DNA of 64,000 nucleotides from Arcobacter sp. F2176. Its GTDB lineage: Bacteria > Campylobacterota > Campylobacteria > Campylobacterales > Arcobacteraceae. A model generated the notes under the pieces. It saw nothing but the letters and a program-made list of their open reading frames with translations. It searched no databases and was not told the origin of the DNA. The position numbers and the translations under genes were made by a program. Of this stretch, positions 1 through 64,000 are shown one piece after another. The stretch spans positions 62,001-126,000 of the forward strand of contig NZ_PDJV01000007.1 of the NCBI RefSeq assembly GCF_004116465.1. The letters are read 5' to 3'. The first letter of the stretch is position 1; the number at the start of each line of letters is the position of its first letter.

Positions 1-1116
1 AATATTGTCCTAGCTAAAAATGAGATAAAAAGTTATATTGGATATGAGTATAAATCTTATTTAAAAACAAAAGGTGATACTAGAAATTATAACAGTGCCA
101 TCACCTTTCAAAATGAGTTTAAACACTCTTTTGAAGACTCATATTTATATTCAAAAATTAGTATTTTAAAAGATAGTAGTGAAGAACAAAGAGATTATTT
201 CAATATATCAGAGCTTTATTACTCTAAAGCGTTTGAAAATTTTGATTTAAATTTAGGTAAAAAAATTATATTTTTAGGAAGTTTAGAAGCTAATAATATA
301 GTAAATATATTTAATCGTCAAAATTATCAAAAAGATTCTTTAAGCACTTATAAAAAAGGTTCAATTATGGCAAATTTGAACTATTTTTTTGATGATGATT
401 CTACTTTAAAACTATATATAAAAAGTTTTGAAGAAAACATAAAACTACCAAGTACAAACTCCCCTTATAGCCCTTTTAAAACAAATATATATTCAAAAAA
501 AATAAATTTTTCAAATAAAAGGGAACAACCATCTTTCTTAGCTGTATATTCAAAAAGTTATGATGATGAAATAATCGCAGATATAAATATGGGCTTTTTT
601 TATGGCTATGATGAAAATATACTCTATCAAAAAACAAATAATAAAATAAACCCTTATCTTTTCCAAAGTGCAAAACTTTTTACATATGATACTTTTGTCC
701 TAAACTCCACACTTTATAAGGTTGAAGCTAGTTACACAAAAGTACAAAAAGACGGAGAGTTTGATATAAAAGATTTTTATAATATAGGTGTTGGTAGCGA
801 ATACACTATAGAACAAATTTATAAAAATAATAGTTTAGGGTTAATAGCTGAATATTATAAAAGTGATAACAAAAATACAAGCTTTGATAATGATCTATTT
901 TTAGCACTAAGATATTCATTAAATGACAAAGATTCCAGTGAATTTTTAACAGGAATTATAAAAGATACAAAAAAAAGTGATATGAGTGCATATATAAAAT
1001 ATAGTGGAAGATTAATTGATAATTTAAATGTATCAGCAGATATAAGATATCTAAAAAGTGACAACTATATTGGTGAGCATTTACGCTTTGGTTGTGAAAT
1101 AAAGTACTACTTTTAA
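1..1116 (+). CDS. Outer-membrane beta-barrel protein, C-terminal part (5' end outside window)
   Basis: The frame is open from base 1 through the ATG at 367 to the stop at 1114-1116, so that ATG is internal and the gene begins upstream of the window. The 371 visible residues are alternating polar/hydrophobic strands rich in Tyr, Asn, Lys and Ser, and the protein ends in an aromatic residue (KYYF), as expected for an outer-membrane barrel. A segment around residue 80-100 (LGKKIIFLGSLEANNIVNIF) resembles the strand-turn found in DUF1302/alginate-export-type porins, but this is a weak likeness. It is followed after 21 bases by an RND/MMPL exporter, so the two may work together in moving a lipid or hydrophobic compound across the envelope (inference). 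Confidence 0.6.
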   Translation, partial: NIVLAKNEIKSYIGYEYKSYLKTKGDTRNYNSAITFQNEFKHSFEDSYLYSKISILKDSSEEQRDYFNISELYYSKAFENFDLNLGKKIIFLGSLEANNIVNIFNRQNYQKDSLSTYKKGSIMANLNYFFDDDSTLKLYIKSFEENIKLPSTNSPYSPFKTNIYSKKINFSNKREQPSFLAVYSKSYDDEIIADINMGFFYGYDENILYQKTNNKINPYLFQSAKLFTYDTFVLNSTLYKVEASYTKVQKDGEFDIKDFYNIGVGSEYTIEQIYKNNSLGLIAEYYKSDNKNTSFDNDLFLALRYSLNDKDSSEFLTGIIKDTKKSDMSAYIKYSGRLIDNLNVSADIRYLKSDNYIGEHLRFGCEIKYYF

Positions 1117-1137
1117 TAAAATAGGAGATAAATAAAA

Positions 1138-3435
1138 ATGAATAAAAAAGAAAAACTTGCACATAATATTATAAAATATAGATGGTCAATAGCTATTTTG
1201 ATTCCTATTCTTATAATAATTATTTTTGCGTTAAATATACATAAAGCAGGAGTTGAAACAGATTGGAAAATATGGTTTGATAAAGATTCAAAAGTTATGA
1301 AAAACTTTACACACTTTAAAGAAACTTTTGGTTCAGATGATAGAATTATGATAGTATTAAGTGATAAAAATAGTATCTTTAAAAAAGATATATTAAAAAA
1401 CATAAAAACTATTACAGAGAGTTTATGGCAGACAAAACTTATAGCAAGAGTTGATTCTATTACAAACTATCAATACTCTCATGTAAGTAAAGAAGATGAA
1501 GATGAGATAATTGTTGAAGACTTCATTGATAATATTTATTCTCTAACAAAAAAAGATTTAGAAGAAAAAAAAGAAATAGCAATAAGCGATCCACAAACAA
1601 AAAACTTATTAATCTCAGCTGATGGAAAATCTGCAATCATAATCGCAAGAATAGTTTACAAAGAAAATATAAAAGCAAATGATTATATAACTTTATATAA
1701 TGCTTCAAAAAAACTTATTGAAGAAAATAAAATCAAAGGTGTTGAATACCATATAGTAGGTGTACCGGCTTTTACAGATGCTTTTATCAATGCCATTAAA
1801 TCAAATTTTATAATGTTTATGCCACTTTTATTTATTTGTATTGTCGTTCTACTTGCATTGATTTTTAGAAATATTTGGGCTGTAGTTTTACCCCTAACTA
1901 TAGTTATTTTAACTATTCTTTTTATTGCTGGATTCTCTTTTGGTTTAGGATATAAACTAAATACACTAACTTCTATGTTTCCTATTTTTGTTATAGCTAT
2001 AGGAATAGCTGACTCCATACATATTTTTTGGGTTTGGATACATAAAAGAAAAGAAGGTTTAAACAATGAAGAAAGTATAGTCTTTTCTATAAATAAAAAC
2101 TTTACTCCTGCCTTAATCACCTCTCTTACAACTTTTGTAGGATTTTTGTCACTAGGAGTAAGTAAAATAATTCCACTTCAAGCCTTCGGTATAGTTGTAG
2201 CTTCAGGAGCTATTATTGCATTTATATTAAGTATTTTATTTTTACCTGCCATGTTAAGCATACTAAACCCTAAGATAAAAGAACAAAAACAAAAAGTTTA
2301 TAAAACACATGAACGAATAAAATCATATACTAATTTTGTAGTAAAAAATGATAAAGCTATCATAATATCGTGTCTTATAGTTATTAGTATTTGTTTTATA
2401 GGACTAAAAGACACTACTATTGATACAGATTTTCTAAAACAATTTTCTAAAACAACAGATATAAGAAAAAGTACTGATTTTGTGGAAAAAAATATAGGTG
2501 GAACTATCTCTATGGAAATTATAATAGATAGTAAAAAAGCTTCAGGTATAAATAAACCTGACTTTATGAAAGATGTCGAAAAATTCAAAATTGAATTCAA
2601 AAATCACTTTTCAAAAGTAAGACATATAAATTCTATAACTGATGTAGTAAAAAAATACAATCAACTTATGAATGGAAATAAAAAAGAATTTTATAAAATA
2701 CCTGATTCTAAAGAACTAATTTCCCAATATTTACTTTTATATTCATTATCTCTTCCACAAGGAATGGGAATAAATGATATGATGGATACAAAAAACAGAT
2801 ACTTAAGACTAACCTCTATGAACAACCTTGCAAGTGAACAAGAAAAACTCAAAATGTATAGATGGACTGAAGACTGGTGGAAACAAAACAGTAAATATTC
2901 TGCAACCCTAGAAGGATTGACTTTAGTTACAGCACATATGAAAATTGAGCTTACAAATACTATGATTAAATCCGTATTACTTGCACTTTTATTCGTAACC
3001 TTGATTTTTTGGTTTACATTTAAATCAAAATTCTATATGTTAATCTCCGCCGTTCCAAATATAGCTCCACTTCTCATAGCAATGGGTATAACTGGATGGA
3101 TAGGCATAAATATGGATTTAGGTATGGCTATAGTTTTTGTAATCATTATAGGAATTGCTATTGATGACACTGTTCATTTTCTCTCAAAATATAAAGATGC
3201 CATATCAAAAGGATATACAACCCGTGATGCCATAGAAAAAGCCTTACTTTTGAGCGGAAGTGCTATAGTGATTACTACGGTTATATTAGTTACTGCATTG
3301 GGAATATTTTTATTAAGCGATTTCACTATTTATTCAAATTTTGGATTTGTAAGTAGTATTGCATTATTTTGTGCAATGATTTTGGATTTACTCCTACTTC
3401 CAGCAAGCTTAAGTTATATGAGTAAAATAAAATAA
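1138..3435 (+). CDS. RND superfamily (MMPL-type) exporter
   Basis: A 765-residue inner-membrane protein with the two-fold RND plan. It has one membrane segment near residues 15-35, a periplasmic loop, a block of about five segments (residues 215-375), then the same again (segment near 420, loop, block 625-755). The fourth-helix proton-relay-like motifs are visible in both halves: GIGIADSIH near residue 284 and GIAIDDTVH near 671. The size suits the MMPL/hydrophobe exporter group rather than the 1000-residue AcrB group, and no membrane-fusion gene is next to it. The start has a good ribosome site (AGGAG about 10 bases before ATG). It follows the barrel gene closely, suggesting one transcript. 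The substrate cannot be read from sequence. Confidence 0.85.
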   Translation: MNKKEKLAHNIIKYRWSIAILIPILIIIIFALNIHKAGVETDWKIWFDKDSKVMKNFTHFKETFGSDDRIMIVLSDKNSIFKKDILKNIKTITESLWQTKLIARVDSITNYQYSHVSKEDEDEIIVEDFIDNIYSLTKKDLEEKKEIAISDPQTKNLLISADGKSAIIIARIVYKENIKANDYITLYNASKKLIEENKIKGVEYHIVGVPAFTDAFINAIKSNFIMFMPLLFICIVVLLALIFRNIWAVVLPLTIVILTILFIAGFSFGLGYKLNTLTSMFPIFVIAIGIADSIHIFWVWIHKRKEGLNNEESIVFSINKNFTPALITSLTTFVGFLSLGVSKIIPLQAFGIVVASGAIIAFILSILFLPAMLSILNPKIKEQKQKVYKTHERIKSYTNFVVKNDKAIIISCLIVISICFIGLKDTTIDTDFLKQFSKTTDIRKSTDFVEKNIGGTISMEIIIDSKKASGINKPDFMKDVEKFKIEFKNHFSKVRHINSITDVVKKYNQLMNGNKKEFYKIPDSKELISQYLLLYSLSLPQGMGINDMMDTKNRYLRLTSMNNLASEQEKLKMYRWTEDWWKQNSKYSATLEGLTLVTAHMKIELTNTMIKSVLLALLFVTLIFWFTFKSKFYMLISAVPNIAPLLIAMGITGWIGINMDLGMAIVFVIIIGIAIDDTVHFLSKYKDAISKGYTTRDAIEKALLLSGSAIVITTVILVTALGIFLLSDFTIYSNFGFVSSIALFCAMILDLLLLPASLSYMSKIK

Positions 3436-3577
3436 AATTTATAAATATTTTATTTATTAATAAGCACCTATATAAGTAAACTCTAATTCTACGATGATAT
3501 AAGCACTAATTTGATAAAATACAGCTCTTAATTAGTTTTATAATCAAAACGAAGTTTATTTAAAAGGTTTATTAATA

Positions 3578-5839
3578 ATGAGTGAGCACAAAGATTTTTT
3601 ACGAGTCAAAGTTGAAGAAGACTTAAAGTCAGGCAAATACAAAGAAGTAGTTACCAGATTTCCCCCTGAGCCAAATGGCTTTCCACATATAGGACATGCT
3701 AAATCTATTTGTATAAATTTTGGGATTGCACGAGACTTTGGTGGTCACTGTAACCTTAGAATGGATGATACAGACCCTACAAAAGAAGATACAAAATATG
3801 TTGAGGCTCTAAAAGATGCTGTAAAATGGCTTGGTTTTGAATGGGGAGAAACAGAGTACTATACTTCTGATTATTTTTCTAAACTTTATGATTATGCAGT
3901 TGAACTTATTAAAATGGGTAAAGCTTATGTTGATAGCTTAAATGAAGAAGAGATAAGAGAATATCGTGGAACTGTCACACAAGCTGGTAAAAGAAGTAAA
4001 TATGCACAGCGTTCTATTGAAGAAAACTTAGACCTTTTTGAAAGAATGAAAAAGGGTGAGTTCAAAGATGGAGAACATATCTTAAGAGCTAAGATTGATA
4101 TGAGTGCAGCAAATATGAAAATGAGAGATCCACTTTTATACAGAATCAGACATGCTCACCATTATAGAGCAGGAGATGAATGGTATGTTTATCCTATGTA
4201 TGATTTTGCTCATTGTCTGTCGGATTATACAGAAGGTGTTACTCACTCTATTTGTACCCTTGAATTTGAAAACAACCGTGAACTTTATGATTGGGTACTT
4301 GATAATCTTAACTTAACACCTCCAAGACCTTACCAACATGAGTTTGCAAGACTTGGTATCAACTATACAGTTATGAGTAAAAGAAAACTACTAGAACTAG
4401 TTGAAGGTAAATATGTAAGTGGTTGGGATGACCCTCGTATGCCTACAATTGCTGGATACAAAAGAAGAGGATATACACCTGAGTCTATTTTAAACTTTTG
4501 TGACCAAATAGGTATTGCCAAAGCAAACTCAATGGTTGATGTATCGCAACTTGAATTTTGTATTAGAGATGATTTGAACCAAAAAGTACCAAGAGTGATG
4601 TGTGTACTTGACCCAATAAAAGTTACCATTGAAAATTATGAAGGAAGTGAAAGCATTGAGGCTTCATACTATCCACATGATGTACCAAAAGAGGGTTCAA
4701 GAAAAATACCTTTTTCAAAAGAACTTTATATCGAAAGAGAAGACTTTTCTGAAAATCCACAAAAAGACTACAATCGTCTTACCCTAGAACAACCAGTAAG
4801 ATTAAGACATGCTTATATCATCACTTGTAAAGAAGTCCTAAAAGATGCAAATGGAGATATCATAGAAATAAAAGCAGAGTATAATGCTGATTCTAAAAGT
4901 GGACAAGATACAAGTGGTATCAAAGTAAAAAGTGCAATACAATGGGTTGATGCAAAAGAGGCAAAACAAATCGAAGTAAGACTTTATGATAGATTATATA
5001 AAAATGAAGCACCAGAAGGATTAGAAGACTTAAATCCAAACTCTTTATCAATCATCAAAAATGCACTTGTGGAACCTGCTGTTATCACTGAAAAAGCAGA
5101 TGAGAGATTTCAGTTCGAAAGACAAGGTTATTTTTACGCTGATCCTATTGATTATACTGATGAAAAACCAGTATTTAATAAAATAGTTGGACTAAAAGAT
5201 TCTTGGGCAAAAAAAGTAAAAACAACTGAAAGTACACCAAAACCTGCACCTAAACAAGAAGTAAAAAAAGAAGTAGTACATGGTGAAGCCCAAGCTTTAA
5301 ATGAAAAAGAAAAAGCACTATTTGATAAATATACGACTGAACTTAAACTAAATAGTGAAGTTGCAAATATCTTAGCAAGAGATGAAAAGCTTTCATCATT
5401 TTATGAAGAGGCATTATCAGAGCTGAATAACCCTGTTGCAATAGCAAATATTGTAGCAAATGAAGTAGCTAAAGAGTTAAAAGAAAAACAAGCAAATGAG
5501 TTAAAGTTTACAGCAGTCCAAATAGCACAACTTATTAAAATGGTAAATGAAGAAACTATTTCAAGTAAAATTGCAAAACAAGTATTTGAAGAGATGTGTA
5601 AATCAGGAGAGAATCCAGCAAAAATAGTTGAAGCAAAAGGACTAGTACAAATAAGTGACCCATCAGTAATCTTACCAATTATCGATGAAATAATTGCGAA
5701 AAATCCAGACAATGTTGAAAAATATAAAGCTGGTAATACAAAACTATTAGGCTTCTTTGTAGGACAAGTTATTAAAAATACTGGTGGGAAAGCAAATCCA
5801 CAAGTTGTAAATGAACTTGTGGCACAGAAGTTGAAATAA
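3578..5839 (+). CDS. glnS: Glutaminyl-tRNA synthetase with C-terminal YqeY domain
   Basis: This enzyme charges tRNA-Gln with glutamine in the cytoplasm. The class I signatures are clear: PPEPNGFPHIGH (HIGH at residues 37-40) and a KMSKS-type loop VMSKRK near residue 265, followed by the beta-barrel anticodon-binding region to about residue 545. The protein is 753 residues long against about 550 in E. coli. The extra C-terminal part (about 575-753), after a Pro/Lys-rich linker, matches the GatB/YqeY tail domain that binds tRNA. The same fusion is known in Deinococcus GlnRS. The gene is single, with AAAAGG upstream of ATG and a terminator directly behind it. Many relatives in this phylum lack GlnRS and use GatCAB instead. 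Confidence 0.95.
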   Translation: MSEHKDFLRVKVEEDLKSGKYKEVVTRFPPEPNGFPHIGHAKSICINFGIARDFGGHCNLRMDDTDPTKEDTKYVEALKDAVKWLGFEWGETEYYTSDYFSKLYDYAVELIKMGKAYVDSLNEEEIREYRGTVTQAGKRSKYAQRSIEENLDLFERMKKGEFKDGEHILRAKIDMSAANMKMRDPLLYRIRHAHHYRAGDEWYVYPMYDFAHCLSDYTEGVTHSICTLEFENNRELYDWVLDNLNLTPPRPYQHEFARLGINYTVMSKRKLLELVEGKYVSGWDDPRMPTIAGYKRRGYTPESILNFCDQIGIAKANSMVDVSQLEFCIRDDLNQKVPRVMCVLDPIKVTIENYEGSESIEASYYPHDVPKEGSRKIPFSKELYIEREDFSENPQKDYNRLTLEQPVRLRHAYIITCKEVLKDANGDIIEIKAEYNADSKSGQDTSGIKVKSAIQWVDAKEAKQIEVRLYDRLYKNEAPEGLEDLNPNSLSIIKNALVEPAVITEKADERFQFERQGYFYADPIDYTDEKPVFNKIVGLKDSWAKKVKTTESTPKPAPKQEVKKEVVHGEAQALNEKEKALFDKYTTELKLNSEVANILARDEKLSSFYEEALSELNNPVAIANIVANEVAKELKEKQANELKFTAVQIAQLIKMVNEETISSKIAKQVFEEMCKSGENPAKIVEAKGLVQISDPSVILPIIDEIIAKNPDNVEKYKAGNTKLLGFFVGQVIKNTGGKANPQVVNELVAQKLK

Positions 5840-5874
5840 TATAAATATCTCATCATTTTTATATAAAGCTAAGT

Positions 5875-5901
5875 AGAAGTAACTATTAAGTTACTTCTTT
5901 T
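5875..5901 (+). terminator. Rho-independent terminator of glnS
   Basis: A perfect 9-bp stem (AGAAGTAAC / GTTACTTCT) with a 6-base loop (TATTAA) is followed by TTT. It starts 36 bases after the glnS stop and separates glnS from the regulated promoter that follows. Confidence 0.75.
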
Positions 5902-5921
5902 ACCATAAACTCTCACACTCA

Positions 5922-5978
5922 AAAATTGTTAAGAACATGTCAAGAACTATACCCTTTTTAACTTTGCAGAAATATACT
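5922..5978 (+). promoter_or_regulatory. Operator and promoter of the 27-codon miniprotein
   Basis: Two direct repeats, TGTTAAGAAC (5927-5936) and TGTCAAGAAC (5938-5947), lie exactly 11 bases apart, the helical spacing typical of OmpR/PhoB-family binding boxes. A TATACT hexamer (5973-5978) follows after 25 bases; no good -35 is present, as expected of an activator-dependent promoter. The 48 bases 5922-5969 match the reverse complement of 8263-8310 at 43 positions. That second copy sits in front of the adjacent response regulator gene with the same 25-base spacing to its -10. The inferred ligand is the response regulator encoded at 7477-8151. Confidence 0.7.
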
Positions 5979-6017
5979 AAAATTAAATTATAAGAAAATT
6001 ATTAAAAAGGAACTATC

Positions 6018-6101
6018 ATGGAATTCTTAAGAAACTTAATAATAGTAAATGTTGTAGTATTTTTAGGATTAGGATTTTTATCTAGTGCATTAGCTAGCTA
6101 A
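6018..6101 (+). CDS. Predicted 27-residue membrane miniprotein
   Basis: An ATG with a good ribosome site (AAGGA at 6007-6011, 6 bases away) opens 27 codons ending in TAA. The peptide starts MEFLRNLIIVNVVVF and ends GLGFLSSALAS. It has one charged patch (E2, R5), then about 19 hydrophobic residues that would make one membrane helix or an uncleaved or cleaved signal sequence; the ALA-S end resembles a signal-peptidase site. It has its own promoter and the operator shared with the response regulator. It lies between the glnS terminator and the 3' end of the histidine kinase. Small membrane peptides controlled by a two-component system and acting back on its kinase are known elsewhere (MgrB on PhoQ); a similar role here is inference. 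No homologue is recognised. Confidence 0.6.
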   Translation: MEFLRNLIIVNVVVFLGLGFLSSALAS

Positions 6102-6104
6102 AAT

Positions 6105-7487
6105 CTAATTTTTTAATATTATTTTAAATATATTATATGAGTCTTTATGGGTATATTTTAAATCAAATCCATGAAGCTCTAATATTTTATTTACAATATT
6201 TAGGCCCAAGCCATGACCTTCTTCTTGGTTTGGCTCTCTTGTGAAAGGTTGGATGTAATATATTAAATCATTTGAAAGTTCATTTGCGATATTTTTTACA
6301 TAAATTCCATCATCACAACTTTCTATTATTATTGGAAACTCTTTAGCATATTTCATAGCATTGCTAATCAAGTTTTTAAGGGCAATAGTTAGATAATAAA
6401 AATCTGCTTCAATATTAAAATCATTTTTAATATTTACTGTTACATTTGACTCATTTTCAATAGAGAGTTTAGATAAAGATTCTAGTATTAAAGAACTCAC
6501 TTTAAATTTACTTCTTTTTAAAACTGCAAAGTTTAGTTTTTCCCTTTGTAAGAGTTTACTTGTAAGCTTTTCAATATCATAAAAGATTGTATTTATATCT
6601 TTTAGTATTTGATTATCTTCTTTATTTTTGATTTTTCGAAGCATGAACTTTCCCTTCGTAATTGGGGTTTTTAATTCATGACTAATATTTCGTAAAAGCT
6701 CTTCTCTTGAATATATAATATTTGCTTGTTTTTCTAAATATGAGTTTAAATTTTCGGTTATCACACTAAGCTCATTATTGCGTCCAATGTCTACTTTTAT
6801 AATTTTTTCATCATTTTTAAATAAATGTAAAACACCTTGATTTAATTTATCAAGCTTATCTTTTATCTCATTTATAATCTTTGAAGAAATTATAGAACTA
6901 AGTAAAAATAAGACAATAAATAAAATAACTAATTCAAGTTTTATAGTATCTAAAAAGTCATCTCTTTTATTTTGAGTTTGAGTTAATTCTTCTTGTAAAT
7001 ATTTTATCTCTTCTTCAAGTAGTTTTTGACTATGCATATTTACTTGTTCAAACTTTTTATTAAAGGCAATAAAATCAGTATTTTTATTAAGCACTAAAGT
7101 ATATAATTCTTCACTTATTGATTTTTGCATAGTCTCAAAATATGAAAAAATCAAAACTAAACTTCTTTCTTCTTCTTTTGATTCAGAATTATTTATGATT
7201 TTAGTTTTTTGAGTACTCAAATTTTCAAAGAGTTCATTTGCTTTATTGATTCGATCCTTTACTATTTGTATTTTGTCAAAGTCAGTTATAATATCAAGTA
7301 CTATCCATGAATAAGAGTTACTAAACTCTTTTAATTTTTCCATTCTTATTAATTGATCATACCTATGTTTTTGTTGAGAATTGATGCTATTTAGATTATA
7401 AATTGTATAAAAAAACACTCCAATAATAAAAGCAACAATCAATAAGATTAAGCAAAATGATATAAATAATCGTTTTCTAATTGTCAT
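6105..7487 (-). CDS. Sensor histidine kinase (ArsS-like)
   Basis: An inner-membrane sensor of about 460 residues. It has membrane helices near residues 9-30 and 184-205 enclosing a helical periplasmic domain of about 150 residues, then a HAMP-like linker, the dimerisation box with phospho-acceptor His in ISHELKTPITKG, the N box NLISNAMKYA, and the G2 box GHGLGLNIV. The ISHELKTPITKG box is characteristic of Campylobacterota ArsS-type kinases. The ATG at 7487 is preferred over an upstream TTG at 7505; either start overlaps the end of the response regulator gene, so the two are translationally coupled. Its stop lies 4 bases from the stop of the convergent 27-codon gene. The signal sensed is unknown. 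Confidence 0.85.
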   Translation of the reverse strand: MTIRKRLFISFCLILLIVAFIIGVFFYTIYNLNSINSQQKHRYDQLIRMEKLKEFSNSYSWIVLDIITDFDKIQIVKDRINKANELFENLSTQKTKIINNSESKEEERSLVLIFSYFETMQKSISEELYTLVLNKNTDFIAFNKKFEQVNMHSQKLLEEEIKYLQEELTQTQNKRDDFLDTIKLELVILFIVLFLLSSIISSKIINEIKDKLDKLNQGVLHLFKNDEKIIKVDIGRNNELSVITENLNSYLEKQANIIYSREELLRNISHELKTPITKGKFMLRKIKNKEDNQILKDINTIFYDIEKLTSKLLQREKLNFAVLKRSKFKVSSLILESLSKLSIENESNVTVNIKNDFNIEADFYYLTIALKNLISNAMKYAKEFPIIIESCDDGIYVKNIANELSNDLIYYIQPFTREPNQEEGHGLGLNIVNKILELHGFDLKYTHKDSYNIFKIILKN

Positions 7488-8151
7488 AAAAAAACTTATA
7501 CCCAATACCCCAAATAGATTTTATGTATTTAGGTTCTTTTGAATTATCATCAATCTTAAATCTAATATTACTAATATGAGTATCTATTGTTCTATTTTTT
7601 GTATCATCATTAAGTGAAGTTTCTTTTGCTATATCTTCTCTTGATATGATTTTATTTAGATTATTTACAAATAATAAAAAAATCTCTTTTTCAACTTTAG
7701 TAAACTCTATTTCAACATCACTTAAAAAAACGCTTGAGCTATTTAAATCAATACTTAAGTCATGTATTTTAAGAAAATCTACTTTATTGTATCTTTTTAA
7801 GATGGCTTCAACTCTAAGAATCAGTTCCCTAGGCTCATATGGTTTTGAAAGATAATCATCTGTCCCAAGTTCAAATCCATAGATTTTGTTACCTATATCA
7901 TCCCTTGCTGTTGATATAAGAATAGGAATATTTTTTATCTCTTTTAATTTTTTAAACAAATCAAAACCATCCATAAGAGGAAGACCTAAATCAAGTATAG
8001 CGATAGTAAAATCATCTGGTTTTTTTTTAAATGACTCCAAGGCATCTATTGGATTTGAAAAGGCACTGCATAAATAATTATATTCTTCCAAATACTCATT
8101 TATCAAGTTTTGTAAAACTAAGTCATCTTCAACTAGTAATACTTTTTTCAT
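7477..8151 (-). CDS. OmpR-family response regulator
   Basis: A 224-residue regulator. The receiver domain covers residues 1-120, with acidic pocket VEDD, phospho-acceptor Asp54 in AILDLGLP, and conserved Lys in YLSKPYEP. A winged-helix DNA-binding domain follows (about 130-224) and ends in the usual hairpin SIWGIGYKF. It is the first gene of the pair with the histidine kinase. Its upstream region carries two 11-base-spaced repeats identical in layout to those before the 27-codon gene, so it very likely activates its own operon and the miniprotein gene. It has an AAAGGTG ribosome site. Confidence 0.9.
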   Translation of the reverse strand: MKKVLLVEDDLVLQNLINEYLEEYNYLCSAFSNPIDALESFKKKPDDFTIAILDLGLPLMDGFDLFKKLKEIKNIPILISTARDDIGNKIYGFELGTDDYLSKPYEPRELILRVEAILKRYNKVDFLKIHDLSIDLNSSSVFLSDVEIEFTKVEKEIFLLFVNNLNKIISREDIAKETSLNDDTKNRTIDTHISNIRFKIDDNSKEPKYIKSIWGIGYKFFYDN

Positions 8152-8253
8152 ATCTCACCTTTTCAATTATCATATCTTATTTGCAATATATTTTAACAAA
8201 AAAATCTAAATAATCCTCCTGTAGTTAATTCATTTTAGTCAAGTAGTTATTAT

Positions 8254-8310
8254 ATTATCAATTTGCAAAGTTACAAAGTGTATAGTTCTTGACAATTTCT
8301 TAACAATTTT
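8254..8310 (-). promoter_or_regulatory. Operator and promoter of the two-component operon
   Basis: Read on the minus strand, repeats TGTTAAGAAA (8305-8296) and TGTCAAGAAC (8294-8285) are 11 bases apart. They are followed after exactly 25 bases by GATAAT (8259-8254) as the -10 of the response regulator gene. The 48 bases 8263-8310 are an inverted copy of 5922-5969 with 5 mismatches. On the plus strand the same block contains a perfect TTGACA (8289-8294), a possible -35 for the divergent DUF350 gene, so occupancy could affect both directions. Confidence 0.7.
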
Positions 8311-8385
8311 AAAATAAATGTTATTACAAATACCATAATAAAGCATATAGCTACTTTTAGATAAGATTTCAAAAAAGGATTTAAA

Positions 8386-8790
8386 ATGGAAATAGGATTA
8401 TTTATAGGCTTTCTTGGCTTCTTTCTTACAGCTATTATTTTAGTGATTATTTTTCTTTATTTGTATGCAGTTGTTACGCCATATGATGATTATAAGCTAA
8501 TTTTTGAGGACAATAATCTAGCAGCAGCACTTGGTTTTGGGGGAGCTATTATTGGGGTTTCTATTCCTTTATATAGTGCCTTAGTTAACTCTATATCGTA
8601 TATAGATTTTGCTATTTGGGGAACAGTTGCAATATTTATACAATTAATTTTTGCATTTATTGTAACAAGACTTGGGGGAAAATACTCTTTTAAAACAAAG
8701 ATTTCTGATGGAATCATATCTGTGGGGATTTTAATGGCATTTTTATCAATCTCAATTGGACTTTTAAATGCAGGATCAATGAGTTACTAA
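8386..8790 (+). CDS. DUF350 (YjfL-type) membrane protein
   Basis: 134 residues forming four hydrophobic helices (about 5-28, 46-68, 72-94, 108-130). A conserved-looking acidic loop (TPYDDYKLIFEDNNLAAAL) leads into the glycine-rich second helix GFGGAIIGVSIPLYSAL, the pattern of the DUF350/YjfL family, whose function is unknown. It diverges from the two-component operon and its leader contains the second operator, so it may belong to the same regulon. The ribosome site AAAAGGA sits 8 bases before ATG. Confidence 0.75.
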   Translation: MEIGLFIGFLGFFLTAIILVIIFLYLYAVVTPYDDYKLIFEDNNLAAALGFGGAIIGVSIPLYSALVNSISYIDFAIWGTVAIFIQLIFAFIVTRLGGKYSFKTKISDGIISVGILMAFLSISIGLLNAGSMSY

Positions 8791-8804
8791 AACTCATTGA
8801 TTAA

Positions 8805-11309
8805 CTACTCACCAAAAAGAATATTCTCTTTTTGGTGAATCATTCTTGAAGTAAAAAAGCTAACAATAAAGATGGTCAAAATTGGTATAAAGAAAAAGTA
8901 CAACAATAAAACATCTGGTCTAAAATCCCAATAAGACTCAAAAAGTATGTTACTTATAATATATGAACCAATACTTCCTAAAACGATTCCCAAAGAACTT
9001 GCGCAAAATGAGATTAACCCAAATTCTATTAAAAAAGAGTTTCTGATGGTTTTATTTTTTACTCCAATCATTTTTAGTCTTAATATATTGTTTTTTTGTA
9101 AATTCATTTGATACTGAATAATAATAAAACTCATAAGAAGCCCAATAATTATGGAATAAAGACTCATCTTATCAGTTATTTCTGTGACATTTTTTACAAG
9201 GTTTGAAAAAGTCTCAAATAAACTTTTTACATCAATAACAGTCAAACTCGGGAAAAGTTCAGTTAGCTTTATCAGCATAGCAGTTGCATCATAATTCCCT
9301 GAAGAAATAGTTGCTAGTATAGTTTTAGGAGCATCATCTAAAGCACCATCTTGCAAAATCAAAAAGAAGTTTGGTACAAATTCAGTCCACTTTACGGTTC
9401 TTATATTCACAACAACTGCTTTTAATTCAAGACCTAAGATATCAAAAACAAGATGGTCACCTAATTTTATTGCTCTTCTATTTGCATATCTTTTTTCAAC
9501 ACTTACCTCTATTGGTTTAGAAAAATCTTTTGAGTTGTATACTCCACTAAAGTCTCGCCCTTCAACAATTTGTTCACTTTTTTTGAGCCCACTTCTATAT
9601 GAAAGATTTACTGCCCTATTTTTAAGTTCATTTTTCTCTTTTTTTAGTTCTTCACTTCCACTGTTTTTAGAATGATTTGTAAAATCTACATCATTTACTT
9701 TTATTATTCTCCCTCGAATCATGGGTGAAATATTTTCTAATTGTGTTCCCATGTTCTCAACTTGGGTTTTTATATCTTTTATTTGCTCCTCTTTTGCATC
9801 AATTACAAAAAACCTTGGTCTTTCATCAGCACTTTGCATCAAAGCACTTGATAAAGATGAGCCAATCTGAGGAATAAGACTAAAAAAGGTCGTACATAAA
9901 AGTATCGCTGTAAACAAAGTCAAAGATGTCTTTTTTTGTCTAACAATATTTTTTAAAGCCAAGGATAAAGATAGATTTTCCAAATGCCCTGAAAAATCAA
10001 ATTTTCTTAAAAATAAAGAGCCAATTGCAAAAAATAAGATGATAAGTATTAACATTGCTAAAGCAAAAAGAATACCTACATTTTTAGCAGGCGTTACAAA
10101 ATGAGATATTATTAATAAAACTGTAATAAAAGGAGTAAAACTAATAATTATCTTAGAAAATGATTGCTTTGTTCTTTGAAGGAAAGGCAAAATCAATGGT
10201 AATCCTATACTTAAACTCAAAAGTATTAATACAAGTGATGATTTTAAGAAAAAGTAATAGTCCAATGAAAAATCAAAATTGAAATCCACAAGTTTTTTGA
10301 TAATAGGACCTATAAACTGTGCAGACAGACTCATAAGTGAAAAAACAATAACAGTAGATATTGTAATCAATACAAAGAGGTGCAAAATATATGTAATACC
10401 TAAACTTTTTTTACTAAGTCCCAAGTCGCTTAAAATAGTAATGTCTTTTTGATGCTTTCTTAAAAAACCAGAATATAGATAAATAAGTCCAACTAAACCC
10501 AAAAAGAAAGAAACAAGTGAAACCAAAGACAAAAAATCTGTAACGAAGGTCAAAACACGAAGCAATCTATCTTTTCCATCATTGGGAGAAAGAACTCTCA
10601 AGTTTTGATCAACACTTTTTTCTAACTGATTTTCGATTTTTTCTAATTTGTCATTGTCTAAATTTTCTTTAAAAACATAGTTTAATTTGTATCTAGCAGT
10701 AGAGCCAAACTGTAAGAGTTTGGTTTTTTCTAGTCCCTCTTCACTTATATAAATCTTAGGCATAAACCCACTAAAACTTACTGTTTTTAAGGAGTCTTCT
10801 TCAATGACTTTTTTTATAATAAAACTTTCTTGACCGATTTTTAAACTATCACCTTGTTTTAAACTAAGTAAATCTAAAACTTCTTGATAAACCCAAACTT
10901 CATTTGATTTTGGTTGGGCTTCTTCTTGTGGATAAGTAGATTTGTCTTTAAAAACCAATCCCCCATAATAAGGATAACCTTCATTTACCTTGACTACTTC
11001 CATTAGCCTAGCTCTTTTTTTAGAAGCAATCATACTAACAGTTGAAATACCTTCATTAAAATCTTTTATGGCAGGAAGTTTGTTTTTGATGTCTTGTTTT
11101 TCTTGGTCACTTATAGGAAACCTTGAAGATACAACAAGGTCAGAACCTAATAAAACCTTTGCTTTTGTATCTAGCGAGTGTTCTATACTTCCTTTAAAAA
11201 ACTGTAAATATGAAAGTGAGGCAATAGCTAAACAAAAGTTTAATATAAATATCAAGCTAAAAGACTTTGAACGAGCCAAAGCCTTAAAAACAAGTTCTAA
11301 TACTAACAT
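8805..11309 (-). CDS. ybbP: ABC transporter permease YbbP-like (FtsX domains)
   Basis: An 834-residue inner-membrane permease with an N-terminal helix, a MacB-like periplasmic domain (about 40-245), and repeated FtsX-type helix bundles (about 250-440 and 700-834). A second large periplasmic domain lies between them. Size and layout match E. coli YbbP (about 800 residues). It overlaps ybbA by 7 bases and the next gene upstream is tesA, the conserved tesA-ybbA-ybbP set. The substrate is not established; lipid or lipoprotein-related export is a common guess for MacB/LolCE relatives. Confidence 0.85.
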   Translation of the reverse strand: MLVLELVFKALARSKSFSLIFILNFCLAIASLSYLQFFKGSIEHSLDTKAKVLLGSDLVVSSRFPISDQEKQDIKNKLPAIKDFNEGISTVSMIASKKRARLMEVVKVNEGYPYYGGLVFKDKSTYPQEEAQPKSNEVWVYQEVLDLLSLKQGDSLKIGQESFIIKKVIEEDSLKTVSFSGFMPKIYISEEGLEKTKLLQFGSTARYKLNYVFKENLDNDKLEKIENQLEKSVDQNLRVLSPNDGKDRLLRVLTFVTDFLSLVSLVSFFLGLVGLIYLYSGFLRKHQKDITILSDLGLSKKSLGITYILHLFVLITISTVIVFSLMSLSAQFIGPIIKKLVDFNFDFSLDYYFFLKSSLVLILLSLSIGLPLILPFLQRTKQSFSKIIISFTPFITVLLIISHFVTPAKNVGILFALAMLILIILFFAIGSLFLRKFDFSGHLENLSLSLALKNIVRQKKTSLTLFTAILLCTTFFSLIPQIGSSLSSALMQSADERPRFFVIDAKEEQIKDIKTQVENMGTQLENISPMIRGRIIKVNDVDFTNHSKNSGSEELKKEKNELKNRAVNLSYRSGLKKSEQIVEGRDFSGVYNSKDFSKPIEVSVEKRYANRRAIKLGDHLVFDILGLELKAVVVNIRTVKWTEFVPNFFLILQDGALDDAPKTILATISSGNYDATAMLIKLTELFPSLTVIDVKSLFETFSNLVKNVTEITDKMSLYSIIIGLLMSFIIIQYQMNLQKNNILRLKMIGVKNKTIRNSFLIEFGLISFCASSLGIVLGSIGSYIISNILFESYWDFRPDVLLLYFFFIPILTIFIVSFFTSRMIHQKENILFGE
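8809..8838. terminator. Hairpin between convergent DUF350 and ybbP genes
   Basis: A perfect 12-bp inverted repeat, TCACCAAAAAGA / TCTTTTTGGTGA, with a 6-base loop lies at the 3' ends of the two convergent genes and overlaps the last codons of ybbP. The A/T run is inside the stem, so it could end transcripts in either direction. A smaller hairpin (ATGAGTT / AACTCAT, 8779-8797) overlaps the end of the DUF350 gene. Confidence 0.5.
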
Positions 11310-11965
11310 TGAGTTAAACTTCCAGAAACTAGCTCATAAGTCTTTTCACAACGAGCAGCAACATCTTTTGAGTGAGTCACTAAAATCAAAGTCATGTTGT
11401 TTTTTTTTATTAGTTCAAAAAGTATATCCATAACTGCATTGCCAGTCTCATCATCTAAATTTCCACTTGGTTCATCTGCTAAGATTATCTTGGGATTATG
11501 AATAAGTGCCCTTGCAATAGCAACCCGCTGTTTTTCACCACCACTTAGTTGTGAAGGAAGATGATCTAGTCTATGAGAAAGCCCTACACTTTTTAAGAGT
11601 TCTATTGCTTTTTCTTTTGGCTTTGCAATATTACAAACTTTTGCAGGAAGCATCACATTTTCAAGGGCATTTAAATAAGAGACTAAATGAAAGTTTTGGA
11701 AAATAAACCCTATATTTGTAGCTCTAAAATCATTTAATTCACTCTCTTGTAAATCTTTATAAGAAGTAGAGTTTAAAGAAATATCACCAGAATTTGGTTT
11801 GATAATCCCTGAGATAAGAGAAAGTAGTGTTGATTTACCACTTCCTGATTTTCCCATGATAGCTACTCTTTCTTTCTCTTCTAAGTGAAAGTTTAGATTC
11901 TCAAATATCTCAATATTTTGTGAGCCTTGAAGGTATGATTTTTTTAATGATTTTAGTTCTAGCAT
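11303..11965 (-). CDS. ybbA: ABC transporter ATP-binding protein YbbA-like
   Basis: A 220-residue ATPase of the LolD/MacB subgroup. It has Walker A GKSGSGKSTLL (about residue 38-48), Q-loop FIFQNFHL, signature LSGGEKQRVAIARAL, Walker B IILADEPSGNLDD, and the switch His in LVTHS. It powers the YbbP permease encoded directly downstream. Its ATG overlaps the tesA stop (TAATG) and its end overlaps ybbP, so the three genes are coupled in translation. Confidence 0.93.
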   Translation of the reverse strand: MLELKSLKKSYLQGSQNIEIFENLNFHLEEKERVAIMGKSGSGKSTLLSLISGIIKPNSGDISLNSTSYKDLQESELNDFRATNIGFIFQNFHLVSYLNALENVMLPAKVCNIAKPKEKAIELLKSVGLSHRLDHLPSQLSGGEKQRVAIARALIHNPKIILADEPSGNLDDETGNAVMDILFELIKKNNMTLILVTHSKDVAARCEKTYELVSGSLTQC

Positions 11966-12567
11966 TAGAGGTCTTCCTTTATAAATTCAAAAACTTTTTT
12001 TGCAATATATTTATGACCCTCAACATTTGGATGAATGCCATCTCTTTGATTAAACTCTTTTTTTCCAGCAATCCCATCTAATAAAAAAGGCATACTTCTT
12101 AACTTGTATTTATCTTTTATTTGTTGATACATTTTTTCAAAACGCTTTGTATATTCAGGGCCATAATTAGGAGGCATAAGCATGCCTGCTAATAAAACTT
12201 TTGCATTTGATTCTTGGGCATAGTTGATTATTTCTTCAAGATTTTTCTGACTTTGTTTGAGATCCAAACCTCGAAGACCATCATTTGCACCAAGAGCTAC
12301 TAATATAAGATATGGCTTTTTTTTCATATACCATTTAAGACGAGAGAGCCCATCACTTGTAGTAGAGCCACTAACTCCACCATTTATAACTGTAATATCT
12401 TTTTTGAGTTTAGTGTGAATCATATTCTCAACAAGACTAGGAAAAGCATCTTCTTTATTGACACCAAGCCCTTCTGTTAAAGAATCTCCCAAAAAAAGAA
12501 TCGTGTCAGATTTTGCATTGACAATTTGAAGAGTAATTAAAAATAAGATTAAAATAATTTTTTTCAT
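11965..12567 (-). CDS. tesA: SGNH-family esterase/lysophospholipase TesA-like
   Basis: A secreted esterase of about 200 residues. It has an N-terminal signal peptide (MKKIILILFLITLQIVNA), block I GDSLTEGLG with the nucleophile Ser, block III GANDG, and block V DGIHPNVEGH with the catalytic Asp and His. It acts on acyl esters or thioesters in the periplasm. The ATG at 12567 is preferred over a TTG two codons earlier because it begins a normal signal peptide. It leads the tesA-ybbA-ybbP operon, a pairing conserved in many proteobacteria. Confidence 0.88.
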   Translation of the reverse strand: MKKIILILFLITLQIVNAKSDTILFLGDSLTEGLGVNKEDAFPSLVENMIHTKLKKDITVINGGVSGSTTSDGLSRLKWYMKKKPYLILVALGANDGLRGLDLKQSQKNLEEIINYAQESNAKVLLAGMLMPPNYGPEYTKRFEKMYQQIKDKYKLRSMPFLLDGIAGKKEFNQRDGIHPNVEGHKYIAKKVFEFIKEDL

Positions 12568-12760
12568 AAGCAATACTATCTAAAATCAAAAACTTTTTTA
12601 TTAAAAGCAAGAAGGTATAATAAAAATTAACATAATTTTAAGACTTAGATTAATAACAATAAAAAATCTATAAATAAAACCTTACAAGTTGTAATATTTT
12701 TAAATATAATCATTTTTTACAGATACAATAACATAAGAAAAGAGACAAAAGGACAAAAAA

Positions 12761-13090
12761 ATGGATGGCAAAATGATAGTAACTTATAAAATACTTTGCA
12801 AAAATGACTTCAACTTAGAACTCACCTTAGAAAAACTATTTTCAAATGAAAAGATATCAAAGATGATAAAAAGTGAATTTGCAAAAGGAATTAGAAATGT
12901 TGATATTATTACAAAAGAGAGTGATACAAAGATCAAGATAGAAACACAAAAAGAGTTATATCAGTTTGAAGTAAATAAAAATGACTTTGCAGATTTAATA
13001 TCACTTGCAGAAGAAGATGCAAAAACAAGAAAACTTACAAAAAAAGATTGTGCAGATATTGAACTTGTGAATATAGAAACTATAGATTAA
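12761..13090 (+). CDS. Hypothetical protein, 109 residues
   Basis: No family is recognised. It is a soluble, charged alpha/beta protein (many Lys, Glu and Asp) with no signal peptide or helix of membrane type. The ribosome site is strong (AAAAGGA, 7 bases before ATG). It diverges from tesA across a 187-base promoter gap and its last 4 bases overlap the convergent gene at 13087. The final 30 bases of the gene (13061-13090) recur with one mismatch at 15944-15973, behind selO. Confidence 0.65.
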   Translation: MDGKMIVTYKILCKNDFNLELTLEKLFSNEKISKMIKSEFAKGIRNVDIITKESDTKIKIETQKELYQFEVNKNDFADLISLAEEDAKTRKLTKKDCADIELVNIETID

Positions 13091-13548
13091 TCTTTATTTT
13101 TACTAATAAACTCTTCTAGGGCAGAACTTTTTATAGGTATTTTTTTTGTAAATTTAACTATATCTTTATCAATTGGCATACCGCCTATTTTACTTTGCAT
13201 TAAATCTATATATAAAGAGTCATCTTTTAGAGAAAATCGTGCATAGTTATAATAAACAGAAGACTCTTTGTCTATTTCATCAAACTTTATTGTCTCAACT
13301 CGCAAAGAAGTATAATCAAGCTTTCCTTTTCCCTCTACTTGTGTAAATATAAAATATGGAAATATATTTGGATTTAGGTTCACTTCACTTATTTTTGTAT
13401 CAGATTGCTTAACAATCATATCATTTACAATCTTCACAAAATAATCTGGATGAATTCGCCCTACCCCTTTTAGTACTTCTTTATTAATAAACTCATATAT
13501 CAAAGATGAGTTCTCTTTTATAAAATCTTTTAATTTATTTGATTGCAT
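13087..13548 (-). CDS. Hypothetical protein, 153 residues
   Basis: Unrecognised cytoplasmic protein. It has a short helical N-terminus (about 1-50), then a strand-rich part with alternating Tyr/Phe/Val (FPYFIFTQVEGKGKLDY, RVETIKF) and a Lys-rich end. No signal peptide or membrane segment is visible. It overlaps the convergent 109-residue gene by 4 bases. Codon use resembles the surrounding genes. No function can be proposed. Confidence 0.6.
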   Translation of the reverse strand: MQSNKLKDFIKENSSLIYEFINKEVLKGVGRIHPDYFVKIVNDMIVKQSDTKISEVNLNPNIFPYFIFTQVEGKGKLDYTSLRVETIKFDEIDKESSVYYNYARFSLKDDSLYIDLMQSKIGGMPIDKDIVKFTKKIPIKSSALEEFISKNKD

Positions 13549-13646
13549 ATAATTTTCCTATAAAATAATAACTTCGTCATAATAATTAATTGCAACTTAC
13601 AGTAAAGTAAGTATCCAAAAGAAATAGAGCTAAAACTTGACTAATA

Positions 13647-14045
13647 CTAATTTAAATTATCACCAAAATTAGCAAAAGCACTTTCAACATTTGGAATGTT
13701 TTTATAAGAAGTCTTTGATAGTCTTACTTTTTTAGTTTTGAGATCACATACTGCAATTTTAAAACTTGAGCCTATAAATGGCTCTACAACACAAATGATT
13801 TTATCTTCAACCTGTCGTGTAGCATAAATAGTGCCTTGAAGATTAGTAAAATAATATTGAGGATAACTTAATGGTGTTATTTCAACAATATCAATGGCTT
13901 CTGTATTTTCAAGAGTTTTTAATATAATCATAGCGTCTTCATAACTCTCAAAATGAATACACCAGTCATCAAATCTTTTATTAAAATGTTCTAAATCTTC
14001 ATCTAGAAATCCACCAGCTAAAGATTGTAAAGCAAAAATAGACAC
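13647..14045 (-). CDS. Hypothetical protein, 132 residues
   Basis: Unrecognised protein. The first 13 residues (MSIFALQSLAGGF) are hydrophobic but too short and lacking a charge for a convincing signal peptide. The rest is acidic with a strand-rich centre (YPQYYFTNLQGTIYA). It is 98 bases upstream of the 153-residue gene on the same strand and may share its transcript. Upstream lies a 186-base gap shared with the divergent selO. Confidence 0.55.
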   Translation of the reverse strand: MSIFALQSLAGGFLDEDLEHFNKRFDDWCIHFESYEDAMIILKTLENTEAIDIVEITPLSYPQYYFTNLQGTIYATRQVEDKIICVVEPFIGSSFKIAVCDLKTKKVRLSKTSYKNIPNVESAFANFGDNLN

Positions 14046-14117
14046 AAAATCACCTTCAAATATATATTGTTTAATGTTGATTTTAACATATGTTTTTTAT
14101 AAAAGAGGATAAAAATC

Positions 14118-14216
14118 ATGCTCAAATTTACTTTTGACTTAATAAAATTTTTTAAATCTTATTATTGCCATGTATTTCAATTACTTATGTTAAAACTATT
14201 AATAAATAAAAATTAA
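14118..14216 (+). CDS. Possible 32-codon small ORF before selO
   Basis: An ATG preceded by AGAGGA at 8 bases opens 32 codons (MLKFTFDLIKFFKSYYCHVF and on) ending 15 bases before the selO start. The peptide is basic and amphipathic, with many Phe/Leu. It could be a leader or simply chance in AT-rich DNA; only the ribosome site supports it. Confidence 0.3.
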   Translation: MLKFTFDLIKFFKSYYCHVFQLLMLKLLINKN

Positions 14217-14231
14217 TGGATAAATATAAAT

Positions 14232-15920
14232 ATGAAAAAAATAGATACATTTGATGAACTTACCAAATTGAGTGATTACTCTTTTTTAGAGAATCTTAAT
14301 TGTGATCCTGATGCCAAATTCAATGCAGATAATAAAACACCAAGAGAAGTTTTTAGTGGACACTATGTACCAGTAAAGCCCACTGCTTTAAAAGAGCCTA
14401 TCTATATTTCTCACAGTACTAATTTTTTTAATGAATTGGGCTTTACACAAAATCTAATAAAATCAGAAGGCTTTATCAAAATGTTTTCAGGTGATATGTC
14501 TAATGTACCTAAACCTATGAAAAATATAGGCTGGGCAACTGGATATGCCCTATCTATTTATGATACAGAATATTATGCACAATGCCCTTTTCAAACGGGG
14601 AATGGATATGGTGATGGTAGAGCTATTTCAGTTCTTGAAGCTGTTATAAATGGCAAACGATGGGAATTTCAATTAAAAGGTGCAGGAAGAACACCATACT
14701 GTAGAGGTGCTGATGGTCGGGCAGTTTTAAGATCAAGTGTCCGTGAGTTTTTAGCTCAAGAACATATGTATGCCTTAGGTATTCCAACATCAAGATCATT
14801 AACTCTATTTACCTCTAAAAAAGAGCAAGTAAGCAGACCTTGGTTTAGAGGTAATTCTTACTCAAAAGACCCTGAAGTTATGATTGAAGAAGATGTTGCA
14901 ATAACTACTCGGGTAGCACCTTCATTTATTCGTGTGGGGCAACTTGAACTTTTTGGAAGACGAGCTAGAAAAAATGAACACGAAAAAGCATATGAAGAGT
15001 TAGAGAAAATAGTCTTGCACCTAATTGAAAGAGAATACAGCGATGTAATCAATGAAGATTTAAATTTAGAAGAAAAAATTATTTTATTAATAAAACAGTT
15101 CCAAAACCGCCTTACAGCTCTAGTAGCTAACTGGATAAGAGTAGGATACTGTCAAGGTAACTTCAATAGTGACAACTGTGCTGCAGGAGGCTTTACACTT
15201 GATTATGGACCATTTGGGTTTATTGATATGTTTGAGCCTAAATATCAATCTTGGACAGGTGGAGGATTGCACTTTTCATTTTTCAATCAACCCCAAGCAG
15301 CCTATAAAAATTTTCAATCATTTTGTAGTGCTTTAAAACCATTACTTAATTCACACCCTGATTCTTTGCAAGAGCTTGAAAAGATTGAAAACAGTTTTCC
15401 TTTAGCTATGCAAGAAAAAATAGATACTATGTGGGCTAAAAAACTAGGAATAAGTAAATTTGACTTGGAATTATTTACTGAACTTATTGATCTTATGATA
15501 GAAACTAAAATTGACTACACTATATTTTTTAGGGAACTTTCAAATATACCTGATGATGTTAAGCCACTTACAAAAAGTTTTTATAATAATACTTTTGAAA
15601 ATGAAGATATTAAATCAAGATGGAACAATTGGTTAGAAAAATGGAAATCACATCTAGATATAAGCTCAAAAGAGTCTATAGAAAAGCTTTCAAAGCAAAT
15701 GAAACTTACTAATCCAAAATATACTTTAAGAGAATGGCATCTAGTTTTATCATACCAAAATGCAGAAAATGGAAATTATGATCTAATACAAGAGTTACAA
15801 GAGATAATGACAAATCCATACACTGAACAAACGAATGAAATAGAAAAAAAATATTATTCAAAAAAACCTCTAGACTTATTTGGAATAGCTGGGGTATCAC
15901 ATGTTAGTTGTTCTTCATAG
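14232..15920 (+). CDS. selO: Protein adenylyltransferase SelO (YdiU family)
   Basis: A pseudokinase-fold enzyme that transfers AMP to Ser/Thr/Tyr of target proteins. Recognisable blocks are [13 protein letters not shown] and the following [13 protein letters not shown]-type region (here [13 protein letters not shown]), [10 protein letters not shown], and NFNSDN...[14 protein letters not shown] for the metal-binding Asn/Asp. The protein is 562 residues, longer than E. coli YdiU (478). It ends VSCSS, where eukaryotic SelO carries selenocysteine; the bacterial Cys form is seen. The stretch from its left neighbours to just behind its stop is flanked by a 30-base direct repeat (13061 and 15944). 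It appears to be a single gene, with a possible 32-codon leader. Confidence 0.93.
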
Positions 15921-15943
15921 ATTAAGTGTACAATGTAAACAAA

Positions 15944-15973
15944 GAACTTGTGAATATAGAAAATATAGATTAA
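15944..15973 (+). repeat. Second copy of the 3' end of the 109-residue gene
   Basis: These 30 bases match 13061-13090 at 29 positions. In frame they read ELVNIENID-stop against ELVNIETID-stop in the intact gene. No start or longer open frame lies upstream, so this is a fragment left by a duplication or recombination across selO. Confidence 0.65.
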
Positions 15974-16017
15974 ACTATTTAAAGCTATTATTTGGTAATT
16001 AAGAAAAGGTTATAGAT

Positions 16018-16416
16018 ATGAGAATATTTCTAGCATTGGTATTTTTAGCTATTTTTGCATTTGGAGATTTTAAAGGACTTAGTCCTAAAATGCTTCAAAA
16101 TAAAATTGACAAAAATATTATACTTATTGATATAAGGACTCCTCCTGAATGGGAAGAACTAGGAATTGTACCAGCAAGTAAAAAAATCATGTTCTTTGAT
16201 GAAAAGGGAAAGTATGATGTTCAAAGTTGGCTTAATCAATTTTCAAAATATGTAAAAGATAAAAATCAAGCTTTTGTTCTAATATGTAGGTCTGGAAATA
16301 GAACAAGTTTAGTTGGTGAATTTTTATCTAAACAAATGGGATATAAAAATGTCTTTCATTTAGAGCATGGTATTAAATCATGGATAAAAGAAAATAGAAA
16401 AATAGAAAAAAATTAA
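16018..16416 (+). CDS. Periplasmic rhodanese-domain protein
   Basis: 132 residues: a signal peptide (MRIFLALVFLAIFAFG, then DFKG) followed by one rhodanese domain. It has IDIRTPPEW near residue 38 and the active loop CRSGNRT with the catalytic Cys near residue 90, then a C-terminal helix. It probably handles sulfane sulfur or acts as a thiol enzyme in the periplasm. It lies between selO and a DMT exporter on the same strand, with gaps of about 100 and 40 bases. A weak AAAAGG lies upstream. Confidence 0.85.
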   Translation: MRIFLALVFLAIFAFGDFKGLSPKMLQNKIDKNIILIDIRTPPEWEELGIVPASKKIMFFDEKGKYDVQSWLNQFSKYVKDKNQAFVLICRSGNRTSLVGEFLSKQMGYKNVFHLEHGIKSWIKENRKIEKN

Positions 16417-16456
16417 AATACTAATAAATTACATATAATTTGAGGAGATTTGCTTT

Positions 16457-17323
16457 TTGAAAGATATAAAAGTCCAAGGGATGGTTCTTGCTGCATTAGG
16501 AGTATTTATCGTAAGTTTTGATGCGCTTTTAGTGAGACTTGCTAATGTAGATGCATCTGTTATTTCCTTTTATAGAGGTCTTTTCATGGGAATAAGTATG
16601 CTAATTCTTTGGCGACGAAGTAGTAGTAAATCTTGGATTCCTGTCAATAAAATAGAGTTTATGAGTTTTTCTTTATTGGTCATACTCTCTGCTTTGGGAA
16701 CTTGTCTTTTTGTCTTTTCGGTAAAATATACAGCTGCTGCAAATACCGTCGTACTTTTAGCAACATCCTCTTTCTTTGCAGCTATATTTAGTTATCTATT
16801 ACTAAAAGAGAAAATCAAAAAGCAAACAGTTATTGCAATAGTAGTCTCTTTTGTAGGTGTATTTATTGTCTTTGGAAACTCCTTTACATTTACAGGAAAC
16901 TATATAGGAGACCTGCTTGGTGTAGCTTTGGCTATAACTATGGGTATGGAGCTTACTTTATTTAGAAAGTATGGACACTTTCCTACAATGCTCGTCATCT
17001 CCCTTAGTGGTTTTCTTGTTGCAACTGTTATGTTTGCTTTTAGTGATAAGCTTTTAGATATCTCTTTAGAGTCACTATTTTGGTTAAGCATTATGGGTTT
17101 TATTCAGATCCCATTAGCCATGTATTTTATTTTTATCTCAACAAAATATATAACATCTGCAGAAGTAAGTCTTTTCACTACCATAGAAACAACAATGGCA
17201 CCAATCTGGTTATGGCTTTTTCTTAGTGAAATTCCACCCAAAATGACAATTATAGGTGGTGCATTAGTGATATTTGCCATATTTATAAATGCACTGCCAA
17301 GTATAATTAAAAAAAGAAAATGA
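16457..17323 (+). CDS. DMT-superfamily (EamA) transporter
   Basis: 288 residues with ten hydrophobic helices arranged as two EamA repeats (about 10-140 and 150-285). Each ends in a short basic loop, the last being IIKKRK. Family members export amino acids, metabolites or drugs; the substrate is not readable here. The start is a TTG placed about 9 bases after GAGGAG, and no ATG fits, so the TTG start is well supported. Confidence 0.85.
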   Translation: MKDIKVQGMVLAALGVFIVSFDALLVRLANVDASVISFYRGLFMGISMLILWRRSSSKSWIPVNKIEFMSFSLLVILSALGTCLFVFSVKYTAAANTVVLLATSSFFAAIFSYLLLKEKIKKQTVIAIVVSFVGVFIVFGNSFTFTGNYIGDLLGVALAITMGMELTLFRKYGHFPTMLVISLSGFLVATVMFAFSDKLLDISLESLFWLSIMGFIQIPLAMYFIFISTKYITSAEVSLFTTIETTMAPIWLWLFLSEIPPKMTIIGGALVIFAIFINALPSIIKKRK

Positions 17324-17432
17324 AACTCATTTTAAGCATATTTTCTCTTCATTCCTTTGCTCAATACTATTTATAATAATTAGATATACTGTTGCAAAAC
17401 TTTGATAATAAGGAATAAAATGAGAAAATATA

Positions 17433-17924
17433 ATGTCTAGTGAAATGATAATTAGTTCCTTATCCCAAGTGTGGCACTTAATACCTATAGTGATTTTTAT
17501 TTTTGTTTTTAAAAAATTCATGGATAATAAAGGTAAAAAATACAAGATAAATATAAATGAAGAGTATGAAAAAAAAGGTTTAACATTAGAATTACGTACA
17601 ATAGAAAAATATGAAAAACTAGGATATAAAATAATCTATGATGAAACAAAAGATGATAAAAAAGAACAAGGTATAGATATAATTTGCACTAAAGATGAAC
17701 AAACATACCTAATAAAATGCAATAACAACTCAAAATCAAAATCAATCAAAGCCGAAGATATAAAAGCATTTCATAAAAATGCATTGGAATATGTCAAAAC
17801 AAATAATCTAGAAGAAAAAAATGTGAAATTTAGATATGTAATACACTATGAGGATGCATTAGATAAGTCTGCAAGGAACATACTAAAAGATGATAGTTAC
17901 AATTGTAAGTATGTGATTATTTAA
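17433..17924 (+). CDS. Membrane-anchored Mrr/restriction-endonuclease-like protein
   Basis: 163 residues: one membrane helix (about 13-29, LIPIVIFIFVF), a charged linker, then a PD-(D/E)xK-like core. The core shows GIDIICTKDEQTYLIKC, matching the GIDL...(Q/E)xK pattern of Mrr_cat domains, but Ile stands in place of the usual Gln/Glu before the Lys, so catalysis may be lost. Similar membrane-tethered Mrr-like proteins are common but poorly characterised. No clear ribosome site precedes ATG 17433; a six-codon ORF starting at 17419 with AAGGA overlaps it and may couple translation. It is the first gene of a small accessory pocket. Confidence 0.6.
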   Translation: MSSEMIISSLSQVWHLIPIVIFIFVFKKFMDNKGKKYKININEEYEKKGLTLELRTIEKYEKLGYKIIYDETKDDKKEQGIDIICTKDEQTYLIKCNNNSKSKSIKAEDIKAFHKNALEYVKTNNLEEKNVKFRYVIHYEDALDKSARNILKDDSYNCKYVII

Positions 17925-17947
17925 AAAACGACTCTTCAGATGTAAGT

Positions 17948-18235
17948 TTAAAATCTCTTTTTTAGCATATCATAAATTTTATTATCTTCTCTTTTTCCTA
18001 CAGCCAAAACAATAACTACAACATCTTCATCCTTAACTTCATAAGCAAGCCTAAACCCAGAACTTCTAAGTTTGATTTTATAAATATTATCATAACCACT
18101 TAACTTATCTTTTAAAACTTTCGGATTTTCGAGGCGTTCTTTAATTTTCTTTTTAAATTGTTCTTTTATGGATAAATCTAGCTTATTATACTCTTTAAAA
18201 GCCTTTTCATGGAACTTAAGACTATAACTCATCAA
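17948..18235 (-). CDS. RelE/ParE-family toxin
   Basis: 95 residues with the RelE fold pattern: N-terminal strand YSLKFHEKAFKEYNKL, two helices, then the strands YKIKLRSSGFRLAYEVKDEDVVVIVLAVGKRE. The basic Arg/Lys residues of the ribosome-dependent RNase group are present, and the family's usual end (KIYDMLKKRF) is intact. It overlaps the antitoxin gene by 14 bases and is translated after it, the standard order. It is expected to cleave mRNA on the ribosome when the antitoxin is degraded. Confidence 0.88.
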   Translation of the reverse strand: MMSYSLKFHEKAFKEYNKLDLSIKEQFKKKIKERLENPKVLKDKLSGYDNIYKIKLRSSGFRLAYEVKDEDVVVIVLAVGKREDNKIYDMLKKRF

Positions 18236-18473
18236 TATTTACTTCTAGAAGATTTGAGCTATCATGTAGCCTTTTATCAATCTCTTTTGAAAGTAAATAG
18301 TCATCAACTATTTCCATAAGTTTTTCATAGGTTTGAGCAGGTACTAAATAAGCACTTGCTTTATTATGATTTAAAATAGCCACAGCTTCACTACCCGCAT
18401 CTTCAATTATAGATGATGGAGATTTTTTAAGCTCACTAATACTCGCAGAATAATTTGCCAAAATAGAGTTCAT
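18222..18473 (-). CDS. Phd/YefM-family antitoxin
   Basis: 83 residues: an N-terminal DNA-binding Phd fold (SASISELKKSPSSIIEDAGSE, then VAILNHNKASAYLVPA) and an acidic C-terminal tail that would wrap the toxin. It precedes and overlaps the RelE toxin gene. As in relatives, it should repress its own promoter; the upstream 18480-18546 region is AT-rich and has an AAATAATTATTT palindrome that could be an operator but is not distinctive. The ribosome site AAAGGA is 8 bases before ATG. Confidence 0.88.
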   Translation of the reverse strand: MNSILANYSASISELKKSPSSIIEDAGSEAVAILNHNKASAYLVPAQTYEKLMEIVDDYLLSKEIDKRLHDSSNLLEVNIDEL

Positions 18474-18655
18474 TTTAATATCCTTTTAAATACCTTTTTT
18501 AGTACTTATTTTAGCATTTAATTTAATTTATGTCAAATAATTATTTTAAGATAAGGAAAAATCATTTAACCGTTAAAGTGTGTATTTGATACTATCTTTA
18601 TTATTAACTAATATATTCTATTATGATAAAATAAATTATATTTAATGGAGATGTT

Positions 18656-19837
18656 ATGAATAATTGTTTTGAAGATTTAGAACTAGTACTTATTGACATA
18701 ATAGACTATTTTGAAATTGAAAGTACCTATTTTGAACACAATAATTTTCATGAAAAATTAGAAAGATATGAATGGATAAGAAGTAAAGAATTCAATTTAA
18801 TTATCAATATTCTAAAAAATATTTTAGATTTAAAAACAAATGAATATTATGAAAATATAGGAAATAGTTCTAGTTTAATTAATTTAAAAGATTTAGCAAT
18901 AGTTTTAGTTATAGATGCCAAAAGGTTTTCTATAAAAACTACAATAAAGAACTTTAAAACTTTTATAGAAAAAAAAGAAATTTACTTATATAGAGTTTAC
19001 TTATTAGGTAATTTACATAAATTTTCTTCAACTGAAAGTATTAATTTTGAATTTGACAATGGAGTTAAACTCTTAGATTTAAGAAATTTTATAAATAAAA
19101 GACATTACTCAATTTATAATTCTGGTAATTTTGCACCTAATATTGAAATGTACCTCACGTACGAATTTAAAGAAAACAAAAGTGCAATTATTTCACTTAA
19201 AGAGCCTTTGCTCAATACTTTCAAATATAAAGACTATTCAATTATTGATAAAAAAATAGATAATGTTTATTTGTGCCTTATTTTAAGTAGATCCTTTGAA
19301 TGGAATTATATACCACTTATTGCAAAAACAATTATTAATGATGAAAAAGATTTTTTTATAGAAAATCCAAATTATCAATTAGTACATTATCTACAACCTA
19401 AAATTTCACCTGAAATACTTGAAATTGAACTTAATAAAGCTAATGAATTATTAAAAAAATTTGAAAACCTTGATAATAAGATACAACATAATCTAGATAT
19501 TGCAATAAGAAAGATCTCAGAGTTTGCTTCTCTGAATAGTAATGTTGATAGGGCAATTTCTGTGCGAGTTTCAATGGAATCGATTTTTTTAAATAATTCA
19601 GAGGGAAATAAAGGTCTGAAAATTAGAAAAAGAGCTTCATCTTATTTAAAAAAAATAAAAGAAGAAGATAACATATTTTATCTATTTCAAAATGCATATA
19701 AGTCTTGTTCTACAGCTGTACACAATGGTACAATTACAGATAAAGAATTTGATAAAGTAGCAGAAGTTATTCCTTACATATATGATGCAATTTTTAATAT
19801 TATTGATAATGGAAAGCCTAGTTGGAAAAAATATTAA
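18656..19837 (+). CDS. HEPN-domain (ApeA-like) protein, possible defence gene
   Basis: 393 residues without signal or membrane segments. The N-terminal two thirds are unrecognised. The C-terminal part (about 280-390) is all-helical and resembles the ApeA-like HEPN domain: RAISVRVSMESIFL, then YKSCSTAVHNG, where relatives have RSxxVHG. Here Cys replaces the Arg of the Rx4-6H RNase motif, so nuclease activity is doubtful. ApeA-type proteins act in abortive anti-phage defence. The position beside a toxin-antitoxin pair and tRNA genes fits a defence or mobile pocket. GGAG lies 5 bases before ATG. Overall family assignment is tentative. Confidence 0.5.
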   Translation: MNNCFEDLELVLIDIIDYFEIESTYFEHNNFHEKLERYEWIRSKEFNLIINILKNILDLKTNEYYENIGNSSSLINLKDLAIVLVIDAKRFSIKTTIKNFKTFIEKKEIYLYRVYLLGNLHKFSSTESINFEFDNGVKLLDLRNFINKRHYSIYNSGNFAPNIEMYLTYEFKENKSAIISLKEPLLNTFKYKDYSIIDKKIDNVYLCLILSRSFEWNYIPLIAKTIINDEKDFFIENPNYQLVHYLQPKISPEILEIELNKANELLKKFENLDNKIQHNLDIAIRKISEFASLNSNVDRAISVRVSMESIFLNNSEGNKGLKIRKRASSYLKKIKEEDNIFYLFQNAYKSCSTAVHNGTITDKEFDKVAEVIPYIYDAIFNIIDNGKPSWKKY

Positions 19838-20010
19838 TTTTCTTTACAAATCAATTTAGTGAATAAGATGTTGAAAGAGTTCGAGGCAAATTAATTTTTT
19901 AGTATAGGAATTACCGTCTGGTAATGAGTATATTAAAAAATTGATTTAACGCTGAAATATTTTAAAATATTGTTTAATAAATTGATTTTTTTGCTGAACG
20001 CAAAATGAAG

Positions 20011-20085
20011 TGGCTCCGGCACCTGGGTTCGAACCAGGGACCAAATGATTAACAGTCATCTACTCTACCGCTGAGCTATGCCGGA
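20011..20085 (-). tRNA. tRNA-Asn (GTT), downstream copy
   Basis: 75 bases including encoded CCA. The acceptor stem TCCGGCA / TGCCGGA pairs fully, the anticodon loop is CTGTTAA (anticodon GTT), and the T loop is GGTTCGAACC. The sequence is identical over its whole length to the copy at 20120-20194, 34 bases upstream, so both are processed from one transcript. Confidence 0.95.
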
Positions 20086-20119
20086 ACTTGTATAAAAAGG
20101 TATTTAAAAAGAAGTTTGA

Positions 20120-20194
20120 TGGCTCCGGCACCTGGGTTCGAACCAGGGACCAAATGATTAACAGTCATCTACTCTACCGCTGAGCTATGCCGGA
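20120..20194 (-). tRNA. tRNA-Asn (GTT), promoter-proximal copy
   Basis: Same 75-base sequence as the copy at 20011: cloverleaf complete, anticodon GTT, CCA encoded. It is preceded by a near-consensus promoter (20222-20250) that should drive both copies. The tandem duplication makes this a potential integration site; the accessory genes at 17.4-19.8 kb lie on its 3' side. Confidence 0.95.
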
Positions 20195-20221
20195 ATCTTT
20201 CTTCTCTTTAAATGGAGTGGA

Positions 20222-20250
20222 AGTATAGTAAAATTTGTTTTTATTGTCAA
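20222..20250 (-). promoter_or_regulatory. Sigma-70 promoter of the tRNA-Asn pair
   Basis: On the minus strand a perfect TTGACA (20250-20245) is followed after 17 bases by TATACT (20227-20222). The tRNA begins 27 bases further on. This is the best consensus promoter seen in the window and fits a strongly expressed stable RNA. Confidence 0.8.
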
Positions 20251-20266
20251 GGAAATTTGGGTAAAA

Positions 20267-21175
20267 TTAGCAAATTTTATAGAAATTTAAGCCTGCGCTA
20301 TCTACTAGTGAAATTTTTGACATTTCAATTAGCTTTTCTAGCTCTTTTTTACTATTTTCATCAAACATATTATTGATATCTTCCAAGGTTAAAGGACGTC
20401 TTTCTAGCATAGATAATATCTCTTCACTACTATATGAGTTTATCTGTTTTGGTCTATTTTTATATGCGATATTTACATTTATATTTTCAAATCTTTTTGC
20501 TATACTTTCTAGTGTCTCAAAGCTTACTGGTTTGACTTCATAAGCTGGTGGTCTATCAATAGTGCCAATATCAACCCTATGTGGATTTATCTTTTTAACA
20601 GCTTCATATATCAGTTCTATCTCTTCGTCTTTGTCATTTAGATTTTTTACAAAAAGTATCTCTAATACAAAGCTTTTGTTTGTTTTCTTTCTAAACTCTA
20701 TCATTGATTCGATTATTTTTTCTATATCGATATTATTATGGATTCTATCTAGTTTTTTAAAACACTTTTGACTTACACAATCAAGTGATAATTTCACTGT
20801 ATCAAATTTCAATAAAGCATCAAAAATTTTTTTATCGTATATGGTACCACCATTTGATAGTATCAATGTCTTAGTATCGTTTTTTATTTCATTTATTTTT
20901 GTAATTAGTTCATCAAGTTTAGGATAAAGTGTTGGCTCACCATTTGCAGTGATTGTTATAACATCAATTTTTGGATGCTTTTTATAAGAGTCTTTAATAG
21001 CCTCTAAGACTTCATCTACACTTGGGTATGAATCCATCTTATCAACTGTTTTTGCAGGCTTTAATTCACAGTATAAGCAGTCAAAGTTACACTGTTTTGT
21101 ATCAGGGGATAAATCTACTCCCAAAGAGATACCAAATCTCCGTGAAGGAATAGGACCAAAGATTATATTAGACAC
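20267..21175 (-). CDS. Radical SAM protein (COG0731-like)
   Basis: 302 residues. The 4Fe-4S/SAM motif is CNFDCLYC (Cys29, Cys33, Cys36), preceded by the family's typical GPIPSRRFGISLGVD start. The TIM-like core includes ITANGEPTLYPKL (GGE-type SAM motif) and a small winged-helix-like C-terminus (about 240-302). The group is related to wyosine synthetase TYW1, but bacterial members have no established substrate. The start is a GTG overlapping the hemE stop (TAGTG), so it is translated from the gyrA-asd-yqhA-hemE transcript as its last gene. Confidence 0.85.
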   Translation of the reverse strand: MSNIIFGPIPSRRFGISLGVDLSPDTKQCNFDCLYCELKPAKTVDKMDSYPSVDEVLEAIKDSYKKHPKIDVITITANGEPTLYPKLDELITKINEIKNDTKTLILSNGGTIYDKKIFDALLKFDTVKLSLDCVSQKCFKKLDRIHNNIDIEKIIESMIEFRKKTNKSFVLEILFVKNLNDKDEEIELIYEAVKKINPHRVDIGTIDRPPAYEVKPVSFETLESIAKRFENINVNIAYKNRPKQINSYSSEEILSMLERRPLTLEDINNMFDENSKKELEKLIEMSKISLVDSAGLNFYKIC

Positions 21176-22206
21176 TATTTTTTACTAACTCTTTGGCACT
21201 CTTTTACAAAGTGAATAGCATTTTCAACAGGAACATCAGGTAAAATACCATGCCCTAAGTTAAAAATATGCCCGTCACCTTGCATAATATCTTGAATTGC
21301 TTCAACACATTTTGTAGTTGCTTCTTTTGAATATAATCTACAAGGTTCCATATTACCTTGTAAAACATACTTATCACCTAATTTTTCTTTTGCTAGTACC
21401 ATTGGAGTAGCCCAATCTACACCAAATACATCAAAGTTTCCATACACTTTATCTAAAAATGCAGGAACACCTTTTGGAAACATGATAATAGGAATATGTG
21501 GATATTTTTCTTTTAAATATTCAGCTATCTCTACCATATATTTCCAAGAAAATTCATCATATTTAGCTGGCTCGATTGCTGCTGCCCATGAATCAAAGAT
21601 TTGAACAACATCAGCTCCTGCTTTGATTTGGTTTTCCATATATAGTTTTACTACTTCAGTTACTTTTCTTAAAATCTTATGTAGAAGCTCTGGATTTGAG
21701 TACATCATCTTTTTACAGATATTGTATGTCTTAGTTCCTTGTCCTTCTATCATATAAGTTGCTAATGTCCAAGGAGCACCAGTAAATCCAATAAGAGCTT
21801 TATCTTCTGGTAGTTTTTGCTTTAATAACTTGATAGTTTCATATACATAAGTTAGTTTATCAGCAGCTTCACTTCCACCAAGTAAAGCATCAACCTCAGC
21901 TTCTGTTTTAATTGGGTCTTTGAAGATTGGACCTTCACCTTTTATAAATTCAAGGTGCATACCCATTTCATTTGGAATAACTAAAATATCACTAAATAAA
22001 ATAGCTGCATCAACTCCCACTATATCAAGTGGTTGAATAGTAACTTCTGCTGCTAATTCTGGATTGTGACATAGGTTTAAAAAGTTTCCAGCTTGTGCTC
22101 TTACTTTCATATACTCAGGTAGGTATCTTCCCGCTTGTCTCATCATCCATACTGGTGTATAAGGTGTTGGTTTTCTAAAACATGCATCAACAAATATTTT
22201 TGACAT
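21175..22206 (-). CDS. hemE: Uroporphyrinogen decarboxylase
   Basis: 343 residues, the usual length. It converts uroporphyrinogen III to coproporphyrinogen III in haem synthesis. The N-terminal signature [24 protein letters not shown]-type region is present, with the invariant [10 protein letters not shown] loop, as are the LFSDI motif and the C-terminal [15 protein letters not shown]. The gene lies between yqhA (22 bases upstream) and the radical SAM gene (overlapping). Confidence 0.96.
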
Positions 22207-22228
22207 TTATAATTTTCCTTTAGTATTC

Positions 22229-22741
22229 TTAGTGTTTTCCAACTTTTCCTAAAAAGAAAAGTCCAACTGCTAGTGCAGTAACAGCAAGGGCGAAATATAA
22301 CATTTCTAGTGCGCCATTGTATTGAGTATGTAAAACTCTTTGGAAGAAGTTAACAACTAAAACCATAACAATAACTTTTGCTATTTTATCTTTTAGTTGA
22401 TCTAATGTTGTGATTGACAGGATCTTTGAATCTTCTTTTGCATCTTCTGAATGATCAATTGGAGAGATAAAAAGTTCATATACTCCAAATGAAAATATTA
22501 ACATAACAACAGCGATAAGATATAAATCAACTGCTCCTATAATACCACCTACAATATCTTCATGAAAATCTTGAGGATGAGAGTGAGTAATTATAGTTTT
22601 AAAAGCATATTCTGCCATAGCATATATATCCATGCTAGCGATTATAAAAAGAACTAATGCACCGATTAGTCCAAAGATAACTGCAGAGAGGACAAGAAAT
22701 CTTGTCTTCCACATGCAAGCTTCAAAAAGCTTTTCTATCAT
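22229..22741 (-). CDS. yqhA: YqhA/UPF0114 family membrane protein
   Basis: About 170 residues with three to four membrane helices (about 12-33, 60-85, 120-137, 145-162). The family pattern is clear: a membrane helix, a long HSHPQDFHEDIVGGIIGAVDLYLIA stretch here given only by its ends (HSHPQD and DLYLIA), and FGVYELFIS. Function is unknown. The ATG at 22741 overlaps the asd stop as TAATG, which is preferred over an upstream in-frame start at 22768. It is co-transcribed with asd and hemE. Confidence 0.85.
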   Translation of the reverse strand: MIEKLFEACMWKTRFLVLSAVIFGLIGALVLFIIASMDIYAMAEYAFKTIITHSHPQDFHEDIVGGIIGAVDLYLIAVVMLIFSFGVYELFISPIDHSEDAKEDSKILSITTLDQLKDKIAKVIVMVLVVNFFQRVLHTQYNGALEMLYFALAVTALAVGLFFLGKVGKH

Positions 22742-23778
22742 TAAATTTCGTTTTCCATTTCTATCCATTTAAGAGCGATTCTAACTGAGTTTGTCGCAGC
22801 CCCTACTCTTACTTGGTCAGCTACATTAAAATAATGAACAACATTAGGAGAATAGATATCTTTTCTAATTCTTCCTACAAATGTAGTATCAGTATCTGTT
22901 GAAACAATTGGCATAGGATATGCATTGTTTTCAAGATCATCTATTACTTCTACATTTTCAAATTTTGCTAAAGTTTCTCTTACTTCATTTACATCAACAT
23001 CTACACCATCTTCAAATGTAACAGTAATAGACTCTGAGTGACTTCTTAAAACAGGAACTCTTACACAAGTAGCAGCTATTTGCATTTGTTTGTGCATGAT
23101 TTTTTGAGTCTCTTTTACCATTTTCATCTCTTCTTTAGTGAAACCATTAGCTTGAGCTACATCTATTTGAGGAATAACATTATTTACAATTCTATGTGCA
23201 AAAGCTTCAATTTTTGTATCATCTAATTTGAAAGTTAACATATCTTGCATTTGTTTTATAAGTTCTTCCATACCTTTTTTACCAGCTCCTGAAACAGCTT
23301 GATAAGTAGATACATCAACTCTTTTTATTCCATAAAGTTCATCAAGTGGTTTTAAAGACAATACCATTTGAATAGTAGAACAATTTGGATTTGCAATAAT
23401 TCCAGTCTCTTTCCATAAAGCTATATCTTGTGGATTTACTTCTGGTACTACTAAAGGTACATTTTCATCCATTCTAAAGTGACTTGTGTTATCAATAACT
23501 ACAGCACCAGCTTCAACTGCATATTTTGCAAATTTTTCAGAAATAGAACCTCCTGCACTAAAAAATGCAATATCTACTTCATTTTCTTCAAAACAAGTTT
23601 CAGTTAACTCTAAAACATTTATTTCTTTATTTTTATATTCAATAGTACTACCTAAACTTCTTGCACTTGCTAAGGGAACGATTTTATTAACAGGGAAGTC
23701 ATATGCTTCCATAACTCTAAACAGTTCTTCACCAACTGCACCAGTAGCACCAACTACTGCTACATTAAATCTTCTCAT
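22741..23778 (-). CDS. asd: Aspartate-semialdehyde dehydrogenase
   Basis: 345 residues. It reduces aspartyl phosphate to the semialdehyde for lysine/diaminopimelate, threonine and methionine synthesis. It has NADP-binding GATGAVGEE (about residues 10-18), the active-site Cys in NPNCSTIQ, and catalytic His/Arg regions HIFNN-like (here HRIVNNVIPQ) and PVLRSHSESI. It starts 2 bases after the gyrA stop and ends overlapping yqhA. Confidence 0.96.
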   Translation of the reverse strand: MRRFNVAVVGATGAVGEELFRVMEAYDFPVNKIVPLASARSLGSTIEYKNKEINVLELTETCFEENEVDIAFFSAGGSISEKFAKYAVEAGAVVIDNTSHFRMDENVPLVVPEVNPQDIALWKETGIIANPNCSTIQMVLSLKPLDELYGIKRVDVSTYQAVSGAGKKGMEELIKQMQDMLTFKLDDTKIEAFAHRIVNNVIPQIDVAQANGFTKEEMKMVKETQKIMHKQMQIAATCVRVPVLRSHSESITVTFEDGVDVDVNEVRETLAKFENVEVIDDLENNAYPMPIVSTDTDTTFVGRIRKDIYSPNVVHYFNVADQVRVGAATNSVRIALKWIEMENEI

Positions 23779-23780
23779 TT

Positions 23781-26354
23781 TTAATCTTCTCCTAATATAT
23801 TATCTTCATTTTTATTATTAGTATCGTTATTCTCTTCTTCAGGTTTATCTTTTAGATTAAACTCATCTAAATTGATACCATCCATAGTATCAGCATTTTC
23901 GATATCTAATTCATCATCATCTTCTTTTGGACATTTTGCAATAGATACAACTTTATCTTTTGCATCTACATTTACAATAATTACACCAGAAGTATTTCTT
24001 CCAGCTTTTCTTATTGTTTGCATATCTACTCTAATCATTTTACCAATAGAAGTTAAAATCATCAAGTCTTGTGCTTCATCAACTAATACAGCACCTACAA
24101 CAGTACCTGTTTTAGCGCTTAGTTTCATAGAAATAACACCAGAACCTGCTCTATTTGTCTCTCTATATTCTTCTACTGTTGTTCGTTTTCCGATACCTTT
24201 TTGAGATACAGTTAATAACTCTTGCTCAATATTATCAACAACATTTGCATCAACTACAAAGTCACTATCATGTTTAAACTTGATACCTCTTACCCCTCTT
24301 GTACTTCTACCTTGTTCTCTTGTTTTTTCAACATCAAATCTGATACATTGACCTAAACTTGTGAAAATCATCAAGAATTGAGTACTAGGAGTTGTAATCT
24401 TAGCTGTTACAATCTCATCAGCATCATCAAGAACGATTGCTCTTACCCCATTACTTCTTATGTTACTAAATTCTGATAGTGATGTTCTTTTTACAACACC
24501 ATTTCTTGTAAAGAAGGCTAAAGATTTAGACTCATCAAAGTCACTTGTTGGAATAATCTCCATAATCTTCTCATCAGGTCTTAAGTTGATTAAGTTAACA
24601 ACTGCTTTACCTTTAGCTGTTCTACTTCCTTCTGGGATTCTATAAACTTTCAACCAGTACAATTGCCCCATGTTTGTAACAAACATCAAGGTATCATGGG
24701 TATTAGTTACAAAGAATCTTTCTATAAAGTCATCATCATGAGTGGTAACAGCAACTTTACCTTTACCACCTCTTCTTTGTTTTTCATAAGATTTGATTGG
24801 TACTCTTTTTACATAACCATTGTGAGTAATAGTAACTACCATTGGCTCATTTGGAATTAAATCTTCAATATCAATTTCGTCATAAGAGTCTTCAATATCA
24901 GTTAATCTTTTAGATGAATATTTCTCTCTAATTTCCGTTAATTCTTCTTTGATTATTTCAACTAATTTTTCTTCTGATTTTAGAATTGATTCAAGCTCTG
25001 CAATTAAAGTCATAAGTTCTTGATACTCAGCCTCTAATTTATCTCTTTGAAGACCTGTCAATCTTCCTAATCTCATATCTAAAATAGCTTGTGATTGGAT
25101 TGCACTTAATCCAAATCTCAATTCTAATTTCTCTTTTGCATCAGCATCATTTGCACTTGCTCTGATGATTTTTACAACTTCATCAATATTATCAAGGGCA
25201 ATTTTCAGACCTTCTAAGATATGTGCTCTTGCTTTTGCTTTTTCTAAATCAAATATTGTTCTTCTAATAATTACAGTTTTTCTATGTGAAATAAATACAT
25301 TTAATAACTCAGGTAAAGTAAATACTTTTGGCTCTTTATTATATACAGCTAAAAGAATAATTCCAAAAGTTGTCTCCATAGGAGTTGACTTATATAAGTT
25401 ATTCATAACTATTTCACTCATGGCATCTTTTTTAAGTTCAATTACAACTCTAATACCATCTCTATCTGATTCATCTCTTACTTCTGAGATACCCTCTATT
25501 TGTTTATCTTTTGTAAGATTTGCAATAAGCTCAATTAATCTTGCTTTATTTACTTGATAAGGCAATTCATCAAGTACAATAATCTCTTTTTTACCTCTTG
25601 TTTCAATATGGTGTTTAGCTCTGATTCTAACTCTTCCACGACCTGTATTATATGCGTCTATAATACCTCTTCTTCCAAAGATAGTTCCACCTGTTGGGAA
25701 ATCTGGTCCTTGAATAAATTCCATTAATTCATCAGCTGTTGCTTCTGGATTATCAAGAATATGGAAAGTGGCATCGAGTAACTCATTTAAATTATGAGGA
25801 GGAATCTTTGTAGCCATACCAACCGCAATACCCTCAGAACCATTCATAAGTAATGTAGGAACTCTTGTAGGTAAAACTGATGGCTCTTTTAATGTATCAT
25901 CATAGTTCATTGTAAAGTTAACAGTATCTTTATCTATATCTTTTAAAATATCTTCTGAGATTTTAGTAAATCTTGATTCTGTATATCTCATCGCTGCTGC
26001 ACTATCACCATCTACTGAACCGAAGTTTCCTTGTCCATCAATAAGTGGCTCTCTCATAGAGAAACTTTGTGCCATTCTTACAAGTGCATCATAAACTGAA
26101 GTATCACCATGTGGATGGTACTTACCAATAACATCCCCAACGATTCTCGCTGATTTTTTATAAGGAGCTCGTGCGCTCATATTTAAATCATGCATTGCAA
26201 ATAGTATTCTTCTGTGTACTGGCTTCAATCCATCTTTAGCATCTGGTAAAGCTCGACCAATAATTACACTCATCGAGTAGTCTAAGTATGAAGACTTTAC
26301 GGAATCTTCGATATTAATATCTATAATATCTTGATTTTCAAAAAGGTTTTCCAT
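23781..26354 (-). CDS. gyrA: DNA gyrase subunit A
   Basis: About 857 residues. The breakage-reunion domain has the catalytic Tyr at about residue 124 ([10 protein letters not shown]). The quinolone region [10 protein letters not shown] carries Thr85 and Asp89, the residues found in susceptible strains. The C-terminal domain shows six beta-pinwheel blades including a GyrA-box-like QRRGGKGK. The last about 45 residues are a very acidic Asp/Glu/Asn tail. The ATG at 26354 with AAGG 8 bases upstream is chosen over a start 13 codons earlier. It is the first gene of the gyrA-asd-yqhA-hemE-radical SAM operon. Confidence 0.97.
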
Positions 26355-26414
26355 TGATATTGCCTTGTTATAAAATTTAGATATTTTATCCAAATTTTAC
26401 TTAGTATTTGTGAA

Positions 26415-26448
26415 TAAAAAAGGGGGAAAGCTTAAAACTTTCCCCCTT
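26415..26448 (-). terminator. Terminator of the DUF465 gene
   Basis: A strong stem AAGGGGGAAAG / CTTTCCCCCTT with a 7-base loop is followed on the minus strand by a run of T. It stands between the DUF465 gene and gyrA, insulating gyrA from upstream transcription. Confidence 0.85.
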
Positions 26449-26468
26449 GTAAAAATTTAAGCTAACTT

Positions 26469-26690
26469 TTATAAATTATTTTCTTTTCTGTATTTAATAA
26501 TAGCGTTAAAAACTTCGTCTTTTAATTTTAGTTTCTCTTTTTTCTTTGCTTCAATAGTAAACTCATCACCATGAGATTTTACCAAACTTTCAATCTCTTC
26601 ATCTAAAGCATTATGCTTCTCAAATAAATTGTGAAAATAGTTATCACTTGCCTTTAATTTTGTTATTTCTTCTCTGTATTCATGAAACAT
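26469..26690 (-). CDS. DUF465 (YdcH-like) small protein
   Basis: 73 residues, all alpha-helical and highly charged: MFHEYREEITKLKASDNYF, then HNALDEEIESL and a KKKEKLKLKDE stretch ending in YRKENNL, the pattern of the DUF465/YdcH family. Function is unknown. It is a single gene, with an AAAAGGA-type ribosome site and its own terminator. Confidence 0.8.
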   Translation of the reverse strand: MFHEYREEITKLKASDNYFHNLFEKHNALDEEIESLVKSHGDEFTIEAKKKEKLKLKDEVFNAIIKYRKENNL

Positions 26691-26835
26691 ATTAAATCCT
26701 TTTGTTGAATTGTAAATACATTATATCAAGTAAATTCTTAGACTTTTATGTTTTATAAATTAGATTTATTTTATATTTAAGAATGTAAAAGTTAGGATTT
26801 GTAATCTGAATTTATATTTATATTTTCATAAGGGC

Positions 26836-26858
26836 AAAAGTGACAGTAAGTCACTTTT
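26836..26858 (-). terminator. Hairpin behind argJ
   Basis: A 9-bp perfect stem AAAAGTGAC / GTCACTTTT with a 5-base loop lies 12 bases past the argJ stop. The T run is within the stem arm on the minus strand and only weak afterwards, so it may be a partial terminator. Confidence 0.6.
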
Positions 26859-26869
26859 GAAATAATTAA

Positions 26870-28051
26870 TTACGATCTATAGTCCGCATTTATTTTTACA
26901 TACTCATAACCCAAGTCACAACCATAGGCTGTGAAGCTTTCAGTTCCAAGTCCTATATCACAAACGATTTTGAACTCTTTATTTTGTAGAACTTTTCCAG
27001 CATCTTCTTCGCATTTTGCATCAAATACTATTTCACCTTTATTAAATACAACAACATCATTATAAGAAATAAGCAAAGTGTTTTCATCACATTGTATTCT
27101 ACTAGCTCCTATAGTTGAAGCGATTCGTCCAAAGTTTGGGTCTTCTCCAAATAGTGCTGTTTTTACTAATAGTGAGTTTGATAAAGCTTTTGCTGCTTTC
27201 ATTGCATCTTCTTTTGTTACTGCATTTATTACTTCAAAAGCAACAGACTTTTTAGCCCCTTCACCATCTGCAACCATTAACATAGCCATGTCATGCATCA
27301 CAAGTCTTAAAGCTTCTTTAAAAGCCTCTTTATCATAAGCATTTGATTTTCCATTTGCCAATACTAAAACTGTATCATTAGTAGAAGTATCTCCATCAAC
27401 TGAAATTGCATTAAAAGTTGTCTCTTTATTTTCATTTAATGCCTCTTCAATGTCTTTTTTAGAAACTTTTCCATCAGTACAAATAAAACATAACATAGTT
27501 GCAAGATTAGGGTTAATCATACCTGCACCTTTTGCAACTGCTCCTATTTTAAAACTACTTCCATTTTCAAGTTTTACTTCATACAAACAAGTTTTTGGGT
27601 ATGCATCTGTTGTCATAATTGCTTGACTTAAATTTTCACCATTTTTACTTGACAAATCAAAAGTATTTGCACCATCAACTATTTTTTGCAGAGGAAGTCT
27701 ATTTCCAATAACACCAGTTGAACTCATAATAGGGTTTGTAATATCAAATTTCAATGAAGAAAATATTGTGTTAATATCTTCAATACCTTTTTCACCAGTA
27801 AGTGCATTTGCATTTTTTGAATTTATAAGTACAAAATTTGTTTTAAAATCATTTTCATATCTTTGATAATGTCTTAAAGGTGCTGCTTGAAATTTATTAT
27901 TAGTAAGAACAGCTCCAACATCACACAAAGTATCACTATAAATAAAACCTATATCTTTTTTATTATTTGGTTTTAATCCAGCTGAAACTCCATCACAATA
28001 GAAACCATCAATTTGGTCTATAAAACCTTTTATTGGAAAAATTGAAAACAT
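26870..28051 (-). CDS. argJ: Glutamate N-acetyltransferase / N-acetylglutamate synthase
   Basis: About 393 residues. It moves the acetyl group from N-acetylornithine to glutamate in arginine synthesis. The self-cleavage site is visible as NLATMLCF (cleavage before the Thr), preceded by KGAGMI. STGVIGNRLP and the C-terminal tyrosine-rich AYGCDLGYEYVKINADYRS-type end are typical. The ATG at 28051 overlaps the upstream stop as TAATG and is preferred to a start four codons earlier. It is co-transcribed with the potassium channel gene. Confidence 0.95.
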   Translation of the reverse strand: MFSIFPIKGFIDQIDGFYCDGVSAGLKPNNKKDIGFIYSDTLCDVGAVLTNNKFQAAPLRHYQRYENDFKTNFVLINSKNANALTGEKGIEDINTIFSSLKFDITNPIMSSTGVIGNRLPLQKIVDGANTFDLSSKNGENLSQAIMTTDAYPKTCLYEVKLENGSSFKIGAVAKGAGMINPNLATMLCFICTDGKVSKKDIEEALNENKETTFNAISVDGDTSTNDTVLVLANGKSNAYDKEAFKEALRLVMHDMAMLMVADGEGAKKSVAFEVINAVTKEDAMKAAKALSNSLLVKTALFGEDPNFGRIASTIGASRIQCDENTLLISYNDVVVFNKGEIVFDAKCEEDAGKVLQNKEFKIVCDIGLGTESFTAYGCDLGYEYVKINADYRS

Positions 28052-29181
28052 TATTTTGTACACTCCTCTGGCATATATTTTTGATTGACTAATATTTTAG
28101 CTTTTGCTATACCTTTTTGGTTCCCAACTAAAAGTAATTTGCAATTACCCTCTATAACAATAGTCCCCTTAGGCATTTGAATAAATCTTCCTCTTTTTTC
28201 TGTAATACCTATTACAGAAACTTTATATCTATCCCTTAAATGAATATCTTTTAATTGTCTAGATACTAACCAAGAATCTTCCCTTACAAGTACTTCTTCC
28301 ATATCAATTGGAGTATCAGGTTTGTATAAAAACTCTTCAAGTACATTTTCCATATCAGGACGAACAGCCATTGCTGAAACTCTTTTTGCCATCAAAGATG
28401 GAGAGGCAACAACTTTATCAGCTCCTAGTTTTTTTAGTCTCTCTTTGTCATGTTGCGTCTCAGCATTTGAGATAATCAAAAATGGTTTATTTCGTCCTAA
28501 CTCTTTTTCATAAAGTCTTACAGAAGCTATCAAAGTAATATTATCAGAAATATTTCTTGACAAAGTTATAACACCTTTTGCAGATGATAAGTGAGATTTT
28601 AAAAATGCTTTTTCAGTAAATGATTCTTCGCATACATAATATGGATAATGATATTCTTTTGCTATTTCTTCCATATCTTCTCGTGGATCAACAACTACAA
28701 AAGGTACATGATTTTCTCTAAATTGTCTTGCTAATTGAATTGTATATTCATTATGATGAAATATTACAAAATGTCTACGAAGTCTTGCAATTTTATAAAG
28801 CATATTTCTTTCCTTATATAGTTCAATTAGGTTACCTTTTATAATTGCTTCTATAAGTACAGCAATTGAAAGGGTAAATAAAGCGAACCCGATAATAATA
28901 AGTGTGACGGTAAAAAATCTACCTGCATCTGAGATGGGAGCAACTTCTCCAAAACCAACAGTAGTAAAGGTTATACCTGTTTGATAAATGGCATCTAAAA
29001 TAGGGAAACCATCAATAAGAACATATCCAACTGTTCCAATCATCATTAACAGTTGTACAAGTACCAAAGGTACTCTAAAAGGTTTTAGTTGTGAGTATAT
29101 TAGAGGATTAAGGTCGTATTCAGGCTTAGAAGATCTAAGTTCCCAACCCAGCGACTTTTTTAATTTATGAAAGATGCTCAT
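28051..29181 (-). CDS. Potassium channel with RCK (TrkA) domains
   Basis: 376 residues. Two membrane helices (about 36-56 and 92-115) frame a pore helix and the selectivity filter TVGFGE. A cytoplasmic RCK_N domain follows (about 135-255) and an RCK_C domain (about 290-370). The RCK nucleotide loop, normally GxGxxG, reads FVIFHHNEYTIQLA here, so classical NAD binding is probably absent. The gene lies between rpmB and argJ with short spacing. It is likely a ligand-gated K+ channel in the inner membrane. Confidence 0.88.
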   Translation of the reverse strand: MSIFHKLKKSLGWELRSSKPEYDLNPLIYSQLKPFRVPLVLVQLLMMIGTVGYVLIDGFPILDAIYQTGITFTTVGFGEVAPISDAGRFFTVTLIIIGFALFTLSIAVLIEAIIKGNLIELYKERNMLYKIARLRRHFVIFHHNEYTIQLARQFRENHVPFVVVDPREDMEEIAKEYHYPYYVCEESFTEKAFLKSHLSSAKGVITLSRNISDNITLIASVRLYEKELGRNKPFLIISNAETQHDKERLKKLGADKVVASPSLMAKRVSAMAVRPDMENVLEEFLYKPDTPIDMEEVLVREDSWLVSRQLKDIHLRDRYKVSVIGITEKRGRFIQMPKGTIVIEGNCKLLLVGNQKGIAKAKILVNQKYMPEECTK

Positions 29182-29207
29182 AGAAGCACTTTATTTTAGT
29201 GCCTCTA

Positions 29208-29396
29208 TTATGAGTTTTTCTTAAGAGTTCTTAACTCTTTTGCCGATATTTTAATCTTTTGTGTAGTACCATCATCTAAAGTAACTCTTACAGTTCTTAA
29301 GTTAGGTAAAAATCTTCTTTTTGTTCTGTTTTTAGCATGACTTACGTTGTTTCCAGACATAGGCCCTTTTCCAGATATTGCACATCTTCTTGACAT
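29208..29396 (-). CDS. rpmB: 50S ribosomal protein L28
   Basis: 62 residues beginning [20 protein letters not shown], the L28 signature, followed by the basic [12 protein letters not shown] stretch. The ATG at 29396, after AGAAGGA, is the family start; a longer frame from 29417 is ignored. A TATAAT (29434-29429) sits in the 60 bases upstream, so it probably has its own promoter behind the LPS locus. Confidence 0.96.
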
Positions 29397-29456
29397 TATT
29401 TTTCCTTCTATTTTCAAAATATCTGCGAATTATATCTTTTTTATCTTAAGTTTAAT

Positions 29457-30329
29457 TTAAATATTTAATACTATCTCTTTTAATCTTTGAAATTGAATAT
29501 CAAATAAGAACTCAGAAGAACTCTCTTTATTGCTTTTTTTGATATTTTTTAGTTCATCTTTATTTGATAACAAAGCTTCAACTTTAAACTGCATTGATCT
29601 ATCAGTGGGAGAATCCATAGTTGAAAATATATCAATAACTTCTTTAGAAGCACTATTTGCACTTACAAAAACAGCTGTTTTGAAAAACATGGCTCTTAAA
29701 ACATTTGAGGAAAAGGCTTTTACATATGTGGGTAAAATAAAAATATCAGCAACACTATATAATAAATCAATATTTCTATAATCTTCTATAAATATAACCT
29801 TATCGTCTAAATTGTACTTTGTAAATTTAAACTTTAAAGAATAGATTTGATTTTTATTCCCTGCAATTATTGCCTTGTAATTGTCATTGCTCAAAGAAGC
29901 CAAAATATCAAGGAATTCTAAAACACCATTTTTTAATAAGTTTTTAGAATGAAAAAGAATAATTTTATCATTTTTTTCAAAATTAAACTCTTGAGAAAGA
30001 ATCTCTTTTGAATCTTTTTGTTTAAGATAAGTAGATGTAATAGTTGGATAGATAACTTCTACTTTGTCATTTGTAATATTGCAAGTTTTTATTATCTCTT
30101 GCTTCATAGTGTATGAGTTAGCTATCGTTTTCTTAGCATTTTCAATCATCTCAATAGATTCTTCATCTAAAGTACCATTATGAAAATAAACAGCAGGAAA
30201 AGTTTTGGCCTTGAAAGTAAACTTTTGGAAAATAGATTGTTTTTTATATAGACTTATATTTTCATCTTTTAGAAGTTCTTCAATAAGTACATTATTTAAT
30301 TTATAATAAATAGATAATTTTTTATTCAT
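29457..30329 (-). CDS. Glycosyltransferase, GT4-like
   Basis: 290 residues. The C-terminal half shows a GT-B nucleotide-sugar fold: KNDKIILFHSKNLLKNGVLE at the domain switch, DKVIFIEDYRNIDLLYSVAD, and the usual FILPTYVKAFSSNVLRAM loop in which the conserved E of EGFG is missing (reads KAFSS). The N-terminal domain is short. It is the last gene of the core locus before rpmB, overlapping waaF by 8 bases. The sugar and acceptor are unknown. Confidence 0.7.
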   Translation of the reverse strand: MNKKLSIYYKLNNVLIEELLKDENISLYKKQSIFQKFTFKAKTFPAVYFHNGTLDEESIEMIENAKKTIANSYTMKQEIIKTCNITNDKVEVIYPTITSTYLKQKDSKEILSQEFNFEKNDKIILFHSKNLLKNGVLEFLDILASLSNDNYKAIIAGNKNQIYSLKFKFTKYNLDDKVIFIEDYRNIDLLYSVADIFILPTYVKAFSSNVLRAMFFKTAVFVSANSASKEVIDIFSTMDSPTDRSMQFKVEALLSNKDELKNIKKSNKESSSEFLFDIQFQRLKEIVLNI

Positions 30330-31260
30330 TTATCACCTTTAATACATCTTCTGCTTTGATTAGATTCATACAATCATGATGACCTAATGGACATACCCTT
30401 TTCATACAAGGGGCACAATCTAAGTTTTTAGTAATGATATGCTCATTTAGATTATTCCATTGATTTGTCTCTTTGTATCTTGTAGGTCCAAAGATACTAT
30501 ATGTTTGTACTTTGAAAGCTGCTGCAATATGCATAGGTCCAGAATCATTTGTAATAAAGATATTTAATCCTGCAATTTTTTCAATTAATTCAGAAACTGT
30601 AGTTTTACCAGCTAAATTTTGGTAGTTAGATATTCCTGCACTTTTCAAAGACTCTTCAATATCTCCAGCAATATCAACTTCACTAGGACCTCCGAAAATA
30701 ACAATATCATATTTTGAAGCTAACTTTATAGCCACCTTTGCAAACTCTTCAGGATACCATCTCTTTGCACTTCCATAAGTAGCTCCTGGGTTTATTCCTA
30801 AAGTTGGTTTTTTATATTTAAATGGCTTATAATAAAGTTTTAAATCCCCTACTTCATTTTGTAAATTTAATACATGATTTACAAAATCATTATATCTTAT
30901 AACTTGATGTATCTGATTTTTTTTCAATCTTCTGTAATTGAATTTTTTAATAGCTTTTATAAAAAATAATAAAAGTTTTGAAGAAATACTTCGCCTAAAA
31001 GAAATAGCAAAATCAACCTTTCCAATTTTTTTTGACAATTTATAAAGGTTTACATATCTATTACCTTTCTTTTTTGTATCATCAACTATAACTTTTTCTA
31101 TATTTTTATAATTTGCAAAAGCTTGTGTAGATACATACGAACCTAGTAAGGTAATCTTTGCATTGGGGTATGTTTTTATTATATTTTCAATAGCTGGCGT
31201 TGCCATAATTGCATCGCCTAGCCAAGTAGGGATTTCTATAAATATTTTTTTAATCTTCAT
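30322..31260 (-). CDS. waaF: ADP-heptose:LPS heptosyltransferase II
   Basis: 312 residues of family GT9. It has the N-terminal IEIPTWLGDAIMATPAIE, the central domain, and the donor-binding TNDSGPMHIAAAF. The C-terminal APCMKRVCPLGHHDCM Cys/His cluster is typical of WaaF. It adds the second heptose to the inner core at the cytoplasmic face. Together with waaC at 47839 it brackets the core locus, the same arrangement as the Campylobacter LOS locus. Confidence 0.9.
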   Translation of the reverse strand: MKIKKIFIEIPTWLGDAIMATPAIENIIKTYPNAKITLLGSYVSTQAFANYKNIEKVIVDDTKKKGNRYVNLYKLSKKIGKVDFAISFRRSISSKLLLFFIKAIKKFNYRRLKKNQIHQVIRYNDFVNHVLNLQNEVGDLKLYYKPFKYKKPTLGINPGATYGSAKRWYPEEFAKVAIKLASKYDIVIFGGPSEVDIAGDIEESLKSAGISNYQNLAGKTTVSELIEKIAGLNIFITNDSGPMHIAAAFKVQTYSIFGPTRYKETNQWNNLNEHIITKNLDCAPCMKRVCPLGHHDCMNLIKAEDVLKVINE

Positions 31261-32308
31261 TTAATAACTCTTTAAATTTATAAAATTGTGGTAACTTCAA
31301 TATCTTGCCATCTCTATTATCAACTAACCCATAACCTGGGGCTATTAACTGATGCCAATAAACTCTTTGTATCTTTTTAGTATTTCTTGTAATTTTAATA
31401 TATTCTGTCATAAATTTTGTATATACCTCATTACTTACACATTCTTTTTCACTTGTTGGAGAATATGGAGCAGTATTTGAAATAGGCCAATTAACTTCAG
31501 TTATATATATTTCATCACTTGATTTTGGTGATAATTTGCACATTGAATATAATAAATCAATTTTATTTTTTGTGTCAAAAATTCCATACTGACTATTTAA
31601 AGGAGACCCCCGTCTGTCTACATAAAGCAAAGCGCTAACTTTGTCATAATTTATATCATATAAATTAAACATAGCTCTTGAATTGTAATAGTACTCAAAA
31701 TCAATCATACTGGGTCCCAAAAGTTTTAACTCTTGATATTTCTCATCCCTTATAGCTTGGGCTACTTTATAAAATTTCAAATACTCTTCTACCGCAAAAA
31801 ATCCCCATTTTATTCTATTTATAGTACTGCCTATTTGATACTCTTTTGATATATGTTTAAATTTTGAAAAAATTGTATTTAAATCTTTTTTGAGTAGTTC
31901 TTCATTTTCTATATGTTCTCTATCTTGTATTATATTTAATAAAATATTTTTTTCTGAACTTTTATTAAAACTATTTGCAAAATCCACATAAAGATCGATA
32001 TTTTTAATATCATGAAGAGGTATTCTTATGATTAAATTTTTTACACCGAGTTCTTCTATTAATTCTTGTTGTGAATTCCCTTTATCTAAATTTACTCCTA
32101 TTCCTATAAACTCTTTATTTGTAAGTACTTCTTTGCCACGAAAAAACTTCATTGTTAAAAAGGAAATTGGCAAAACAAAAAGAGAAATAAAGAATAACTT
32201 TAGATAATCAAGTATGTATTTCTTCCTCATACTTCTTTTATAAAGTTTATCTTTTATAACAGATGGTTGATCTGAATATTTATCCCAAGAAAAAGGTGTT
32301 TTATTCAC
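31250..32308 (-). CDS. Membrane-anchored TIM-barrel glycosidase-like protein
   Basis: 352 residues: a cytoplasmic basic N-terminus, one membrane helix (about 34-53), then a periplasmic domain with the strand pattern of a clan-A glycoside hydrolase barrel (VKNLIIRIPLHD, KNILLNIIQD, IYITEVNWPISN). The Glu in ITEVNWP sits where the nucleophile would be. At the strand that normally carries the acid/base (NE pair) the sequence reads QIGSTINRIKWG, with no Glu, so it may bind rather than cut glycan. It overlaps waaF and YrbL-like 1. Family assignment is by pattern only. Confidence 0.5.
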   Translation of the reverse strand: MNKTPFSWDKYSDQPSVIKDKLYKRSMRKKYILDYLKLFFISLFVLPISFLTMKFFRGKEVLTNKEFIGIGVNLDKGNSQQELIEELGVKNLIIRIPLHDIKNIDLYVDFANSFNKSSEKNILLNIIQDREHIENEELLKKDLNTIFSKFKHISKEYQIGSTINRIKWGFFAVEEYLKFYKVAQAIRDEKYQELKLLGPSMIDFEYYYNSRAMFNLYDINYDKVSALLYVDRRGSPLNSQYGIFDTKNKIDLLYSMCKLSPKSSDEIYITEVNWPISNTAPYSPTSEKECVSNEVYTKFMTEYIKITRNTKKIQRVYWHQLIAPGYGLVDNRDGKILKLPQFYKFKELLNED

Positions 32309-32915
32309 TTACTAACCTTGTCTTTTTCAATATTCCCTCTTTTATAACTTTTTGATATCTTTTTTCTAATCTTTTTAATTGTTTTTTTACTTTATACTTT
32401 GTAAATAGTTTTGAATATAAATAAAGTTTTGATTTCAAACCAGTTCTTTTCCCACCAATACCATCTGTAATAATTAATTTATATTTATTTGCTGAAACCT
32501 CTTGACAAAAGATATTACTTAAAGCAATATCTACAAAAATAATATTATTATCTATTAAATATCTCTTTAGTTCATTTAACAATTCAATTTCTAAATTAGG
32601 ACTTAAAACTCCATTGAGAACCATATATTTAAATGACTTAGATGTTTTTCCATCAAAATCTTTTATTCTATTAAAAATATACCCCTCTCCCAAGTTAGTT
32701 TGAATAAAGCCAAAACATTTTGAAAGATGAGAAAAGGATACTCCTTTTTTCTCTAGAAAACTTAGATAATTATGTTCTAATTGATTTTGATTTAGATTTT
32801 CCGAACTTTTATAAACTACTTTTATAACCTTATCATTATCTTCAGGATGAATATAACAAGCTCTCTCTCTTCCTTTACCTAAATAGTCACTTTCTTTTAA
32901 ATTTAAAAAACCCAA
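32301..32915 (-). CDS. YrbL/PhoP-regulated family kinase-like protein 1
   Basis: 204 residues. It opens with a glycine-loop-like LGKGRERACYIHPED, then the Lys of KVIKVVY, the loop VDIALSNIF (Asp and Asn as in a catalytic loop) and TDGIGG in the metal-binding place, the pattern of the YrbL-PhoP_reg family (kinase fold). The start is TTG with AAAAGGA 5 bases upstream. It is one of three paralogues in this locus; a role as a sugar or LPS-core kinase is likely but unproven. Confidence 0.75.
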   Translation of the reverse strand: MGFLNLKESDYLGKGRERACYIHPEDNDKVIKVVYKSSENLNQNQLEHNYLSFLEKKGVSFSHLSKCFGFIQTNLGEGYIFNRIKDFDGKTSKSFKYMVLNGVLSPNLEIELLNELKRYLIDNNIIFVDIALSNIFCQEVSANKYKLIITDGIGGKRTGLKSKLYLYSKLFTKYKVKKQLKRLEKRYQKVIKEGILKKTRLVSE

Positions 32916-32925
32916 ACTTTTCCTT

Positions 32926-33513
32926 TTAATCGTACTTACTATATTTTAAGTAATTGTTATAAAATTTTTTCCACTGTTTTTTAATTTTATACCTTGTGAA
33001 TTTTTTTGAAAAAAGGTATAAATAAAATCTCCAGTTTAATCTTCTAGCTCCTAACCCATCAATAATTACTAGTTTATATTTATTCTTTGAGATTTTTTGA
33101 CAAAAGACATTACTTAAATCTACATCTATGAATAATATATCATTTTCAAATAAATAATCTTTCAAATCATTTATTAACTTTTTTTCTGACAATCTATCCA
33201 ACAATTTTTCTTCTAAATAAAACTTAAATGATACAGAAGGAGTTTCATCAAAATCTAAAATTCGCTCAAAGACTAAACCTTTTCCTAAATTTGTATCAAT
33301 AAAACCAAAGCATTTACTCAAATATTTTAAAGATATATTATTTTTTTGTAAATAATTATAATATTTATACTCTAATTTATTTTGCTCATTATGTTTTTCT
33401 TGCCTATGAACTATTTTGATTACTTTTGACTTATCGTTTGGATTTATATAGCAATTACGCTCTCCTCCTTTTGATAAGAAATACTCTTCCTTTAAAATAA
33501 TTTTACTATTCAT
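32926..33513 (-). CDS. YrbL/PhoP-regulated family kinase-like protein 2
   Basis: 195 residues, clearly a paralogue of the neighbour at 32301: LSKGGERNCYINPNDKSKVI, KCFGFIDTNLGKG, the catalytic-loop-like VDVDLSNVF and IDGLGARR are all in the same order. Asp and Asn of the loop are kept. It overlaps the GT9 gene by 8 bases and ends 10 bases before YrbL-like 1. It probably acts on a core sugar in the cytoplasm (inference). Confidence 0.75.
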   Translation of the reverse strand: MNSKIILKEEYFLSKGGERNCYINPNDKSKVIKIVHRQEKHNEQNKLEYKYYNYLQKNNISLKYLSKCFGFIDTNLGKGLVFERILDFDETPSVSFKFYLEEKLLDRLSEKKLINDLKDYLFENDILFIDVDLSNVFCQKISKNKYKLVIIDGLGARRLNWRFYLYLFSKKFTRYKIKKQWKKFYNNYLKYSKYD

Positions 33514-34429
33514 TCTCTAAAAGTTTTCCTACTGCTTTTTCTATTTCTTCATAGTTAGCGCTAGAATAATTTTCAGAAATTACAAAGTTATGTTGATTTT
33601 TTTCATCGCTTACTGTTGCCCATCTTTTAGAACTAGCAAATAAACTATCTCCAAAAAAAGATATTGTTTTTATGTTAACAGCACCCGCTAAGTGCATAGG
33701 CCCAGTTGAAGTACTTACAAACAAATAACATGAACTTAATAAAGAAGTAAATTCAAATAAAGACATTTTTGAATCAATTATTTTAGCATCAAAATCCAAA
33801 TGATTAGATATATAGTCTTTTGAATTAGCATCATCAGGTCCAAAGGTAAAAATTATTTCATAATCACAACTAGAAACACTTTTCGCTAACCTTATATAAT
33901 CGTCAAGAGATAAGTTTCCATCACTGCTTCCACCAAATCCAGGATGAAATATAACTTTCTTCTCTTTTTTTGTTTGTAATTGTAATAAAGGTCTTGTGAA
34001 CTCTAATTTTAAAGTCGGAAAAAGTTTCAATGCCAAATCCAAATTATATTGCCATTCTGTTTTTTCAACTTTACTTCTTCTTTGTTTGACAGTTTTATTG
34101 AAAAATATTTGAGCAATTTTTGTAGCAGGAGCTACTCTTTTTTTTATACCACTTCTAAAAAGTAATTTACCTAATGTCATATCAATATATGCACTAATAC
34201 TTGCATCAAATTTTCTTGATTTTATTTGATCAAGTGTAATATCTAAATTTTCTTTATCATATAAAATCACATCATCTATAAAATCAATCTGTTTTGCAAA
34301 ATCAAAATTTATTTTACTTACAAGTGCTGTTATATTTATCTTTGGAAATTGTTCTTTTATCGCTTTAAAAAGAGGTAATGTAACTACAAAATCGCCAATT
34401 TTATCATGTCTTGAAATAAGAAGATTCAC
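33506..34429 (-). CDS. GT9 family glycosyltransferase (heptosyltransferase-like)
   Basis: 307 residues, GT9 fold: N-terminal SRHDKIGDFVVTLPLFKAI, the central FHPGFGGSSDGNLS phosphate loop, and STSTGPMHLAGAV for the donor. It is the third heptosyltransferase-like protein in the locus beside waaC and waaF, so it may add a third heptose or related sugar. It abuts the WaaP-like kinase gene (shared base) and overlaps YrbL-like 2. Confidence 0.85.
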   Translation of the reverse strand: MNLLISRHDKIGDFVVTLPLFKAIKEQFPKINITALVSKINFDFAKQIDFIDDVILYDKENLDITLDQIKSRKFDASISAYIDMTLGKLLFRSGIKKRVAPATKIAQIFFNKTVKQRRSKVEKTEWQYNLDLALKLFPTLKLEFTRPLLQLQTKKEKKVIFHPGFGGSSDGNLSLDDYIRLAKSVSSCDYEIIFTFGPDDANSKDYISNHLDFDAKIIDSKMSLFEFTSLLSSCYLFVSTSTGPMHLAGAVNIKTISFFGDSLFASSKRWATVSDEKNQHNFVISENYSSANYEEIEKAVGKLLENE

Positions 34430-35187
34430 TATTCCTTACCTCTTATTTTTCTTTTAAACTCTACAAAGTTTTTTAACTTCTTATCACAATCTTTTAAAAT
34501 ATCAATTGCTTTATCTTCATCAACCTTTGCTAGTTTTGCATACTCTTTTGCAATAATCTGTAAACTATCTTCATCTAACCATAATTTTGCAAAATTATCT
34601 AAACCAAGTTCTAGGCTAATTTGTTTAAATTGCATTCTATTAATATCTACGACAAAGAACTCATAATCATCATTTTTCTTTTGTACTAAAATATTTCCAG
34701 CAGAGTAGTCTTTATGATAAACATCATTTTTATGTAAATTATAAGTAAATTGAACAAATTTTTTTATTATTGATTCTCTATTTTCAAGATTTTCATTTCT
34801 TAAAGGTTCTCTAATAGTAAATTCATAATCTAATTTTTCACTTATAAAAAAACTCTCTTTAAATAAAAAATTTCTAAAAAACTCAATATATCCAATGGGG
34901 CTTGGAGTGTTTATATTTAGACTTTGTAGTTTTATAGCATTTTGGTACGATTTTTTTGCTTTTGAATCTCTAAAATATGCATAAACAATTTGATTTAATA
35001 CATTTGGAACTTTGAATGCTTTTACAACAGTTCTTATCCCCTTATACTCAATAACTTTTAATTCATTTCTAGCTTTGTGAATAGTATTTGCATTCTGTTT
35101 AAAAAAATCTTTTATATTTAATAAAAATTCTTTTATATTTTTATATTCATTCTTTAGTTTATATTTTATATTCAATTTAATTTCCAC
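34429..35187 (-). CDS. WaaP/InaA-type LPS core kinase
   Basis: 252 residues. A small-kinase fold with a Lys-rich N-lobe (RTVVKAFKVP as the ATP Lys strand), the catalytic loop VYHKDYSAGNIL (HKD...N) and DINRM in place of DFG, matching WaaP/KdkA-type sugar kinases. It is expected to phosphorylate Kdo or heptose of the inner core. It sits between YrbL-like 3 and the GT9 gene without gaps. Confidence 0.75.
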   Translation of the reverse strand: MEIKLNIKYKLKNEYKNIKEFLLNIKDFFKQNANTIHKARNELKVIEYKGIRTVVKAFKVPNVLNQIVYAYFRDSKAKKSYQNAIKLQSLNINTPSPIGYIEFFRNFLFKESFFISEKLDYEFTIREPLRNENLENRESIIKKFVQFTYNLHKNDVYHKDYSAGNILVQKKNDDYEFFVVDINRMQFKQISLELGLDNFAKLWLDEDSLQIIAKEYAKLAKVDEDKAIDILKDCDKKLKNFVEFKRKIRGKE

Positions 35188-35188
35188 T

Positions 35189-35779
35189 TTATTTTTTATT
35201 ACGATGTGCGTCTATCCATTTTTGATTTAAATATTTTTTTTGGAATTTATCCCAACGTCTATTTATTCGTCTTCTTGCAAAATAAGGAATACTATTTAAT
35301 AAAGTAAAATGAGAAACATCTCCTAATCCATCAATCAAAACCAAATCAAAATCAAATTCACTATTTTTTCTTAAAAGTATATTTCCTTGCATCATTCCAT
35401 AATTAAAGATTATACAATTATCCAAAAAGTATTTTTTATAGGTTTCTAACTCTTTTGAATATTTTTCTAAACCATATTCCTCTAAATAATATTTAAAACT
35501 TTTTGATACTTCCCCATCATAATCTCTTATTAACTCAACGACAAAACCTTTTCCCTTATTTGTTTCAACTTCTCCATAATATTTAGCTAAATGCTTCCAA
35601 TTTGTATTTTGCCTTTTTAAAAGTTTTTTATAGTATTTAACTTCAGTGTCACTTTGTTTTGTGTGACCATTCTTTTGGTCATAACTAACTTTTATTGCTT
35701 TATTATTGTCATGAGGATGAATATAGCATTCACGCTCATTACCTTTTCCTATGAAATTTTCTTTATTTAATATGAGCAC
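35189..35779 (-). CDS. YrbL/PhoP-regulated family kinase-like protein 3
   Basis: 196 residues, third YrbL-like paralogue: FIGKGNERECYIHPHDNNKA, KYYGEVETNKGKGFVVELI and LIDGLGD. The catalytic-loop position reads FNYGMMQGNIL, lacking the Asp present in the other two. The start is GTG with GGGGAA just upstream. It is the first gene after a 128-base gap behind the fusion gene, so a new transcript may start here. Confidence 0.7.
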   Translation of the reverse strand: MLILNKENFIGKGNERECYIHPHDNNKAIKVSYDQKNGHTKQSDTEVKYYKKLLKRQNTNWKHLAKYYGEVETNKGKGFVVELIRDYDGEVSKSFKYYLEEYGLEKYSKELETYKKYFLDNCIIFNYGMMQGNILLRKNSEFDFDLVLIDGLGDVSHFTLLNSIPYFARRRINRRWDKFQKKYLNQKWIDAHRNKK

Positions 35780-35907
35780 TATAATTCCCCAATCATATAA
35801 TTAATATTTAAAAAGCGTTTATTATATCAAATCTTTAATAAATACTAGAATTATGTATTAAAATAAATTATTAAATAAAATAATGCTTTGGATAAAAAAG
35901 CAAGCTT

Positions 35908-38226
35908 TTAATTTAATCCTCTCTCACTTAAAAATGTTTCTACTTTTTTTATATCAGAGGGAACATCTACTGCAATAGAATCAACAAAAGTTTCTTTCAT
36001 TTTTACAGTATATCCCATATCTACAAATCTCAATATTTCAATATCTTCAAACTGTTCATTTATAGTTTTGCTTCTTGATGAAAAGACATCTAGTGCTTTT
36101 TTTGTAAATCCATATACACATACTTGTTTTTTATATTTAACTTTATTTTTCGACTTGTTAAATGGCACACCTAATCTTGACATGTACATTAACTCATCTT
36201 TTTCATTAACAATAGTTTTAATAATTGTATTTGATGTTACTTCTGTTTCGTCATCAATAATTTTATATAAATTATATGCAATATATTTTTCTTGATGTAT
36301 TTTATATTCACTTATCACTTCATTTATGCTTTTAGGATCAATAACTGGTTCATCTCCTTGAATATTAACATATAAATCAAAGTGTTTTTCTTTTGAAACT
36401 TCTGCAATTCTATCTGTACCAGTCAAACAATTATCACTTGTTAAAATTACAGGAATATTCTCTTTATCACAATAATCTTTAATCCTCTCATCTTCTGTTG
36501 CAACAATAAGTTCATCTAATAATTTAGATTTTTTAGCTTGTTCATAAGTTCTTTTTATCATAGGTATTCCATTTATTATACATAAAGGTTTACCTTCAAA
36601 CCTACTTGATTTAAATCTTGCAGGAATTACTCCAATAATTTTCAATTTTAACTCATTCTTAAAAATGGAAGGAGTGATAAATTGAATTGATATTTTTTCA
36701 TTTAATAAACGTAAATTAGATAATAATATTTGATTTTCCTCTTCTAAGGCTTTTTTGTCAAGAACTTGATTTGTTTCATTATAATTGTAGTTTTCAATTT
36801 TATTAATATCATATCCATCTAATCCTGCAATTTCTATCTCAGTAAAATTTTTCTTAAAAAATAAATTTATTGCAATTAATGCCACATTTATAAATATCTG
36901 ATTTTCAAAACAATTATATTCAGATAAATCAAAAACAGAAAAAACACTTTTGTCTGTTTTTATATTACTTGAAATCACTGATTTACTTAAATCAATCTGA
37001 TTAACAAACTCATCAAATCTTTTTTGATTTGTAAAAAAATTAAAATCTGTATCAAATTTAGATTTATGATTTAAACTAATAACTACATATTTATTAGTTT
37101 TAATTTTTTCTTCAATTAAGTTCTCATAATCATTTATACTAGTACCTGAGGCAATTAATAATATTTTTTTATCTTTATCTATTTCAAAATCATCACTTAT
37201 ACTATTTTTCATAGATGCAACATAATTATCTAAATATATTTTTTCTATTAGGTTTTTATCAAACGATATTTTTTTATCTTCTGGAATTAAACTTAACATT
37301 TGATTAATCTCTGCAATGTGCTTTGTATTTTTGTTAATTAAATAACTTGCATAATTAGGATGGCAATTAAAAGCAGCTGATAAAAATTGTGCGGGTGAAA
37401 AACCCCAAGGATTTCTATGCATTAATGAATTAAGAAAATCATCTATTATTTCTAATAAAGGCATCGTTTCATAATTTTTATGAAAAGTTTTATTCATAAA
37501 ATCAAAAATAAGTTCAGTATTTAAATTTCCAGCTCCTCTTCCTATTCCATATATACTAGAATCTAATATAATATTTCTATTAAGCTTTGATAAAGACAAA
37601 CTTATTGCATTTGAAAAGGCTAATTGCATATTATTATGGGAATGATAACCTAAATAAATAGATTCATTTAAATTATTATCTGCAAGATTTATATATCTTG
37701 AAAATTCATTTAAACTCATAGAACCAAAACTATCAACGATATAAAAAGCATGGGGATTTAAATCATTAACCTCTTTCAACATTTGAAGAAATTCCAAATC
37801 AGTATAGTTTTTAGTTATCATTGGTTGAAAATATAGTTCATAGCCTTTTTCAATTATTTTTTTGGCGTGCGAAAAAATATTTCCTAAATCTTTTTTATGA
37901 AAAGCTAATCTTATTCCATCAATATAAGTTATTGATTTATTTGGTAAGTTATCAATATCAAAATCTTTAAAATTAATCATTACAACTTTCTTTGAAGATT
38001 TATATTCTTTTCCTTTAAAAATTCTATCAACTGAATCAATATCTTTAAAAAGGGTAGAGTTTGATATTAATCCATTTTCATCATTTAAATAACCACATTC
38101 AATAATATCTACATTAGCTTTATTTAAGGAGTAGATTATCTTATCAATTTGATGATTTGTAAAATTCCAGTCATTAATATATCCTCCATCCCTCAATGTA
38201 CAATCTAAAATTTGAATATCATTCAT
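35908..38226 (-). CDS. Three-domain fusion: DRE-TIM aldolase, Rossmann-like domain, KdsB-like CMP-sugar synthetase
   Basis: 772 residues. (1) Residues 1-330: an HMGL/DRE-TIM aldolase with DCTLRDGGY (8-16), metal ligands in HSHNN (His195, His197) and GIGRGAGNLNTE (227-238), closest in pattern to 4-hydroxy-2-oxovalerate aldolases. (2) Residues 354-520: a Rossmann-like domain starting ILLIASGTSINDYENLI with EIEIAGLDGYD later, reminiscent of DUF115/GT42 proteins. (3) Residues 528-772: a KdsB-like cytidylyltransferase with IIGVIPARFKSSRFEGKPL and NIQGDEPVID. The combination suggests a 2-keto-3-deoxy sugar acid is formed from pyruvate and activated with CMP in one protein. The start ATG follows the GT4 stop closely. 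Substrates are inferred. Confidence 0.8.
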   Translation of the reverse strand: MNDIQILDCTLRDGGYINDWNFTNHQIDKIIYSLNKANVDIIECGYLNDENGLISNSTLFKDIDSVDRIFKGKEYKSSKKVVMINFKDFDIDNLPNKSITYIDGIRLAFHKKDLGNIFSHAKKIIEKGYELYFQPMITKNYTDLEFLQMLKEVNDLNPHAFYIVDSFGSMSLNEFSRYINLADNNLNESIYLGYHSHNNMQLAFSNAISLSLSKLNRNIILDSSIYGIGRGAGNLNTELIFDFMNKTFHKNYETMPLLEIIDDFLNSLMHRNPWGFSPAQFLSAAFNCHPNYASYLINKNTKHIAEINQMLSLIPEDKKISFDKNLIEKIYLDNYVASMKNSISDDFEIDKDKKILLIASGTSINDYENLIEEKIKTNKYVVISLNHKSKFDTDFNFFTNQKRFDEFVNQIDLSKSVISSNIKTDKSVFSVFDLSEYNCFENQIFINVALIAINLFFKKNFTEIEIAGLDGYDINKIENYNYNETNQVLDKKALEEENQILLSNLRLLNEKISIQFITPSIFKNELKLKIIGVIPARFKSSRFEGKPLCIINGIPMIKRTYEQAKKSKLLDELIVATEDERIKDYCDKENIPVILTSDNCLTGTDRIAEVSKEKHFDLYVNIQGDEPVIDPKSINEVISEYKIHQEKYIAYNLYKIIDDETEVTSNTIIKTIVNEKDELMYMSRLGVPFNKSKNKVKYKKQVCVYGFTKKALDVFSSRSKTINEQFEDIEILRFVDMGYTVKMKETFVDSIAVDVPSDIKKVETFLSERGLN

Positions 38227-38228
38227 AT

Positions 38229-39332
38229 CTAATCCCCTATTTCATTTAATTCTTCAATCAATTTTTCAAATTGTTTCTTATTATTAAACTCTTCATTTAC
38301 TTTAGTCTTAGCATTATTTATAAGAATATTTAATAACTTATTATCATTATATAATTCTTCAATCTTTAAAGCTAAATCATGAAAATTCTGATTTTCAAAT
38401 AATAGTCCATTTTTTCTATCATCAATGATTTCTAATACTCCACCCGAGTTTGAAGCAATTACTGCTGTGTTATTTTTCATAGCTTCTATTATAACCAAGC
38501 CAAAGGTTTCATTTTTGGAAGTCATCAAAATCACATCACATGCTTGCATGAATTTATGAGGTTCTTTTGTAAAACCAAGAAAATTTACTACATCTTGTAG
38601 ATTGTTTTCAATTACTTTTTCTTTTAATTTTTCTAAGTATTCTTTGCTCATTGCATGACCAACAATATATGACTTAATATCTAAATTTTTTGCTTTTAAC
38701 TCTTTCATTGCATCAATTAAAAGATGTTGTCCTTTAAATTCATTTATTCTTCCAACTAAACCTATCATAAATGAATTTTTAACATCTAAATTCTGCTTAA
38801 AATTAGTAATCTCTTCTTCTTTTAAAAAGTCAACCTCATCTACACCTAAATATATTAACTTTGTTTTAGGTCTAATATCACTAGGAATAAACTTATTTAT
38901 TTGTTCTTCTAAAGCTTTAGTGACACAAATTATTGTATCAATATTTTTATATAAAAACTTATGATAAAAATCACTTTTAAATCTAGTCATAGTCATGTGT
39001 CTTGTTTGAACTATTTTGGGTTTTCTTTTAGAAAATAATTTAGCTAAAACAACTATTGGAATATCTTTTGTCCAATGAATATGAATGATATCGATTTTTT
39101 TCTTGTCAATAATTTTCGATAATCTAAAAGAATTAAATAAAGAAAAACTACTATTTCTTTTTAATTCATACTTTTCTAAATTATTTATATAAGTTTTTAA
39201 TTTTGAATTACTAGCAACTACACATGAAACATCAAACTTATTTGATAAAGCATTTGAACAATTAGCCATATAAAGTTCTAATCCACCTAAATCAGGAGAA
39301 AGACATACTTCTAAAATATTCTTATTTTTCAT
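38229..39332 (-). CDS. GT4 family glycosyltransferase
   Basis: 367 residues, GT-B fold. The N-terminal domain begins ILEVCLSPDLGGLELYMA. The C-terminal domain has VGRINEFKGQHLLIDAM and the donor motif SKNETFGLVIIEAMKNN (E-x7-E with the Phe-Gly). It transfers a sugar from an NDP-sugar to the core in the cytoplasm. Its ATG overlaps the GT2 stop (ATGA) and it ends 2 bases before the fusion gene. Confidence 0.88.
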   Translation of the reverse strand: MKNKNILEVCLSPDLGGLELYMANCSNALSNKFDVSCVVASNSKLKTYINNLEKYELKRNSSFSLFNSFRLSKIIDKKKIDIIHIHWTKDIPIVVLAKLFSKRKPKIVQTRHMTMTRFKSDFYHKFLYKNIDTIICVTKALEEQINKFIPSDIRPKTKLIYLGVDEVDFLKEEEITNFKQNLDVKNSFMIGLVGRINEFKGQHLLIDAMKELKAKNLDIKSYIVGHAMSKEYLEKLKEKVIENNLQDVVNFLGFTKEPHKFMQACDVILMTSKNETFGLVIIEAMKNNTAVIASNSGGVLEIIDDRKNGLLFENQNFHDLALKIEELYNDNKLLNILINNAKTKVNEEFNNKKQFEKLIEELNEIGD

Positions 39333-40066
39333 TTTTTTTGTAACTCAAGCATTAAAGCATATTTCATGTATGAACTAAATGCTGAAATAACAGCTACATT
39401 CCAACCATGTATTCCATGAAAAGCACCACCTTTTAAAACTAGTGCCTTAAATAAAGCTCCAACACCATGGATAAAAGGGTCAAATGATGAAGCTCTTTTT
39501 CCAGCATCATAAGAAATTTGGGCACCTCTTTTTATAAACTTTTCTGTTGTTCTTATCATATGAACATAATCTGTATAAGAATAATGAAGCATATCAGCTT
39601 CTAAATCACATATATTTTTAGCTTCAACTTTTGCATGACCTTTTACTTTTGAGTATGCACATTTATTTTTATTATACAATCTTGTAACTCTATCTGGATA
39701 CCAAAGTTTTATAAAGTTATCACCAACATAAGTTTTCCTTGCAAAAGAGAATCCATCATAAGGTGTATTTTCTAAATCAATCTTTTTAATCTCTTCAATT
39801 GCATTTAAATCAAGTCTTTCATCAGCATCTATACTAAGTATCCAATTATTTTTTGCAAAAGGCTCTCCAAAAGCTTTTTGCGGACCATCACCCAAATACT
39901 CTTGTTTTATGACTTTTGCACCAAGTTTTTCTGCAATTTCACATGTTTTATCTGTACTTAAAGAATCAACTACTAAAACCTCATCACAAACTTTTTGAAC
40001 TGATTTTATAACAGCTTCAATGTTTTTCTCTTCATTTAAAGTAATTATATTAGCCGTTATTTTCAA
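39329..40066 (-). CDS. GT2 family glycosyltransferase (WaaE/KdtX-like)
   Basis: About 245 residues, GT-A fold: ANIITLNEEKNIEAVIKSV, VVDSLSTDKTCEIAEKLGA, the metal motif SIDADERL, and the LWYPDRVTRLYNK with SKVKGHAKV stretch typical of WaaE/KdtX-type glucosyltransferases acting on inner-core heptose. The start is taken as TTG at 40066, with AAGGA 6 bases upstream inside the end of waaL. The longer frame from 40102 also begins with TTG and would add an unrelated Lys-rich piece. Confidence 0.82.
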   Translation of the reverse strand: MKITANIITLNEEKNIEAVIKSVQKVCDEVLVVDSLSTDKTCEIAEKLGAKVIKQEYLGDGPQKAFGEPFAKNNWILSIDADERLDLNAIEEIKKIDLENTPYDGFSFARKTYVGDNFIKLWYPDRVTRLYNKNKCAYSKVKGHAKVEAKNICDLEADMLHYSYTDYVHMIRTTEKFIKRGAQISYDAGKRASSFDPFIHGVGALFKALVLKGGAFHGIHGWNVAVISAFSSYMKYALMLELQKK

Positions 40067-41318
40067 TTTTTTCCTTTTCTTCTTCGTTTGATTTAAATGC
40101 AATTATGGCAAAAAGTAAAAAAAATACTATATATACATAATTTAGTGGTCTAACAGATAGTGTTTTATTTGCAAATGAATTAAAAAATAGTGATAAAAAT
40201 ACTGCTAAACTTTGATAATAATATAAAGGTTGTTTTCTTAAAGAATAAACCAAAAAAATTATACTAAAAAATAATAAAGAGTATCCAATTAATCCATATG
40301 CAGTTAATGTATCCATTTGTTCGCTATGAAAATGATTTATAATTCTGCCATTTCCTCCATCACCTAAATAGTTGGGATCATTTTTCTCTATTTCTTGAAG
40401 TAGAATTCTATTATCATGAGGACCTGTTCCAAAAAATAAATTTTCTTTTAAAATATCTAGTCCTACTTTGTTAAAATATAATCTAACACCTAGTGAACCT
40501 TTGTACTCTTGGTTATTAATAACATAATTTAACTCATTATATGCATTTTCAAATCTACTTAATTTATTATTTTCATACAAAAAATATATAGATGAGAATA
40601 ATAATAAAAATATTAACACTAATGCTTTAATATTAAAAATATATCTTTTTAAAAAAAGTAAACTAAAAATTAAAAGAATTAAGAAAAAAGACAATTGAGA
40701 AGTTCTACTATTATTTATAAATAAAGCAAAAAAACACAATAATCCAATTAATATAAAAAGTCCTTTTTCTTTTTTTGATTGAGAATAATAAAGAAACAAT
40801 GCTGATAAAAAAGTTCCAAATATCATATATTGAGTAGAGATTAAATATCTTAAATGTCCAGTTGGATTATTTGGATTAAATCCATATTCATTATTATTAA
40901 AAAAACCTAAATAAATTAATATTGAATATACAGAATAACATCCAAAACTTATAGTTAAAACTTTTATTGCAGTTATTGTTTGGTCTTTATTTAAAGAGAC
41001 CAAAAGTACTGGAATAAAGAGAAAATAATATTTATGAAAAGTATTTATATGTTTTAATCCTTCAGCCATAGGATTACTCCATAAAATACTAATATAGCAA
41101 TAGCCAAAAAATAAAAAAAGCAATAGAATGGGTAAAAAAGTGCTTATGCTTTTCAATTTAAGAAGAAATTCTTTTTTAAATTTAATTATTGCCCAAATAA
41201 AAAGAATTCCAGATAATATTGGAACCTGCGCATTTGCAAAATGCAAAGGTATTGTAAATAAATAAATATAAATATAAATTACAAACCAATCTAAATTTTT
41301 TAATTTAAAGCTTCCCAT
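40050..41318 (-). CDS. waaL: O-antigen ligase/polymerase (Wzy_C type)
   Basis: 422 residues with about eleven membrane helices and one long periplasmic loop (about residues 260-340) holding GVRLYFNKVGLDILKENLFF and FHSEQMDTLTAYGLIG, the His-containing segment conserved in WaaL ligases. It would join undecaprenyl-linked glycan to the lipid A core on the periplasmic side. It overlaps the HAD gene by 14 bases and the GT2 gene by 17. A polymerase role cannot be excluded. Confidence 0.8.
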   Translation of the reverse strand: MGSFKLKNLDWFVIYIYIYLFTIPLHFANAQVPILSGILFIWAIIKFKKEFLLKLKSISTFLPILLLFLFFGYCYISILWSNPMAEGLKHINTFHKYYFLFIPVLLVSLNKDQTITAIKVLTISFGCYSVYSILIYLGFFNNNEYGFNPNNPTGHLRYLISTQYMIFGTFLSALFLYYSQSKKEKGLFILIGLLCFFALFINNSRTSQLSFFLILLIFSLLFLKRYIFNIKALVLIFLLLFSSIYFLYENNKLSRFENAYNELNYVINNQEYKGSLGVRLYFNKVGLDILKENLFFGTGPHDNRILLQEIEKNDPNYLGDGGNGRIINHFHSEQMDTLTAYGLIGYSLLFFSIIFLVYSLRKQPLYYYQSLAVFLSLFFNSFANKTLSVRPLNYVYIVFFLLFAIIAFKSNEEEKEKIENNG

Positions 41319-41940
41319 TCAATATTCCTTCTAAATTTATAAACCTATCTAAATATTGACCTTTATCTTTTAAGGAAGCATTATTAAATCCAAAAAAACT
41401 TATGCCATTTATCAAAGCAGCCTCATAATCGTTTATACTATCTCCAATTAAAATTGACTCTTCTTTTTTATATTTTTCTTTATCTAAAATATTTTTTACT
41501 AAATCATTCTTAACAGTAGGCGAACCTTCTATTGATTTAAAGTATTTATCTATATCTAATTTTTTACATAAAAATCTCAATTCCTTTTGCTCAGAACCTG
41601 AAACAATGTGATAGATAAAATTATCATTATTTTTTCTAATAAAATTTAAAGTATCTGAAATAAGGTACTTTTTGTTAATAAGTTCATTTTTCATAATTTC
41701 AGAAAACTCATTAGCATATATTTCAATTTCTTTTTCTGAAATAGTTTTTTTTAAAATATTAGTATAAAAATATTCTATTTTATGAAATCTTGATAAACCA
41801 CCATTATTATTATGATAAACTAAAAAATCTTCAACTTCTTTCTGGGGAAACTCTTTAAATATTTTTTTAAAACCATAATCTCTAATTGGCATTGAGTCTA
41901 ATATAACACCATCAAAATCAAAAAAAATCACTTTTACCAT
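41305..41940 (-). CDS. HAD-family phosphatase
   Basis: 211 residues. Motif I is FFDFDGVILDS (nucleophile Asp near 8), there is a helical cap (about 18-85), motif II HIVSGS, motif III Lys in the KKEESILIGDS region and motif IV GDSINDYEAA. Subclass resembles phosphoglycolate-phosphatase-like enzymes. In this locus it may remove a phosphate from a sugar or ulosonic acid intermediate (inference). It lies between the sialyltransferase-like gene and waaL. Confidence 0.85.
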   Translation of the reverse strand: MVKVIFFDFDGVILDSMPIRDYGFKKIFKEFPQKEVEDFLVYHNNNGGLSRFHKIEYFYTNILKKTISEKEIEIYANEFSEIMKNELINKKYLISDTLNFIRKNNDNFIYHIVSGSEQKELRFLCKKLDIDKYFKSIEGSPTVKNDLVKNILDKEKYKKEESILIGDSINDYEAALINGISFFGFNNASLKDKGQYLDRFINLEGILNGKL

Positions 41941-41965
41941 TTTTTATTTCCTAATACCCATTTAT

Positions 41966-42985
41966 TTACATTTTTGAATAATTATTATCAACTATTTTTA
42001 TTCCACTTTTTTTCATATTATCATATGATAAAATATATCCTTCATTATTTAAAAATTTTGCATTATTAAACTTATATGAGATTATATTTATATCCTTAAA
42101 AATATATTTCAATGAAATTAATAACGCAGAGACATTACCAATTATATATTTAGGCTGATAATCTAACTCTAAGAAGTACAACTCACCAGGTTTTGTACTA
42201 TCTAATATATTCATTTTTTTGTCGAAATTATTATTAATTAAGTAGTCTTTATCTTCTGTTCTATGCATCAAATAGTTGATATTATATTCTTTATAGTTTT
42301 CTAAAATATTATTCAAATAAGAGAAATATTCTTCTTGACTTACCATTTTAGATTTGACTAATTTCTGTCCAATAATAAAAACTTCATTTTTTAATTCTTT
42401 ATTATTTAAATTATATTTATTCTTCACAAAATCATAGTTATTTTTATATATATTAGATTTATTTAATTTTTCAAAATCAAACATTGTAAAAAAATCAATT
42501 TGCTTATTGATTTTTATTTTTAATCCTAGAAATAAAAATCTTAACTTTTTTAAATTAAGTTTATTTATATTATTTTTTTTAAAATAATTATAAGTTAGAA
42601 TAGTTCCTGTACCTTGATCAAAAAAACATGTTTTTTCTGAATTAATATTAGCAATCAGAATTTGTTGCATTTTATTAAATCCACTGCTCATAAATAAATA
42701 TTCTACACTTATTTTTTTTATTTTATGAATTAAGTTAACATAATTCATAAAATTACTAGATTTTTGATCTCCAAAACGCATTATTGTAGTCCAAAAGTTA
42801 TGCTCAATCAATTCACTCAACTGCTTCTTATTATTTTCCGTACCATTATCTATAATAATTAAAATATTATTCTCTGTTTTAAAATAGTCTAATGTTTCAT
42901 AAGCATTTATAAATTGAAATGGTGTTCTTACAATAAAAATATTGTACTTTTTTGATTTATCTAAGGTATCAAGTTCTTCAAACAT
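41966..42985 (-). CDS. Sialyltransferase-like protein (GT52/polysialyltransferase pattern)
   Basis: 339 residues. It begins with a Rossmann strand NIFIVRTPFQFINAYETLDY. Later come FFDQGTGTILTYNYF, VFIIGQKLV, a YLMHRTEDKDYL stretch and IIGNVSALLISLKYIF, in the same order as in GT52 and poly-alpha-2,8-sialyltransferase families, which use CMP-sialic acid. Length is also right. Sequence likeness is by motif only, so the donor could be another CMP-ulosonic acid. It overlaps the upstream GT4 gene by 8 bases. Confidence 0.6.
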   Translation of the reverse strand: MFEELDTLDKSKKYNIFIVRTPFQFINAYETLDYFKTENNILIIIDNGTENNKKQLSELIEHNFWTTIMRFGDQKSSNFMNYVNLIHKIKKISVEYLFMSSGFNKMQQILIANINSEKTCFFDQGTGTILTYNYFKKNNINKLNLKKLRFLFLGLKIKINKQIDFFTMFDFEKLNKSNIYKNNYDFVKNKYNLNNKELKNEVFIIGQKLVKSKMVSQEEYFSYLNNILENYKEYNINYLMHRTEDKDYLINNNFDKKMNILDSTKPGELYFLELDYQPKYIIGNVSALLISLKYIFKDINIISYKFNNAKFLNNEGYILSYDNMKKSGIKIVDNNYSKM

Positions 42986-44156
42986 TTAAATCCTTTTTTA
43001 CATACATATCAATCCATTTTTTTACAACTTCAGATGGATTAAATAATGATAACAATTTTTCATAATCACTATAATAAAACTCTTTTTCTTTATTTAAGAT
43101 ATTATTGATCTTTAGTGCAATATCATCTTTATTATTTTCTGCTATATTATTAGATAAGTTACCTTGCATCATTTCTAACATTCCACCCGGAGACTTTGTT
43201 ATCAATATTCTAGTTTTACAACACATAGACTCTATTAAAACATTAGACAATCCTTCTTTTTTAGAAGTAAAAACGATAATTTCAGAATTCTTAATCCATG
43301 GGTAAGGATTACTTTGATAACCAGTAAATATGACATCATCGATAATATTTAGAAATTTACATTTTTCTTCCAAAATAGCTTTATCATCTCCATCTCCTAC
43401 TAAGATGAGTTTATGCATTAAATTATATTTAGTTTTTAATTCATAATAACTATCTATTAATAATCCAAAATTTTTTGTTTTAACTAATCTTCCCAACCCT
43501 AAGATATATGGGGTATTTGGTATTTTATTATTTTTTTCTTTTGATAAATCAATTACTTTTTGAGTAAAAAATGGATTTTTTATAGTATCTAAAGAAATAA
43601 CATCTATATTTTCTCTTTTAAACTTTTCAACATAAAATTCTCTTGACCCTTCTGAGTTACAATTAACTTTTACATTATTATAGTAGCATCGACTCATTAT
43701 CTTATCAATAAAAGTTGAATAATTCTTTTTTGAAACATTTACGCAAATTCTTACACTTCTTTTATCTTTAAATCTCCAAATTTGTTCAAATGTACCTTGA
43801 CCTCTAATTAAAATCAAATCATACTTTTTATTCTTCTCAAGTTCTTTAAATTTTTCTTCAAAAATTTTACTAGTATAAATACCACTAACTACTGGATATG
43901 TTTTCCTTAATATCATATTTGATAATTTTGAAATAATATCCCATGAGCGACCAATTAAAGAACTTTTCATCATTGAATTTAAATCAATCTGTATAACATT
44001 AACAGCCTTTTGATTTGGCATTATGTTCTTTTCTTTATTTGAAAAATAAATTAGATCAGCTTCATGTCCAGCTAAATAGAAGGCATCTGATTGATTACAA
44101 GCAGCTCTTTCCATTCCTCCATATTTTAAACTTCTTACAATCACTGCAATTCTCAT
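42978..44156 (-). CDS. GT4 family glycosyltransferase
   Basis: 392 residues, GT-B fold: IAVIVRSLKYGGMERAACNQ at the N-terminus, ILGLGRLVKTKNFGLLIDSY at the domain switch, and the donor motif SKKEGLSNVLIESMCC (E-x7-E). It overlaps the preceding LtaS-like gene (ATGA) and the following sialyltransferase-like gene. The role is core or O-chain assembly; sugar unknown. Confidence 0.88.
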   Translation of the reverse strand: MRIAVIVRSLKYGGMERAACNQSDAFYLAGHEADLIYFSNKEKNIMPNQKAVNVIQIDLNSMMKSSLIGRSWDIISKLSNMILRKTYPVVSGIYTSKIFEEKFKELEKNKKYDLILIRGQGTFEQIWRFKDKRSVRICVNVSKKNYSTFIDKIMSRCYYNNVKVNCNSEGSREFYVEKFKRENIDVISLDTIKNPFFTQKVIDLSKEKNNKIPNTPYILGLGRLVKTKNFGLLIDSYYELKTKYNLMHKLILVGDGDDKAILEEKCKFLNIIDDVIFTGYQSNPYPWIKNSEIIVFTSKKEGLSNVLIESMCCKTRILITKSPGGMLEMMQGNLSNNIAENNKDDIALKINNILNKEKEFYYSDYEKLLSLFNPSEVVKKWIDMYVKKDLNV

Positions 44157-46162
44157 TTTTTACCTTTATGATTTTTATACTCTTTTTCTATTAAGTATTG
44201 AGAGATTGCTAAAGAAGCTTTATAATACTCTAACAGTGGTTGTTTTTTTTCACTAAAACTTTTAAATTTTTTAGTTTCACTTTCTGAATTGACTATCAAA
44301 GAACCATTGAACCCATAGTGTTTTTTTGTTTTATCAAATAAGTTCTCTCCAATAGAGATATATTCTTGATTTTTTAATGTCAAATTATACAATGTAGGGA
44401 ATATGTCTTTGTGTGATCCTGCAACCTTTGTATCTATTTTTAATTTTTCCTTTAACTCTTTTGGAATATAAAAATACAAAGGAATATTTTTTGAATTTAA
44501 TACTTTATTATTATCATACTTCATTATTCCATCAATTGTATTATTATCAGCAGTTATTGCAATAATTGTATTATCTTTAAATTTTGTTTTTTTAAATTCA
44601 TCTAAAAAAATACCAATTTGATCGATGGCATAAGCATATGATGCAAATCTCTCTTTTGCTAAATCCAAGTCTCCAGTAATGTGTTTTTTTAAGTCATCAC
44701 TAAATATTAAACTATTTCTTTTATAATCTGCTGGAACATTGTAAGGAGGATGATTATTCGTTGTTAAAGCAACAATTAATTGTTTTTTCTTAGAATTTTC
44801 AAGTTTATTTAAAATATAAGACATTAAATACTGATCATAAATTCCCCATGGGTGGAAATAAAAGTCATCACTTTTTGATTTATCTTTTAAACTATTAAAA
44901 ATATTAATTTTACCTTCTACATGATCATAACTTTGGTATTTTAGAAATTGCCCTAAACTTCTCCAAGTCAAGTCTCCACCATAAATAAAACTTGTTTCAT
45001 ATCCATTTGATTTATATAAAAATGCAGGTGAAAAAGTAAATGGTGTTTGCTTATAAATAGATTGAGAAAAGGCAAAAGAACCTGGTCTATGGGGTATATT
45101 TAAAATCATTGATTGTAAGCTAGATATTGTTCCATCACCTTCTGAAATAAAGTTAGTAAATAAAGTATCTTCTTCAAAATGTTTTTTTAAAGATCCTAAT
45201 ATATTAAACTTATCACTTTGATATTTTAATATAGGTTTACCAAAGCTCTCTACCATTATTACAACTACATTATAATCTTTATTGTCTATCTTTAATGTTT
45301 GATTTGTAATATTTGATAAAAGATTCTTTTTATCAATATTTGAATTACCTTTATACACTTCAAAAGCTTTTTCAATATTATTTTTATATCCTGTACTTTG
45401 TATTAAATCATAATGTTTTGATAAATATTTTTCTCGGGCATCTAAAGCATTTGTAAATGCTCGAACTCCATTTTGAGATACTTTATTGATAAACTCATTT
45501 GTTGATATATTAGGTACCATTTTACCTAAAGGATACATTCCAAAAGTTCCTCTAACTGCTAGAAAATTTAATATAAAGAAAATTAGAAATATAATTACTG
45601 AATATTTTATACCAAAAAATGTTTTATAATTTTTATTACTAATCTTGAATATTTTATTTATTAAAATAAAAAGTAAAACTAAATATACAAAAAATACAGA
45701 TAGAATCATAATTACATTATAATTTTGCCAAAATGTAACTAGTAAAGCTTTAGTATCATCATCCATAAGACCAAAAAATATAATATTTATATGTTCTTTA
45801 AAGTATGAGTAAAACCCAAAATCTGCACCCAAAAATATACTTACTAATAAATAACAAATAAATAAATAATATACTAAGAAAATTTCAAAATAAACTATCA
45901 ATTTTTCTTTTTTAATATAATATAAAAATATCAAAAAAAGTGTAGGTATAACTTGAATATATCCAATTACAGTCAAATCAATTCTAAAACCTAATAAAAA
46001 AGCATTGAAAATATCTGAATAAAACTCACTTAAATCATCTATTGGTGAGTAATAATTAAAAAAATACAGCCTAAAAATAGACATAAAAATCAAAAAAACA
46101 AGGTGTACAAATAATAGTTTTTTAAATATATTAAGTACCCTAGACATTATATTATCGTTCAT
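44153..46162 (-). CDS. LtaS/OpgB-like sulfatase-fold transferase
   Basis: 669 residues: five membrane helices in the first about 220 residues, then a periplasmic sulfatase-fold domain. VVIMVESFGKPIL holds the first metal Glu. SEGDGTISSLQSMI holds the nucleophile Thr. TTNNHPPYNVP and ITADNNT follow with later metal ligands, and AGSHKDIFPTL the last. Relatives move phosphoglycerol or phosphoethanolamine onto glycans. In an LPS core locus a decorating role is likely. Its start overlaps the kinase stop (TAATG). Confidence 0.85.
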   Translation of the reverse strand: MNDNIMSRVLNIFKKLLFVHLVFLIFMSIFRLYFFNYYSPIDDLSEFYSDIFNAFLLGFRIDLTVIGYIQVIPTLFLIFLYYIKKEKLIVYFEIFLVYYLFICYLLVSIFLGADFGFYSYFKEHINIIFFGLMDDDTKALLVTFWQNYNVIMILSVFFVYLVLLFILINKIFKISNKNYKTFFGIKYSVIIFLIFFILNFLAVRGTFGMYPLGKMVPNISTNEFINKVSQNGVRAFTNALDAREKYLSKHYDLIQSTGYKNNIEKAFEVYKGNSNIDKKNLLSNITNQTLKIDNKDYNVVVIMVESFGKPILKYQSDKFNILGSLKKHFEEDTLFTNFISEGDGTISSLQSMILNIPHRPGSFAFSQSIYKQTPFTFSPAFLYKSNGYETSFIYGGDLTWRSLGQFLKYQSYDHVEGKINIFNSLKDKSKSDDFYFHPWGIYDQYLMSYILNKLENSKKKQLIVALTTNNHPPYNVPADYKRNSLIFSDDLKKHITGDLDLAKERFASYAYAIDQIGIFLDEFKKTKFKDNTIIAITADNNTIDGIMKYDNNKVLNSKNIPLYFYIPKELKEKLKIDTKVAGSHKDIFPTLYNLTLKNQEYISIGENLFDKTKKHYGFNGSLIVNSESETKKFKSFSEKKQPLLEYYKASLAISQYLIEKEYKNHKGKK

Positions 46163-46947
46163 TAAATATCATCCTTCAAATTATATAAAATATCAAAAAG
46201 TTTAAAAAATAAGAGTACATCATTCCCGAGTCGTTTTCTTATAAAGCTAACTTTACTTAATTTAATAAAAAAATATATTTTTTTTGCAAGTTTATTTAAT
46301 CTTTTTTTAAAATCACAGTTTCCTGTTTGTTCAATATATTTATTAATTAAGTTTTCATAATCTATTTCAACTTTTGCTCTAATTTTTGTTAAAGATAATA
46401 AAAAAAGTAAAAAATCACGAAACTGTAATGTTTTTAAATCAATATTTCTTTCATCAAAACTATCTTCCAAATCAATAGCATATACTTTCTGATTTTTATA
46501 AGTTAAGTTTCTTGCCTGAGCCCCACCATGATATTCATTTTTTATATGAATATTAGTTATTGCATTAATAGATTCTTTAATATAAAAGTTTATATCTTCT
46601 TTTTTTGCATCTCTTTTTCTAATATATGAATTTATATTCTTCCCACTATCTTCTAATACAAAAAATTCTTCGTTTTTAAAAATGATAGAAGGAACATCTA
46701 TACCTAAACTTTTAAATTTAATTAATTTATTAGTTTCAAATACTAAAGCCTCTTTTGCACTTTTTTCTTCAACAGGGGCAATTAATTCTAATTTAAAAAG
46801 TTTATAATAAATTTTGTGACTTAAAGAAGATTTAGTAGCTCTTGCTTTCTTTAGCCAATATTTTTTATCCTCATAATAAAAAGAAAGTATATCAAAAGAA
46901 CTATTTTTATACTCATTTAAAGCAAATATCTCAAACTCTTTATTCAT
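46162..46947 (-). CDS. BUD32/RIO-like kinase-fold protein
   Basis: 261 residues. KYWLKKARATKSS supplies a Lys strand, FFVLEDSGKNINSYI the hinge, and YHGGAQARNLTY replaces the catalytic loop, followed by AIDLEDSF in the DFG place. The HGGxxxRN loop lacks the usual catalytic Asp but is typical of a small-kinase group found in LPS loci. It probably phosphorylates a core sugar or assists an enzyme that does. It lies between lpxL and the LtaS-like gene. Confidence 0.65.
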   Translation of the reverse strand: MNKEFEIFALNEYKNSSFDILSFYYEDKKYWLKKARATKSSLSHKIYYKLFKLELIAPVEEKSAKEALVFETNKLIKFKSLGIDVPSIIFKNEEFFVLEDSGKNINSYIRKRDAKKEDINFYIKESINAITNIHIKNEYHGGAQARNLTYKNQKVYAIDLEDSFDERNIDLKTLQFRDFLLFLLSLTKIRAKVEIDYENLINKYIEQTGNCDFKKRLNKLAKKIYFFIKLSKVSFIRKRLGNDVLLFFKLFDILYNLKDDI

Positions 46948-46952
46948 ATTGA

Positions 46953-47855
46953 TTACTTGTAAATTTCTTTATAAAATTTCTTCCATCTCTTATGTTGCCA
47001 AAACCAAAAATCAGGAGTTTCTTTTATTTGTATTTCTATAATATCTGATTGCATTTTTGTAAACTCTTTTATCTTATCCTCAGTTTTAAACTCAATATTT
47101 CTAGGGTCAAGAGGTTCATAGACCTTTAAAGTATAATTTCTAAAATCATTCATTACAGAGAAAATAGGAATTATTATTGCATCGAGCTTTAATGATAATC
47201 GTGAAGTAGCATCAGTTGCAAGTACTTTTTTATCAAAAAATTCTACTTCAACTCCATCTTTTATGTGTTGATCAATTACAACAGCAACATGATTATTGTT
47301 TTTAAGAGCTTTTAACATACCTTTTGCTGCTACCTTCTTTTCTAACATTATTATATTATTTCTATCCCTTGCTTCTATATAAAGCTTATTTATTAAAGGA
47401 TTATCCATTTTTCTATTTACAACGGCTAGCGTACCAAATTTTAAGGCAACATACGGAAGTGCAATTTCCCACCCACCATAATGCGCAGTAATAAATATAA
47501 TTTTTCTGTTATTTTTAATTGCATCTATAATGTAATGTTCATTTTCAAAGTTAGCCTTTTTAAAAAGATCCTCTTTTGAAATCTTTTGATTTTCTATAAA
47601 TTCATACATATTGAAAAATAAAGATTTATAAGAGTTAAACTTTATTTCTTCTTTTCTTTTTTGTGAAAGAGTATTTCCAAAAGCTAAATACAAATTTGCT
47701 TCTACCACTTTATTAAATCTTTTATTATATTTATTAACTAATTTTGCTGAAAATATAAGTATTGGTTTTAAAATAGAATGTGGAGTTATAATAAATATAA
47801 ATCTAAAAAATTTATACAAAACATATCTATAATAATCTTTAATCTTTCTCTTCAT
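46953..47855 (-). CDS. lpxL: Lipid A acyltransferase LpxL/HtrB-like
   Basis: 300 residues with an N-terminal membrane helix and the acyltransferase motif ITAHYGGWE (H-x4-E). DQHIKDGVEVEFF and the C-terminal FWFWQHKRWKK, the lauroyl-transferase end signature, are also present. It adds a secondary acyl chain to lipid A at the inner membrane. It overlaps waaC by 17 bases, as htrB follows waaC in Campylobacter LOS loci. Confidence 0.92.
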   Translation of the reverse strand: MKRKIKDYYRYVLYKFFRFIFIITPHSILKPILIFSAKLVNKYNKRFNKVVEANLYLAFGNTLSQKRKEEIKFNSYKSLFFNMYEFIENQKISKEDLFKKANFENEHYIIDAIKNNRKIIFITAHYGGWEIALPYVALKFGTLAVVNRKMDNPLINKLYIEARDRNNIIMLEKKVAAKGMLKALKNNNHVAVVIDQHIKDGVEVEFFDKKVLATDATSRLSLKLDAIIIPIFSVMNDFRNYTLKVYEPLDPRNIEFKTEDKIKEFTKMQSDIIEIQIKETPDFWFWQHKRWKKFYKEIYK

Positions 47856-48858
47856 AAAGAATTTCCTTTGCTACTTTAACAATATACTTCTCATCTACAT
47901 CTTTAATTGAGAAATCACTTTTATCTAATTTATGAGGGTTAACTTTTGAGTTTGACTCAAGAATTTTATTTATTTTTGTTTCATATGTATTTCTATACCC
48001 AGGTGTATTACCAAATATGGTAATTGAAGGTACATTTAAGGCCCATGCCATGTGTGTAGGTCCTGTATCATTCCCTATGATTAGATGAGAATGACTAACT
48101 AATGCTTTTAAAGTATTCAAATCAAGCTTTGGCATTATTTGAGCACATGAATGCCTTTCAATATATTCTGCAATCTTTTTTTCTTCTTCACTTCCCCAAA
48201 CAATTAAACAATTCTCATTTGTATTATTAGCAATTTTAGCGAATTTTTCTTTAGAATACATCTTACTTTTCCAACTAGCACCAATGATAAAAAGAATATT
48301 CTTTTTATCATTACTTAAATAGTCATAGATTATTTTATTTTCATCCTTATAAAATAAAAAAGGGTCTTTTTCTAATATCATTTTAGAAGTAATATCAAAA
48401 CCTAAAGGATTTGATATTACTTTTGCATTTCTATCAATTGTATTTTTTTCATAAGATATAGATACTTTTTTATTATAAAAATACGAAGCACTTTTTTCTC
48501 TAATTGATTCTTTATCAAATCCAGCAACATCTTTTGATAATAACCTTGATACTATTGCTGATTTAATCAACCCTTGTGCATCTATAACTAAATCATAATT
48601 ATTTTTAGAATAACTTTTTATTAGTTTTATTTGATTAAATATTTCTAGTTTATTCTTTTTGATTGATTTTAAATTTAGTTTATAAATATTATCTATGTGT
48701 GGGTTGTTGTCTAAAACTTGAGAAAAACTCTCTTCTACAAACCAGTCAATTAAAATATTTGGATTATTTTTTTTTATAAATTGCAAAGCAACCATGGCAT
48801 GAATAATATCACCCATTGCAGACAGTTTTACAATTGCAAGCTTTCTAATTTGATTCAT
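47839..48858 (-). CDS. waaC: LPS heptosyltransferase I
   Basis: 339 residues, GT9: LAIVKLSAMGDIIHAMVALQ at the N-terminus, DAQGLIKSAIVSRL in the middle (typical WaaC) and GNDTGPTHMAWAL for ADP-heptose. It adds the first heptose to Kdo. It opens the core locus that waaF closes about 17 kb away, and starts 4 bases after the ppx/gppA stop. Confidence 0.92.
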   Translation of the reverse strand: MNQIRKLAIVKLSAMGDIIHAMVALQFIKKNNPNILIDWFVEESFSQVLDNNPHIDNIYKLNLKSIKKNKLEIFNQIKLIKSYSKNNYDLVIDAQGLIKSAIVSRLLSKDVAGFDKESIREKSASYFYNKKVSISYEKNTIDRNAKVISNPLGFDITSKMILEKDPFLFYKDENKIIYDYLSNDKKNILFIIGASWKSKMYSKEKFAKIANNTNENCLIVWGSEEEKKIAEYIERHSCAQIMPKLDLNTLKALVSHSHLIIGNDTGPTHMAWALNVPSITIFGNTPGYRNTYETKINKILESNSKVNPHKLDKSDFSIKDVDEKYIVKVAKEILYEEKD

Positions 48859-48861
48859 AAA

Positions 48862-50331
48862 CTACTTTATATTGATTTTAATGCCCTTTGGCATTTGTAA
48901 TTTATCTATTTCACTTTTTACTAGATAAATGTCACAATCCATATCAATACATAGTATACTATCTTTTAAATTATACTCTACTTTGGGTGCTGATAGGTCA
49001 TTGTTAATTAGAAGATTTAAAGATATCATAAAAGATAGCCATTGCATAGTTTCTAAAGGAGGTAGAAGCATTTTATGTCGGATTATGTCTCTTTGCATTG
49101 GTAATGATTTTTTTGAAAATTTTATAATATGAGCAACTGTAACTCTAGAGCTGTGTAAAAAATCATAATTTAAGCCATTTAATATAAAATCAGCCGTACT
49201 GTCATTTCCTTTATAAAAGTTTAGACTATTCCCAATAGAGTGGAGTTTTGAGGCAATTACTAACAGAGTTCTATATTTATCATCTAGTTGATGAATTGGT
49301 TTTAACACATCAAATATTTTTCTTGCATTTGCACCATTATACGCACTTGTTTTTTCATCAACTTGAAATCTATCAAGCAGACTTCGAACACTTACATTAA
49401 AATTATTTGGGAATTTACAATTAGAGTTTCTTAATAAATCAGTTAAATAAACGCCTTCTCTAACACCTGCTCCAGATGTTATAACTTCTTGTATATTTAA
49501 CTCATTTAAAATAGTAGAGAAGATAAAAGTTCCCTCTTTTATTGTGTCATATCTATCTTTTTTTATACCTAAGAGTTTCAAAGTATTATTATTTTTTGAG
49601 TTAAATATAGCTTCAAATAAATCTATATTTGAATTTACATTATATTTAAAGCCATGAAGAACATCTAAAGGATAATAATTTTTTTTCATAATAACTTTAC
49701 TCAAAGCTCTTATACTTCCACCAATACCTATTACAGTACTTGGTATTTCATATCCACAAGATTTGAGTTCTTCTAGTTTATTTAAAATATATTTTTTAGC
49801 ACCTTCCATATCTCCTTTAGAAAAAAACAGTTCCCCTAACCTAACTGTTCCAATATCTAAAGATAAAACATGCTCTATATTTTTATTTTTAACTATTGCA
49901 AATTCGGTCGATCCCCCGCCAATATCCACAGTTACAAAATCATCAGCTTTTATTAAATTTAAAGCAGCAACTCCACCAAAATATGCTTCTTTTGTACCAT
50001 CAATTACTTTAATATCTAAACCTAATTCATTTTTTACTCTATTTACAAAGATTTTTGAATTGGGAGCATCTCTCATAGCAGAAGTTGCTACACAAAAGAT
50101 TTTTCTAGATTTTAAACATTTTGAGATATTTAAGAAGGATTTTAAAGAGTTAAAAGCTCTTTCCATGGGAATTTCTTGTAAATTCCCACCATTTTCATAC
50201 GAGCCTTCAGAGATTTTAACTCTTGCTTTTGTTTCGTTTACAAGATGAAAAGCGAAACGGCTACTTTTTTGCATCACAACCATACGCATTGAGTTAGACC
50301 CAATGTCTATAACAGTTGTAATCTTAGCCAT
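48862..50331 (-). CDS. ppx: Ppx/GppA exopolyphosphatase/pppGpp phosphatase
   Basis: 489 residues. The ASKHA ATPase fold starts VIDIGSNSMRMVV, with VATSAMRDAPN, VDIGGGSTEFAI and GIGGSIRAL; a C-terminal HD-like helical domain holds SKLHSIGN and LHSSRVTVAHI. It hydrolyses polyphosphate and/or pppGpp. It lies 4 bases behind the ferredoxin gene and ahead of waaC, as in other Campylobacterota. Confidence 0.92.
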   Translation of the reverse strand: MAKITTVIDIGSNSMRMVVMQKSSRFAFHLVNETKARVKISEGSYENGGNLQEIPMERAFNSLKSFLNISKCLKSRKIFCVATSAMRDAPNSKIFVNRVKNELGLDIKVIDGTKEAYFGGVAALNLIKADDFVTVDIGGGSTEFAIVKNKNIEHVLSLDIGTVRLGELFFSKGDMEGAKKYILNKLEELKSCGYEIPSTVIGIGGSIRALSKVIMKKNYYPLDVLHGFKYNVNSNIDLFEAIFNSKNNNTLKLLGIKKDRYDTIKEGTFIFSTILNELNIQEVITSGAGVREGVYLTDLLRNSNCKFPNNFNVSVRSLLDRFQVDEKTSAYNGANARKIFDVLKPIHQLDDKYRTLLVIASKLHSIGNSLNFYKGNDSTADFILNGLNYDFLHSSRVTVAHIIKFSKKSLPMQRDIIRHKMLLPPLETMQWLSFMISLNLLINNDLSAPKVEYNLKDSILCIDMDCDIYLVKSEIDKLQMPKGIKINIK

Positions 50332-50334
50332 TTG

Positions 50335-50625
<291 letters not shown>

Positions 50626-50735
50626 TTATAACCTAATATTTATTAAAAATTTCTTTATTCAGACTAACTTTTATAACAGTTTTGCTAAAAATAAGAAATT
50701 TAACGATATTTAAAGGTATAAATTTTATTTTTATT

Positions 50736-50766
50736 AAAAAGAAGAGTATAAAATACTCTTCTTTTT
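50736..50766 (-). terminator. Terminator of gltBD
   Basis: A 14-bp perfect stem AAAAAGAAGAGTAT / ATACTCTTCTTTTT with a 3-base loop begins in the gltD stop codon. A T-rich tail follows on the minus strand. It separates gltBD from the ferredoxin gene downstream. Confidence 0.85.
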
Positions 50767-52138
50767 ATAAAAGCTTAGAAAGAATTATTTTTGCAGCTTC
50801 TCTTCCATCAAGTGAGGCAGTTACAGCTAAGTGAGCTCCTCGTTGACAATCTCCACCGGCATAAACTTTTTTATTAGAAGTGATATAGTTATCTGTTTCT
50901 ACTCCACCCCATGAATTAGTTTTTATTTTTAAATCTTTCAAGAATGTTGGAACTTCTGGCTTGAATCCTAAGGCTAAAATTATAACATCAGCCTCTTCAA
51001 AATATTCACTTCCTTCATTAATTACAACTTTTTGTCTTCCTGAGCCATCTGCTTCACTCATAGAAGTAGTTAATAATTCAATTTTAACAGCATTCCCATC
51101 TTCCACAACAAAAGATTTAGGAGAAACATTAAATACATATTCTACACCCTCTTCTTTTGCATTTACAACTTCTTTTTTAGAACCAGGCATATTTGCTTCA
51201 TCTCTTCTGTAAAGACACTTAACTGTTCTTGCACCTTCTCTTACAGAAGTTCGTACACAGTCCATAGCAGTATCACCACCACCAATTACAATTACATCTT
51301 TCCCATTTACATCAATAAAGTTTTCAGTTGTCTTCCCAAAATTTCTTTTTTGAACAGCTGTTAAGAATTCCATTGCTAAATGTACATTTGAAGATTTTTC
51401 ACCATCAATACCAGTGTAGTTACCTAAAGTAGAACCAATTCCAAGATAAATTGCATCAAACTCTTCTTCTAAATCTTTTGCAGATTTATCTTTTCCTATT
51501 TCACAATTTAAATGTAATTTCATTCCAGCTTTTATTAACCATTCAACTCTTCTTTGAACTACAGTTTTATCAAGTTTAAATCCTGGAATTCCATAAGTTA
51601 AAAGTCCACCTGCTCTATCAGATCTCTCAAAAAGCTCAACTTGAATACCTCGTCTTAGTAAAAAAGTAGCTGCTGATAAACCACTTGGTCCTGAACCAAT
51701 AATTGCAACTTTTTTATCACTATTTATTCCTGGATATTTTGGTTCCATCCCTTTCTCAAAAGCTTTTTCACTAATATGAGTTTCAATAGCTCCTATTGAA
51801 ATAGCTCCATGTCCAGTATTTAAAGAACAGGCACCTTCACATAAAACATCTTGAGGACAGATTCTTCCTAAAATTTCAGGGAAAGGAGATGTTTCATTAG
51901 ATAAAGCAAATGCTAAATCTAAATTTTTATTTGCTGTTTGTTTTAACCATGCAGGAATATAGTTTCCTAAAGGACATCCAGTATGACAATACGGGTCACC
52001 ACATTGCATACATCTATCAGCTTGTTCTTTTGCTCTTCCATTACTAAAAACTTCATATATCTCACCAAAATCTTTTAATCTTTGTAGAACATCTCTTTTT
52101 TCAGGACTTATTCTTTCAAATTTAGTAAAGTTTAACAT
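50765..52138 (-). CDS. gltD: Glutamate synthase (NADPH) small subunit
   Basis: 457 residues. The N-terminal Cys clusters CMQCGDPYCHTGCPLGNYI and CPQDVLCEGAC bind 4Fe-4S; FAD-binding GSGPSGLSAA and NADPH-binding GGGDTAMDCV follow, with the closing AGGDCQRGA. It passes electrons from NADPH to GltB. It starts 2 bases after the gltB stop and ends in a terminator. Confidence 0.96.
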   Translation of the reverse strand: MLNFTKFERISPEKRDVLQRLKDFGEIYEVFSNGRAKEQADRCMQCGDPYCHTGCPLGNYIPAWLKQTANKNLDLAFALSNETSPFPEILGRICPQDVLCEGACSLNTGHGAISIGAIETHISEKAFEKGMEPKYPGINSDKKVAIIGSGPSGLSAATFLLRRGIQVELFERSDRAGGLLTYGIPGFKLDKTVVQRRVEWLIKAGMKLHLNCEIGKDKSAKDLEEEFDAIYLGIGSTLGNYTGIDGEKSSNVHLAMEFLTAVQKRNFGKTTENFIDVNGKDVIVIGGGDTAMDCVRTSVREGARTVKCLYRRDEANMPGSKKEVVNAKEEGVEYVFNVSPKSFVVEDGNAVKIELLTTSMSEADGSGRQKVVINEGSEYFEEADVIILALGFKPEVPTFLKDLKIKTNSWGGVETDNYITSNKKVYAGGDCQRGAHLAVTASLDGREAAKIILSKLL

Positions 52139-52139
52139 C

Positions 52140-55100
52140 TTAATCTCCCTTATCCGGATCTAATGGTAGAACTGTCATATTTTTTGGTTTTACCATCCAA
52201 AAGTTTCTTATTTGTGGTCTAAAATTATCTAATATTAAAGCTGCTCTTTCTGATTCTGTTTCATTAAAATAATCCATTAATAATCTTTTTAAATATAGTC
52301 TTTCTCTCTCCGTATCATCTGTATCAATTCTAACAGCTTCTATTAATTCTTGATTCATTTTATCAATAAAAGATTTTTCAGGGTCATAAATAAAAGACAA
52401 TCCACCAGTCATACCAGCTCCAAAATTAATACCTGTATCACCTAAAATTACAACAATACCACCAGTCATATACTCACAAGCATTATCTCCTGTTCCCTCA
52501 ACAACTGCAATAGCTCCTGAATTTCTAACAGCAAATCGCTCCCCTACTGCTGCTCTTACATAAAGTTTTCCACCAGTTGCACCATACAGACAGGTATTAC
52601 CAGCACCTGCGAATTCTGGACCTTGGTGAGGAGTATTTACAATGATTTTACCACCATTCATACCTTTACCAACATAATCATTTGCTGCGCCATAAAGGTT
52701 GATATTCATCCCTTTTGATAATAATGCACCCAAAGATTGTCCTGCAATTCCATTTAACTCAAAAGTAATAGAGTTATCAGGTAAACCTTTATCCCCATAA
52801 TACTTAGCAATTTCACCAGAAATCAAAGTACCAAATGATCTATTTAAGTTACAAATAGTCTCTTTGATTTTAATTGGCATTTTAGGATTTTCTATTGTTC
52901 TATGAACTTTTTTTAATAATGCTTTTTCAAACTCATTTTTATCATATGGCTCGTTTCTTAGCTTTTGACAGGTATCAACTCCATCTATTCTTCTTAATAT
53001 ATTTTGGAAATCAAATTTTTGAGCAAACTCATCATCAATTACTTTTAATAAGTCACTTCTTCCTACTATCTCTTCAATAGTTTTATACCCCAATGATGCA
53101 AGTATTTTTCTAACATCTTCACCAATAAATGTGAAGTAAGAGATAAGTCTATCAACTGTACCTGTAAAAAATGCTCTTAAATCTTCATCTTGAGTAGCAA
53201 CTCCCACAGAACATTTATTTGTATGACAAATTCTTAAAATCTTACAACCTAAAAGTGTAAGTGCTGCTGTTCCAAAGGCATAAGACTCAGCCCCTAACAT
53301 TGCAGCTTTTACAACATCAAGTCCTGTTTTAAGTCCACCATCTGTTTGAAGATGAACAGATTCTCTTAAACTATTTGCTTTTAAGGCATTATGAGCTTCT
53401 GAAAGACCCATTTCCCAAGGATTACCTGTATGCTTAATAGATGTTAAAGGAGCAGCTCCTGTACCACCATCTGCACCTGAGATAACAATTCTATCAGCAT
53501 ATGCTTTTGCAACACCTGCTGCAATAGTTCCAACACCAATAGTTGATACTAATTTAACTGTGATTTTTGCCTCTGGATTGATTTGTTTTAAGTCAAAAAT
53601 CAATTGAGCTAAATCTTCAATAGAATAAATATCATGGTGTGGTGGAGGAGAAATAAGAGTAACCCCTTCAACCGTATGTCTTAAACTTGCAATCAATGGA
53701 GTAACTTTGTGACCAGGTAACTGTCCACCTTCACCTGGTTTTGCTCCTTGTGCAACTTTGATTTGAATCTCTTGGGCACTTCTTAGATAACCTGGTGTTA
53801 CACCAAATCTTCCAGAAGCAACTTGTTTGATTTTAGAGTTTTTGATTGTTCCAAATCTTTTTTGGTCTTCACCACCCTCACCTGAGTTACTCATACCACC
53901 AATTGTATTCATAGCTGTAGCCATTGCTTCATGAGCTTCAGGAGAAATAGAACCCAAAGACATAGCAGCTGTTGCAAATCTTTTGAAAATATCTTCTAAA
54001 GATTCAACTTCATTAATATCAATTGCTTTTCTATCTGAATTAAATTCAAAAAAATCTCTAATGAATTTTTTATCTCTTGTTTCTACAAGAGTTCTTAAAG
54101 TGTCAAAATCTGTAATATCTTCTTTATCTTTTGCTTTTTTATTATGCATAGCATTTGTAGTTGCTGGACCATAATCATGATATTCACCACCATTAATATA
54201 CTTATAAAATCCACCTAGATTTAATGGGAACATATAAGTATCATCACAGTATGCATTAAAATGAATTTTTTCAATTCTTTCTTCAATATCGGCATAACCT
54301 AAACCTGCTAAATCAGAATGACTCCCATGAAAACAATCATTAATAATCTCATCACTTAGTCCAATTACATCAAATAGCGTTGAGTTTCTATATGAAGCTA
54401 CTGTACAAATACCCATTTTAGACATGATTTTTAGTAATCCAGCATTTATTGATTTTAGAGTATTTTTAAGTAAAGCTTGCATTTCATATTTTGAAATTTC
54501 ATTTCTACTAAATAACGAAACAACTGAACCGTACATCATATATGGGTAAATAGCTGTAACACCATAAGCTAAAAGAACAGCTGCCATATGAGGATCATAA
54601 ACTTCACCAGTTACTGCTACTAATGATACTTGATGTCTAATACCAACTTCTAAAAGTTTTTTATTTAAGTATCCCACAACCATAGCAGCAGGCATAATTT
54701 TATTGTCTTTAGAACCTTTTCTATCATCTAAAATTATTACTGTTATATTATCTTCGTTAACTGATTTAATAACTTTTTGTGATAAAGTTTCTAATGAGGC
54801 TTTTAAATCAGTTTTAAAAGTAGTTGAGAAAACTTTATTTTTATATTGTGAATTATATCTTGGATTTGTACTATCTCCAAAAGATCTTAATACATCATAT
54901 TTCTCTTTCATTAAAATAGGACTTACAACTTTTAATCTTTTTGCGTACTCAGGTTTTTCATCTAAGATGTTATAAATAGGTCCAAATCCTGTTTCTAATG
55001 ACATTACAACTTTTTCTCTATATGGGTCAATTGGAGGGTTTGTAACTTGTGCAAATTTTTGTCTAAAATAATCAGTAAAATTTCTATTTACCTTTGAAAA

Positions 55101-56576
55101 ACATGCCATTGGTGTATCATCACCCATAGATCCAACTGGTTCTTTGCCCTCTTTTGCCATAGGTTCAAGAACTTGATCTAATACTTCATATGTAATATTA
55201 AAATATTTTTGTTTTGTCTCAATATCTTTAACTTTATAATCGCTAGTATCTAAAAAAGATTCATCAATATACTCTTGAAGATATTCCATATCTTTTGTTA
55301 ACCATTGTACATAATTTTGAGAAGATTTTAAATAATTATTTATATCTTCTTCTTTTAGGATTTTACCATGGTTAAGGTCTAATCCAATCATTTGACCTGA
55401 CTGTAATCTACCTCGTTCTAAAATATTGTTTTCATCAATTTCTAAAGTACCATATTCTGATGTAATATAAATCTTATGATTTTTTGTAATTACATATTTT
55501 GCTGGTCTTAATCCATTTCTATCTATCAAACAACCAATATGTCTACCATCTGTTAAAGATATTGCAGCTGGACCATCCCAAGCTTCCATTGAAGTAGATC
55601 TGTATTCATAAAATGCTCTTAAATCAGAATCCATTTGTGGTGCATTTTGCCAAGGAGCAGGTACTAAACTTCTTGCAGCTTTGAAAAAATCTACTCCATT
55701 AGCAATCAAAAACTCGAACATGTTATCTAAAGATGCAGAATCAGACGAACCTGTTTGTAAAATAGGCAAGATTCTTTGTATCTCTTCATCACTAAATATT
55801 TCTGATTTTACTAATTCTGATTTTACTTCAACATTAAATCTATTTGCTTCTACAGAGTTAATTTCTCCATTATGAGCTATTGCTCTAAATGGTTGAGCTA
55901 ACTTCCATTTAGGAAGAGTATTTGTTGAAAATCGTTGATGAAATAAGGCAAATGAAATTTGAAAATCTTCATCTCTTAAATCAATATAAAAATGCTTAAT
56001 ATGTGTAGGCATAATAAGCCCTTTATATGCGATTACTTTTGATGAGAATGTTGGAATATAAAAATCTTTATTATCTTTTAATTTATGCTCACACTCTTTT
56101 CTAGTAAGATATAACATTGCCTCAAATCTTTTTGATGACATTAAACTATTTGGTCTAACAAATACTTGTACAATATTTGGTAGGCTCTCCAAAGCTTGTT
56201 CACCAAGAGCTTCAGTATCAACAGGAACTTTTCTAGTCAATAATACTTTTAAATCATTTTTTTCACAAAATTCTATAAATGTTTCTAATTCTGAATCTTC
56301 ACTTGTAAATATCATAGCTACAGCATATGTTTCAGGTAAGTCTATTCCTTCGTGAAAGGCAATTTTTCTCATAAATTTGTCAGGCATTGATAATAGTAAA
56401 CCAGAACCATCTCCAGTTTTACCATCAGCTGCCACTGCACCTCTGTGCATCATTCGCTCTAGTGAATGAATAGCATCTTCTAAGTTACTATGACTTGGTC
56501 TTTTTTTTAAATCAGCAAGTAAACCAAAACCACAGTTATCTTTAAAAGATGTAAGTAAATCTAAATTACAACCCAT
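52140..56576 (-). CDS. gltB: Glutamate synthase large subunit
   Basis: 1478 residues. A short propeptide precedes the catalytic Cys15 in DNCGFGLLADL, the N-terminal amidotransferase nucleophile freed by cleavage. The FMN-binding synthase domain includes GEGGEDQKRFGT and GADGGTGAAPLTS; the 3Fe-4S Cys cluster is in CKILRICHTNKCSVG; the C-terminal right-handed helix has GGxxG repeats. It makes two glutamates from glutamine and 2-oxoglutarate. AAAAGGA precedes ATG. The 274-base upstream gap is shared with the divergent dctP. Confidence 0.97.
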   Translation of the reverse strand: MGCNLDLLTSFKDNCGFGLLADLKKRPSHSNLEDAIHSLERMMHRGAVAADGKTGDGSGLLLSMPDKFMRKIAFHEGIDLPETYAVAMIFTSEDSELETFIEFCEKNDLKVLLTRKVPVDTEALGEQALESLPNIVQVFVRPNSLMSSKRFEAMLYLTRKECEHKLKDNKDFYIPTFSSKVIAYKGLIMPTHIKHFYIDLRDEDFQISFALFHQRFSTNTLPKWKLAQPFRAIAHNGEINSVEANRFNVEVKSELVKSEIFSDEEIQRILPILQTGSSDSASLDNMFEFLIANGVDFFKAARSLVPAPWQNAPQMDSDLRAFYEYRSTSMEAWDGPAAISLTDGRHIGCLIDRNGLRPAKYVITKNHKIYITSEYGTLEIDENNILERGRLQSGQMIGLDLNHGKILKEEDINNYLKSSQNYVQWLTKDMEYLQEYIDESFLDTSDYKVKDIETKQKYFNITYEVLDQVLEPMAKEGKEPVGSMGDDTPMACFSKVNRNFTDYFRQKFAQVTNPPIDPYREKVVMSLETGFGPIYNILDEKPEYAKRLKVVSPILMKEKYDVLRSFGDSTNPRYNSQYKNKVFSTTFKTDLKASLETLSQKVIKSVNEDNITVIILDDRKGSKDNKIMPAAMVVGYLNKKLLEVGIRHQVSLVAVTGEVYDPHMAAVLLAYGVTAIYPYMMYGSVVSLFSRNEISKYEMQALLKNTLKSINAGLLKIMSKMGICTVASYRNSTLFDVIGLSDEIINDCFHGSHSDLAGLGYADIEERIEKIHFNAYCDDTYMFPLNLGGFYKYINGGEYHDYGPATTNAMHNKKAKDKEDITDFDTLRTLVETRDKKFIRDFFEFNSDRKAIDINEVESLEDIFKRFATAAMSLGSISPEAHEAMATAMNTIGGMSNSGEGGEDQKRFGTIKNSKIKQVASGRFGVTPGYLRSAQEIQIKVAQGAKPGEGGQLPGHKVTPLIASLRHTVEGVTLISPPPHHDIYSIEDLAQLIFDLKQINPEAKITVKLVSTIGVGTIAAGVAKAYADRIVISGADGGTGAAPLTSIKHTGNPWEMGLSEAHNALKANSLRESVHLQTDGGLKTGLDVVKAAMLGAESYAFGTAALTLLGCKILRICHTNKCSVGVATQDEDLRAFFTGTVDRLISYFTFIGEDVRKILASLGYKTIEEIVGRSDLLKVIDDEFAQKFDFQNILRRIDGVDTCQKLRNEPYDKNEFEKALLKKVHRTIENPKMPIKIKETICNLNRSFGTLISGEIAKYYGDKGLPDNSITFELNGIAGQSLGALLSKGMNINLYGAANDYVGKGMNGGKIIVNTPHQGPEFAGAGNTCLYGATGGKLYVRAAVGERFAVRNSGAIAVVEGTGDNACEYMTGGIVVILGDTGINFGAGMTGGLSFIYDPEKSFIDKMNQELIEAVRIDTDDTERERLYLKRLLMDYFNETESERAALILDNFRPQIRNFWMVKPKNMTVLPLDPDKGD

Positions 56577-56850
56577 TAACTGTCCTTTTAAAATTTTTTA
56601 TTTATATTCCATAAAAGAGAGGGAGTATACCTTGTCTTTATTTAAAAAAGGGTTAATATATTACCTTGTTTTTAGCACTACTTAAGGTAGTACAAATTAT
56701 ATTTTTAAGATTATAGTAAATAATTAAAAAATACAAAATGCTATTTTAATGCTACGCAAGCTTAAAATTTCTTTAATTTTTACATAAAAGTACATAACTT
56801 TGACATAATATTTAATTATACTTTTTTTAACACATAATCAAGGAGATAAA

Positions 56851-57876
56851 ATGACAAAAAGCAATGGAATCCTGTTTACAGGTAAAAAATTTGTAATGGG
56901 AGCAGTAGCAAGTGCTTTATTAATGACTTCAGGTATGGCAGCAGACTATACACTTAAATTTTCACATGTTGTAAGTGCAAATACACCAAAAGGAAAAGCG
57001 GCCGATTTTTTTGAAAAAAGATTAGAAGAACTTTCTGGTGGTAAAATTGATGTTCAAGTTTATCCTTCTTCTCAACTTTACAATGATAGTGCTGTTCTTA
57101 AAGCCTTAACTTTAGACTCTGTTCAAATGGCAGCACCATCTTTTTCTAAGTTTGGTAAAATTGTTCCTCAACTAGCACTATTTGATTTACCATTTTTATT
57201 TAATGATATTGATCAATTACATAGAGTTCAAGATGGACCAGTTGGTGAAAAATTAAAAGGATTAGTAACTGCAAAAGGTTTCGTAGCTTTAAACTTTTGG
57301 GATAATGGATTCAAACAATTATCTTCATCTGAAAAACCACTTATTATGCCAAAAGATGCAGAAGGTCAAAAATTTAGAATCATGTCTTCTAAAGTTTTAG
57401 AAGCACAATTTAAAGCAGTTGGTGCAAATCCACAAATGATGCCTTTCTCTGAAGTTTATTCTGGTTTACAACAAGGTGTTATTGATGGTGCTGAAAATCC
57501 ATTTTCAAATATTTGGACTAAAAAATTCCACGAAGTACAAAAATATCTAACTGTTTCAAACCATGGTTACCTAGGTTATTTAGTTGTAATGTCTAAAAAA
57601 TTCTGGAAATCATTACCTGAAGATTTACAAAAAAATGTTGTTCAAGCAATGAATGAAGCTACGCAAAAAGAAAGAGAGTATGCGCAAGAATTAAACGATT
57701 CTCAATTTGAAAAAATTAAAGAGTACGCAAAAACAACTGGAAAACTTGAAATTTATGAATTAACTCCTGAACAAAGAGCTGCTTGGAAAAAAGCTGTTAG
57801 TAAAATCTACCCTGAATTTTATGATAAAAATTTAATTGGTAAAGATTTAATTGAAGGTGCTCTTAACACTAAATAA
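56851..57876 (+). CDS. dctP: TRAP transporter binding protein DctP, secreted form
   Basis: 341 residues: a signal peptide ending ...SGMA-A near residue 30, then the DctP fold, beginning YTLKFSHVVSANTPKG, with RIMSSKVLEAQFKAVGANPQ (the Arg that binds the carboxylate) and GLQQGVIDGAENP. It captures a dicarboxylate-type acid in the periplasm for DctQM. It is followed by a second copy with only about 26 differences over 310 mature residues. AAGGAG lies 6 bases before ATG. TATACT at 56817-56822 is a possible -10. Confidence 0.93.
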   Translation: MTKSNGILFTGKKFVMGAVASALLMTSGMAADYTLKFSHVVSANTPKGKAADFFEKRLEELSGGKIDVQVYPSSQLYNDSAVLKALTLDSVQMAAPSFSKFGKIVPQLALFDLPFLFNDIDQLHRVQDGPVGEKLKGLVTAKGFVALNFWDNGFKQLSSSEKPLIMPKDAEGQKFRIMSSKVLEAQFKAVGANPQMMPFSEVYSGLQQGVIDGAENPFSNIWTKKFHEVQKYLTVSNHGYLGYLVVMSKKFWKSLPEDLQKNVVQAMNEATQKEREYAQELNDSQFEKIKEYAKTTGKLEIYELTPEQRAAWKKAVSKIYPEFYDKNLIGKDLIEGALNTK

Positions 57877-57898
57877 TTTTTATCTTCAACACTTTTAT

Positions 57899-57919
57899 AT
57901 CGTCGGTTTTACCGATGAT
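57899..57919 (+). terminator. Hairpin between the two dctP copies
   Basis: A 9-bp stem ATCGTCGGT / ACCGATGAT (one G-U pair) with a 3-base loop lies 23 bases after the first dctP stop. There is no T run, so it is more likely an mRNA-stabilising or partial-stop hairpin that raises binding protein over permease. Confidence 0.5.
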
Positions 57920-58036
57920 ATAGACACCTCAAAATTCAAAATAATATTCAAAAAATTTATAAATTTATACACAAAAAGACATAAGATATACATAATATTT
58001 TATTATAATTAATTATAATCACAAAAGGAGAAATAT

Positions 58037-59092
58037 ATGAAAATCACTATAAAAAGTTTAATAATTAGTGCAACTCTTGGTTCACTATTATTTACTGGTT
58101 GTGGAGATACAAAAGTGGAAGATAAAAAGCCTTCTTCAAAAACTGAAAATGCTGGACCTGAATATACACTTAAATTTTCACATGTTGTAAGTGCGAATAC
58201 ACCAAAAGGAAAAGCGGCCGATTTTTTTGAAAAAAGACTAGAAGAGCTTTCTGGTGGTAAAATTGATGTTCAAGTTTATCCCTCTTCTCAACTTTATAAA
58301 GATAATGCAGTTCTAAAAGCTTTAACTTTAAATTCTGTTCAAATGGCAGCACCATCTTTTTCTAAGTTTGGTAAAATTGTTCCTCAACTAGCACTATTTG
58401 ATTTACCATTTTTATTTAATGATATTGACCAATTACATAGAGTTCAAGACGGAAGTGTAGGTCAAAAATTAAAACAAATGATTGATGATAAAGGCTACAT
58501 TGCATTAAACTTTTGGGATAATGGATTTAAACAATTTTCTTCATCAAAAGTACCAATAATCATGCCAAAAGATGCAGAAGGTCAAAAATTTAGAATCATG
58601 TCTTCTAAAGTTTTAGAAGCACAATTTAAAGCAGTTGGTGCAAATCCACAAATGATGCCTTTCTCTGAAGTTTATTCTGGTTTACAACAAGGTGTTATTG
58701 ATGGTGCTGAAAATCCATTTTCAAACATTTGGACTAAAAAATTCCATGAAGTACAAAAATATCTAACTGTTTCAAATCATGGGTACCTAGGTTATTTAGT
58801 TGTAATGTCTAAAAAGTTCTGGGAATCATTACCTGAAGATTTACAAAAAAATGTTGTTCAAGCTATGAATGAGGCTACAATTAAAGAAAGAGAATATGCT
58901 CAAGAATTAAATAATTCTCAATTTGAAAAAATTAAAGAGTATGCAAAAACAACTGGAAAACTTGAAATATTCGAATTAAGTCCTGAACAAAGAGCTGCTT
59001 GGAAAGAAGCTGTTAGTAAAATCTACCCTGAATTTTATGATAAAGATTTAATAGGTGAAGATTTAATTAATGATGCTCTTAATACAAAATAA
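58037..59092 (+). CDS. dctP: TRAP transporter binding protein DctP, lipoprotein form
   Basis: 351 residues. The signal sequence ends in a lipobox LFTGC (Cys22), then a Lys/Ser/Glu linker (about 24-42) leads into a DctP domain about 92% identical to the preceding gene's product. It would be anchored to the membrane, unlike the first copy. The carboxylate-binding Arg region is unchanged. AAGGAG lies 7 bases before ATG. It is 13 bases ahead of dctQ, so this copy is more tightly linked to the permease genes. The upstream 40 bases also resemble those before the first copy. Confidence 0.93.
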   Translation: MKITIKSLIISATLGSLLFTGCGDTKVEDKKPSSKTENAGPEYTLKFSHVVSANTPKGKAADFFEKRLEELSGGKIDVQVYPSSQLYKDNAVLKALTLNSVQMAAPSFSKFGKIVPQLALFDLPFLFNDIDQLHRVQDGSVGQKLKQMIDDKGYIALNFWDNGFKQFSSSKVPIIMPKDAEGQKFRIMSSKVLEAQFKAVGANPQMMPFSEVYSGLQQGVIDGAENPFSNIWTKKFHEVQKYLTVSNHGYLGYLVVMSKKFWESLPEDLQKNVVQAMNEATIKEREYAQELNNSQFEKIKEYAKTTGKLEIFELSPEQRAAWKEAVSKIYPEFYDKDLIGEDLINDALNTK

Positions 59093-59104
59093 AATGGAGA
59101 TATT

Positions 59105-59731
59105 ATGATAATAAGACTTCTAAGTAAAGCAATAGGTCACATTAACCAAAAAATAGCTGTATTTGGTATGGTTATTGGAGTTTCTATTGCATTTGTTAAT
59201 GTTGTAGCAAGATATGTTTTTGATGCATCATTAACTTGGGCAACAGAATTAAGTGTCGATTTATTATTATGGAGTGCTTTTTTTGGAGCAGCTTATTGCT
59301 TTAAAAAAGATGCACATATTGCAGTTACTATTCTTTTAGATAGTATGCCTTCAAAAGTTGCAAAAGGAATGCTACTTATTTCTCATCTAGTTACATTAGT
59401 ATTTTTAGTTGCTGTTTCTTATTATGGACTTCAATACATTACTCAAGTAGTTTATCCTTTAGATGAAAGATCAATTGATTTATGGAATCTTCCTATGTGG
59501 ATAGTTTATTTAGTTATTCCAGTTTCATTTCTTTTTGGAGCTTTTAGAGTTGCAGAAAGAATTCACGCAATTTTATCAACAAATCATGAAAATATATTAA
59601 AAGAGAGTGAAGCTGAACAAGTTTTAGCAGGTATGGGAATGGGTGCTAAAGAGCATAAAGATAATGAAAATGTTAAACATCTAAATGAGATGGTTAAAGA
59701 AGTTGAAAAGAAAACAGGAGGAATGCTATGA
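59105..59731 (+). CDS. dctQ: TRAP transporter small membrane subunit DctQ
   Basis: 208 residues with four membrane helices (about 18-38, 52-68, 88-112, 135-152). The family hallmark is TWATELSVDLLLWSAFFGAA followed by the KKDAHIAV loop. The C-terminal about 45 residues are a charged extension longer than usual, ending EVEKKTGGML. It scaffolds DctM in the inner membrane. It overlaps dctM by 4 bases (ATGA). Confidence 0.93.
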   Translation: MIIRLLSKAIGHINQKIAVFGMVIGVSIAFVNVVARYVFDASLTWATELSVDLLLWSAFFGAAYCFKKDAHIAVTILLDSMPSKVAKGMLLISHLVTLVFLVAVSYYGLQYITQVVYPLDERSIDLWNLPMWIVYLVIPVSFLFGAFRVAERIHAILSTNHENILKESEAEQVLAGMGMGAKEHKDNENVKHLNEMVKEVEKKTGGML

Positions 59732-61011
59732 GTATAGCTGTATTATTTGGAATATTTTTCTTTTTAGTACTTATTGGAGCTCCAATTGCTATTTGTTTAG
59801 GGGCTGCTACATTTACTACAATGATGTTATTTACTCCAATATCACCTATTGAAGTTTCTTCAATGATGTTCGAGAAAGTTGATCATTATTCACTTATGGC
59901 AATTCCAATGTTTATTCTAGCTGGTAACTTACTGAGTAAGGGAAGTGCCGCGCAGAGAATTATTGAATTTGCTAAGTCAATTGTAGGGCACTTACCAGGT
60001 GGATTACCTATTTCAGCTATTTTCGCATCTATAATTTTTGCTGCTGTTTCTGGTTCTTCTCCTGCAACTGTTGTTGCTATTGGTTCTATTATGTTTGGTG
60101 CTATTATGCAAGCTGGTTACCCTAAAAAGTATGCTGTTGGTACTATTGCAACTGCTGGAAGTTTAGGTATTTTAATTCCACCTTCAATTGTATTAATCGT
60201 ATATGGTGTTACAGCTGAAGTTTCAATTGGAAGACTTTTTATGGCAGGTGTTGTTCCCGGTATTTTATTAGGAATCATGCTTATGGTTGTTACATATATA
60301 GGAGCTGTTAGATTAGGATTTCAAAGAGAAGAACCTCAGCCTTTTAAAGTAAGACTTGCAAAAATGAAAGATGCATCATGGGGACTTATGACAATTGTTA
60401 TTGTAATAGGTGGTATCTATGGTGGTATCTTTACTCCAACTGAAGCTGCTGCTGTTGCTGCTGTTTGGGCATTCTTTATTTCTGTATTCATTTATAAAGA
60501 TATTAAATTATCTGAATTTTATACAACAACACTAGAATCAGCTAAAACAACTGCAATGATTATGTTTATTATTGCAAATGCAATGTTATTTGCTCACTTC
60601 TTAACTATTGAGAATATTCCACAAATGATTACAAATGCATTAGTTGAAGCAAATGTTGATAAATATATGTTCTTACTTATGGTGAATGTTCTTTTAATTA
60701 TCGCTGGGTCATTTATGGAACCTAGTGCAATTATTATGATTATGGTACCTTTATTACTTCCAGTTGCTGTTGCACTTGGAATTGATCCTATTCACTTTGG
60801 TATTGTTATTACTATCAATATGGAGCTTGGAATGGTTTCTCCACCTGTTGGTTTAAACTTATTTGTTACATCAGGACTTACAGGAATGTCTATAAAAGAT
60901 GTTATAGTTGCCACTTTACCTTGGACATTGACTATCTTTGTAGGACTAATGCTGGTTACTTATATACCAGAAATTGCCCTATTCTTACCAAATTTGATGT
61001 ATGGTGGATGA
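59728..61011 (+). CDS. dctM: TRAP transporter large permease DctM
   Basis: 427 residues, about twelve helices. Typical stretches are AIPMFILAGNLLSKGSAAQR, SGSSPATVVAIGSIM, GILIPPSIVLIVYG and the second-half ELGMVSPPVGLNLFV. It is the Na+-coupled translocation subunit. It starts within the dctQ end and is followed by a bidirectional terminator. Confidence 0.95.
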   Translation: MSIAVLFGIFFFLVLIGAPIAICLGAATFTTMMLFTPISPIEVSSMMFEKVDHYSLMAIPMFILAGNLLSKGSAAQRIIEFAKSIVGHLPGGLPISAIFASIIFAAVSGSSPATVVAIGSIMFGAIMQAGYPKKYAVGTIATAGSLGILIPPSIVLIVYGVTAEVSIGRLFMAGVVPGILLGIMLMVVTYIGAVRLGFQREEPQPFKVRLAKMKDASWGLMTIVIVIGGIYGGIFTPTEAAAVAAVWAFFISVFIYKDIKLSEFYTTTLESAKTTAMIMFIIANAMLFAHFLTIENIPQMITNALVEANVDKYMFLLMVNVLLIIAGSFMEPSAIIMIMVPLLLPVAVALGIDPIHFGIVITINMELGMVSPPVGLNLFVTSGLTGMSIKDVIVATLPWTLTIFVGLMLVTYIPEIALFLPNLMYGG

Positions 61012-61030
61012 TAAATAATTCAATAAAACA

Positions 61031-61062
61031 AAAAAGGGATAGAAACTTTTCTATCCCTTTTT
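61031..61062. terminator. Bidirectional terminator between dctM and the histidine kinase gene
   Basis: The stem AAAAAGGGATAG / CTATCCCTTTTT with an 8-base loop has A and T runs on both sides. It ends dctM on the plus strand and the convergent kinase gene on the minus strand. Confidence 0.88.
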
Positions 61063-61082
61063 TTATGTGAATATTTTCTTAA

Positions 61083-62636
61083 TTATTTAGGAACAGTAAT
61101 TACAAATTTTGCACCATTTTTTGTATTACGAACTCTTAGTTTACCTTTCATATTTTTATCAATAATTATTTTTGACATATATAGACCAATACCTGTTCCA
61201 TCACTATCACTTTTTGTTGTGAAATATGGTTCAAATATTTTACTTTTAGGATTTACTTTTACTCCCTCACCATTATCTTCTATAGATAAGAGAATGTAAT
61301 TTCCCTGCTCTTCAGCATAGATTTTAATAATTGGATTTTCAATATTATTTTGGATTAAAACATCTTTTGCATTTGAAATTATATTTAATAATACTTGTTC
61401 GTATTCGTTGAGAAATGTATTTAATTTTAAATCATCTCCTACATCGATTTGAACATTTATGTTATTATATTTCAAGGCTGATGATATTATGGTCATAACT
61501 GAATTGATTGCATCTTTTAAATAAAACTCTTCTTTATCTTTTGTTGGCATAAAGAAATTTCTAAAGTCATCAATAGTATGAGACATATAATCCAATACAA
61601 CTTCTGCTTCTTTAGATTTTTTATCCATTGTTTCTTTATCTAATTTATCCATACCATGTTTAAATTTTATGTTCATAAATATTGAAGAGAGTTCAGATAG
61701 TGGTTGTCTCCATTGGTGAGCAATATTTGATATCATTTCACCCAAAGCAATAAACTTAGATTTTTGCACAAGTAATTGTTCATGCTCTCTATTTTTTTCT
61801 AACTCATCAGAAACTCTTTTTTCTAAAGTCTCATTCAACTCAATTAGTGCATCAGATTTTGCTTTCACTTTTTCCCTATACTCTTTAAAAAAGTCATCAA
61901 TTCTTTCACTTAGAAGTATAGTTAAAACAATTCCTATAGATAAAAATAGTACAAATAATAATACAGTTTGTATTATTTGAGTTTTAACCCTACTTTTTAA
62001 ATCTTCTTTTTTCTTAGCAATATCTTTTTCAATGTCATCTGTATAAACTCCAACAGCTATAACCCAATTCCAAGTTGGATAAAGTTTAAAATAGGTAATT
62101 TTTTGTCTTACTTGATCAGAAGAGAATTTTTTATATACATATTGGGTAAAAGATTCCCCTTTAACCTTTATATCATTTAAAAAATCTTGTCTAAATTTCT
62201 TTCCATTTGCATCTTCATAATTTGCTGAAATAACTGTTCCTACAATATCCAATCTATTTGGATTGACTAATAGTTTTGCAAACTTATCACCCCCATTAAA
62301 ATCCAAAATTTCATATACAAAAATATAATTACTTCTTTCCCTTTCAAAGGAAATATTATTTAAAAGTCTTATTGTCTCTTCTTTTAATTCTTCTTCTGTG
62401 CTACCGCTTTTCGTAGCATTGTAATTTATAATATCAATTACAACATTTATCTCTTTTTTTAGAAGAGCTTTTTGATGTGAATAGTAATCATGAACAAACT
62501 TATTTAACTCCATATCAAAGTCAGCGTAAGTATTTTTTACATAAAAATATGATATAAGAGTTATCATAGTTGTCATAATAACTATAAATATATATATGAT
62601 TATTCTGGATATGTTTTTTTCGGTTACAAAACGCAA
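61083..62636 (-). CDS. Cache-domain sensor histidine kinase
   Basis: 517 residues: a membrane helix (about 10-32), a periplasmic single-Cache domain (about 40-215, with PTWNWVIAVGVYTDDI), a second helix (about 222-243), a coiled coil (250-305), a dimerisation box with the phospho-acceptor His in NIAHQWRQPLSEL, and an ATPase domain with IISNAKDVL, EDNGEGV and GTGIGLYMSK. The HQWRQPL form is common in Campylobacterota kinases. It is convergent with the TRAP genes and divergent from a response regulator, so it probably senses the transported acid. Confidence 0.88.
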   Translation of the reverse strand: MRFVTEKNISRIIIYIFIVIMTTMITLISYFYVKNTYADFDMELNKFVHDYYSHQKALLKKEINVVIDIINYNATKSGSTEEELKEETIRLLNNISFERERSNYIFVYEILDFNGGDKFAKLLVNPNRLDIVGTVISANYEDANGKKFRQDFLNDIKVKGESFTQYVYKKFSSDQVRQKITYFKLYPTWNWVIAVGVYTDDIEKDIAKKKEDLKSRVKTQIIQTVLLFVLFLSIGIVLTILLSERIDDFFKEYREKVKAKSDALIELNETLEKRVSDELEKNREHEQLLVQKSKFIALGEMISNIAHQWRQPLSELSSIFMNIKFKHGMDKLDKETMDKKSKEAEVVLDYMSHTIDDFRNFFMPTKDKEEFYLKDAINSVMTIISSALKYNNINVQIDVGDDLKLNTFLNEYEQVLLNIISNAKDVLIQNNIENPIIKIYAEEQGNYILLSIEDNGEGVKVNPKSKIFEPYFTTKSDSDGTGIGLYMSKIIIDKNMKGKLRVRNTKNGAKFVITVPK

Positions 62637-62693
62637 ATTTACTCCATTTTTTTAATTATATATTTTAACATATCTTTTATTACAAGGTATCCT

Positions 62694-63377
62694 ATGGATT
62701 ATAATCTAGTAAACCAACTTAGAAGTTTCACTTTACTTTATGCCGAAGATGAAATTGGTATTCAAAATAATATTTTTGAGATTCTTGATTGTATGTTTAA
62801 AAACATATATCTAGCAAAAGATGGAGAGGAAGCTTATAAGCTATACTTAGAGAAAAAACCTGACTTAATAATTACAGATATTAAAATGCCAAAAATGACA
62901 GGACTCGAACTAGTCAAAAAAATCAGAGAATCTAATCCAAAGGTGCGAGTAATAATTACTTCTGCACATACTGATTTAGAATATCTTTTAGATGCAACAG
63001 AACTTCATTTAGTAAAATATATAGTAAAACCAATAACAGAAGAGAAACTAAGCCTTGCATTAAGAGCTTTTATAGATAGTTTTGAAAATAGCACTATTTT
63101 CAACCTCATACCTTTATGGGTTTATGATGAGAGTAAAGCATTAGTAAAAGGTCCAAGTGAAGAGTTTATACTTACAAAAAAAGAGAATATCTTTTTAAAA
63201 ATGCTTTTAGTAAAGGGTAGAATCATCACTTACCATGAGATTGAAAATATTCTTTGGGAAGAGACTTCGGTTATGACACAAAATGCCCTAAGGCTATTTA
63301 TCAAAAATTTACGGAAAAAACTCCCTAAAAATATATTAAAAAATATTCAAGGCACAGGATACAGATTAAATATCTAA
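62694..63377 (+). CDS. OmpR-type response regulator
   Basis: 227 residues. The receiver (1-120) has YAEDE, phospho-acceptor Asp in IITDIKMPKMTG and Lys in YIVKPI. A winged-helix C-terminal domain (about 150-227) ends in IQGTGYRLNI. It diverges from the Cache histidine kinase across 57 bases and is its likely partner; the probable target is the dctP promoter. The last 12 bases overlap the convergent EI24 gene. Confidence 0.9.
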   Translation: MDYNLVNQLRSFTLLYAEDEIGIQNNIFEILDCMFKNIYLAKDGEEAYKLYLEKKPDLIITDIKMPKMTGLELVKKIRESNPKVRVIITSAHTDLEYLLDATELHLVKYIVKPITEEKLSLALRAFIDSFENSTIFNLIPLWVYDESKALVKGPSEEFILTKKENIFLKMLLVKGRIITYHEIENILWEETSVMTQNALRLFIKNLRKKLPKNILKNIQGTGYRLNI

Positions 63378-64000
63378 TCCATTTTGTCTTATTTTTTTCA
63401 ACTCTATAAAATATCCATTTGATAAATATACTATAAAAAATACAGCAGAAAAAAGTGCTATAAAAGGTATCATTGACATAAAATATAATATCAAAGTTCT
63501 AAATCTAAATAGATTTTTTTTACTAGTATATATCTCAAAATATTCCCTAGAACTCAACATTGTAGATGTAACATCAAAATTCAAAAGCTTATGAAAAAAG
63601 TAGTAAATAGGTAAATTAAAAGCAATAATATTTACTAAAGGTATAAAATACAAAGGAATAAAAAGTATAAATAATAACATCATCACAACTAAACTTTTAA
63701 AAGCAACCCAAAGTGGAGAAATAAGTGAGCCATGACCTTTTAATACTAAATCAGGATAATGCCTTTTTCGTAAAGTCTCTATAATCATAGGAGTTAAAAA
63801 TCCAATTATTATCAAAGTTGTAAAAATAGAAAAAAACAATATAAAAAATGTACCTACAGTAAAAAGTAAAAATCCAGCTAACCAAGCAGTTACAGAATAG
63901 TGTAAAAGAAAAGTTAAAACATTGACTGCCCAAACATAAAAAAATGGAGCATTTGGATCAACTGTAAATTCTTCTCCATTTTGTACTTGAATAATCACTT
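63366..64000 (-). CDS. EI24-family (CysZ-like) membrane protein, 5' end outside window
   Basis: At least 210 residues. Four to five membrane segments are visible (about 30-65, 95-120, 160-190). The family block SLISPLWVAFKSLVVMM, then FIPLVNIIAFNLPIYYFFHK and LLNFDVTSTML, matches EI24/CysZ. The only upstream start in view is a GTG at the very edge and family members begin earlier, so the gene most likely continues beyond base 64000. Some CysZ relatives move sulfate; function here is not settled. Confidence 0.75.
   Translation of the reverse strand, partial: VIIQVQNGEEFTVDPNAPFFYVWAVNVLTFLLHYSVTAWLAGFLLFTVGTFFILFFSIFTTLIIIGFLTPMIIETLRKRHYPDLVLKGHGSLISPLWVAFKSLVVMMLLFILFIPLYFIPLVNIIAFNLPIYYFFHKLLNFDVTSTMLSSREYFEIYTSKKNLFRFRTLILYFMSMIPFIALFSAVFFIVYLSNGYFIELKKIRQNGLDI

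Follow-up and report, generated by a model that had tools for sequence, protein, structure and literature searches.

Results

A two-component module bracketed by two inverted box pairs

The window (the whole 64,000-nucleotide stretch analyzed here) contains a 2.5-kb module (5838–8345) made up of two promoters, a microprotein gene, a kinase gene and a regulator gene. The 224-residue response regulator (7477–8151, minus strand) matches the PF00072 receiver and the PF00486 Trans_reg_C winged helix, both over the cut-off, and its best solved relatives are regulators of the OmpR/PhoB family. The sensor histidine kinase (6105–7505, minus strand; HisKA and HATPase) starts at TTG 7505 or, more likely, at ATG 7484. 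Its best-matching family is the NCBIfam ArsS model NF038389, at 164.6 bits and under the curated cut-off of 250; the kinase is related to the ArsS family and is not filed as ArsS. On the plus strand, the 27-codon microprotein gene MEFLRNLIIVNVVVFLGLGFLSSALAS (6018–6101) has a good ribosome site (AAAAAGGA), encodes one hydrophobic segment and belongs to a conserved family.

Adjoining the module are a DUF350 gene (8386–8790), which is 94% identical in the same-genus genome G002 and absent from genome G001, and an FtsX/ABC/GDSL-lipase group (8805–12573). The window also encodes a 753-residue glutamyl/glutaminyl-tRNA synthetase with a C-terminal GatB/YqeY domain (3578–5839).

Two direct TGTYAAGAA boxes in an 11-base phase form operator A (5927–5946, plus strand), which is kept before the microprotein gene in relatives, and two more form operator B (8286–8305, minus strand), which faces the response regulator and resembles the promoter of relatives’ nhaA operons. 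The first-pass annotation had described positions 5922–5969 and the reverse complement of 8263–8310 as near-identical, and they do agree at 43 of 48 bases; no other 48-base stretch of the 64-kb window exceeds 29/48 against either site. The box pair TGTYAAGAANNTGTYAAGAA occurs with 0 mismatches at 5927–5946 (+) and 8305–8286 (−), its repeats 11 bases apart as that annotation wrote. The 3.27-Mb genome holds 2 perfect pairs against 0.005 expected and 3 with at most one mismatch against 0.24 expected, the expected counts being those of a first-order Markov model of window composition. At 3 mismatches the pattern shows no excess over background across the whole genome, and for this reason only three sites were considered. 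The third, with 1 mismatch, was located by the whole-genome search on contig C5 at 182599–182580. A sequence model, R1, built from the 36 aligned sites of alignment A1, likewise finds exactly 3 matches at E<0.01 in this genome. The pair is therefore not scattered at random.

The promoters share a third conserved element between the boxes and the -10

The hexamers proposed at first as -10 elements, TATACT at 5973 and GATAAT at 8259–8254 on the minus strand, are present as written, but the conserved -10 elements lie 5 bases further downstream. These are TAAAAT in promoter A (5978–5983, plus strand) and TATAAT in promoter B (8254–8249, minus strand), each 31 bases after its operator. Counted from the second box, the best -10 begins at a distance of exactly 31 or 30 bases in 44 of 55 aligned sites, with 31 in window-type sites and 30 in sites of the cytochrome-operon type.

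The bases around the boxes had been described as free to differ, a view that did not hold: the spacer agrees at 20 of 23 bases between sites A and B and has a conserved element inside it. In the site alignment this element reads CTTTGCA in the window and TTGACA in most relatives; as TTTGCA, it lies at 5963–5968 on the plus strand in promoter A and at 8264–8269 on the minus strand in promoter B. The resulting promoter consensus is TGTCAAGAA-N2-TGTCAAGAA-N16-TTGACA-N9-TATAAT. We considered and rejected TTGACA as a normal -35 element, since it ends just 9 bases before the -10, too near to act as its -35, and no -10 is found at 17 bases. Reverse-complementing TTGACA gives the box core TGTCAA, and it is on this account reasonable to read TTGACA/TTTGCA as a putative third, inverted half-site.

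If the -10 is placed at -12 to -7, the two boxes span -63 to -44 by arithmetic on the sequence. Sigma-70 promoters of Campylobacter have no conserved -35 (PMC4456614), which fits activator dependence. The operator centre near -53 departs from the classical class II position, which counts against an activation model; with the inverted third element lying at about -27 to -22, control could also be repressive or mixed.

The site is conserved across relatives in front of antiporter and microprotein genes

We searched 104 genomes of the family, 65 of which carry the regulator or its paralogue, and examined the loci around about 40 matches. Model R1 matches at E<=1e-4 in 40 of those 65 genomes and in 0 of the 39 others, a statistic that counts related genomes rather than independent events. 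The site is present at 31/31 loci of the window-type regulator clade, and where the two-component genes are kept the pair stands at the corresponding positions. Neither of the two outcomes that the first-pass annotation had named as refuting, random occurrence in the genome and absence from such relatives, was therefore observed.

Window-type sites front nhaA-regulator-kinase operons, the gene of a 25–27 aa microprotein, or Mrp/NhaC-type antiporter genes, with the antiporters assigned by Pfam (NhaA, PF06965; NhaC-type, PF03553/PF13726; Mrp, PF01899/PF00361/PF04039). In relatives the box pair precedes nhaA where nhaA heads the nhaA-regulator-kinase operon, and it precedes the gene of a 25–27 aa hydrophobic protein beside the kinase gene, in either orientation. 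The regulator operon’s own promoter bears the site in the window and at about 20 related loci. Variants of the arrangement include nhaA downstream of the kinase with the box pair present (L082, L083) and, with the operator present, an extra regulator copy that has no kinase gene beside it and precedes a microprotein gene and then an Mrp antiporter operon (L084, L085). Several sites lie away from the regulator. At L161 (2000–3696) a microprotein gene and then an NhaC-type Na+/H+ antiporter gene stand under the operator, with no two-component genes seen nearby; in three genomes (L169, L171, L172) the operator precedes cytochrome c peroxidase-like genes; there are others as well. In the searchable literature we found no description of an Arcobacter nhaA-linked two-component system or of the box motif.

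The proposal that one promoter points toward the regulator and the other toward the 27-codon gene gains strong support from this conservation across genomes. The further proposal, that the regulator would activate itself and one tiny gene, stood in part: both genes lie behind sites, but a third site stands at the paralogue’s operon and the relatives’ regulon would include antiporters. DUF350 was not supported as a target of site B, which faces away from it; G002 keeps the DUF350 upstream region without the site.

A paralogous regulator keeps the same operator

The window regulator has a single close paralogue in the genome (62% identity; C5:179431–180087), and the third site sits 2.5 kb upstream of it, heading its operon (contig C5, L025:6087–8516, minus strand). 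The operon encodes a DUF1924 cytochrome c, DHC (a dihaem cytochrome c), cytochrome b561, a periplasmic protein that is weakly LTXXQ/metal-resistance-like (CpxP/Spy-like), the regulator and a kinase. This third site explains the two in the window. Several further families of the order also have this cytochrome operon with the same box in front.

A maximum-likelihood tree separates 31 window-type from 24 cytochrome-operon regulators by one fully supported branch, each group having its own operon type and both having the same box. The recognition helix, TKNRTID(M/T)HISNIR(F/Y)KI, is nearly invariant across both groups, which fits a shared box being read by both, and the 11-base distance between boxes in the aligned sites matches the tandem, direct half-sites of 10–11 base phase read by OmpR/PhoB regulators. 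The earlier suggestion that the two sites are a genuine pair controlled by an OmpR-family regulator is strongly supported by the conservation across genomes together with a paralogue that keeps both recognition helix and box.

That the cytochrome-operon regulator binds the window sites too, or instead, within a regulon common to the two systems, appears rather unlikely to us. Recognition helices two conservative changes apart and the same box at both operons speak for such sharing, whereas the -10 is 31 bases away in one class and 30 in the other, and the spacers of the two classes are also unlike. These differences in spacing and spacer may provide some insulation.

The microprotein family accompanies the window-type regulator

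The microproteins form a family of 25–27 aa with the consensus MxFVRNLIIxVxVSFxxIGxISxSF, without a Pfam match. Of 29 genomes that carry the window-type regulator, 24 have a strong match, against 0 of the 75 genomes that lack it (p=5e-19, a value that overstates independence, as the genomes are related); two further matches elsewhere, with E near 0.01, were regarded as weak and not counted. The median pN/pS of about 0.41 among comparable pairs points to purifying selection on the gene. The family members are hydrophobic and have the site in front, from which control by the regulator is presumed. No description of the operator or of the microprotein family was found in searchable papers.

Two loci, L072 and L163, have different single-span microproteins of 28–29 aa (MENIGLIVFLGIVIVAVVLGFIALAKKR; MPIVDLVLFGFIGVVLIVSLVGFFIYNSK) directly behind the same operator. 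At L058, two tandem operators with microprotein-like frames lie downstream of the kinase (relative positions -2716 and -2353).

Gene neighborhoods bear on what the microprotein may do. In most genomes that have it, its gene adjoins the kinase, even where nhaA is missing there (window, L058, L065, L066). Together with a wiring that matches PhoP-mgrB (PMC2789325, PMC8404706), this makes it a credible possibility, if somewhat short of an even one, that the regulator-induced microprotein inserts in the membrane beside the kinase and closes the loop, as MgrB does on PhoQ. Copies that accompany antiporter genes and have no adjacent kinase (L084, L085, L161) argue the other way: two precede Mrp genes beside a kinase-less regulator, and the third precedes an NhaC-type antiporter gene with two-component genes not nearby. 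Alternatively, the microprotein could be an accessory peptide of Na+/H+ antiporters, co-induced by the regulator and serving their stability or activity. We regard this assignment as tentative and less likely than not. The operator and neighborhood are common to three unrelated antiporter families (NhaA, NhaC-type and Mrp), in its favor, but the microprotein genes of the window, L058, L065 and L066 have no adjoining antiporter gene, and L082 and L083 have nhaA directly downstream of the kinase yet no microprotein.

The module behaves like a unit that is portable or easily lost

G002 lacks the whole module between gltX and the DUF350 gene, and in other genera it is flanked by different genes. 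From these comparisons it appears to behave as a portable or easily lost unit. This absence from G002, with the inverted 48-base pair inside the missing 2.5-kb segment, could suggest that the pair represents the ends of a mobile element rather than operators. Such an origin is very improbable: the segment's outer ends fall elsewhere than the repeats and carry no repeats themselves, no transposase lies inside, and a target duplication is lacking, since the one 8-base match that flanks the repeats is missing from the empty site. In relatives, moreover, the orientation varies, the two sites often being direct, not inverted, with nhaA between them. Terminal repeats of a mobile element were rejected on these grounds.

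The promoter of the nhaA operon at L060 agrees with operator B at 39/48 bases. The L058 microprotein promoter agrees with it at 43/48, and some relatives’ microprotein promoters match as well or better. Given the likeness of the L060 promoter to B and the position of the regulator directly behind B, the arrangement is most simply read as a putative loss of nhaA from between promoter B and the regulator in this lineage. Elsewhere in the genome, the site is absent from both nhaA genes.

Discussion

We consider it highly probable, on the sequence comparisons above, that the two sites are the promoters of one small, positively autoregulated regulon. The phosphorylated regulator would bind the two TGT(C/T)AAGAA boxes, centred near -53, as a head-to-tail dimer and recruit RNA polymerase, the promoter itself having a good -10 but a poor -35. 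Promoter B would then drive the regulator-kinase operon and promoter A the 27-codon single-membrane-span protein, while in relatives the same operator would drive nhaA (within the regulator operon) and Mrp and NhaC-type Na+/H+ antiporters. After the putative loss of nhaA, the detectable targets here would be the regulator, the kinase and the microprotein, plus the paralogue’s cytochrome operon. We infer regulator binding, activation, the stimulus and the action of the microprotein on the kinase (an MgrB-like feedback) or on an antiporter from sequence.

The structure of the kinase input domain was tried as a clue to the signal and set aside: long helices bundled together are predicted for the periplasmic part (pTM only 0.42), and the matches among solved structures in the PDB were to the kinase core only. 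The pointer to a stimulus comes solely from the antiporter targets in relatives, by which the sensed condition would most likely be Na+, pH or membrane energization. The circuit is thus likely one for Na+/H+ or pH homeostasis, positively autoregulated, in which the microprotein tunes the kinase or an antiporter.

As judged from its genes and sites, the system would be of a known kind, an autoregulated two-component regulon that includes a small membrane protein. ArsRS of Helicobacter pylori, which is pH-responsive (PMC2736386), and RacRS of Campylobacter jejuni likewise pair an OmpR-family regulator with a kinase in Campylobacterota. Their target genes differ from those of the window system, and ArsR sites, for which no clear consensus has been described (PMC11162790), differ from the strict conserved 20-base box found here. 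PhoPQ/MgrB of Escherichia coli is autoregulated and its regulator drives the gene of a tiny single-span membrane protein, both of which are predicted in our case. Experiments show that MgrB, at 47 aa, inhibits PhoQ (PMC8404706), whereas the window microprotein family has 25–27 aa and is known here from sequence. Among Campylobacterales, the DUF1924/DHC/cytochrome b561 operons with a two-component pair house the window regulator’s paralogue behind the same operator; unlike them, the window-type copies are tied to Na+/H+ antiporter and microprotein genes.

More speculatively, and we hold this to be improbable though worth stating, the microprotein may found a new membrane regulatory family that travels with unrelated antiporters (NhaA, NhaC-type and Mrp) under one regulator and tunes the kinase or the antiporters, and the promoter, with its inverted third half-site in the core, may be a switch new for this regulator group.

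These results provide a precise operator for Campylobacterota regulators related to ArsR/RacR and link this regulator group to Na+/H+ antiporters. They add an unannotated family of putative membrane microproteins whose apparent dependence on one regulator can be followed from genome to genome, and they present a case in which one operator has been kept by two paralogous systems while the target genes changed.
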